34,521 bases of DNA from positions 1-34,521 of the forward strand of contig CAMCWI010000009.1 in assembly GCA_945882065.1 (NCBI GenBank), read 5' to 3'. A program made the position numbers and the translations under genes. The DNA is from Akkermansia muciniphila. GTDB taxonomy: Bacteria; Verrucomicrobiota; Verrucomicrobiia; Limisphaerales; JADLHS01. The notes under the pieces were generated by a model that did no database searches, was not told where the DNA came from, and saw only the letters and a list, made by a program, of their open reading frames with translations. Below, piece after piece: positions 1-34,521 of this stretch. Each line of letters begins with the position of its first letter. The first letter of the stretch is position 1.

Positions 1-530
1 GCCCAGCCGCCCGGATCAAGCTGACCCCGCGCCGCCGCCCAACCCATCAGTGGCGGCAATGCGCCAGGAATCGCGCCCACTGCCGTGTTCCACCACGTCA
101 GACGTTTCAGCGGCGTGTAGATGAAGATATAACTCACCAATGAAACCGCGCCTAGAACGGCGGTCAAGTGGTTAACCATGAGTGCGAGATAAACTGTTCC
201 CGCCAGCGAACAAATTCCGCCGAAGAGCATCACGGTCACAGGTTGCAATCGTCCCGAAGGCAGCGGACGGCTGGCCGTGCGTTTCATGCGCGCGTCGTAT
301 TCACGCTCCAGAAGTTGATTCAACGCCGCTGCACCACTCGCCACCAACGCCGTGCCGAACAGGGTATGAAACATCATCGCGTAATCCATCGGCTTGTCCC
401 AGCCCATGTAAAAACCCACGAGCGTGGTCAGCAACACCAGCATCGTGAGCCGGGCTTTGACTAGATCGGAATAGACGGAAACCCAGCCCTTGGCTGGCGC
501 GGCGACGGCATTCTGTGTTGTGGGACTCAT
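1..530 (-). CDS. ctaB: Protoheme IX farnesyltransferase (heme O synthase), 3' part missing
   Basis: Integral membrane prenyltransferase that adds a farnesyl group to protoheme IX to make heme O, the step before heme A for cytochrome c oxidase. The minus strand is open from an ATG at 530 to the window edge, giving the first 176 residues. The prenyltransferase signature is visible: the NQLLEREYDARMKRT stretch (Asn and Asp of the metal-diphosphate motif) followed by SRPLPSGR. Hydrophobic helices alternate as expected for the UbiA superfamily. It starts 9 bases after the ctaA stop, so the two are almost certainly co-transcribed. No convincing Shine-Dalgarno is seen. The C-terminal part lies outside the window; the gene looks intact as far as visible. 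Confidence 0.93.
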   Translation of the reverse strand, partial: MSPTTQNAVAAPAKGWVSVYSDLVKARLTMLVLLTTLVGFYMGWDKPMDYAMMFHTLFGTALVASGAAALNQLLEREYDARMKRTASRPLPSGRLQPVTVMLFGGICSLAGTVYLALMVNHLTAVLGAVSLVSYIFIYTPLKRLTWWNTAVGAIPGALPPLMGWAAARGQLDPGGW

Positions 531-539
531 CGGAAAAAG

Positions 540-1778
540 TCAGACGGATACGCGGTCAGCCATTTTGGTTTCTGAAAAATCAACTACTGAAGCCGACGCG
601 CTCACGGTTTTACGCTTAAAAGAAATAAGGCAACCGAGCGCGCCTGTCACGAGCGAAAGTGCGCCCACCACAACATGCGCCGTCGCCACATCCGCAGCTT
701 TGTTCGACCAGATCGTCCACGCGCCCAGCCCGACTTGAATGAAAATCAATCCCAGCCATACGAACGCGAGTGTCTTGATAGATTGGATCGTTCGCGCTTT
801 CCAAGCACACAACCACACAGCCAACAAGATCAAAAACGCCACGATGCGATGCGTCATCTGCAATCCGATCTGAAACGCAGTGATCGGATTGGAAGTGGTC
901 ACCTCTACGCGCCTCAAATTGTAACTCGCCACGGCTTCCGCGCTCATATCCGGCCAGATTTCTCCATACGCCAACGGAAAATCCGCGATCGCCAACCCTG
1001 CGTGTTGATGTCGCATCGTTGCTGCGATCAGCAACTGGACGAAGATGAGGAGCGTCGTGAATAGAAACCAGCGGCGTAGGCTGGTAGATCGCGTCACTCC
1101 GTGCGCGCCGTCGGCGGGCAGAGGACTGCCCGCCCTACCTGAAAACTGCCACCACCGACTCGTCATCAATGAGATCACCGCCAACAAAACCAAAAATCCT
1201 TGAGCCAGACAGCCGTGAACGATGCCGAACACTGTTCCCAATCGCACGTCCGCCACCAGTTGCGAATCCAACACCACGCGCAAACCGCCGAGCAATCCCT
1301 GCAACAAGACCACTACGGTCGCCCAACCGCCTAGCACGCGCAGTTGGCGGCTCGCTGGTTCGCACCGTGGCCAGAAGAAAGTAGCGATGAGCACGATCAC
1401 GCCATGAATCCCGATGTGCAGGCTGGATTGGAGTCCATTGGGGCGATTGATTCCGGCGATGCCTGAGAGGAGCAGCACGATTCCGAGAGCGATAAGAACG
1501 CGGCGCGATTTTTTCCCGAACAGCCAGCAGTTCAAAACAATTGTCAGAATGCCGACTTCAGAAGCCCACAGCCGATGTGTATGCTCATGAAAAATCCCGC
1601 CCGTGAGCCATGTCGAGATCGGCAGCGCGAACATGTTGTAGCCATAACTCGTCGGCCAGTCCGGCACGGCCATGCCCACGCCATGACTCGTCACCAACCC
1701 GCCCATGCCCACAAGCCCAAGCGTGGCCAGCACTGTGAAAACAGCGAAGCGGTGGAGACTGGAGTTATGGACCGTCAT
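540..1778 (-). CDS. ctaA: Heme A synthase (COX15/CtaA family)
   Basis: Membrane oxygenase that converts heme O to heme A for aa3-type cytochrome oxidase. From the ATG at 1778 it is 412 aa with about eight hydrophobic segments. Candidate heme-ligand histidines sit in HEHTHR, LHIGIHG, FGIVHG, QMTHR and TAHV, in the two-fold pattern of the family. A GTG at 1799 would add seven residues, but it lies inside a dispersed repeat (1794-1929), so the ATG is preferred. ctaB follows 9 bases downstream. Oddity: between the two halves, after SRWWQF, about 20 residues (GRAGSPLPADGAHGV and flanks) are encoded by a palindromic repeat at 1113-1134 inserted in frame; both halves look normal around it. Confidence 0.92.
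   Translation of the reverse strand: MTVHNSSLHRFAVFTVLATLGLVGMGGLVTSHGVGMAVPDWPTSYGYNMFALPISTWLTGGIFHEHTHRLWASEVGILTIVLNCWLFGKKSRRVLIALGIVLLLSGIAGINRPNGLQSSLHIGIHGVIVLIATFFWPRCEPASRQLRVLGGWATVVVLLQGLLGGLRVVLDSQLVADVRLGTVFGIVHGCLAQGFLVLLAVISLMTSRWWQFSGRAGSPLPADGAHGVTRSTSLRRWFLFTTLLIFVQLLIAATMRHQHAGLAIADFPLAYGEIWPDMSAEAVASYNLRRVEVTTSNPITAFQIGLQMTHRIVAFLILLAVWLCAWKARTIQSIKTLAFVWLGLIFIQVGLGAWTIWSNKAADVATAHVVVGALSLVTGALGCLISFKRKTVSASASVVDFSETKMADRVSV
1113..1134. repeat. Palindromic repeat inside ctaA
   Basis: Perfect inverted repeat with 9-base arms (GGCGGGCAG and CTGCCCGCC) around a 4-base loop AGGA. It lies within the ctaA reading frame and encodes part of the loop between the two CtaA halves. 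Its look is that of a REP-type intergenic palindrome, inserted in frame. Confidence 0.7.
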
Positions 1779-1793
1779 GGAACAAGAATTTTC

Positions 1794-1929
1794 AACCACG
1801 GATGGACAAAGATGTACACGGATTCAGAAGAAACAACCGGATATGAATCAAAAAAAGATTCGTGCTAATTCGTGAAATTCGTGTCAAAGCCAGTTTCCCA
1901 TCCGTGTTGATCTGTGTCCATCCGGGGTT
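1794..1929. repeat. Dispersed element with 30-bp terminal inverted repeats
   Basis: The ends 1794-1823 and 1900-1929 are imperfect inverted repeats, matching at 26 of 30 positions by eye. The arms are built from variations of CCACGGATGGACA and ACACGGAT. The 76-base centre is AT-richer and itself contains short half-repeats (attcgtgctaattcgtgaaattcgt-like). No transposase is present, so it resembles a MITE or REP/BIME-like element between the cupredoxin gene and ctaA. A related end-only copy lies at 2966-2995. Confidence 0.75.
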
Positions 1930-2000
1930 AAAACAATAGTGTAAAAAAGAAAACCGCGGCAGTCATCCCGACCACAGCGGCTTTCCGAAAAACCAGAGGA

Positions 2001-2714
2001 TTACTTCACTTCGATCACGAAGTCAGCCGTTGCGCCGTCGGCTTTCACTTCGATTTCTTTTTCCACGCCAGTCGGTGCGCCTTTGCGATGCAATGCCACG
2101 ACTTTGTATTTGCCAGGCGGCACATCCTTGATCGTGAATGCGCCATCCTTGCCGGTGACGGCGAAGTAAGGATGATCCACCGCAGTGACCCAAGCGAACA
2201 TCCACGGATGCACATCGCATTTGAACTTGAGGAAGTTTTCAGCCGCAGGAATGGAGAAGGTCAAATCAGGTGCGCCTGGGCCTTGCCCCTTGTTCTCTTC
2301 CTTGTTACCAGCCGCGGTTGGAACTGTGTGGACGTTGTGCATCACGGGGTCCGAGTTCTTCACCGAGATTTTCTGACCGGTCTGCACAGCGAGAATCTGC
2401 GGGATGTATTCGCATGCCTTTTGGTCCAAGGCGGCAGGAGCCGCTGCCGCGCCCGTGGATTTACCTTCCAACCCCTTGACGATCACAATCACGTCAGCCA
2501 ATTCCTTGTTAGCGCCGACGACGAAAAACTTCGTCTTGGGGACGGCACCGCCGAGGAGCTTGCCGCATGTGGCGTCGTCCTTGAGCGGGGTAATTTCCTT
2601 TTCAGCAGGCGCATTGCCGCCAAGGGTGACTTTACCAGTGAGGTTTCCCGCAGACGCGAGTTGCAGAGCGACAGCAAATCCGGCGAGAGCAGCGAGTGTT
2701 TGGTTCAGTTTCAT
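2001..2714 (-). CDS. Secreted cupredoxin (plastocyanin-like) with carboxypeptidase-regulatory-like domain
   Basis: 237-aa predicted periplasmic copper protein. Residues 1-22 form a signal peptide ending in an A-S-A site. The centre has the cupredoxin ligand arrangement: MHNVH (His126/His129) and CDVHPWM (Cys166, His169, Met172), as in blue-copper proteins and methylamine-utilisation-like proteins. Residues about 185-237 (GAFTIKDVPPGKYKV) look like a carboxypeptidase-regulatory or SpaA-like beta-sandwich. It lies upstream of ctaA on the same strand, separated by a repeat element, so a respiratory role such as electron carrier or copper handling is plausible but inferred. The leader is AT-rich with no clear Shine-Dalgarno. 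Confidence 0.8.
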   Translation of the reverse strand: MKLNQTLAALAGFAVALQLASAGNLTGKVTLGGNAPAEKEITPLKDDATCGKLLGGAVPKTKFFVVGANKELADVIVIVKGLEGKSTGAAAAPAALDQKACEYIPQILAVQTGQKISVKNSDPVMHNVHTVPTAAGNKEENKGQGPGAPDLTFSIPAAENFLKFKCDVHPWMFAWVTAVDHPYFAVTGKDGAFTIKDVPPGKYKVVALHRKGAPTGVEKEIEVKADGATADFVIEVK

Positions 2715-2965
2715 AATTTTTAATTTTTAGCTTCTAAAACGTAGCACAAACTTATCAGCCTGCCGTTTTCCAAGCAAGCCCGGCATGGCACGCGACTTTT
2801 TGCTCGGCGGATTCAAGTGCTAGGGGCTGGTGCTATGCGATTGCGCCGTCAACGCTTGTAAAAACCACCTTCAGTCAAAAACGCCCCGCCCACCGAAAGG
2901 TTGGCAGGGGTTTATTTTGAGATGCGTTTCGGACAAGGTCAACACCCGCAGTTTGTCGAAAAATA

Positions 2966-2995
2966 CGTGTCCATTCGTGTCCATTCGTGGTTAAA
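2966..2995. repeat. Solo end of the dispersed repeat
   Basis: Contains two tandem cgtgtccatt units followed by cgtggttaaa, closely matching the right end of the 1794-1929 element. It ends about 15 bases before the gatB ATG. The rest of the 295-base gap between the cupredoxin gene and gatB (2715-3009) shows no gene or clear promoter. Confidence 0.6.
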
Positions 2996-3009
2996 CTTTG
3001 CCCGTCATT

Positions 3010-4506
3010 ATGGAATACGAAGCGGTCATCGGTCTCGAAACTCACGTCCAACTCAAAACGAAGTCGAAGATGTGGTGCGGGTGCGCCAATCAATACGGCT
3101 CGGAGCCGAACACGAACGTCTGCCCCGTCTGCCTCGGGATGCCGGGCGTGTTGCCCGTGCCGAATGAGGAGGCGCTGCGCCTCACCGTGCTGACCGGTTA
3201 CCTGCTCAACTGCGAGATTCCCCGCTTCGCCAAGTTCGACCGGAAGAGTTATTTCTATCCGGACATGCCGAAGAATTATCAACTCACCCAATACGACAAG
3301 CCCAGCACGGCGAACGGTTTCGTGGAGTTCGAATTCAACGGCGCAGTTTCAAACAATGGTTTATCCCGCGTGCGAATCACTCGCGCGCATCTCGAAGAAG
3401 ACGTCGGCAAGAGCACGCATTTTGAACGCCACAGCGGACTGGATTTCAATCGCGCGGGCGTGCCGCTCATGGAGATCGTCACCGAACCCGACATCACCAG
3501 CGCGGAGATGGCTTATGCCTATCTCAATACGCTCACCGAAATTCTCCATCAAGGTGGCATCAGCGATTGCGACATGGAAAAAGGCATGGTGCGCTGTGAC
3601 GTGAATATCAGCGTGCGTCCCGTCGGCTCGAAGGAACTCGGCGCGAAGATCGAGATCAAGAACATGAACAGCTTCTCCGGCGTGCGACGCGCGGCGGAGT
3701 ATGAGATCGCGCGCCAGATCGAATTCGTGAAGCGCGGCGAAAAGCTCGTGCAATCCACGCGCCGTTGGGACGACGTGACCGGCATCACGGAATTGATGCG
3801 CACGAAGGAAGACGCGCATGACTACCGCTATTTCCCTGATCCCGATCTCATGCCGCTCGCGCCGACGGATCAATGGCTCGCGAGCGTAAAGTCTCGCGTG
3901 GTGGAATTGCCACTTGTGCGCAAGCAACGCCTGATGGGGGACTACGCCTTGCCTGCGGGCGATGCCGAAGTGTTCAAGAGCAACGTCGAGCTGGGGAATT
4001 ATTTCGAGAACATCGCCAAGCAGACGAAGAATCCGAAGGCTGTCGCCAACTGGATCATCAACAATCTCTTGGCCAAGCTTACCGAAGCGAATGTCAAGGA
4101 AGCCACCAACCAAGCGGCGATGGGCGTGGACTCCGCCGATGTGAAATTGCTCACGCTCGCCAACTTGAAGTTCCAGCCCGAAGCCTTGCTCGAACTCGTC
4201 GGCCTCGTGGAAGCCAAGGCCATCAGCAGTTCCGCCGCGCAGCAGGTGTTTGCCGAGATGTTCGACACCGGCAAAGCCCCCACCACAATCGTGCAGGAAA
4301 AAGGTCTGGCCCAAGTCAGTGACACCGGCGCGATTGAAAAATTCTGCGATGAAGCCATCGCCGCGAACCCGAATCCCGTGGCCGACTACAAAGCGGGCAA
4401 GGTTGCCGCGCTGAATTCCCTCAAAGGCCAGGTGATGAAACTCTCCAAAGGCAAAGCCAACCCTGCGCTTGTCGGCGAAATCCTCGAGCGCAAGCTCAAG
4501 TCGTGA
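3010..4506 (+). CDS. gatB: Aspartyl/glutamyl-tRNA(Asn/Gln) amidotransferase subunit B
   Basis: GatB of the GatCAB complex, which converts misacylated Glu-tRNA(Gln) and Asp-tRNA(Asn) to the correct aminoacyl-tRNAs in the cytoplasm. The start at the ATG gives MEYEAVIGLETHVQL, the usual GatB opening; an upstream TTG at 2998 would add four residues. Family hallmarks: CPVCLGMPGVLPVPN, KSYFYPDMPKNYQL, the GVPLMEIVTEPD and MRCDVN-like segments, and a C-terminal YqeY-like tail ending in the NPALVGEILERKLK helix. The length of 498 aa is slightly longer than common versions (about 475-490). gatA and gatC are not in the window. The MFS gene follows 17 bases downstream. Confidence 0.96.
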   Translation: MEYEAVIGLETHVQLKTKSKMWCGCANQYGSEPNTNVCPVCLGMPGVLPVPNEEALRLTVLTGYLLNCEIPRFAKFDRKSYFYPDMPKNYQLTQYDKPSTANGFVEFEFNGAVSNNGLSRVRITRAHLEEDVGKSTHFERHSGLDFNRAGVPLMEIVTEPDITSAEMAYAYLNTLTEILHQGGISDCDMEKGMVRCDVNISVRPVGSKELGAKIEIKNMNSFSGVRRAAEYEIARQIEFVKRGEKLVQSTRRWDDVTGITELMRTKEDAHDYRYFPDPDLMPLAPTDQWLASVKSRVVELPLVRKQRLMGDYALPAGDAEVFKSNVELGNYFENIAKQTKNPKAVANWIINNLLAKLTEANVKEATNQAAMGVDSADVKLLTLANLKFQPEALLELVGLVEAKAISSSAAQQVFAEMFDTGKAPTTIVQEKGLAQVSDTGAIEKFCDEAIAANPNPVADYKAGKVAALNSLKGQVMKLSKGKANPALVGEILERKLKS

Positions 4507-4523
4507 TGCCACGCGGGATCTGA

Positions 4524-5765
4524 ATGGATGCCGCACGCACAGCCCAAACCTACCGCTACGAACGCTGGCGGGCATTAACCTCTGGCGTCCTCGAAGCCGC
4601 TGGTGGAACCTTCCTGCTGCTCATAGCAGTTCGCTGGTTTGAAGCTGGCGCAGTCTCCAAAGCACTCGTTGCTGGCAGTGGAGGTTTCGGGCTGATGCTT
4701 GGGCCGTGGCTCGTGGCTCATGTGGAAACCGCCGGTTGGCCCGTGGCCAAGGCCGCCTCGCGTCTCGCGATGTTCGGCGCGGCGGGATTCATCGTGATGG
4801 CGATATTCCCCGTGCTGCCCGTGTTCGTCATCGGCTCTGTGCTGACCATGGCGATGAGTTCCGCCGCCGTGCCGTTGATGACGCAAATCTATCAGGAGAA
4901 TTATCCCGAAAGTCAGCGCGGCAAACTTTTCTCTCGCACATTCATGATCCGTATCGCTACCGCTGCGCTCTTCAGTGAACTCGCCGGGCGCGCGTTGACC
5001 GCACATTTCGGTTGGTTTCGTGGCTTGATCTTGATCTTTGCTGCGGCTTTCGCATTTAGCGCTTTCTGTCTTTCACGATTGCCGTCGCGAGCACTCGCAG
5101 CTTCCGGCGGCACGCATCCATTCCGAGCATTGCGCTTCGTTCGCGATGACGCTCTATTCCGCCGCACACTCGTGATGTGGATGATCATGGGTTTCGCAAA
5201 CCTGATGGTCGGGCCTTTGCGCATCGAGTATCTCGCCAACGACCAGCACGGCATCAAATGGAACGGTGTGGCGCTCACCACCGCGCAGATCGCCCTGCTC
5301 GTCGGCGTGATCCCCAATCTCGCGCGGCTCGTGATGAGTCCGGTGTGGGGCTGGTTGTTTGATCGGATGAACTTCTTCGTGCTTCGCATCATGCTCAACA
5401 CGGGCTTTGCGCTTGGCATGTTGTCATTTTTTGGTGGCAATCACTTTGGATGGCTCATCACGGGCGCGATCATCTACGGCATCTCCAACGCGGGCGGTGA
5501 TGTGGCGTGGAGTTTGTGGGTGACAAAGTTTGCACCACCCGAACGTGTGGCGGACTACATGAGCGTCCACACGTTTTTCACCGGATTGAGAGGCGTCATC
5601 GCGCCCGTGGTGGCGTTTCAACTCATCGCGCACTATTCGGTGTCAGCGATCAGTTGGCTCGGCGCGATAATGATCTTTGTCGCCACGCTGATCTTGATTC
5701 CAGAAATTAAATCCGGTCGCAGTGCGAAACGGGCGGCGGTGTTGACGGAGGAAGTCTCGGAGTGA
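4524..5765 (+). CDS. Major facilitator superfamily transporter
   Basis: 413-aa polytopic membrane protein with about 12 hydrophobic segments, spaced as two six-helix halves with a basic cytoplasmic loop near residues 190-215. The segment NYPESQRGKLFSR between helices 4 and 5 and the loop SPVWGWLFDRMN correspond to MFS loop motifs. The substrate cannot be read from the sequence. It starts 17 bases after gatB and is probably co-transcribed, although this pairing does not suggest a function. Confidence 0.85.
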   Translation: MDAARTAQTYRYERWRALTSGVLEAAGGTFLLLIAVRWFEAGAVSKALVAGSGGFGLMLGPWLVAHVETAGWPVAKAASRLAMFGAAGFIVMAIFPVLPVFVIGSVLTMAMSSAAVPLMTQIYQENYPESQRGKLFSRTFMIRIATAALFSELAGRALTAHFGWFRGLILIFAAAFAFSAFCLSRLPSRALAASGGTHPFRALRFVRDDALFRRTLVMWMIMGFANLMVGPLRIEYLANDQHGIKWNGVALTTAQIALLVGVIPNLARLVMSPVWGWLFDRMNFFVLRIMLNTGFALGMLSFFGGNHFGWLITGAIIYGISNAGGDVAWSLWVTKFAPPERVADYMSVHTFFTGLRGVIAPVVAFQLIAHYSVSAISWLGAIMIFVATLILIPEIKSGRSAKRAAVLTEEVSE

Positions 5766-5920
5766 AATCTGGAGTGTGCCACGCATCGTCCGCAGCAACA
5801 TCCGTTGTCAAAGAAGGTAGGAAATTGAGCATTTTTACCAGCGTGCCCCGAAAGATTTCAGGGCTGTGGCCAAGGATGAGCACGCTCCGTTTTTAAGACA
5901 CACCCCCGCCCTGAGACCGA

Positions 5921-6481
5921 TTACGCGCGTTCCATGTATTTGCCGGTGCGGGTATCAATCTTGATCTTTTCGCCGGTCTTGATGAAGAGCGGTGCCTGCA
6001 CGGTGATGCCAGTCTCGATGGTGACGGCTTTGTGCATGTTGTTGGCCGAGTCACCCCGGACTCCTTCGGGCGCGTCAGTTACGGTGAGAATCACACTGGG
6101 CGGGATTTCAACCGTAACCGCCTTCTCATCCACAAAGGTAATCGTCACCAGACCGTTTTCGACGAGATAATTTTTCGCATCGCCGACGAGTTCCGGGCTG
6201 AGTGTGACGGTTTCGTAATTCTCCGGGTCAGTGAAAACGTAATCCGATCCGTCTTTGTAACTGAACTCCATCTTCTTGGTCATCATGGGCACGGTCTCAA
6301 CTTTTTCCGTGGAGCTGAAGCGGACATCGGAGGATTTGCCGGTGCGGATGCTGCGCAAAGTGGCTTGGACGAAAGCGCGGAGGTTGCCGGGCGTGCGGTG
6401 TTGCACGTCGAGGACGACGCTGATGTCGCCGTTGTAATTGATCGCCTGTCCGCGGCGGAGGTCGTTTGCGTTGACTGCCAT
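5921..6481 (-). CDS. efp: Elongation factor P
   Basis: 186-aa translation factor that rescues ribosomes stalled at polyproline stretches by binding between the P and E sites. The three OB/KOW-like domains are in order: ANDLRRGQAINYNG at the N-terminus, a middle domain with FSYKDGSDYVFTD, and a C-terminal domain with TGITVQAPLFIKTGEKI ending in the typical RTGKYMERA. The tip loop reads HRTPGNLRAF, so Asn33 occupies the place of E. coli Lys34, the residue normally lysylated. It may therefore work unmodified or with another modification (inference). The gap 5766-5920 on its downstream side shows no recognisable gene. Confidence 0.95.
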   Translation of the reverse strand: MAVNANDLRRGQAINYNGDISVVLDVQHRTPGNLRAFVQATLRSIRTGKSSDVRFSSTEKVETVPMMTKKMEFSYKDGSDYVFTDPENYETVTLSPELVGDAKNYLVENGLVTITFVDEKAVTVEIPPSVILTVTDAPEGVRGDSANNMHKAVTIETGITVQAPLFIKTGEKIKIDTRTGKYMERA

Positions 6482-6609
6482 AAATCGTTCTGGTTGTCGG
6501 TTGTTTTGCCCCGGATGGGGAGTGTTCAGATTATGTGAGAAGTGATTGAAGGCAAGTCTCGTTTTCGGGGCGTTCTTTTGGGATGCGGCTAAAACCGCGT
6601 CAGTTCAAA

Positions 6610-7416
6610 TCACGGTGCATCCGTGGTTTTCCTGCGTGGATCAAACTTCTCATGCAACCGGTCGTGCAGAAGTTTTTGATCCTCCTCACTCAAGTCGCCC
6701 AGATATTCTTTCACCACTTCGTTCGCGCGATATGTCTCCGCGCGCTTCACCGCTGCCTCAAAGTCCTCCTCGGATTTCCATGGGGATTTCCCCGATTCAA
6801 ACATCGCCCACGACTTGGGCCGCATGTTGCCATCTTTCTTGCGATACTTCACGCCGTCCACGAGCGTTGATTTGCCGACAAACCGCCACGTCCGGTCAAA
6901 AAACACCCGCTCCGCCCGCAGCATCCCGCCCTTGTCCTCGTATCGCACCCACACCGTGAACGCCGCCGCGAACAGCTTCTTCCGGTTCTCATGATCGCGG
7001 AACGTGCCCATATCATTCTCCGGCTGGCCGGAGTTGCGCGCGGCCTTGATGGAAATCTCAATCGTGTTCGTGCCACAGAGGATTGCAAAGTCCGCCAGCC
7101 GGTTCTTCTCTCGCCCGACCTCACCACTGGCAAAGTTCGTCGCCGAAAGCCCAGCAACGTGTCGCGGCAAAATATCTTCCAGCGCGGTGATCGCCAATTC
7201 TTCAAACTGCCGCCACACCGTCGTGTAACTGCCGCGCACGACATTCGTGCTCAAGCGCGCCGCGAGTTCGGTGGCGATGGTTTCCTTGAGAGAATCAAGG
7301 TGCATTGAAATTTCCTGTGCACTAGTCGATTTCACCTCGCTCGCAATCGCGCTAGGCCAAACCATCAACAACACGCCGAGTAATCCGAACAGAATTGTTT
7401 TGCCTGCGTTGCTCAT
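6610..7416 (-). CDS. Uncharacterised exported protein, possible PD-(D/E)XK-like fold
   Basis: 268 aa from the ATG at 7416, which lies one base after the toxin stop. Residues 1-25 look like a signal peptide or single membrane anchor (K6, hydrophobic core, SAIA). The rest is charged. Around residues 99-135 the pattern E-x-x-R-E-K-N-R-L-A-D109-F, then I-E120-I-S-I-K124, then ENDMGTF resembles the core of PD-(D/E)XK nucleases such as restriction enzymes, but spacing is not canonical (E-x3-K), so this is a weak structural guess. Coupling to the antitoxin-toxin pair suggests a shared operon. A cytoplasmic start at Met38 is also possible. The last codons overlap a small remnant of the dispersed repeat (6618-6630). 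Confidence 0.55.
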   Translation of the reverse strand: MSNAGKTILFGLLGVLLMVWPSAIASEVKSTSAQEISMHLDSLKETIATELAARLSTNVVRGSYTTVWRQFEELAITALEDILPRHVAGLSATNFASGEVGREKNRLADFAILCGTNTIEISIKAARNSGQPENDMGTFRDHENRKKLFAAAFTVWVRYEDKGGMLRAERVFFDRTWRFVGKSTLVDGVKYRKKDGNMRPKSWAMFESGKSPWKSEEDFEAAVKRAETYRANEVVKEYLGDLSEEDQKLLHDRLHEKFDPRRKTTDAP

Positions 7417-7417
7417 T

Positions 7418-7712
7418 TCAGGAAGCGAACAATGGCGGAAGGTCGCGGTAGCCATGCAGCACCCGTGCGATCAAAATGCCATCTTTTACTGGCCGATAAA
7501 AGATCACGTATTCACTCATCGCCCAACTACGAAGCTCTGGTGCAAGTTCGGGCCGCAATCTTCCCATTTCCGGCATCGTGGTCAGTAAGCGGCATTTCCT
7601 ATCGAAGTTATCGAGCCATGTGTCGGCTGCGGTGGGATTGTCTTCTGCAATGCGTAGAGCTGATCTCGACCAGATCAGCGTTTGCAAGATTCGTGCGAAG
7701 AACTGTGGACAT
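7418..7712 (-). pseudogene. RelE/ParE-family toxin, frameshifted
   Basis: The expected start ATG at 7712 overlaps the antitoxin stop by one base (TGATG) and reads MSTVLRTNLANADLVEIS, the usual ParE N-terminus. From about 7658 the homology continues in the next frame as LRIAEDNPTAADTWLDNF, through MGRLRPELAP, to the family's C-terminal YVIFYRP and VLHGYRDL. One extra base near 7658 explains the break; removing it restores a contiguous toxin of about 97 aa. As it stands, only an N-terminally truncated 89-aa form starting with TTG at 7687 could be made. It may be a decayed toxin, a sequence error or, less likely, a recoding site. ParE toxins poison gyrase; RelE toxins cut mRNA. Confidence 0.8.
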
Positions 7713-7948
7713 CAGTTCTTCGGGCGGGTTGAGAGACGGCGTGCGACCTCGTTCTTAGCTGCTTGAATGTCCAACGGCGCAACGTTTCCGCTCTCGATTT
7801 CGGCAATGCCTGCGTGAATCTCGAGACGCAATTCTGCCAGTTGATGACGCTGAATGTCCGCTGCTTCACGCAGTTGCCGATACAGCTCCCAGCGTTCCTC
7901 CGGCGCGAGTTTTTGCGTGGCTTGGATGACTTCTGCGACTGTGCTCAT
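7712..7948 (-). CDS. Antitoxin of ParE/RelE-type module
   Basis: 78-aa acidic, helical protein (MSTVAEVIQATQKLAPEER at the N-terminus) with the pattern of short antitoxins placed before ParE-like toxins: a helical N-terminal part with LAPEERWELYRQL and a tail containing IHAGIAEIESG and NEVARRL, presumably the part that wraps the toxin. Its stop overlaps the ATG of the toxin remnant by one base, the translational coupling typical of type II modules. If the toxin is really broken, this may be an orphan antitoxin. Family assignment between ParD-like and the 'putative addiction module component' group is not resolved by eye. Confidence 0.75.
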   Translation of the reverse strand: MSTVAEVIQATQKLAPEERWELYRQLREAADIQRHQLAELRLEIHAGIAEIESGNVAPLDIQAAKNEVARRLSTRPKN

Positions 7949-7995
7949 GCGGGAATCTTAGTCCTCACAACCCATCACGCAACCGTCTTTTCCTC

Positions 7996-9366
7996 TCAAC
8001 TTTCAGGCAGCACTCGCAACGCCGTATCCGCTGGCACGACATCGGGAAGTGTTTTGCCTGCTTCACCACCGCCCAGCTTGAGCAGCTTTTCTCCAGCGGG
8101 TCGAACGCGGGATTCGTAGCTGCCCACGGCTTCGTTGAATGCGGTGTTCGCCCGCTCCAAGCCGCCACGAATTTTCTCAAAGTGTTCCGTGAACTTAACC
8201 ACGCGTGTGAAAAGTTCCTGCGCCGCCTCTGAAATCTTCTGCGCGTTCTCCGTCTGCGCGTGTTGTTGCCAGCTCACACTCACCGAGCGGAGCAACGCGA
8301 TCAGCGAAGCAGGCGTGGCTAGCATGATGCGTTTGTTGGCCGCCCACACAATCAAGTCATGATCTCCTTCGAGTGCCGCGCTGAACAGTGATTCCGCCGG
8401 GAGAAACAACACCACATAATCCAGCGCGTTCGGAAACTGGCTCGGATAATCGCGATCCGCCAACGCTTTGATCGTGGCCTTGAGTTTTCCTGCGTGCGCA
8501 GCCAGAGATTCGGCGCGCTTCGTCGGGTCGGCGATTTCGAGCGCGCTCAAAAAATCCAGATCTGGAACCTTCGCATCTACGATGATGAACCGGTCGCCGG
8601 GCAATTTCACGATGAGGTCGGGCTTCTTGTCGTCGGACTGCGCTTGCTCGGTGAAATCGCAATGCGCGCTCATGCCCGCCGCTTCCACCACGCGCCGCAA
8701 CGTTTCTTCGCCCCAACGCCCGCGCGCCTGATTCGACTTCAACACAGAGCGGAATTGCGCCGTCTCCGCCGCAAGCGACAAGCTGGAAGCCGCAAGCGCG
8801 GTGAGTTGTTCCTTCACCTTGCCGAGCGTGTCTGCTTGGGCCGTCTCGCTTTGTTGGAGACGTTTCTGGTAATTGTCCAACTGTTGCTTGAGCGGCTCGA
8901 CCAAACCCTTGATGGCTTCCTGTCGCTGCGCGAGATCGCCCTTGGCAGTCTCTTGAAACTTGCCGAAGGATTGTTCCGCCAGGCGCAAGAACTCCGGCGC
9001 GGTCTGTTTCAGCGCATCTGCACTCAACGCCTTGAACGCTTCGCGCAAATCCGCCAAAGCTTTTGCCTGCGACTCTTTGGCTTCCAGCATCGTGCGCTCG
9101 TACATTGCTTGCTGTTCTGTTCGGAGTTTTTCCGAGCTTGCCTGATTTGCGTGCGCTGTGGCGAGCGAGGTTTTGGCAGTCACCAACTCGTTCCGGCTTT
9201 GGGTCAACTCGCTTTCGCGCTGGTTGAGTTGTTGCCGGAGTTCGTTTTCGAAACGCTGGTCTGTGGGCGCAACCACTTGTTTCCCGCGCGCCATCAGCGT
9301 TCCAATGAGCCAGCCGAGTCCGCCACCAAGGGCGAACGCAAGGAAGAGTTGAAGACCTAAAGACAT
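7996..9366 (-). CDS. rmuC: DNA recombination protein RmuC
   Basis: 456-aa member of the RmuC family, associated with limiting recombination at inverted repeats. Residues 1-26 form an N-terminal membrane helix with a GGGLGWLIG core. About 30-210 is a long Gln/Glu/Ala-rich coiled coil. The C-terminal half carries the predicted nuclease core of the PD-(D/E)XK type: SNQARGRWGEETLRRVVE, then KPDLIVKLPGDRFIIVDAKVP, then NALDYVVLFLPAESLF and IMLATPASLIALLR. Length and order fit the family well. Antitoxin-toxin genes begin 47 bases downstream. Its presence in a repeat-rich genome is suggestive, but any link to the palindromes is speculation. Confidence 0.93.
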   Translation of the reverse strand: MSLGLQLFLAFALGGGLGWLIGTLMARGKQVVAPTDQRFENELRQQLNQRESELTQSRNELVTAKTSLATAHANQASSEKLRTEQQAMYERTMLEAKESQAKALADLREAFKALSADALKQTAPEFLRLAEQSFGKFQETAKGDLAQRQEAIKGLVEPLKQQLDNYQKRLQQSETAQADTLGKVKEQLTALAASSLSLAAETAQFRSVLKSNQARGRWGEETLRRVVEAAGMSAHCDFTEQAQSDDKKPDLIVKLPGDRFIIVDAKVPDLDFLSALEIADPTKRAESLAAHAGKLKATIKALADRDYPSQFPNALDYVVLFLPAESLFSAALEGDHDLIVWAANKRIMLATPASLIALLRSVSVSWQQHAQTENAQKISEAAQELFTRVVKFTEHFEKIRGGLERANTAFNEAVGSYESRVRPAGEKLLKLGGGEAGKTLPDVVPADTALRVLPES

Positions 9367-9374
9367 TTTTCGAT

Positions 9375-9442
9375 GTAGCAGCCGACGTCAGGAGGCTCTA
9401 ACTAAACCCGGAAGGTCAGAGCCTCCTGACGTCGGCTGCTAC
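9375..9442. repeat. Long perfect palindrome (REP-like)
   Basis: Arms 9375-9399 and 9418-9442 are a perfect 25-base inverted repeat (GTAGCAGCCGACGTC... and its complement) around an 18-base loop. It fills the gap between the ridA stop and the rmuC start. No T-run follows on the minus strand, so it looks like a dispersed REP-type palindrome and not a standard terminator, although it could stall transcription leaving ridA. Confidence 0.85.
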
Positions 9443-9447
9443 GTTGA

Positions 9448-9831
9448 TTAAAAGTGCGCGATTACTTCGATCTCGACGCTTGCGCCTTTGGGCAATGCGG
9501 CGACTTGGATGGTGGAGCGCGCGGGATGATTCTCGGTGAAATACTTGGCGTAGATCTCATTCATGCCGCCGAAGTCAGCGAGGTTGGTCATGAATACGGT
9601 GGACTTCACCACGTTGGCGAACGTGAGTTTCTGGTCGTCGAGGATGGCCTTCACGTTTTCAAGTACGCGCTCGGTCTGCGCTTTGATGTCGCCAGCGATA
9701 AGGTTGCCGTCCGCAGGGCTGATGGGAATTTGCCCAGCACAGAACAGCAGGTCGCCGACGCGCACGGCATGGTTATACGGGCCGACGGCCGTGGGTGATT
9801 TCGCAGGTTTGATGATGGTTTTAGTTGCCAT
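9448..9831 (-). CDS. ridA: RidA family reactive enamine/imine deaminase
   Basis: 127-aa YjgF/YER057c/UK114 protein that hydrolyses reactive 2-aminoacrylate-type enamines made by PLP enzymes. Family markers: SPTAVGPYNHAV near the start, LLFCAGQIPISP, the Q-T-E-R-V-L-E-N-V helix, and the C-terminal signature with ARSTIQVAALPKGASVEIE, which includes the substrate-carboxylate-binding Arg and the catalytic-pocket Glu. Length is typical and start ATG fits the family. It is transcribed divergently from the flagellin promoter; 9832-10029 between them shows no further gene. Confidence 0.95.
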   Translation of the reverse strand: MATKTIIKPAKSPTAVGPYNHAVRVGDLLFCAGQIPISPADGNLIAGDIKAQTERVLENVKAILDDQKLTFANVVKSTVFMTNLADFGGMNEIYAKYFTENHPARSTIQVAALPKGASVEIEVIAHF

Positions 9832-10029
9832 AATTTTTGTAGGCAGGATTCAACCGAAAGCCGCGACACACGACAAGACAATAGCTGCGCGATCGCATTT
9901 TTATAAGGAAGGCAGGAATCTAGGAGTTTGGCCGTCTTGTTCATGGCTTCTTGGATTCCATATTCAACCACCTTTGTTCAGCCCGGATCAGAATTCGGCG
10001 TTTCGATCGAATTATTCTTCAGTGTTGAC

Positions 10030-10056
10030 TAAAGGTTTGGCGGCAGTGGCCGATGA
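10030..10056 (+). promoter_or_regulatory. Sigma-28 (FliA) promoter of flagellin 1
   Basis: TAAAGGTT at 10030-10037, an 11-base spacer, then GCCGATGA at 10049-10056. This matches the sigma-28 consensus TAAAGTTT-N11-GCCGATAA with exact spacing. Transcription should start near 10063. Confidence 0.9.
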
Positions 10057-10060
10057 ACTC

Positions 10061-10202
10061 CTTGTCTTAATTGACAGGCCGCAAGTCGCCACAAAGAACT
10101 TGCAGGGAGAACGGTGAGTGCCCGAACCAAAACTCATCCACAGCAAGGACGCTGTGTTACAACAAATGCCTCTCACAAGGAGGCGACTCACGGAATAGAG
10201 TT
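10061..10202 (+). promoter_or_regulatory. Structured flagellin 1 mRNA leader with CsrA-like motifs
   Basis: Predicted leader of about 140 nt. Four hairpins can be drawn: CTTGTC/GACAGG (10061-10078), CACAGC/GCTGTG (10139-10156), GCCTC/GAGGC (10168-10184) and ACTC/GAGT (10086-10089 shifted by 100, that is 10186-10201). CANGGA motifs occur at 10103, 10144, 10176 and 10189; the 10144 and 10189 copies place GGA in hairpin loops, and the last sits at the ribosome-binding position before the ATG at 10203. A stronger AAGGAGG at 10177-10183 is partly enclosed in hairpin 3. The arrangement is repeated before flagellin 2. Confidence 0.6.
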
Positions 10203-10991
10203 ATGATAATCAATACTAACATCGCAGCTCAGACAGGCGCCCGCCTGCTTTCTGATTCAACTAAGGCGTTGAACAAATCCCTTGCTCGTTTGTCATCCGG
10301 TCTGAAGATCGTTTCACCAGAAGATGACGCGGCAGGTTTGGCGGTATCTTCGCGTTTCGACGCGCAGATCAACCGGATCAACGCCATCACCAGCAACGTC
10401 AGCAACGCCATCTCGTTCAGCCAGACCCAGGACGGTTATCTCAAGAAGATCGCCAAAGCCCTGGATCGTATGAGCGAGCTTTCAGTCATGTCGCAGGACG
10501 TGACCAAAGGCCCAGCGGACATTGCGCTGTATCAAACAGAGTTCGCGGCACAAGCGAACTTCATCACTGACATGGCGACCAAACAGTTCAACGGCGTGGG
10601 CTTGTTGGACGCCACAGATCGCGACGTGACGGTGGATAGCGAAGGCGCGACCTTCACCATCGTGGGCGTGGACGGCTCGGCATACGACCTGACGGCGCAA
10701 GACCTGACAACCGGTGCTGCAGCTGCACAAGCGGCGGTCACAGCCATGATTGACGTGGTGGCTACAGACCGCGCCAATGTCGGTGCGAACATCTCGGTGC
10801 TGGGTTCTTACAACGACCAGAACGCCGTGTTGCGTGATAACCTTACCGCCGCCAACAGCCGCATCAAGGATGTGGATGTGGCGGAGGAAAGCACGATGTT
10901 CGCGAAGTCGAACATCCTAGTGCAAGCGGGCACGGCGATGTTGGCGCAGGCCAACTCAGTGCCGCAATCCGTCCTCAAGCTGATCGGTTAA
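10203..10991 (+). CDS. Flagellin, copy 1
   Basis: 262-aa filament subunit exported by the flagellar type III system. The ATG at 10203 gives MIINTNIAAQTGARLL; an open frame extends upstream but it is leader RNA. The N-terminal D0/D1 domain contains SLARLSSGLKIVSPEDDAAGLAVSSR and the C-terminal D1/D0 domain contains NLTAANSRIKDVDVAEES and ILVQAGTAMLAQAN, ending in the short hydrophobic tail LKLIG. The centre is a small VTVDSEGATFTI segment in place of large D2/D3 domains, so this is a minimal flagellin. It differs from copy 2 at 32 of 262 positions (counted by eye, no gaps). It has its own sigma-28 promoter and terminator. Confidence 0.97.
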   Translation: MIINTNIAAQTGARLLSDSTKALNKSLARLSSGLKIVSPEDDAAGLAVSSRFDAQINRINAITSNVSNAISFSQTQDGYLKKIAKALDRMSELSVMSQDVTKGPADIALYQTEFAAQANFITDMATKQFNGVGLLDATDRDVTVDSEGATFTIVGVDGSAYDLTAQDLTTGAAAAQAAVTAMIDVVATDRANVGANISVLGSYNDQNAVLRDNLTAANSRIKDVDVAEESTMFAKSNILVQAGTAMLAQANSVPQSVLKLIG

Positions 10992-11013
10992 TCTCAAGGA
11001 GTGGTTCACAGAG

Positions 11014-11046
11014 ACCCGCGTCGTGCTAACGCACGACGCGGGTTTT
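11014..11046 (+). terminator. Rho-independent terminator after flagellin 1
   Basis: Perfect 13-base stem (ACCCGCGTCGTGC and complement, 11014-11026 with 11031-11043), TAAC loop, followed by TTTT and a second T-run at 11050-11055. It separates the two flagellin transcripts. Confidence 0.9.
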
Positions 11047-11124
11047 CGCTTTTTTGTGACTGGAACAACCGGACGGTTTGATGTCTTAAAGCGCGTTTGA
11101 ATAGTCATGTGACTCACAATCCCA

Positions 11125-11260
11125 TTCGTCCTCGTCCTCGAAACCCAAGCGAAGACGAGGACGAGAACGAGGACGATTCGGCACGTGGAATTTTCAAACA
11201 GGCTCTTAATCTTTATCCACAAAGTCTGAGATTAAGAAAAAGATTACGATCAGGATCAAG
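11125..11260. repeat. Composite low-complexity hairpin repeat between flagellins
   Basis: 11125-11140 (CGTCCTCGTCCTCG core) is complementary to 11155-11175 (GACGAGGACGAG and related units), giving a hairpin of tandem GAGGAC-type units. It is followed by cttaatcttt (11203 on) and agattaagaaaaagatta (11228 on), another complementary pair. It looks like a dispersed non-coding repeat. The rest of the 606-base gap between flagellins holds the terminator, the sigma-28 promoter and the leader of copy 2; the frame is open upstream of copy 2 by chance. Confidence 0.6.
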
Positions 11261-11420
11261 GCCGATCTCTGGTGCTCGGCACTACCTGTCACACACGCTT
11301 TTCGATTTGTTGACCTGGAGCGAGATGGAGGCGTCAGGGCCGCACTCACTTCAACAAAAACTCCTGCATTCATGCGGTTTAAGCGGCGTCTACAATCGCG
11401 TCCACGGCGACGACATCGGG

Positions 11421-11447
11421 TTAAGTTTATTCCAAACCTGCCGATAC
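11421..11447 (+). promoter_or_regulatory. Sigma-28 (FliA) promoter of flagellin 2
   Basis: TTAAGTTT at 11421-11428, an 11-base spacer, then GCCGATAC at 11440-11447. The -10 element fits the consensus in seven of eight bases and the -35 element differs by two. Predicted start of transcription is near 11454. Confidence 0.88.
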
Positions 11448-11451
11448 AGTT

Positions 11452-11597
11452 CTTGTCTAGTGACAGGCGGTTGGCAGCCACAAAGAGCCAACGAGGAATA
11501 CGGTGAAGGCCTTAGCCAAACTTCACCAACACGGCAGGGATGTCGTGTATCAACAAGGAATCCCCTCACGGGGAAAACTCAAGGAAAGAGTAATAGT
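11452..11597 (+). promoter_or_regulatory. Structured flagellin 2 mRNA leader with CsrA-like motifs
   Basis: Same layout as the flagellin 1 leader: CTTGTC/GACAGG (11452-11467), ACACGGCA/TGTCGTGT closing a GGGA tetraloop (11529-11548, one G-U pair), TCCCC/GGGGA around TCAC (11561-11574) and ACTC/GAGT around AAGGAAA (11577-11591). CANGGA motifs lie at 11535, 11554 and 11580. The last one is also the likely ribosome-binding site for the ATG at 11598, so a protein bound there would block translation. Stems two and three differ in sequence from copy 1 yet still pair. Confidence 0.6.
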
Positions 11598-12386
11598 ATG
11601 GTCATCAATACAAACATCGCAGCTCAAACAGGCGCCCGCCTGCTCGGCGAATCCACCTCAGCATTGAACAAGTCGCTCGCGCGCTTGTCCTCCGGTCTCA
11701 AGATCGTTTCTCCGGAAGACGACGCGGCTGGCTTGGCGGTCTCTTCGCGTTTCGACGCCCAGATCAACCGTGTCAATGCAGTCAACACCAACGTCAGCAA
11801 CGCCATCTCGTTCAGCCAGACCCAGGACGGTTATCTCAAGAAGATCGCCAAAGCCTTGGATCGCATGAGCGAACTCTCGGTCATGGCGCAAGACGTGACC
11901 AAGGGTGCGGCGGACATTGCGCTGTATCAGACGGAATTCGCGGCACAAGCTGCGTTCATCAACGACATGGCGACGAAGGAATTCAACGCTGTGGGCCTGT
12001 TGGACGCCACGGATCGTGACGTGACGGTGGACAGCGAAGGCGCGACCTTCACGATCACCGGCGTGGACGGTTCGGCTTACGATCTGACTGCTTCAGACGT
12101 CAGCACGGGTGCGGCTGCTGCGCAAACAGCGGTCACCGCCATGATTGACGTGGTCGCCACCGACCGCGCTACCGTGGGTGCTAACATCTCGGTGTTGAGC
12201 TCCTACAACGAACAGTTGGCGGTTCTCCGTGACAACCTCACGGCCGCTAACAGCCGCATCAAGGACGTGGATGTGGCCGAAGAAAGCACCAAATTTGCCC
12301 GTAACAACATCCTCGTTCAGGCAGGCACGGCGATGTTGGCCCAGGCAAATGCGACTCCGCAATCCGCTCTCCGTCTCCTCCAATAA
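11598..12386 (+). CDS. Flagellin, copy 2
   Basis: 262-aa flagellin, the same length as copy 1 and alignable without gaps. The ATG at 11598 follows AAGGAAAG with 12-base spacing and gives MVINTNIAAQTGARLL. N-terminal D0/D1 (SGLKIVSPEDDAAGL) and C-terminal D1/D0 (VAEESTKFARNNILVQ) domains flank a minimal centre. Differences from copy 1 cluster in surface-type positions and the last residues (ALRLLQ versus VLKLIG). The longer upstream open frame holds the promoter and leader and is not coding. Duplicate flagellins with separate promoters may allow mixed or condition-specific filaments; which is major cannot be told from sequence. Confidence 0.97.
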   Translation: MVINTNIAAQTGARLLGESTSALNKSLARLSSGLKIVSPEDDAAGLAVSSRFDAQINRVNAVNTNVSNAISFSQTQDGYLKKIAKALDRMSELSVMAQDVTKGAADIALYQTEFAAQAAFINDMATKEFNAVGLLDATDRDVTVDSEGATFTITGVDGSAYDLTASDVSTGAAAAQTAVTAMIDVVATDRATVGANISVLSSYNEQLAVLRDNLTAANSRIKDVDVAEESTKFARNNILVQAGTAMLAQANATPQSALRLLQ

Positions 12387-12414
12387 GGGACGTTGACCGG
12401 TTAGTCGCTACAAA

Positions 12415-12454
12415 GCCCGGATGGCGCCGCAAGGTGCCGTCCGGGCAACGTTTT
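12415..12454 (+). terminator. Rho-independent terminator after flagellin 2
   Basis: 14-pair stem with two G-U pairs (12415-12428 with 12433-12446), GCAA tetraloop of the stable GNRA class, followed by AACGTTTT. It lies directly before the fliD promoter. Confidence 0.88.
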
Positions 12455-12465
12455 GTAACAAGGGC

Positions 12466-12492
12466 TAAAGTTTTTTTGTCACTTGCCGATAT
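12466..12492 (+). promoter_or_regulatory. Sigma-28 (FliA) promoter of fliD
   Basis: TAAAGTTT at 12466-12473 is a perfect -35 match, the spacer is 11 bases, and GCCGATAT at 12485-12492 matches seven of eight -10 bases. The fliD ATG begins only nine bases after the -10 element, so the message should have almost no leader. Confidence 0.92.
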
Positions 12493-12501
12493 TGGCGATG
12501 T

Positions 12502-14214
12502 ATGGACTTAGGTTTATCGGGACTCGTCTCCGGTCTGGATTGGCGCTCGTTGGTGGATCAACTCTCCGACGCGGAGCGCATTCCCCAGTCGCGTCTTCGC
12601 ATTGACCAGACAAACATCGCCAAGCAGAACACGGCTTACTCGGCAATCCAGACAGCTTTGACCGCTCTCCAGACGCGGGTTCAAGCCCTGAACTCTACCG
12701 CGCTCTTCGATACGCGGAACACGACGACCTCCGACGACTCCCTCGCCACCGCCACCGCCGCATCGGGAGCCACGATCGCCTCGTACGCTTTCAACGTGAC
12801 TCAGATCGCCACCGCTGCGAAACAGGTCGGCACATCTGGCGTGGGCTATTCTCTCAATGCCACCAATGATGTGAGCGGGTTGTTGGTGAGCACCGCACCG
12901 TTCGCCACGGCGGTCACTGCCGGAACGATCACCGTGAATGGACACCAGATCACCATAGCTGCTGGCGATACGTTGCAAGCGGTGTTCGATAACATCCAAG
13001 CTGTCACCGGCAGCGAGGTGACGGGGAGTTACGATTCCACCACGGATCGGATCACGCTTTCCAGCACGAACCCCATCATTCTCGGCAGCGCGACGGATAC
13101 GAGTAATTTTCTCCAAGCTGCGAAGCTCAATAACAACAACTCCGGTACCGTGACGAGTGCGACCCAGCTAGGCGTGGTAAAAATGTCTGGCGCGCTCAGT
13201 TCAGCAAACTTCACTACGCCAATAGCGGACGGCGGATCGGGCACGGGCGAATTCAAGATCAACGGCGTCTCAATCACGTTTGAAACGGCGGACACCGTGA
13301 CCGGATTGCTGAAACGCATCAATGATTCTGCGGCGGGAGTCACGGCCAGTTACGACACGGTGAACGACCGTTTCGTGCTGGCGAACAAAGTCACGGGCGA
13401 CATCGGCGTGGCGCTGGAAGATGTCGCGGGCAACTTTCTCGAAGCCACGGGGCTTTCCGCCGGCACCCTTTCTCGCGGAAGAAATCTCCTCTACACCGTG
13501 GATGGCGGCGGCCAGATGGTCAGCCAGACGAACACCATCACGGAAACCAGTTCCGGCATCACGGGACTTTCAGTGACGGCACTGGCGACTGGCGCGAGCA
13601 ACATCACCGTAGGTTCAGACACCGCCGTCATCAAAACTGCGATCAATGATTTCATCGCCGAATACAACAAGGTGCAAAGCATCATTGACGCACAGACGGC
13701 CAGCACCACGGATTCAAAAGGCAAAGTCACAGCGGGCGTCCTTGCGAATGAAAGCGACGCGGACGACATCGGCACGCGTTTGCGCCGCGCTGTGACGGGT
13801 GAAGTGACGGGTTTGACCGCCGCGCTGAATCAGTTGGAAGACCTCGGCATCCTTTCCAACGGCACAAACAATTCCATCAAGCTCGATTCGGAAACGAAAC
13901 TCGACAAAGCTCTCGCCGAAAACCTGACCACGGTCAGAAACATTTTCGCAAACTCCACCAACGGCCTAGCTGGAAAACTCGATACCTATCTGGAAGCCGT
14001 CATCGGAGACACCGGCTCGCTCGTGACTCGGCAGGACAACAACACCAAGCAATCAGCGGCGATTGATGTGCAGATCGCCGACCTTGAGCGCATCGTGTTG
14101 TCGAACCGGGAGCGGATGCTTCAAAGTTTTATCGCGATGGAAACGGCTCAATCGAACGCCAATCAGCAAATGAACTTTCTGAACCAACGATTCGGTACCA
14201 GTTCCGCCAAATAA
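12502..14214 (+). CDS. fliD: Flagellar hook-associated protein 2 (filament cap)
   Basis: 570-aa FliD/HAP2, the cap that folds flagellin monomers at the filament tip. The N-terminal signature is LGLSGLVSGLDWRSLVDQL followed by a coiled coil with the usual ERIPQSRL; the C-terminal FliD domain contains NDFIAEYNKVQSIID, TGLTAALNQLEDLGI and the terminal coiled coil with FIAMETAQSNANQQMNFL. The centre (about 90-400) is Thr/Ser/Ala-rich beta structure with flagellin-hook-like repeats. The ATG is fixed by homology and lies at the predicted transcription start. The lipoprotein gene follows 18 bases downstream. Confidence 0.95.
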   Translation: MDLGLSGLVSGLDWRSLVDQLSDAERIPQSRLRIDQTNIAKQNTAYSAIQTALTALQTRVQALNSTALFDTRNTTTSDDSLATATAASGATIASYAFNVTQIATAAKQVGTSGVGYSLNATNDVSGLLVSTAPFATAVTAGTITVNGHQITIAAGDTLQAVFDNIQAVTGSEVTGSYDSTTDRITLSSTNPIILGSATDTSNFLQAAKLNNNNSGTVTSATQLGVVKMSGALSSANFTTPIADGGSGTGEFKINGVSITFETADTVTGLLKRINDSAAGVTASYDTVNDRFVLANKVTGDIGVALEDVAGNFLEATGLSAGTLSRGRNLLYTVDGGGQMVSQTNTITETSSGITGLSVTALATGASNITVGSDTAVIKTAINDFIAEYNKVQSIIDAQTASTTDSKGKVTAGVLANESDADDIGTRLRRAVTGEVTGLTAALNQLEDLGILSNGTNNSIKLDSETKLDKALAENLTTVRNIFANSTNGLAGKLDTYLEAVIGDTGSLVTRQDNNTKQSAAIDVQIADLERIVLSNRERMLQSFIAMETAQSNANQQMNFLNQRFGTSSAK

Positions 14215-14232
14215 ACTTTCCCTGAACCTGCC

Positions 14233-15054
14233 ATGAAACCTAATCGCTCTGCCTCAAGCGCTTGTTTGAAAACCCATCAGAGTGCGCCTGTCCCTAGGCG
14301 CAGCAGTATTCAACAACCAAGCGATCTCAATGTTTCGGAAGCCTCTCGTGCTGCCGCGTTGCGGCGTCCGGGGATGGGGGCACTCCGGCGAGGTCAATTC
14401 TTCTGCCTGCTCCCGATGCTCGCAGTACTCGTTCTCTCCGCCGGCTGCAAGACCGCGAGCCTGAGCGATCCGGTGACCGGCTCAGGCTATAAGCCTCAGA
14501 ACTTTTATCGTTCGTGGGGGCATCTGGCCGTCAACATCCGGCGCGTAGCCGTGTTGCCCGCCACCTGCGACGACGCGATCTCGGACGTGCAACATGGGCG
14601 CGACCAACTCGAACCCGTAATCATGGAGGAGTTGGCTAAGACCGGAAGATTTGAGGTCATCACGGTGACGCCGGAACAATTGCGTGTGTGGACAGGCCGG
14701 GTTTCCTGGCGCGCGGAAGAGCCGTTGCCTGCGGATTTTCTCAAGGTCTTGAAACGTGCGTTGGAGTGCGATGCGGTTCTATTCAGCCGCGTGAGCCAAT
14801 ATCGCGCCTACCCGCCGCTGACCGTGGGGTTCAGCTTCAAGCTGGTGGATGTGGAGACGGGCAATTTTGTCTGGGCTGCGGACGAGGTGTTTGATTCCAG
14901 CGAGCCGAGCGTGGTGAACAGTGCGCGTCGGTATCAATTGATGAGGGAACAGTTGCCCCCGTCGCTGGCGGACTCGCGCAGCATCCTGAATTCGCCCGGC
15001 AGCTTTGGCAGATATGCGGCGAACAGCGTGTTTGAAACCCTGCCAGCGAGATAA
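14233..15054 (+). CDS. Lipoprotein with CsgG/LpoB/FlgO-like domain, in flagellar cluster
   Basis: 273 aa as an ATG-started frame; an internal ATG at 14374 gives MGALRRGQFF followed by a hydrophobic stretch and lipobox LSAGC, a better lipoprotein start (226 aa). The mature part contains VNIRRVAVLPATCDD, LEPVIMEELAKTGRFEVITVTPEQ, ECDAVLFSRVSQY and FSFKLVDVETGNFVWAADEVFD, the strand-helix pattern shared by CsgG, LpoB, GNA1162 and Vibrio FlgO/FlgT H-ring proteins (fold-level resemblance, by eye). Co-directional with fliD, 18 bases downstream. Inference: an outer-membrane component associated with the flagellum; an unrelated outer-membrane role is possible. Confidence 0.6.
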   Translation: MKPNRSASSACLKTHQSAPVPRRSSIQQPSDLNVSEASRAAALRRPGMGALRRGQFFCLLPMLAVLVLSAGCKTASLSDPVTGSGYKPQNFYRSWGHLAVNIRRVAVLPATCDDAISDVQHGRDQLEPVIMEELAKTGRFEVITVTPEQLRVWTGRVSWRAEEPLPADFLKVLKRALECDAVLFSRVSQYRAYPPLTVGFSFKLVDVETGNFVWAADEVFDSSEPSVVNSARRYQLMREQLPPSLADSRSILNSPGSFGRYAANSVFETLPAR

Positions 15055-15067
15055 TTGAAGATCGGCC

Positions 15068-15094
15068 TAAAGGTTTTTCTGATACCGCCGATAC
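15068..15094 (+). promoter_or_regulatory. Sigma-28 (FliA) promoter of the FlgM-like/fliS operon
   Basis: TAAAGGTT at 15068-15075, 11-base spacer, GCCGATAC at 15087-15094. This is the fourth exact-spacing FliA match in the cluster. Transcription would begin near 15101, giving a leader of about 46 nt. Confidence 0.9.
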
Positions 15095-15146
15095 ACCGAT
15101 AGAGTCGTGTGAGAATCGCGACTAGTGCCTGCCAGAAAGGCAAGTT

Positions 15147-15419
15147 ATGGAAGTAAATAATAACAACAACATAGACACAGCCCAATGGGTGAAGGTCAAC
15201 CAGACTAGGCCGCGCTCCACGCAGGTAGGGTCGGATACAACGTCGTTCTATCGCGTGGAAGCATTGGACCAAGCGATGCAAGCGACGCCCACAGTCCGTC
15301 CCGAAGCCGTGGAACGCGCCAAGAAATTGATCGCCGAGATTCGGTATCCCGGTGATGAAACCATCCGGGGCATCGCGTCGTTGCTCGCTCTCAAGATCGA
15401 GCCAACTAAAGTGTCCTGA
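15147..15419 (+). CDS. Small flagellar-cluster protein, possible FlgM anti-sigma-28 factor
   Basis: 90-aa hydrophilic protein. The N-terminal half is Asn/Gln/Thr-rich and probably disordered. The C-terminal half (about residues 50-82) reads TVRPEAVERAKKLIAEIRYP followed by an IRGIASLLA helix, which resembles the sigma-binding end of FlgM (R-x-E-x-V, basic helix with I, Tyr turn, then an I-A helix). It has its own sigma-28 promoter, is followed 14 bases later by fliS, and FlgM is usually of this size (about 90-100 aa) and itself a FliA target. Alternatives are a FlaG-like or lineage-specific export protein. Weak GAAAGG ribosome site. Confidence 0.5.
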   Translation: MEVNNNNNIDTAQWVKVNQTRPRSTQVGSDTTSFYRVEALDQAMQATPTVRPEAVERAKKLIAEIRYPGDETIRGIASLLALKIEPTKVS

Positions 15420-15433
15420 ATCACTCTCAAACC

Positions 15434-15868
15434 ATGAATCCCAAGAATCCTTGGCAGTCCTATCGTCAGGTCGCCACTCGCACCGCGTCACCCGGCCAAC
15501 TCGTGTTGATGCTCTACGAGGGCGCGATCCGATTCCTTGAACGCGCCCAGGCGGGATTCCAGCTTGAAGACCCGGTTGAATTCAACACCACGATTAATGA
15601 CAACATCCTTCGCGCGCAGGACATCATCCGTGAGTTGGATTTCTCCCTGAACGTGGAACAGGGCGGCGAACTCGCCATCCAACTGCGCCGGCTCTACGAT
15701 TATTTTGACCGAGTCCTGCTCGAAGCCAATTTACGCAAGGACCCGACGGGTATCGGCGAGGTCATCAAGCGCATCACGGTGTTGCGCGATGCCTGGGAGA
15801 CAATGCTTGCCCAACAGGGTGATTTAACCAATACACAGGTTATAACTACCGAACTGGCTGCGGCTTGA
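15434..15868 (+). CDS. fliS: Flagellin export chaperone FliS
   Basis: 144-aa four-helix chaperone that binds the flagellin C-terminus in the cytoplasm and prevents premature polymerisation. Signature: YRQVATRTASPGQLVLMLY and EGAIRFLERA at the N-terminus, AQDIIRELDFSLNVEQGGE in the middle, LRRLYDYFDRVLLEANLRKD and VLRDAW near the end. Length is normal for the family. It lies 14 bases after the FlgM-like gene and is followed 24 bases later by the FliT-like gene; the three form one FliA-driven unit. Confidence 0.95.
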   Translation: MNPKNPWQSYRQVATRTASPGQLVLMLYEGAIRFLERAQAGFQLEDPVEFNTTINDNILRAQDIIRELDFSLNVEQGGELAIQLRRLYDYFDRVLLEANLRKDPTGIGEVIKRITVLRDAWETMLAQQGDLTNTQVITTELAAA

Positions 15869-15892
15869 TGCAGCCCCAATGACGATCCTGCC

Positions 15893-16285
15893 ATGATCGC
15901 AAAAAAAAGTTTGTTCGACGCCTACAACTCCTGGGAGCAATTGACCCAAGCGGAAGGCGCAGCGATCCAAAGTGGTGACTGGGCGCGCGTGGCAGAATGT
16001 CAGCAAACCAAACAGAGTCTGCAAAAACAGATCATCCAACTCACCGAGTCCGCGCAAGCTGAGTGCATTGAGGCGGGGTTGGATTCAAAAAATTTCGAGC
16101 GCGATCTTCGGCCCATCATCAACAACCTGATTTCCATGGAGAGCCGCAACTCCGAACTGATCGCGATCCGCCGTCACGCAGCCGATGTTGAAAAACTCGA
16201 TCTCGATCAGGCCGCACAAAATCTCCGGCGCGTTCAAAAATCTTACAGCCCACCCGCCTCCGCAGTTTGGAATTCGTATTCTTGA
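15893..16285 (+). CDS. FliT/FlgN-like flagellar chaperone (candidate)
   Basis: 130-aa, almost wholly helical and charged protein (KSLFDAYNSWEQLTQAEG, then QTKQSLQKQIIQL, then NNLISMESRNSELIAIRR) with a Ser/Tyr-rich tail. No enzyme motif. Position directly after fliS and the helical, coiled-coil character match FliT- or FlgN-type export chaperones, which are too divergent to confirm by eye. The stop (16283-16285) precedes the Shine-Dalgarno of the next gene directly, so it is part of the same operon as the response regulator. Confidence 0.55.
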   Translation: MIAKKSLFDAYNSWEQLTQAEGAAIQSGDWARVAECQQTKQSLQKQIIQLTESAQAECIEAGLDSKNFERDLRPIINNLISMESRNSELIAIRRHAADVEKLDLDQAAQNLRRVQKSYSPPASAVWNSYS

Positions 16286-16300
16286 GGGAGACCACGCACT

Positions 16301-17581
16301 ATGCTTCCTTCCGAATTCAACCCCACTTCTGGAATGCACCGGATACTCGTTGTGGATGACGAGGAACTGGTGTTGAAAGGGCTGCGCGACACCTTGACGC
16401 GCGAGGGATATCACGTCGTCACATCATCGAATCCCTTTCTTGGGCTCGAAGAACTCAAGAAGCATAATTTCTCGGTTCTCATCTCGGACAATCACATGCC
16501 GGGGATGTTAGGAATGCAATTTCTGGCGCAAGCCAGGGAGATTCAACCGAACGCCTCGCGCATCCTCATCACCGCAGTGTTGAGTCTCGACACCGTGATT
16601 GATGCGATCAACAAGGGTGAAATCTACCGCTTCATCGTCAAGCCGTGGCTGCGCGAGGAGTTGCTCGCCACGGTCAAGAACGCCGTCCAACGCTACGAGC
16701 TGATTGATAACAACACCGTGCTTCAATCGAAGGCCGTGGTGATGAATCGCGAACTCACGGACTCGAATCGTTCGTTGGAATTGCAGATGGCGCGCGTGGC
16801 CGAGCAGAATGAATCTTTGGGTGACTTGAACAAGGCGTTGGAGGAAAATCTCCAGCACTCCGTGCAGCTCGGCCTTCACGTACTCCAAACCTTTCATCCC
16901 GGACTCGGCAACCAAGCACGCCGTGTGCATCAGTTGTGCGGCGCCATTGCTGACACACTGCACCTCCCGGCGGAGAAGCGACAGATTCTTGAATTCAGCG
17001 CGTGGCTGCACGACATCGGTCTCGTGGCGATCCATCGCGACCTCATCCGCCGTTGGATAGAAAGTCCGGGCAGCCTCAAGCAAGACGAGTTGAACGTCCT
17101 CAAGAGCCACCCGATCCTCGGCCAGGACCTCGTCAAGTTTGGTCATCATCTCGAAGACGTCGGTGTCGTCATCCGCGCGCATCACGAACGCTTTGACGGC
17201 AAAGGTTTTCCAGACGGATTAAAGGGCGAGGAGATTCCGTGGCTCGCACGGTTGCTCGCCGTGGCTGTTGGTTACGCCGAATCAAACCTCGAAGAGATCA
17301 GTGCCACCGAGAACATCCGGATCGGGGCAGGAAATGAATACGATCCCGAAGCCGTGCGCGCATTCCTCCGCGCCATCTCCAAGGCATCTGTTTCCCGCAA
17401 GGAACGCGAAGTCTTGATCGCAGAATTGCAACCCGGAATGGTCCTCGCCAAAGGCATCTACACACCGAACGGCCTGCTCATTGTGCCTGAAGGCAAGCCG
17501 CTCAACGTGGATTCCATCGGCAAGATCATGAACCACAATCGCACGAACCCCATCATTCAGTCGCTGTTGGTTTATTGTTAA
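16301..17581 (+). CDS. Response regulator with HD-GYP-like output domain
   Basis: 426-aa RpfG-type protein. REC domain 12-130: acidic pair Asp19/Asp20, phosphoacceptor Asp63 (in LISDNHMPG), Thr91 and Lys114 (KPW). A coiled coil at about 135-190 links to the HD-GYP domain: HD pair His237-Asp238, KSHPILGQDL, and His294-His295-E-R-F-D-G-K-G-F-P-D-G. HD-GYP domains hydrolyse cyclic di-GMP. Here the usual metal-ligand Asp near the domain end (the VADVYDAL-type motif) is replaced by AVGYAES and the HDIGK Lys by Leu, so activity may be weak or lost. GAGGGAG ten bases before the ATG is a good ribosome site. Its place at the end of the flagellar operon implies motility control. Confidence 0.9.
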   Translation: MLPSEFNPTSGMHRILVVDDEELVLKGLRDTLTREGYHVVTSSNPFLGLEELKKHNFSVLISDNHMPGMLGMQFLAQAREIQPNASRILITAVLSLDTVIDAINKGEIYRFIVKPWLREELLATVKNAVQRYELIDNNTVLQSKAVVMNRELTDSNRSLELQMARVAEQNESLGDLNKALEENLQHSVQLGLHVLQTFHPGLGNQARRVHQLCGAIADTLHLPAEKRQILEFSAWLHDIGLVAIHRDLIRRWIESPGSLKQDELNVLKSHPILGQDLVKFGHHLEDVGVVIRAHHERFDGKGFPDGLKGEEIPWLARLLAVAVGYAESNLEEISATENIRIGAGNEYDPEAVRAFLRAISKASVSRKEREVLIAELQPGMVLAKGIYTPNGLLIVPEGKPLNVDSIGKIMNHNRTNPIIQSLLVYC

Positions 17582-17666
17582 TCGTAGCCAGCCCGCCGGA
17601 ATTGAGACTTGCCATGCTACGCTTGTGGACATAATTTTTTCCTGAGTTAAACGACAAATAGATTTT

Positions 17667-17897
17667 ATGGCTGACATCGCAAACACATACGCAGAAAACG
17701 TGAAAGGCAAATACTTCGTGGACAATCAATGCATTGACTGCGATCTCTGCCGCGAAACCGCTCCCGACAATTTCAAGCGCAACGACGACGGCGGTTACTC
17801 CTTCCTCTACAAACAACCTGAATCCCCCGAGGAAGAGGCGCGCTGCAAAGAAGCCAAGGAAGGTTGCCCGGTCGAAGCCATCGGCGACAACGGCTAA
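17667..17897 (+). CDS. Ferredoxin, single [4Fe-4S] type
   Basis: 76-aa soluble electron carrier. Cysteines in CIDCDLC (C-x2-C-x2-C) and the distal GCPVEAI provide four cluster ligands; a further Cys in EARCKEA may form a disulphide or be free. This matches small monocluster ferredoxins of the Thermotoga/Desulfovibrio type. It is highly acidic, as expected. Start ATG at 17667 follows an AT-rich leader without strong Shine-Dalgarno. It stands alone between the response regulator and a terminator; no redox partner is adjacent. Confidence 0.9.
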   Translation: MADIANTYAENVKGKYFVDNQCIDCDLCRETAPDNFKRNDDGGYSFLYKQPESPEEEARCKEAKEGCPVEAIGDNG

Positions 17898-17914
17898 CCG
17901 CCCACGATTTCAAG

Positions 17915-17946
17915 ACCCCCCCGCGACTCACGAGTTGCGGGGGGGT
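17915..17946. terminator. Strong hairpin terminator between convergent genes
   Basis: ACCCCCCCGCGACTC pairs with GAGTTGCGGGGGGGT (one G-U pair), followed on the plus strand by TGTTT. It lies between the ferredoxin stop and the convergent lipoprotein stop at 17960, so it may serve both. Confidence 0.75.
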
Positions 17947-17959
17947 TGTTTCATACGGG

Positions 17960-18532
17960 TCAATTGTAATGTCCTCCCGCACATCCCTGCGCATATAGCA
18001 GGAACAAATACCCCGCCACGATCCCCGCATCCGCAGTCACCGCGAGAGGCGTGAGTAAAACCTTCTTCGTCCTCGCCAATCCGACTTCATACACCGGCAA
18101 CGCGTAGTCGCCCAACACCCGGTCGCCGAAGTAGAGTGTGAACCCGGCGGGATTCCACACCCTCACCGCCGCCAGCCCCACATTCGCCTGCGCCACGAAC
18201 CCGGAAGAGTCGTAGATCGGAATGGGCGACAACCCTTTCACCGCGCGCGATGAAACAAACGCGGGCTTGTGCGGGTTGCTGAACGGTTTGCGGTCCTGTC
18301 CCAGCCAATAAGTGCGGGGTCGCAGTTTCTCGCTCACATCCAGCCATTCGTCGTATTGCACGAGGATGTCGTATTTCGCCTCCGACTCAAACAACCTGAG
18401 ATTCGGAGGCGCGGCGGGTTCGCGAAAACGCACGAATCGTCCATCCTCCCACAACGCCGCCGTCACGCAGCCCGTCATCAGGCAGGACAGGAGTGCGAGC
18501 AAGCTGAGTTGAGATAAAGCGCGCCAGTTCAT
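17960..18532 (-). CDS. Uncharacterised lipoprotein
   Basis: 190 aa from the ATG at 18532, which begins a typical lipoprotein signal (MNWRALSQLSLLALLSCLMTGC with lipobox LMTGC at residues 18-22); the longer frame upstream has no signal and is ignored. The mature part has no motif I recognise: AALWEDGRFVRFREPA, YDILVQYDEWLDVSEKLRPR, a Pro/Lys-rich stretch, then beta-like segments and a hydrophobic C-terminal helix (LTPLAVTADAGIVAGYLFLLY). Envelope location is probable, function unknown. Upstream lie palindromic repeats (18605-18751). Confidence 0.75.
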   Translation of the reverse strand: MNWRALSQLSLLALLSCLMTGCVTAALWEDGRFVRFREPAAPPNLRLFESEAKYDILVQYDEWLDVSEKLRPRTYWLGQDRKPFSNPHKPAFVSSRAVKGLSPIPIYDSSGFVAQANVGLAAVRVWNPAGFTLYFGDRVLGDYALPVYEVGLARTKKVLLTPLAVTADAGIVAGYLFLLYAQGCAGGHYN

Positions 18533-18604
18533 CGGGGAATGATTTGTCAGACGATGCGCGGGTCCTCGTGAGTTGCCAAGAAACAAATCCAGCACACGGC
18601 AAAA

Positions 18605-18670
18605 GGAGCGCCGGTCTGTGTCCGGCTTTGGGCGGTCGAGGACGACAAGCCGCTCACAGACCGGCGCTCC
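18605..18670. repeat. REP-like palindrome with 16-bp perfect arms
   Basis: GGAGCGCCGGTCTGTG at 18605-18620 is perfectly complementary to 18655-18670, with a 34-base centre. It resembles the other GC-rich dispersed palindromes of the window in size and placement but differs in sequence. Confidence 0.8.
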
Positions 18671-18730
18671 GTAAAAAATCGAGAACGCAATATAGAGCGA
18701 TTCTCCAACTGGAAATCTATTTCGAGAATC

Positions 18731-18751
18731 ACACCGGGGATGCCCCGGTGT
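18731..18751. repeat. Short perfect palindrome
   Basis: ACACCGGGG, ATG loop, CCCCGGTGT: 9-base arms with a 3-base loop. No T-run follows, so it is probably a repeat unit and not a terminator. Confidence 0.65.
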
Positions 18752-19039
18752 CACAACCCGGATTGACCTAATTGCGGTGCCCAGCCGCGCGGTTAATGTG
18801 ATTCACCGCCAAATCTGCGGTGCGAGAGAAACGAGGGGAATATTTCAACCTGGTAGAAGTGCGAGAAGAGTGCGCGTTCCAATGCGCGACTAGTTTTGAA
18901 TCTGGACTTACGCCGTCAACCCACGGCGACAATCAGGCCGCCGATGGGGGCGCCGGCGGCTTGCGACTGGCCTGTTCGTGCCAACTCTCTCCGGCGCGGG
19001 CAGGCCAGCTCGTAATCAGGCGTAATGAAGCAGGCGAAG

Positions 19040-19116
19040 TGGTGCATCCGGCAGGACTCGAACCTGCAACCTTCTGATTCGAAGTCAGAAGCTCTATCCA
19101 ATTGAGCTACGGATGC
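19040..19116 (-). tRNA. tRNA-Arg (anticodon TCG)
   Basis: A full cloverleaf on the minus strand: acceptor GCATCCG/CGGATGC, D stem GCTC/GAGC, anticodon stem TCTGA/TCAGA with loop CTTCGAA (anticodon TCG), T stem GCAGG/CCTGC with loop TTCGAGT, discriminator A and encoded CCA. It reads CGA and probably other CGN arginine codons. No integrase or target-site duplication is seen beside it. Confidence 0.96.
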
Positions 19117-19193
19117 GATCTCGCGTGAAGTGTTTCAAAATTTCCCGGACCAGACAAGGACAAGGCGAGAACATTTCTTTGATCTAAGCTTCC

Positions 19194-19229
19194 AAAAAAA
19201 AGCCCGTTGCGAACCACTTCGCAACGGGC
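19194..19229 (-). terminator. Rho-independent terminator of the Pro/Tyr-rich protein gene
   Basis: On the minus strand GCCCGTTGCGAA and its complement TTCGCAACGGGC form a perfect 12-base stem around a 4-base loop, followed by eight T residues. A textbook terminator 30 bases after the stop at 19260. Confidence 0.93.
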
Positions 19230-19259
19230 CAACCCAACCAACCCAAGTTCCATCGGAAC

Positions 19260-19574
19260 TTACCGATAATGACCATGACCCCGATGTGAGCAGCCATGAC
19301 CAAATCCCATCTTCACGCGCTGATGTGAATGCGGCGTGACATAAATAGGCTGCGGATAATAAACGACCGGTGCAGGCACATAAACGACACGCGGTGCAGG
19401 TGCGAAGACAACTTGAGGAGGAGCACACGGCGCGGGAGCGTATGTGGAATAAGAGACGGAGTAATTTGCCGGATGGCGATCAATCGCATGTGCGACGACT
19501 CCGACCACGGCAACTCCGGTGAGGATTTTCACCACTGTCGCCCATTCGCGGTCACCCGCTTTGGCGGTTTGCAA
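19260..19574 (-). CDS. Small Pro/Tyr/Val-rich envelope protein (start uncertain)
   Basis: 104 aa if started at the TTG at 19574. It has a hydrophobic segment (VVKILTGVAVVGVVAHAI), then low-complexity APAPRVVYVPAPVVYYPQP, and a His-rich tail (GHGCSHRGHGHYR). Translation upstream in the same frame gives a convincing signal peptide, KVKYGKIIVAVTVLALAGAG up to AKA, extending to about 19643, but there is no ATG, GTG or TTG there; the best position would be an ATA at 19643. So either the start codon is mutated or misread, or a non-standard start is used. Function unknown; likely exported. It has its own perfect terminator. Confidence 0.6.
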   Translation of the reverse strand: MQTAKAGDREWATVVKILTGVAVVGVVAHAIDRHPANYSVSYSTYAPAPCAPPQVVFAPAPRVVYVPAPVVYYPQPIYVTPHSHQRVKMGFGHGCSHRGHGHYR

Positions 19575-19722
19575 GCCTGCGCCTGCGAGAGCTAGAACAG
19601 TTACGGCTACGATGATTTTTCCGTATTTTACCTTTCGTGTTATCCGAACTCGAACTTGGTTTTGTGACGGAGAGGTTTTAAGTTTATTCAGTCAGCGGCA
19701 TCGGTTACGGTTTCAACGCTCT

Positions 19723-20652
19723 ATGACGAAACCGCTGGCACAGCGTCCACCTCCGCCGCGCAAGCGATTGCCTAGGTCGTTGAAAGAACTCACGCCTTCG
19801 CAACATTTCAAGCCGGGCGCCTTTTTTCGCGAACTCATCTGGAAAGCCCTGCTCACCCGGCGACATGGCGAACACAAGCGTCCTGTTTTTCCAAAGCTCA
19901 AACACGGTCAGGTGGCCATCACATGGATCGGGCACGCATCGTTTCTCATCCAGTTCACAGACCTGAACGTGCTCGTGGACCCGAACTTTGCGAACTGGCT
20001 CTTCTTGTTGAAACGTATCAAGCGTTCCGGGTTGCGGATTGAAGACCTCCCGCCGATTGATCTCGTGCTGCTGACACACGCGCACTTTGATCATTTTCAT
20101 AAACCCACATTGCGAAAGTTGCCTCATCCCAAGATCGGTGTGATGCCGTGGGGTGTCGGTGACCTCGCGCAGAATCTTGGCTTCGCCCGCGTGATCGAGC
20201 TGGAGTGGTGGGAAAGTTTCGCACAGCGCGAATGGAAGGTGACGCTTACGCCCGGTCAACATTGGGGCGCGCGGACGTTGCACGATCAACATCGCGGCTA
20301 CGGCGGATTCGTTTTGGAACATCAGGGCCGCCGCATCTATCACGCGGGTGACAGTGCATACTTTGGTGGCTTCAAAGAAATCGGCAGCCGCCTCGCGCCG
20401 GATGTGGCATTGCTGCCCATCGGCGCATATCACCCGGAGACTTTTCGCAAAGTCCACATGGGCCCGGATGAAGCGGTGAAAGCATTCAAAGATCTCCACG
20501 CAGACTGGCTCGTTCCGATGCACTACGGCACGTTCAAGTTGTCGTTTGAGGACATGGACGAACCACCGCGATGGTTGCGTGAACTCGCGCACGAGAACGG
20601 CATCAGCCAGAAACTCCGCATCCTCGAAGAAGGCGTGCCGACGTTGTTTTGA
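19723..20652 (+). CDS. MBL-fold metal hydrolase (NAPE-PLD/UlaG-like)
   Basis: 309-aa metallo-beta-lactamase-fold protein. Order of motifs: WIGHASFLIQF, LVDPNF, LLTHAHFDHFH (the HxHxDH metal site), the TPGQHWGAR histidine, YHAGDSAYFG (bridging Asp) and LVPMHYGTF (final His). This arrangement is the Lactamase_B_2 group that includes N-acyl-phosphatidylethanolamine phospholipase D and RomA/UlaG relatives; the substrate is not known. The ATG at 19723 is chosen because the open frame upstream overlaps the divergent small-protein gene and shows no conserved sequence. It stands alone. Confidence 0.85.
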   Translation: MTKPLAQRPPPPRKRLPRSLKELTPSQHFKPGAFFRELIWKALLTRRHGEHKRPVFPKLKHGQVAITWIGHASFLIQFTDLNVLVDPNFANWLFLLKRIKRSGLRIEDLPPIDLVLLTHAHFDHFHKPTLRKLPHPKIGVMPWGVGDLAQNLGFARVIELEWWESFAQREWKVTLTPGQHWGARTLHDQHRGYGGFVLEHQGRRIYHAGDSAYFGGFKEIGSRLAPDVALLPIGAYHPETFRKVHMGPDEAVKAFKDLHADWLVPMHYGTFKLSFEDMDEPPRWLRELAHENGISQKLRILEEGVPTLF

Positions 20653-20797
20653 CGGCGCGCAAAGCCTCGGCTTTGATCACACTCTACTTGCACCCGCCCT
20701 GTCTCGCGCGTTGACTTTTCTGGCGCATTGCAGCCAGTCTTAATACAGGAATCGCGCGGTTGAGGCTTTAACTCGTGCGGTTCACCAACAGATTAAA

Positions 20798-22420
20798 ATG
20801 AAACCGCTATCTCTACTTCTGATTCTGACGACGCTGGCTTTGGTGTCTGGTTGTGGCAAGCGCGAGATGCGGGCGGACGCCGCCATCCGCGAACAAATCC
20901 TCCTCTTCGGCAGCAAGTCCGAGCCTCAAGACCTTGATCCCCATGTGGTGCAGGGAGTGGGCGAACACAACATCATCTCTGCGTTGATGGAGGGATTGGT
21001 GGCCGAGGATCCCAAGACGCTGAATCCCGTGCCCGGTCTGGCCGAACGCTGGGAGATTTCTCCCGATGGCAAGGTTTATACGTTCCACATCCGCGCCAAC
21101 GCCAGATGGTCCAATGGTGATCCGGTCACAGCGGATGATTTTGTAAAATCTTACCGTCGCATTTTGACGCCGTCGCTAGGCTCGCTTTATTCCTACATGT
21201 TGCATCCGATGAAGAACGCCAAGGCGTTTAACGAGGGCAAGATCACCGATCCGGCGCAGTTGGGAGTAAAGTCCATTGATGCGCGGACGCTGGAGCTGAC
21301 CCTTGAATGTCCCACGTCGTATCTGCTGCACGCGATGGCGAGTCATTACACCTGGTGGGCGGTTCACATGGCGACGGTGGAAAAACACGGCGATCCTTAC
21401 AAGCCCGGCAACAAATGGACGCGCCCCGGCAGTTACGTGGGAAACGGTCCGTTCGTCCTGACCGCGTGGGTGCCGAACAGCGTGATCAGTGTGCGCCGAA
21501 ATTCCAATTACTGGGACGCAGCGGCGGTGAGGCTCAATGGCGTGGATTTCCTGCCCATTGAGAGTGTTGACAGCGAAGAACGGAGTTTTCGCGCCGGGCA
21601 GTTGCACCGCACGGAGGAAGTGCCGAACGGGAAAATTGACGCCTACCGCAAGGACAATCCCCAACTGCTTCGCATTGATGATTACCTCGGCAATTATTAT
21701 TACCGCTTGAACATGACCAACTCCGCGCTCAAGGACAAACGCGTCCGCCTGGCCTTGAATCAAGCGTTAGACCGGCAGGCCATCGTGGACACCGTCACGC
21801 GCGGCGGCCAGAAACCGGCGTTCTCGTTCACCCCTCCGGAAACTGCGGGCTACACGTCGCGCGCGCAGTTGAAGTTCGACATCGAAGGCGCGAAAAAACT
21901 TCTCGCGGATGCCGGTCACCCGGATGGCAAAGGGTTGCCGCCCATCGAAATCCATTACAACACCTCGGAGAATCATCGCGCCATCGCGGAAGCCATCCAG
22001 CAGATGTGGAAGAAAAATCTCGGCGTGGACGCCACGCTTCGCAACGAGGAGTGGAAGGTCTATCTCGACACGCAAAGTGGTGGCACATACATGACGAGCC
22101 GCGCCGGGTGGATCGCCGATTACCCCGATCCCAACGCCTTTTTAGAGACGTTCCTTTCTTACAGCGGCAACAATCGCACGGGATGGAACAATCCCGAATT
22201 TGACCGCCTGATCCAGGCGGCCAGTTGCGAGAATGACGTGAACAAACGACATGAATTGTTTCAACAAGCCGAGGCACTGCTGCTGGATGAACTGCCTTTG
22301 ATCCCGATTTATTTCTACACGCGGGTTTATCTTCTTCATCCGGCAGTGAAGAACTGGCACGCCAACTATCAGGATCATCACCCGTTCAAACACGTCTATC
22401 TGGAAGTTCCCGCAAAATAA
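20798..22420 (+). CDS. oppA: Oligopeptide ABC transporter, substrate-binding lipoprotein
   Basis: 540-aa SBP_bac_5 family protein that captures peptides outside the inner membrane. Lipoprotein signal with lipobox LVSGC at residues about 16-20. Family hallmarks: EPQDLDPHVVQG, ALMEGLVAEDPKTLNPVPGLA, WEISPDGKVYTFHIRANARWSNGDPVTADDFV, YVGNGPFVLTAW, and the C-terminal AGWIADYPDPNAFLE and GWNNPEFDRLI. It opens a tight five-gene oppABCDF operon (18-base gap to oppB). The 145-base region upstream has no clear promoter that I can defend. Confidence 0.95.
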   Translation: MKPLSLLLILTTLALVSGCGKREMRADAAIREQILLFGSKSEPQDLDPHVVQGVGEHNIISALMEGLVAEDPKTLNPVPGLAERWEISPDGKVYTFHIRANARWSNGDPVTADDFVKSYRRILTPSLGSLYSYMLHPMKNAKAFNEGKITDPAQLGVKSIDARTLELTLECPTSYLLHAMASHYTWWAVHMATVEKHGDPYKPGNKWTRPGSYVGNGPFVLTAWVPNSVISVRRNSNYWDAAAVRLNGVDFLPIESVDSEERSFRAGQLHRTEEVPNGKIDAYRKDNPQLLRIDDYLGNYYYRLNMTNSALKDKRVRLALNQALDRQAIVDTVTRGGQKPAFSFTPPETAGYTSRAQLKFDIEGAKKLLADAGHPDGKGLPPIEIHYNTSENHRAIAEAIQQMWKKNLGVDATLRNEEWKVYLDTQSGGTYMTSRAGWIADYPDPNAFLETFLSYSGNNRTGWNNPEFDRLIQAASCENDVNKRHELFQQAEALLLDELPLIPIYFYTRVYLLHPAVKNWHANYQDHHPFKHVYLEVPAK

Positions 22421-22438
22421 TCTCCGGCGTCGCCCATC

Positions 22439-23353
22439 ATGTTTCGCTTCATTGCAGCCCGTTTGATGCAGACCGTTCCGGTGCTGTTCGTGGTGGCCAC
22501 GCTGACGTTCTTCATGGTGCGCCTCGTGCCGGGCGGGCCGTTCGACGCGGAGCGAAATGTGCCGCCGGAGATCAAACGCGAACTCGAAGCCTACTACGGC
22601 TTGGACAAACCCGTCTTCCATCAATACCTCGACTATCTCGGGCGGCTCTTGCACGGCGATCTCGGCCCGTCCTACAAATACGCCAACCGCTCCGTCAATG
22701 AGATGATTGCCGCCACATTCCCCGTGTCGCTCCAACTCGGCGGCATGGCTCTGGGACTCGCGCTGATTTTCGGAGTCACCGCCGGAATCATCGCGTCACT
22801 GCGCCCCAACTCCGCGCTCGATTACACCGCGTCGAGCATTTCCATGATGGGAATCTGCCTGCCCACATTCGTCCTCGGCCCGTTGTTCATCCTCGTCTTC
22901 GCGCTCAATCTGCGCTGGGTCAATGCGTCGGGATGGTTTGACGCCGCAGACCGCATTTTGCCCGCCGCCACACTGGGCATTGCTTATGCGGCCTCCATCG
23001 CACGGCTGACGCGTGGCGGCATGTTGGAAATCTTGAATCAGGATTTCATCCGCACCGCGCGGGCCAAGGGCGCGAGCAGCACGCGGATCATTTTGCGTCA
23101 CACGTTGCGCGGCGGGCTGCTGCCGGTGGTTTCATATCTCGGCCCGGCGGCGGCGGGAATTCTCACAGGCTCGTTCGTCATCGAAACCATCTTTCAAATC
23201 CCCGGGCTGGGCCGGCATTTCGTGACCTCGGCCTTCAATCGCGATTTCACTATGGTCACTGGCATCGTGATTTTTTACGCAGTGTTGATCGTGTTTTTCA
23301 ACCTGCTCGTGGACATCGTTCAGATTTGGTTGAACCCGAAACTGAAATTCTAA
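22439..23353 (+). CDS. oppB: Oligopeptide ABC transporter permease OppB
   Basis: 304-aa inner-membrane permease of the BPD_transp_1 (DppB/OppB) family with six hydrophobic segments. The N-terminus MFRFIAARLMQTVPVLFVV and the LVPGGPFD motif are typical. The EAA loop that contacts the ATPase reads IRTARAKGASSTRIILRHTLR, and the C-terminus ends in the usual LVDIVQIWLNPKLKF. Starts 18 bases after oppA and ends 6 bases before oppC. Confidence 0.95.
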   Translation: MFRFIAARLMQTVPVLFVVATLTFFMVRLVPGGPFDAERNVPPEIKRELEAYYGLDKPVFHQYLDYLGRLLHGDLGPSYKYANRSVNEMIAATFPVSLQLGGMALGLALIFGVTAGIIASLRPNSALDYTASSISMMGICLPTFVLGPLFILVFALNLRWVNASGWFDAADRILPAATLGIAYAASIARLTRGGMLEILNQDFIRTARAKGASSTRIILRHTLRGGLLPVVSYLGPAAAGILTGSFVIETIFQIPGLGRHFVTSAFNRDFTMVTGIVIFYAVLIVFFNLLVDIVQIWLNPKLKF

Positions 23354-23359
23354 TCCGCC

Positions 23360-24256
23360 ATGACGCAATCGCCGCCCATCACCAATGCCGCCACGACAAC
23401 CGCCGAACCCGGCGCGTCCCTCTGGCATGATGCGTGGCTGCGGTTGCGAAAGAACCGGCTCGCGATCTTCGGCGGTGCGGCATTGATCGTCATCTCGCTG
23501 TTCTGTCTCATCGGCCCGGCGTGTTCGCCTTACACCTACGAACAACAGGATTTCTCGCAATACGCCAAAGCCCCCAGCACTCAACACTGGTTCGGAACAG
23601 ACAAGCTCGGTCGCGATCAAATGACGCGCATCATGCACGGCGGAAGAATTTCTCTGGGTGTCGGCATCTGCGCCACGCTCGTCTCGCTCACAATCGGCGT
23701 GTTGTACGGGGCCCTAGCGGGATTCATCGGTGGCAAGACCGACGCGACACTGATGCGGATCGTGGACATCCTCTACGCGCTGCCGTTCACGGTGTTCGTC
23801 ATTTTGCTGATGGTGGTCTTCGGAAGAAACATCGTCCTGCTGTTCGCCGCTATCGGCGCGGTGGAATGGCTCACGATGGCGCGAATCGTTCGCGGCCAGA
23901 TTCTGACCTTGAAGAAACAGGAATTCATCGAAGCCGCCATCGCGCTCGGCCTTCGCAAACGGCGCATCATCCTGCGCCATCTCATTCCCAACGCTCTGGG
24001 GCCGATCATCGTCTATACCACGCTGACGATTCCGGCAGTGATGCTGCTCGAAGCGTTCCTGAGCTTCCTCGGACTGGGCGTGCAGCCGCCGATGAGTTCA
24101 TGGGGCACGATGATCAAGGACGGCGCGGAGTTGATGGAGGAATTTCCCTGGCTGTTGGTGATCCCGGCGGCGTTCTTCTCGCTCACCCTGTTCTCGTTGA
24201 ATTTCCTCGGCGACGGCCTGCGCGACGCGCTTGATGTGCGAACCTCAAAAGACTGA
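23360..24256 (+). CDS. oppC: Oligopeptide ABC transporter permease OppC
   Basis: 298-aa second permease of the importer. It begins with an OppC N-terminal domain (SLWHDAWLRLRKNRLAIFGG), has a periplasmic loop with HWFGTDKLGRDQMTRIMHGG, the highly conserved OppC/DppC signature, and an EAA loop EFIEAAIALGLRKRRIILRH. The tail FLGDGLRDALDVR is also typical. Four bases separate its stop from the oppD ATG. Confidence 0.95.
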   Translation: MTQSPPITNAATTTAEPGASLWHDAWLRLRKNRLAIFGGAALIVISLFCLIGPACSPYTYEQQDFSQYAKAPSTQHWFGTDKLGRDQMTRIMHGGRISLGVGICATLVSLTIGVLYGALAGFIGGKTDATLMRIVDILYALPFTVFVILLMVVFGRNIVLLFAAIGAVEWLTMARIVRGQILTLKKQEFIEAAIALGLRKRRIILRHLIPNALGPIIVYTTLTIPAVMLLEAFLSFLGLGVQPPMSSWGTMIKDGAELMEEFPWLLVIPAAFFSLTLFSLNFLGDGLRDALDVRTSKD

Positions 24257-24260
24257 CGCC

Positions 24261-25238
24261 ATGCCACTGCTCCAAGTCAAAAACCTCCGCACCTATTTTC
24301 ACACCCGCAACGGCGTGGTGCGTGCGGTGGACGACGTCTCGTTTGAAATCGAGAAGGGTGAAACCCTCGGCATCGTTGGCGAATCCGGCTCAGGCAAATC
24401 CGTCACCTGCTATTCGCTTCTCGGCCTGATCCCCCAGCCGCCCGGACGCATCGAAAGTGGCGAGGCGATCTTTGACAACACCGATCTGTTGAAATGCAGC
24501 ACCGCCGAACTCAACCGGATTCGCGGCAAACGCATCGCCATGATTTTCCAGGACCCGATGACGTCGCTCAACCCCTACATGCGGATCGAGGATCAGTTGA
24601 TTGAGCCGCTGTTGATCCACGAAAAAACCGGGCGACAACGCGCGGTCGAACTCGGCGTCCAGGCGTTGAAAGACGTGGGAATCCAGGACGCGGCCCAGCG
24701 AATCAGGAGTTACCCCCATGAATTTTCCGGCGGCATGAGACAGCGCGTGATGATCGCCATGGCGCTGATCACCAAACCGGATTTGCTCATCGCCGACGAA
24801 CCCACCACCGCACTCGACGTGACCGTGCAAGCGCAGATCATCGAACTCGTGAAACGGATGCAGGCCGAGCGCGGCATGGCGGTGATCTGGATCAGCCACG
24901 ATCTCGGCGTGGTGGCCGGACTTTGTCAGCGCGTCAACGTGATGTACGCCGGGAGGGTCGTCGAATCTGGCCCGACCACCAGCATCTATCGCTCGCCAAA
25001 ACATCCTTACAATCACGCGTTGCAAAAATCCATCCCCGCACTGCAACCCAAGGGCGCGGAGCTTTACACCATCGCCGGGATGCCCCCGGACTTGTCGAAG
25101 CCTGTCACAGGCTGCGCCTTCATGCCGCGCTGCGAATTCGCCCAGGATATTTGTCGCGCACCAGTGGAATTGAAAAAGGACGGCCCGGGTCACGCCACGG
25201 CTTGCACGCGGGCGCAGAGGGGCGAAATCAATCTCTAA
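24261..25238 (+). CDS. oppD: Oligopeptide ABC transporter ATPase OppD
   Basis: 325-aa cytoplasmic ATPase. Walker [11 protein letters not shown]-loop [10 protein letters not shown], signature FSGGMRQR, Walker [13 protein letters not shown] and switch His in ISHDLG are all intact. The C-terminal oligopeptide/dipeptide domain has HPYNHAL and the Cys-containing [15 protein letters not shown] motif common to OppD/DppD. The start at 24261 ([13 protein letters not shown]) is preferred over an upstream start that would overlap oppC. Confidence 0.95.
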
Positions 25239-25240
25239 GC

Positions 25241-26227
25241 ATGGCTGAAACATTCCTTGAAGTCGCTGGTTTGAAAACCCACTTCCCCGTGGAGCGTGGC
25301 GTGATTCTTCGACGCCGTGTCGGGCTAGTGAAGGCCGTGGACGGCGTGTCGTTCTCGCTGGCGCGCGGGGAAATCCTCGGCCTCGTCGGCGAATCCGGCT
25401 GCGGCAAATCCACACTGGGCCGGACGATTCTGCAATTGATTCCGCCGACGGAGGGCGCGGTGATTCTCGCGGGGAAAAATCTGGCAGGCTTGAACAGGAG
25501 CGAACTCCGCGCCGCCCGGACGGATTTCCAGATGATCTTTCAGGACCCGTATGCCTCGCTGAATCCGCGCATGACCGTCTTTGACGCACTGGCCGAAGCG
25601 ATGCGCGCGCACCGCGACATTTCCACAGGCGAAATCCAGGATCGCGTTGCCACCCTGATGCAGAAGGTCGGTCTCTCGCCGCGCTTCGTGAAAAAGTATC
25701 CGCACGAATTTTCCGGCGGACAACGCCAGCGCATCGCCATCGCCCGCGCCCTGGCCGTCGAACCGAAGCTCATCATCGCCGATGAGCCGGTGTCCGCGTT
25801 GGATGTTTCCATTCAAGCACAGATCATCAACCTGCTCGCCAAACTTTCCCGCGAGATGCAGCTCACCTTGATTTTCATCTCGCACGATCTCTCCGTGGTC
25901 AAACACATCTCGGATCGCATCGCCGTGATGTATATGGGACGCATCGTGGAAATGGGTCCGGCGGCGCAGGTATTCGAGCGACCGTTGCATCCCTACACCA
26001 AAGCGTTGGTCAGCGCCGTGCCCATTCCCGATCCGGCACGCGAGCATCAACGCCAACGCCTCATCCTTTCGGGCGACCCACCCTCGCCGATGAATCCACC
26101 GTCAGGCTGCGCGTTTCACCCGCGTTGCGCGTATGCCAAGGCTGATTGTTCGCAGGCGGTTCCGACTCTGGAAGCATTTGATCCCACCCGGACAACCGCC
26201 TGCATTCGCGCACGGGAAATTAACTGA
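25241..26227 (+). CDS. oppF: Oligopeptide ABC transporter ATPase OppF
   Basis: 328-aa partner ATPase of OppD. Walker [11 protein letters not shown]-loop [12 protein letters not shown], signature FSGGQRQR, Walker [13 protein letters not shown], switch ISHDLS, and the C-terminal HPYTKAL plus [15 protein letters not shown] motif. The ATG at 25241 ([11 protein letters not shown]) lies 2 bases after the oppD stop; the longer open frame upstream is antisense-free shadow of oppD. It ends the operon; no clear hairpin terminator follows. Confidence 0.95.
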
Positions 26228-26312
26228 ACACGCCCGGATGCCTTTGCCCGGACGCTTTCGTCTTCAAGAATTGATTTGGCAAGAGAGCGGTTCGCGGTCT
26301 ATGAATTGATCC

Positions 26313-27089
26313 ATGAAGAAAATCATCCTTTTTCTTGTCACGCTGGCTTTCGTCTTTTCCACGAACGCCGCCATCCAAACACAGACCGTTGAATACAAAG
26401 ACGGCGACACCACGCTCGAAGGCGTGATCGTCTTCGATGACGCCGTAAAAACAAAACGCCCCGGCGTGCTGATCGTTCATCAATGGATGGGACTCAGCGG
26501 TTACGAAAAGAAACGCGCCGAGATGCTCGCGCAACTGGGCTACGTCGCCTTTTGCGCTGACATTTACGGCAAGGGCGTTCGTCCCGCGACTGTTCCCGAA
26601 GCCGGTGCTCAGGCCGGAAAATACAAAGGAGATCGGGCCTTGCTTCGCTCACGGGTGAACGCCGGACTCGCCGCCCTCAAAAAAAGCGAACTCGTGGACA
26701 CCAAACGCGTCGCCGCCATCGGCTATTGTTTCGGCGGCACGACCGTGATTGAACTCGCGCGGAGCGGAGCGGAACTTTCAGGGGTGGTGAGCTTTCACGG
26801 TGGACTGGATTCACCCACGCCCGCAGACGGCAAGAACATCAAATCCAAAGTGCTCGCTTGTCACGGTGCAGATGATCCGTTCGTTCCTGCGAAAGACTTG
26901 GCGGCTTTCGAGAGCGAAATGCGCGACAACAAAGTGGATTGGCAACTCATCGCCTACGGCGGCGCGGTTCACAGCTTTACCCAACCGATGGCAGGTAATG
27001 ATAATTCCAAAGGCGCAGCCTACAACGAACGCGCAGACAAACGCTCGTGGGAAGACATGAATCAATTCTTCGGCGAGCTGTTCAGATAG
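26313..27089 (+). CDS. Exported dienelactone hydrolase family protein
   Basis: 258-aa alpha/beta hydrolase. Residues 1-19 are a signal peptide (MKKIILFLVTLAFVFSTNA). The catalytic triad of dienelactone hydrolases is visible: Cys in GYCFGG, Asp in HGADDPFVP and His in GGAVHSF; HQWMGLSGYEKKRAEML is also characteristic. Dienelactone hydrolases open lactone rings in aromatic degradation, but exported relatives act on unknown esters. No degradation genes are nearby, so the natural substrate is open. It is separated from oppF by 85 bases and seems a single gene. Confidence 0.88.
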   Translation: MKKIILFLVTLAFVFSTNAAIQTQTVEYKDGDTTLEGVIVFDDAVKTKRPGVLIVHQWMGLSGYEKKRAEMLAQLGYVAFCADIYGKGVRPATVPEAGAQAGKYKGDRALLRSRVNAGLAALKKSELVDTKRVAAIGYCFGGTTVIELARSGAELSGVVSFHGGLDSPTPADGKNIKSKVLACHGADDPFVPAKDLAAFESEMRDNKVDWQLIAYGGAVHSFTQPMAGNDNSKGAAYNERADKRSWEDMNQFFGELFR

Positions 27090-27253
27090 GACCAGGCTGT
27101 TTTTCAACCACGAACAGACCTCTGGTTAGACGAGGTTTTACGAGTGAACCCCAACAAAAAACCGTGCGGCAGCTTCAGCCATACCCAAACGATTCAATAT
27201 GCAAAGGGTGCATCTCACTTTATTACGAGGAGCTTTGGACGCTGTTGCGACTG

Positions 27254-27295
27254 GAACGGCATGACTCACTCGTAGCCGTGCCGTTCTTTGTCTTT
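27254..27295 (+). terminator. Possible hairpin terminator before hsp20
   Basis: GAACGGCA (27254-27261) pairs with TGCCGTTC (27279-27286), followed by TTTGTCTTTCT. It lies 165 bases after the hydrolase gene, in a 266-base gap that also shows a piece of the dispersed repeat end (27103-27120) and nothing else clear. Neither a CIRCE element nor a recognisable heat-shock promoter is seen. Confidence 0.4.
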
Positions 27296-27355
27296 CTGAA
27301 AAAGAAATGACACCGCACTTGCGTGGGTCGGAACGCTGCGATAGCTTCACCTCGC

Positions 27356-27781
27356 ATGGCCGTCACCAAAGTAAGTTCTTCCACGCAATTCGTCACACGC
27401 GCCTCCGCAATGGGCGGGCGCGATTCCGCTGCGAATGGTCACTGGGTTCCTAACACGGACGTCTACTCCACGGATGGCGGACTCATCATCAAGGTGGAAC
27501 TCGCCGGAATGCGCAGCGAGAATCTTGAGATCACCGTGGAGGGAAATCGCCTCCGCATCAGCGGTGATCGTCCCGATACCTGCCGCGCGGCCAAGGCGAG
27601 TTTTCTGGTGATGGAGATCAACTACGGTCCCTTCGAGAGCATTCTTGAACTGCCCCACGGTTACGATCTTGGCCAGGCCAAAGCGTCTTACTTGAACGGT
27701 TTTCTCAGAATTGAAGTGCCACCCGTTACGCCGGCACCTCACCCAAAAAGCACCAAACTCCCCATCTCAGATGGAAAATAG
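27356..27781 (+). CDS. Hsp20/alpha-crystallin family small heat-shock protein
   Basis: 141-aa ATP-independent holdase. The alpha-crystallin domain spans about residues 30-125: WVPNTDVYSTDGGLIIKVELAGM, ENLEITVEGNRLRISGDR, and FESILELPHGYDLGQAKASYLNGFLRIEVP. The usual C-terminal I-x-I motif is approximated by LPI. The ATG at 27356 is preferred; a GTG at 27323 would add 11 residues. lon begins 60 bases downstream on the same strand, which makes a protein-quality-control pair. Confidence 0.9.
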   Translation: MAVTKVSSSTQFVTRASAMGGRDSAANGHWVPNTDVYSTDGGLIIKVELAGMRSENLEITVEGNRLRISGDRPDTCRAAKASFLVMEINYGPFESILELPHGYDLGQAKASYLNGFLRIEVPPVTPAPHPKSTKLPISDGK

Positions 27782-27841
27782 ATTTGTGTGAACTTTTCCC
27801 CGGGTGATGACTCCAACCATTAGCGGTTCACCGAAGCAAAG

Positions 27842-30238
27842 ATGACTCCATCCGATACAGAATTTATCAGCATTATGGGAACGACGGGGCATCCCGACGA
27901 ACCCTCGCGCATTTCGTCACGCTCATTACCGGACACGTTGCCCATTCTCGGCCTATCGGACATCGTCATCTTTCCAGGAGCCGTCGCGCCATTGCTGGTG
28001 GAAACCGGGCAGAGCATCAAGCTGATTGATGAAGCGGTGGCCGGAGATCGTTTGATGGGAACGATTCTACAACGTCGCTCCGAAGTGCCCGATCCCGCGC
28101 CGGAAGACCTTTACGACGTGGGCTGCGTGGTGCGTCTCGCAAAGATGGTGAAGTTCCCGGACAACACCGCGCGCGTGCTGGTCGAAGGTCTGTGGCGCAT
28201 CAACATCAAAAGTTACGCCAGCACGGATCCGTATCTGCGCGCGAAGTTCGAGTTGATGCGCGACGAACGCGACAACTCCATCGAAGTCTCCGCAATGATG
28301 CGTTCTGCGCAATCGCAGTTCCAGGAGATCGTCAAACTCTCCCCCGCCCTCGCGGAACAGGTGAAGGTGGCCGCCCTCAACACGGAAGACCCCGGCCACT
28401 TCGCCGATCTCGTCGCGGCGAATCTGAATCTCTCGCTGGAAGATCGTCAGGAACTGTTGGGAACAGCGTCTGTCAAAGATCGCCTTGCCAAACTACTGCC
28501 CATGCTCAATCGCGAGCATGAAGTCCTGACGCTGAGTTCCAAGATTCAAACAGATGTCGCCAGTTCCATCGCCAAGACGCAACGCGATTTTTTCCTGCGC
28601 GAACAGTTGCGCGCCATCCAACGCGAGCTTGGCGAGGGTGAATCCAATTCAAACGAGATCAAAGCACTCCGTGAAAAAGTTGAAAAGACTCCGATGCCCG
28701 TCGAGGTGAAGAAGGTCGCCACGCAGGAACTCGAACGTCTCCAACAAATCCAGCCATCCGCCGCCGAATATCCCGTGGCGCGCAACTATCTCGACTGGAT
28801 CATCAACCTGCCGTGGGAAAAATCCACGGACGACAAGATTGATCTCGCTGCCGCCGAGAGGATTCTCAACAAACAACATTTTGGCCTCAAGAAGGTCAAA
28901 GATCGTCTCATCGAATTCCTGGCCGTCATCAAGCGCAAGAAAGTCATCAAAGGCCCGATTCTTTGCCTCGTTGGGCCGCCCGGCGTCGGAAAAACTTCCC
29001 TTGGCAAAAGCGTGGCTGACGCGCTCGGACGCAAGTTCGCCCGCATCGCTCTCGGTGGTATGCGCGACGAAGCGGAGATTCGCGGACATCGCCGCACTTA
29101 TGTTGGCGCGATGCCTGGACGCATCCTTCAAACGCTCCGCCGTATCGAGAGCAACAACCCCGTCATCCTGCTGGATGAGTTGGACAAGATCGGCTCGGAT
29201 TTCCGTGGCGATCCCGCGTCCGCATTGCTTGAAGTTCTCGATCCCGCACAAAACAACACGTTCACTGATCATTACCTCGACATACCTTTCGATCTGTCTC
29301 GCGTGCTCTTCGTCGCCACGGCGAACTGGCTTGAGCCGGTTCACGCTGCGTTGCGCGACCGCCTCGAAGTCATCGAGCTTCCGAGTTATACCGAAACAGA
29401 AAAGCTCCAGATCGCCCGCCGCTATCTCGTGCCGCGCCAATTGGAAGAACACGGCCTGACCAAGACCGAGCTTTCCCTGCCCGACCCGACGCTGCGCCGG
29501 TTGATCCAGGAATACACGCGCGAAGCTGGCGTTCGCCAACTCGAACGCAACATCGCCGCGCTTGCACGCAAAGCTGCGCGGAAACTCGGCAGCAACAACA
29601 GTCACGTCAAAGCAATTAAGCTCGAACCCGGCGCGCTCAAGACCGAACTCGGCCATGCACTCTTCGTCGCCGAGACTGCGGAAAAAATTTCCGAATACGG
29701 CATCGCCACGGGACTCGCTTGGACTCCTGTGGGCGGCGAAGTGCTGTTCATCGAAGTGTCCCGCATGGCTGGTAAAGGTGGATTCCTGCTCACCGGCTCG
29801 CTTGGCGAAGTGATGAAAGAAAGCGCGCAGACCGCGTTCAGCTATCTGCGCAGTCAGGCCGAGAAACTCGGTCTCAACCTTGACGATGCCTCCAAGCACG
29901 ACATCCACATCCACGTTCCTGCGGGCGCAACGCCGAAGGACGGCCCCAGTGCTGGCGTGGCGATCGTTGCTGCTCTCGCATCCATGCTCACGAATCGCCG
30001 CGTGCGGTCGGACACAGCCATGACAGGAGAGATCAGTTTGCGCGGACGCGTCATGCGTGTCGGTGGAGTGAAGGAAAAGGTGCTCGCCGCCGTCCGATTT
30101 GGCGTGAAGAACGTCATCCTGCCCGAACAGAACAAACCGGACTGGCTCGAAGTCCCCGCCGAAGTGCGCGCCAAGATCAAGGTTCACTTCGTCAACCATA
30201 TCTCTCAAGTCATCAAGACCGCGCTCGAAGCCAAATGA
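27842..30238 (+). CDS. lon: ATP-dependent protease Lon
   Basis: 798-aa AAA+ serine protease that degrades damaged and regulatory proteins in the cytoplasm. LAN substrate-binding domain about 30-225 (LPILGLSDIVIFPGAVAPLLV), coiled helical region, AAA+ domain with Walker A GPPGVGKT (378-385), Walker B VILLDELDKIG, and the C-terminal protease domain with catalytic Ser703 (KDGPSAGV) and Lys746 (GGVKEKVLAA), spaced 43 residues apart as in E. coli Lon. Full length and intact. Located after hsp20; the next gene overlaps its stop by ATGA. Confidence 0.97.
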   Translation: MTPSDTEFISIMGTTGHPDEPSRISSRSLPDTLPILGLSDIVIFPGAVAPLLVETGQSIKLIDEAVAGDRLMGTILQRRSEVPDPAPEDLYDVGCVVRLAKMVKFPDNTARVLVEGLWRINIKSYASTDPYLRAKFELMRDERDNSIEVSAMMRSAQSQFQEIVKLSPALAEQVKVAALNTEDPGHFADLVAANLNLSLEDRQELLGTASVKDRLAKLLPMLNREHEVLTLSSKIQTDVASSIAKTQRDFFLREQLRAIQRELGEGESNSNEIKALREKVEKTPMPVEVKKVATQELERLQQIQPSAAEYPVARNYLDWIINLPWEKSTDDKIDLAAAERILNKQHFGLKKVKDRLIEFLAVIKRKKVIKGPILCLVGPPGVGKTSLGKSVADALGRKFARIALGGMRDEAEIRGHRRTYVGAMPGRILQTLRRIESNNPVILLDELDKIGSDFRGDPASALLEVLDPAQNNTFTDHYLDIPFDLSRVLFVATANWLEPVHAALRDRLEVIELPSYTETEKLQIARRYLVPRQLEEHGLTKTELSLPDPTLRRLIQEYTREAGVRQLERNIAALARKAARKLGSNNSHVKAIKLEPGALKTELGHALFVAETAEKISEYGIATGLAWTPVGGEVLFIEVSRMAGKGGFLLTGSLGEVMKESAQTAFSYLRSQAEKLGLNLDDASKHDIHIHVPAGATPKDGPSAGVAIVAALASMLTNRRVRSDTAMTGEISLRGRVMRVGGVKEKVLAAVRFGVKNVILPEQNKPDWLEVPAEVRAKIKVHFVNHISQVIKTALEAK

Positions 30239-30945
30239 ACCTGCGCCGCGCAATGGTTGTATTGCTCGCGGCATTTCTGGTCACAGAATCGTTTGCGGCC
30301 ACCACCAATGATTCTGCACAGGCCGAAGGCCGCGCACTGGCTCAACAACTTCTCTCGCTCAAACCAGAAGCCAGTTTCACCAACGTCGGCAAGCTCATCA
30401 TCCGAGGCCCGAAGAAACAGCGGCGTGAGGTGAACTACGAATGCCGCGTCATCGTGACGGAAACCAACTGGACGAGTTATTATTCCGCCAGCCACGGCAC
30501 GAATGTGCTACCGGGATTCTCTGTTGAACATCGTGACGGCACAGCCAACCGCTACTTCGACGACCGCACGAATCTTCTCAACGCGACTCAGATCGCTGCG
30601 TCATTCGCCGGATCAGATTTTTCCATGGCTGATCTTGGGTTGGAGTTTTTTCACTGGCCGGATCAACGCGTGGTGAAGTGGGAGATGAAACGGAGCTTCG
30701 GCTGCAAAGTTCTCGAAAGCAGGAATCCTGAACCGGGTTCAGGCGGCTATTCCCGCGTGGTTTCGTGGATACACACCGAGACAGGCGGCCTGATACTAGC
30801 CGAAGCTTACGATGCGCGCGGGAAACTGCTGAAGGAATTTCGCCCCACCGAAACAGAAAAGGTCAACGGACGTCACGAATTGAAAGAGATGGAGATCGAG
30901 AATGTGCAGGCTGGAACGAGGACGACGTTGGTGTTTAAGCTTTGA
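30235..30945 (+). CDS. Exported LolA-like (outer-membrane lipoprotein-sorting-type) protein
   Basis: 236 aa with a signal peptide (MNLRRAMVVLLAAFLVTESFAA). The mature part, with DFSMADLGLEFFHWPDQRVV, RSFGCKVLESRN, YSRVVSWIHTETGGLILAEAYDARGKLLKEF, fits the LolA-like beta-sheet family that includes uncharacterised TP_0789-type proteins (family match by memory of the pattern). LolA proteins shuttle lipoproteins across the periplasm; whether this one does is not known. The ATG overlaps the lon stop (ATGA), so it is translated with lon. Confidence 0.7.
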   Translation: MNLRRAMVVLLAAFLVTESFAATTNDSAQAEGRALAQQLLSLKPEASFTNVGKLIIRGPKKQRREVNYECRVIVTETNWTSYYSASHGTNVLPGFSVEHRDGTANRYFDDRTNLLNATQIAASFAGSDFSMADLGLEFFHWPDQRVVKWEMKRSFGCKVLESRNPEPGSGGYSRVVSWIHTETGGLILAEAYDARGKLLKEFRPTETEKVNGRHELKEMEIENVQAGTRTTLVFKL

Positions 30946-31073
30946 TCTGAAATTGGGGGAATCACCGCTTTGGCTCTTGGGTGAAATCACTCTTGGTAAA
31001 ATCCAAAGCACAGTCATCGCCGTCCCCAAACAATGGATTTTGACCCGCAGACTGGATTAGCAATGACTTGTTT

Positions 31074-31924
31074 TTACAGAGGCATTTTTTTTGAAAACTG
31101 CTTGAGTGCCTTCCTGGTATCTGGCTCTCCGTTTGCCGCAGCCTTCTTCAACCAAAGGAGTGCAAACCGTCTGCTCTTTTTAACCCCCTCACCGTCCCGA
31201 TAACATAGCCCATACAGTGTTGGGCATACGGGTCCTCTTTCGAAGCTATCCGATAATATTTGAACGCACGTTTGAAATTCTTTTTCACGCCAACCCCATC
31301 ATGGAAACACATACCGACGTAAGTGTTCGCCTCGGCGTCTCCCATCCACGCAGCTTTCCAAAACCACTCAAAGGCTCGCCGCAGATTTTTTCTTACCCCG
31401 CGGGCCCACCAATAAGAATGGCCAACCCAAAATGTCGAACGAACATGATTTTGTGCCGCCGCCTTACGAAACCATTTTAGTGATTCGCGGTAATCCTTCT
31501 TAACTCCATCTCCAAACTGATAGGACAGAGCCAAGTTTGATTGAGCGTTCACCTGTCCTTTAGTTGCGGCCTTGCGATACCAATAATGAGCCTTCGATCT
31601 ATCCCTCTTGATACCTTCACCATAAAAATATTGGTAGCCAATACTCACTTGAGCATCTGGATCACCTCGCTGAGCGGCCAGCGCTAGAAGTTTTATTCCA
31701 AGTTTCAGATTCCGCCTAACCCCGTGTCCGTCGCGATAACATTCTCCGAGCAAGGTTTGCGCTTCAACATTTCCCAATTCGGCAGCGCGACGATACCAAT
31801 TCACCTCTTGGTGAAAATCTTTCGGAATTTCAAAAGCGAAACTTTGAGCGAGAGCGAGAGCGGCGACAGCATCAGTCTTAGCTTTCGCTCTTAACCGTTT
31901 TCTTTTTTGAAGCGTCCGATTCAT
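31074..31924 (-). pseudogene. Sel1-like repeat protein, frameshifted near the C-terminus
   Basis: About six Sel1 repeats of 36 residues (units such as AELGNVEAQTLLGECYRDGHGV and AATKGQVNAQSNLALSYQFGDGV) form an alpha-solenoid for protein contacts. The uninterrupted frame runs 31924-31148 (258 aa) and ends in non-repeat sequence VIGTVRGLKRADG. One base shift at about 31206 restores the repeat: CYRDGEGVKKSRRFALLWLK, then KAAANGEPDTRKALKQFS, stopping at 31074. So one base is missing by mutation or sequence error; the shortened protein could still fold. No signal peptide. The gene begins 9 bases after thiH. Confidence 0.8.
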
Positions 31925-31933
31925 TGCGCTTAA

Positions 31934-33187
31934 TCACGTCGTCAGAGCTGCGTCCCAATCTTTCCACACCGGTTCGTAACCGAGGCTTTGGATCAGCTTC
32001 GCCACTTCTTGGGGCGAGCGGTCATCGGCGATGTTGAATTGGCCGGTGGCGTTGGTGTTCTTTGTTTGGTGGGGCGAGGCTACTGACGAGCTGGCTTGCG
32101 GGGATTCAGCTCGCGAGGACTCTCGCCCCACCGCCCATTCGCTTGAACCCGCCTCTACAATTCTGCCGCGCACGGTCTGGTGGATGTTTTCCTTGCCTGC
32201 GCCGGTGTAACCACCCGGCTCAGTGTGGCTGCCTGCGCTGATGAGGGTGATGCCCAGTGGGAAAAGTCCATCGCGCAATTTCGCAGGTTCGCGAGTGGAG
32301 AGAACAAGTCCCACGTCCGGGAACATCAGGCGGAACGCGCACACCAGTTGCACGAGTTCGCGGTCGGTCATGTGGGTGAGCGGTTGAAATTCTCCAGCAC
32401 ACGGACGCATTCGCGGCAAAGAGACGGTGAGTTGCGCCTTCCAACAATTCTTCAACAGATATTTCGCATGAGCCGCCACGCTCAAAGCTTCGTATCGCCA
32501 ATCCGCCAAACCAAACAGCGCGCCGATGCCGAGCCTGCGAAAGCCTGCATCATAAGCGCGCTCCGGCGTTTCGAGTCGCCAATCGAAATTCTTCTTCGGC
32601 CCGGCGGTGTGCATGTCATCGTAGATCGTGCGGTCATACGTTTCCTGATAGACGACCAGTCCATCCGCGCCCGCCGCGACCATCGGACGATACTCGTCAG
32701 TTTCCATCGGCCCGACTTCGAGCGACACGCTGGGAATCTCCTCGTGCAATGCCGCGACACATTCCGCCATGTAACCGTTGGAGACGAACTTCGGATGCTC
32801 GCCCGCAACGAGCAAAATGTTGCGAAAGCCCTGAGCCGCCAACGCGCGCGCCTCGCGACGCACTTCATTCACAGAGAGCGTCACGCGCAGAATGGCGTTG
32901 TCGCGAGAGAAGCCGCAATACTTGCAGTTGTTGATGCACTCGTTGGAAAGGTAGAGCGGCGCGAAGAGCCGGATGACTTTGCCGAAGCGTTGCTGGGTGA
33001 TCTGTTGGGAGCGGCGGCTGAGTGGTTCGAGAAGTTCTCCTGCTGCGGGCGAGATGAGTTGGGCGAAATCAGCGAGCGAGAGCTTATCTTTCGACAACAA
33101 CTGACGGGCGGCGGCGTTACTCGTTTCAAGCGAACGCTTCACGAGTGCTTCAAGCGGCAGGGAATTGAATTCGGCGACAAAACTCAC
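31934..33187 (-). CDS. thiH: 2-iminoacetate synthase (tyrosine lyase), radical SAM
   Basis: 417-aa enzyme that cleaves tyrosine to dehydroglycine (2-iminoacetate) and p-cresol for the thiazole part of thiamine. Radical SAM cluster CINNCKYC is intact, followed by VAGEHPKF, SLEVGPMETDEY, VVYQETYDRTIYDDMHTAGPK and ISAGSHTEPGGYTGAG. C-terminal end GYEPVWKDWD is typical. Between PGGYTGAG and QFNIADDRSP lies an extra stretch of about 40 residues, part of which (AVGRESSRAESPQASS and flanks) is encoded by an in-frame palindromic repeat. The start is GTG. No other thi gene is present in the window. Confidence 0.92.
   Translation of the reverse strand: MSFVAEFNSLPLEALVKRSLETSNAAARQLLSKDKLSLADFAQLISPAAGELLEPLSRRSQQITQQRFGKVIRLFAPLYLSNECINNCKYCGFSRDNAILRVTLSVNEVRREARALAAQGFRNILLVAGEHPKFVSNGYMAECVAALHEEIPSVSLEVGPMETDEYRPMVAAGADGLVVYQETYDRTIYDDMHTAGPKKNFDWRLETPERAYDAGFRRLGIGALFGLADWRYEALSVAAHAKYLLKNCWKAQLTVSLPRMRPCAGEFQPLTHMTDRELVQLVCAFRLMFPDVGLVLSTREPAKLRDGLFPLGITLISAGSHTEPGGYTGAGKENIHQTVRGRIVEAGSSEWAVGRESSRAESPQASSSVASPHQTKNTNATGQFNIADDRSPQEVAKLIQSLGYEPVWKDWDAALTT
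32068..32132. repeat. Palindromic repeat inside thiH
   Basis: Outer arms GGTGGGGCGAG (32068-32078) and CTCGCCCCACC (32122-32132) and inner arms CGAGCTG (32087-32093) and CAGCTCG (32107-32113) give a two-step hairpin. It sits in frame inside thiH and adds about 22 codons. Confidence 0.8.
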
Positions 33188-33254
33188 GCTGGCAGCGTAT
33201 CAAACTGCAAATCGAAGTCGAGGTTGGCCGCTAAGGTTGAATCGGCTCAGTAAT

Positions 33255-33299
33255 CCAAAAGCGGTGCTGAAGCCACCGCAGTCCAAACGCTGTCGCGCC
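33255..33299. repeat. Probable dispersed repeat between thiH and nadC
   Basis: Contains GCGGTG and CACCGC (6-base arms, 7-base loop) within a longer GC-rich unit from ccaaaagcgg to gtcgcgcc. It resembles a short intergenic repeat common in this kind of genome as I recall it; only one copy is in the window. The 239-base thiH-nadC gap otherwise shows no clear promoter. Confidence 0.4.
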
Positions 33300-33426
33300 T
33301 GCCATGCGTTAGCAAACCTCGCGGAGCGTTCACCGCCGCTTTCCGTTCGTGTGCAAAAAACACCGCGCCGTGTTTGGCCCTCACAATTTTCTTTTTCACA
33401 ATGCCAACACGATTCATCCTGACCTC

Positions 33427-34278
33427 GTGAAACTTTCCTCGTTGGAAATCCAAAGAGCCGTCCGTGCTGCGCTGGCCGAAGATGTCGGCAGTGGCGATGT
33501 CACTTCGCTCTCAACCATCCCCGCGTCGGCAAAGTTCTCGGTGGTCATGCGCGCTCGTGAACCGATGGTCTTAGCGGGGATTGCTTTTGCCGAAGCCGCG
33601 TTCCGGCGTCTGTCGCGCAACGTACGCGTCAAACGATTTGTCCGCGATGGGCAACAGTTGAAAGCGGGAGCGACCATCTTGCAGGTCTCAGGTTCGGCGC
33701 GGGCGATTCTTTCCGCGGAGCGCGTGGCGTTAAATTTTATCCAGCGGCTCTCTGGTGTCGCGACGTTGACGAGTCATTACGTGCATGAGGTGCGCGACAC
33801 GGGCGCGCAGATTTTGGATACGCGAAAGACCACTCCGGGCTGGCGACGATTTGAAAAATACGCGGTCGCCTGCGGTGGTGCATGCAATCATCGCGTGGGA
33901 TTGTTCGATATGGTGTTGATCAAGGACAACCATCTCGCGGCGTTGCGTGATACGAAACCGAACGCCGTGGCTGCTGCCGTGATACGCGCGCAAAAAAAAT
34001 TTCCTGAACTCAAGATTGAGGTTGAAGCCGACACGCTTGCTCAGGTGAAAAATGCTGTGGATGCGAGCGCGGACATCATCTTGCTAGATAACATGAGCCT
34101 AAGTGAATTGCGCCAAGCTGTGAAGCTGGTGGGGACACGCGCGAAGACGGAGGCCAGCGGCGGCGTAACTCTGAAGACCGTTCGCGCCATTGCGAAGACA
34201 GGAGTGGATTTTATCTCCGTGGGCGCGATCACTCACTCCGCGCGCGCCATTGATGTGGGGTTGGATTTTCTGGGTTGA
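33427..34278 (+). CDS. nadC: Nicotinate-nucleotide pyrophosphorylase (carboxylating)
   Basis: 283-aa enzyme converting quinolinate and PRPP to nicotinate mononucleotide in de novo NAD synthesis. From the GTG at 33427 it reads VKLSSLEIQRAVRAALAEDV with the GSGDVTS motif, the standard NadC opening; a GTG at 33349 would add 26 residues without family support. Active-site regions: ILDTRKTTPGWRRFEKYAV, GGACNHRVGLFDMVLIKDNH, EVEADTL, DIILLDNMS, EASGGV and ISVGAITHSA. Full length. It is convergent with the next gene, with the two stop codons adjacent. Confidence 0.95.
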   Translation: MKLSSLEIQRAVRAALAEDVGSGDVTSLSTIPASAKFSVVMRAREPMVLAGIAFAEAAFRRLSRNVRVKRFVRDGQQLKAGATILQVSGSARAILSAERVALNFIQRLSGVATLTSHYVHEVRDTGAQILDTRKTTPGWRRFEKYAVACGGACNHRVGLFDMVLIKDNHLAALRDTKPNAVAAAVIRAQKKFPELKIEVEADTLAQVKNAVDASADIILLDNMSLSELRQAVKLVGTRAKTEASGGVTLKTVRAIAKTGVDFISVGAITHSARAIDVGLDFLG

Positions 34279-34521
34279 TCACTTCAACAGGATCAAACCC
34301 ACCGCGCCCGCCACGGCTACCACGCTGCCGAGCAAGGAATAGATCGTCGGCTTCTCGCCTTCAAAGATACGCGCCAGCGGAATTACTGCGAGCGGTGTCA
34401 TGGCGACGATTGCCAACACTACGCCCGTGGCGTTGTTGCGCAGAGCCCATTGCATACAACTCACCCCCAGTGTCGGGCCTGCGAGCGCGTTGCCTGTGAC
34501 CCAAAGCCACAAGTGTTTCTT
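34279..34521 (-). CDS. EamA/DMT-family transporter, C-terminal part
   Basis: 81 residues visible; the frame runs off the right edge. Features of the last three helices of EamA permeases: a hydrophobic helix with NALAGPTLGVSCMQWAL, then the GVVLAIVAMTPLAVIPLARIF helix followed by the EGEKPTIYSLLGSVVAVAGAVGLILLK end, which has the conserved Glu after the helix. Substrate unknown. Its stop directly abuts the nadC stop. Confidence 0.75.
   Translation of the reverse strand, partial: KKHLWLWVTGNALAGPTLGVSCMQWALRNNATGVVLAIVAMTPLAVIPLARIFEGEKPTIYSLLGSVVAVAGAVGLILLK

Follow-up and report, generated by a model that had tools for sequence, protein, structure and literature searches.

Within the coding sequence of thiH, this verrucomicrobial genome carries a short palindromic DNA element that is translated as part of the protein. 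The insert is a copy of a palindromic repeat, mobile-like and present in few copies, that has no gene of its own and occurs in verrucomicrobial subdivision 3 (Pedosphaera-like). Very probably the repeat entered ThiH before this species and its sister Pedos-510 diverged, landing in a linker that was already variable and unstructured, and survived there by keeping the reading frame. The element is best read as belonging to a new REP-like family whose palindromic members encode protein and are inherited neutrally in dispensable loops.

The window, that is, the whole stretch of 34,521 nucleotides that was analysed, includes thiH at 31937..33187 on the minus strand. The gene encodes a 2-iminoacetate synthase (tyrosine lyase) of 417 amino acids in a frame that is intact through the element, and is recognized by its Pfam Radical_SAM (residues 80-221) and BATS (residues 256-405) domains and by its closest solved relative, ThiH 7pd1 (E=3.4e-93). 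The element itself occupies 32068..32132, with no strand assigned, and is a 65-nt copy of a 50-nt canonical form with spacer (model R1 match of 68.1 bits, E=2.2e-9). Its left half, GGTGGGGCGAGGCTACTGACGAGCTG (32068..32093), has the outer end GTGG and contains the core conserved in every copy; the loop or spacer (32094..32106) varies in length among copies; and the right half, CAGCTCGCGAGGACTCTCGCCCCACC (32107..32132), is inverted relative to the left and ends in CCAC. The two 26-nt arms are 81% complementary across the 13 nt between them, and the outer 11 bp (GGTGGGGCGAG/CTCGCCCCACC) pair exactly. The 65-base hairpin with 11-base outer arms that the first-pass annotation had placed inside thiH is thus confirmed as an interrupted palindrome of that length, and it folds beyond shuffled sequence. 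For the sense strand of thiH from 32060 to 32140 the predicted RNA fold is -40.2 kcal/mol (z = -5.4, with none of 200 shuffles as good), and for DNA folding of the palindrome region z = -4.4. Exact inverted 11-mers no more than 60 nt apart are found at six places in the window, versus a mean of 0.76 and a maximum of 4 in 50 dinucleotide shuffles. An Rfam scan of the window returned one tRNA only, and the thiH element had no match. A strong RNA fold is what would be expected if the hairpin acted on thiH mRNA, through stability or attenuation, with the coding effect secondary. This explanation is very improbable: the hairpin lies well within the coding region, the same element is present at many unrelated positions elsewhere, and the Rfam search offers nothing in its favor.

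Copies of the repeat are readily found in this genome and in its relatives. The core GGGGCGAGGCTNCTGACGAGC occurs nine times in the genome with two or fewer mismatches and not at all in the reversed control, which disposes of the concern, raised when the hairpin was first noted, that no other copies might exist. A covariance model finds eight copies in the same genome at E<1e-5 and 59 copies across 11 of the 12 family genomes; of 58 genomes in the order, it detects the repeat in 10. Copy number is low, at about 1-15 per genome. The canonical element is 50 nt, comprised of inverted 25-nt halves, GGTGGGGCGAGGCTACTGACGAGCC and GGCTCGCGAGGACGCTCGCCCCACC, and a variable spacer that measures 0-60 nt in aligned copies. 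One three-mismatch match (C16, L047) was rejected as a chance match inside ilvB. The exact core was not found in IMG/VR viral contigs, so carriage by phage is not supported.

In the protein, the translation across the element reads, in frame, ...SEWA-VGRESSRAESPQASSSVASPH-QTKNTNATGQF, and the element accounts for ThiH residues 355-377. The insert had been described as lying after PGGYTGAG, and it does fall in the loop that follows this motif, but not directly after it, since it starts some 23 residues farther on. Measured from PGGYT to GQF, the segment has 61 residues here and 56 in the sister species (G005, MAG Pedos-510), whereas in about 80 ThiH homologues it is nearly always 35-49 residues, with a mode of 44 and a single homologue (L143) at 55; the earlier estimate of about 22 added residues is in line with these lengths. 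ThiHs of this group are hypervariable in the linker, which is only about 2 residues long in the solved ThiH 7pd1 and reads SEWATPTNGHATNATGQF in L122, the nearest homologue without the element. In an AlphaFold model, pLDDT is about 28-30 across the insert versus about 80-98 over the greater part of the barrel. The linker that carries the insert is thus predicted to be disordered and outside the radical-SAM barrel, and the 7pd1 linker and the model both favor the original placement of the extra residues away from the radical SAM core. The comparison with sister species that had been proposed for ThiH shows that Pedos-510 shares the element, in a copy 15 nt shorter around the spacer and with its frame intact, and that the residues are not conserved in the roughly 80 other ThiHs, from which the element is absent. 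Presence in both sister species and absence elsewhere indicate that the insertion predates the split of the two.

ThiH is one of many proteins that have taken up this sequence. At least 25 of 60 family copies examined sit in frame inside Pfam-supported genes, as judged in draft MAGs from ORFs, codon scores and Pfam domains that span the element or lie on either side of it. The genes include thiH (in two species), uvrA, recN, a DUF58 gene, panC (G008 and G004), bioA (twice in G003, and in G010), pdxJ, argJ, miaA, miaB, murG, lnt, mutL, addB, mfd, rluD, an MqnC/CofH-type radical SAM gene, oppD, hsdR and two DNA methyltransferase-type genes. A host gene that was clearly broken was not found; a G003 copy (L243) considered as a candidate proved to be intergenic. 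The consensus element can be read without a stop in four of its six frames, and all four are in use: GGASVPASRLVSSLAPP in uvrA, the DUF58 gene and miaB; WGEATDEPAREDARPT in recN, panC, pdxJ and murG; VGRASSRAGSSVASPH in thiH, bioA, argJ and rluD; and GGAKLPTSRLAGTLAPP in hsdR. The use of four reading frames argues against selection for one peptide. It also bears on the proposal that the extra residues are a functional, selected ThiH loop (e.g., a partner-binding segment) and the palindrome incidental. Retention of the insert in the sister species with its frame intact would fit such a role, but identical DNA in unrelated genes, the shortened sister copy, the ThiHs that do without the insert and its modeled disorder make the proposal quite improbable.

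The length of the element, whether 50 nt or the 65 nt found in thiH, is 2 mod 3, so that simply inserting it would put the gene out of frame. Even so, compared with the usual loop length the proteins gain whole residues (ThiH +18 relative to its nearest homologue, PanC +11, and loop 2 of BioA +14), and only frame-compensated events are therefore found inside genes. Survival of such events alone would be the expected outcome if the host gene were under purifying selection. In panC of G008 and G004, which represent two genera, the element lies at the identical nucleotide junction (L281, L282), and G011, a congener of G008, has no element there; either independent hits or multiple losses may have produced this pattern. 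Comparison of mutL and recN between sister species gave no clean empty site, the linker of the other species itself differing at that place. For thiH, the copy that jumped into an already variable, unstructured linker in the ancestor shared with Pedos-510 would owe its survival to a net change that left the frame intact, to the absence of stops from four of the six element frames, and to the linker's tolerance of extra residues. The encoded peptide itself would be neutral for ThiH.

How the element moves, or has moved, is suggested by its ends and flanks, and a plausible route would be as DNA, acted on in trans by a single-strand (Y1-type, RAYT-like) transposase. The element ends are GGTGG...CCACC, so that GTGG is present at both outer ends. 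This is a GTRG-type tag of the GTAG-type REP superfamily, a match that may be fortuitous. Among about 70 copies compared with shuffled pairs, flanking direct repeats of 2-9 nt showed no excess that would indicate target-site duplication. The lack of duplication speaks against a MITE of the DDE type and is compatible with single-strand Y1 transposition. Descent as a MITE from a DDE-type insertion sequence that had GGTGGGGCGAG as its terminal inverted repeats would account for the 11-bp outer repeats, and a size of 50-84 nt is compatible with it. It is an unlikely origin, given also that no parent IS was seen with the copies examined and that the interior is likewise conserved and palindromic.

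A closer contender, given somewhat less than an even chance, is that the element is a genuine REPIN, an inverted pair of GTRG-tagged REPs that a cognate RAYT (a Y1 tyrosine transposase) copies together. The GTGG outer ends, the inverted halves with a variable spacer and the missing target-site duplication all agree with a REPIN, RAYT genes are present in 32 of 38 relatives, and GTGG-tagged REPs are reported for Opitutus terrae in PMC3733652. Against it, copy number is low, and isolated consensus halves form no significant hairpin relative to shuffles (z of -0.02 and -0.40), and the element therefore does not qualify as a clean REP stem-loop dimer. Further, direct flanking by the element was seen at none of the 32 RAYT loci scanned with model R1, in a survey that was not exhaustive. 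The genome's own RAYT (L055, G000 C203) is flanked by another palindrome, CCTGGGGCGTTGCCCCAGG. This RAYT also adjoins apparent type I restriction-modification genes. Two copies lie within about 1 kb of RAYTs (G021 C176 and G020 C74) and were rejected as REPtron evidence, the first being inside ribD and neither flanking the RAYT directly. In Pedos-510 the element is present and a RAYT gene was not detected. With halves that lack a hairpin and none of the 32 RAYT loci directly flanked, mobilization of the element by RAYT can be called no more than possible.

Palindromic repeats other than the thiH type also enter genes in frame. The element in ctaA (1072..1139, minus strand), comprised of GTAGGGCGGGCAGTCCTCTGCCCGCC and an inverted GTAGATCGCGTCACTCCGTGCGCGCC unit and read as GRAGSPLPADGAHGVTRST, is a pair of GTAG-type stem-loop units of a different family. 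This agrees with the initial observation that the thiH and ctaA elements differ in sequence. The two types can be joined: this genome has such combinations in uvrA and in its DUF58 gene, G004 has one in a DNA methyltransferase gene, and G009 has one in miaB. The further suggestion that more than one repeat family may behave in this way is borne out by unrelated in-frame palindromes in bioA and recN of relatives. Loop 1 of BioA (from NEPASLLA to KVFFSD) has received at least five unrelated palindromes, all in frame, across about 25 relatives (L251-L280). The bioA gene of G003 holds two thiH-type elements, and the RecN linker of relatives contains several unrelated palindromic repeats, also in frame. 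Of these results, the least expected is that unrelated repeats have repeatedly used the same loops. It could equally well be right or wrong to generalize that, in Pedosphaera-like Verrucomicrobia, several unrelated small palindrome families repeatedly and independently colonize the same tolerant loops of housekeeping proteins, such that mobile palindromes are a standing source of new protein sequence rather than rare accidents.

The window has additional repeated sequences. A near-perfect 30-bp palindrome (GTAGCAGCCGACGTCAGGAGGC...) of the GTAGCCGCCGACG-like family lies between two genes at 9370-9447, and GTAGCCGCCGACG-like palindromes are also found in frame inside bioA of relatives. A strong 24-bp inverted repeat at 18605-18670 (GGAGCGCCGGTCTGTG...), in the 5' part of the ORF at 17960-18754, is a candidate palindromic repeat. 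At 10071-12386 lies a tandem pair of flagellin-like genes with 86% identity over 300 nt.

The thiH-type copies are clear cases, with sister-species comparison, of mobile-like DNA that has come to encode part of the housekeeping enzymes in free-living bacteria. Their sites show where proteins tolerate about 20 extra residues, and because some loops are hit repeatedly, counting could test whether palindromic repeats drive protein loop evolution.

In-frame intragenic palindromes have been described in Rickettsia and in Opitutus terrae, and the kind of phenomenon is therefore already known. Rickettsia palindromic elements (RPE; Ogata et al. 2000, 2002), according to PMC10969869 and PMC3733652, are inserted in frame in unrelated genes and add tens of residues at tolerant sites; they are about 150 nt, or are shorter with a CGTC tag. 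The thiH-type element resembles them as a palindromic, mobile-like repeat with multiple genome copies, inserted in frame in unrelated and apparently functional genes where it adds tens of residues at tolerant sites. It differs from them in its phylum, in its use of four open frames, and in its ends, which are GGTGG...CCACC in place of the CGTC terminal tag. Bacterial MITEs (Correia, ERIC and others) are likewise short, without a transposase gene and with inverted-repeat termini, but for the present element neither target-site duplication nor a parent IS was found. With REPINs, which are mobilized by RAYTs (Bertels and Rainey 2011, PMC3116915), it shares two inverted conserved halves, a variable spacer, non-autonomy, GTGG outer ends and absence of target-site duplication. 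It departs from them in three respects: RAYT genes with the element as a flank were not found, its half-units have no hairpin of their own, and many copies are intragenic rather than intergenic.

The nearest precedent is that of Di Nocera et al. 2013 (PMC3733652), who report intragenic GTAG REPs; O. terrae, a verrucomicrobium, has the most, and both of its uvrA genes are among the hosts. Intragenic REP dimers are there said to encode 20-30 residues, the GTAG-20 family of O. terrae to carry a GTGG tag, and two Xanthomonas species to have different REPs at about the same recB site. The thiH-type element has, perhaps fortuitously, the GTAG/GTRG end tag of this superfamily but lacks the 5-13 bp stem-loop that each unit forms on its own. 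Like the O. terrae REPs, it is a short palindrome with a GTGG tag that lies in frame in housekeeping genes of a verrucomicrobium, uvrA among them. Unlike them, it belongs to a different group of Verrucomicrobia, is present at about 1-15 copies per genome, and has half-units without a hairpin of their own. Although it may coincide with one of the O. terrae families, such as GTAG-20, the thiH-type element is best taken as a family newly delimited, on good comparative evidence, in Verrucomicrobia of another group; it is the family and its extent that are new.
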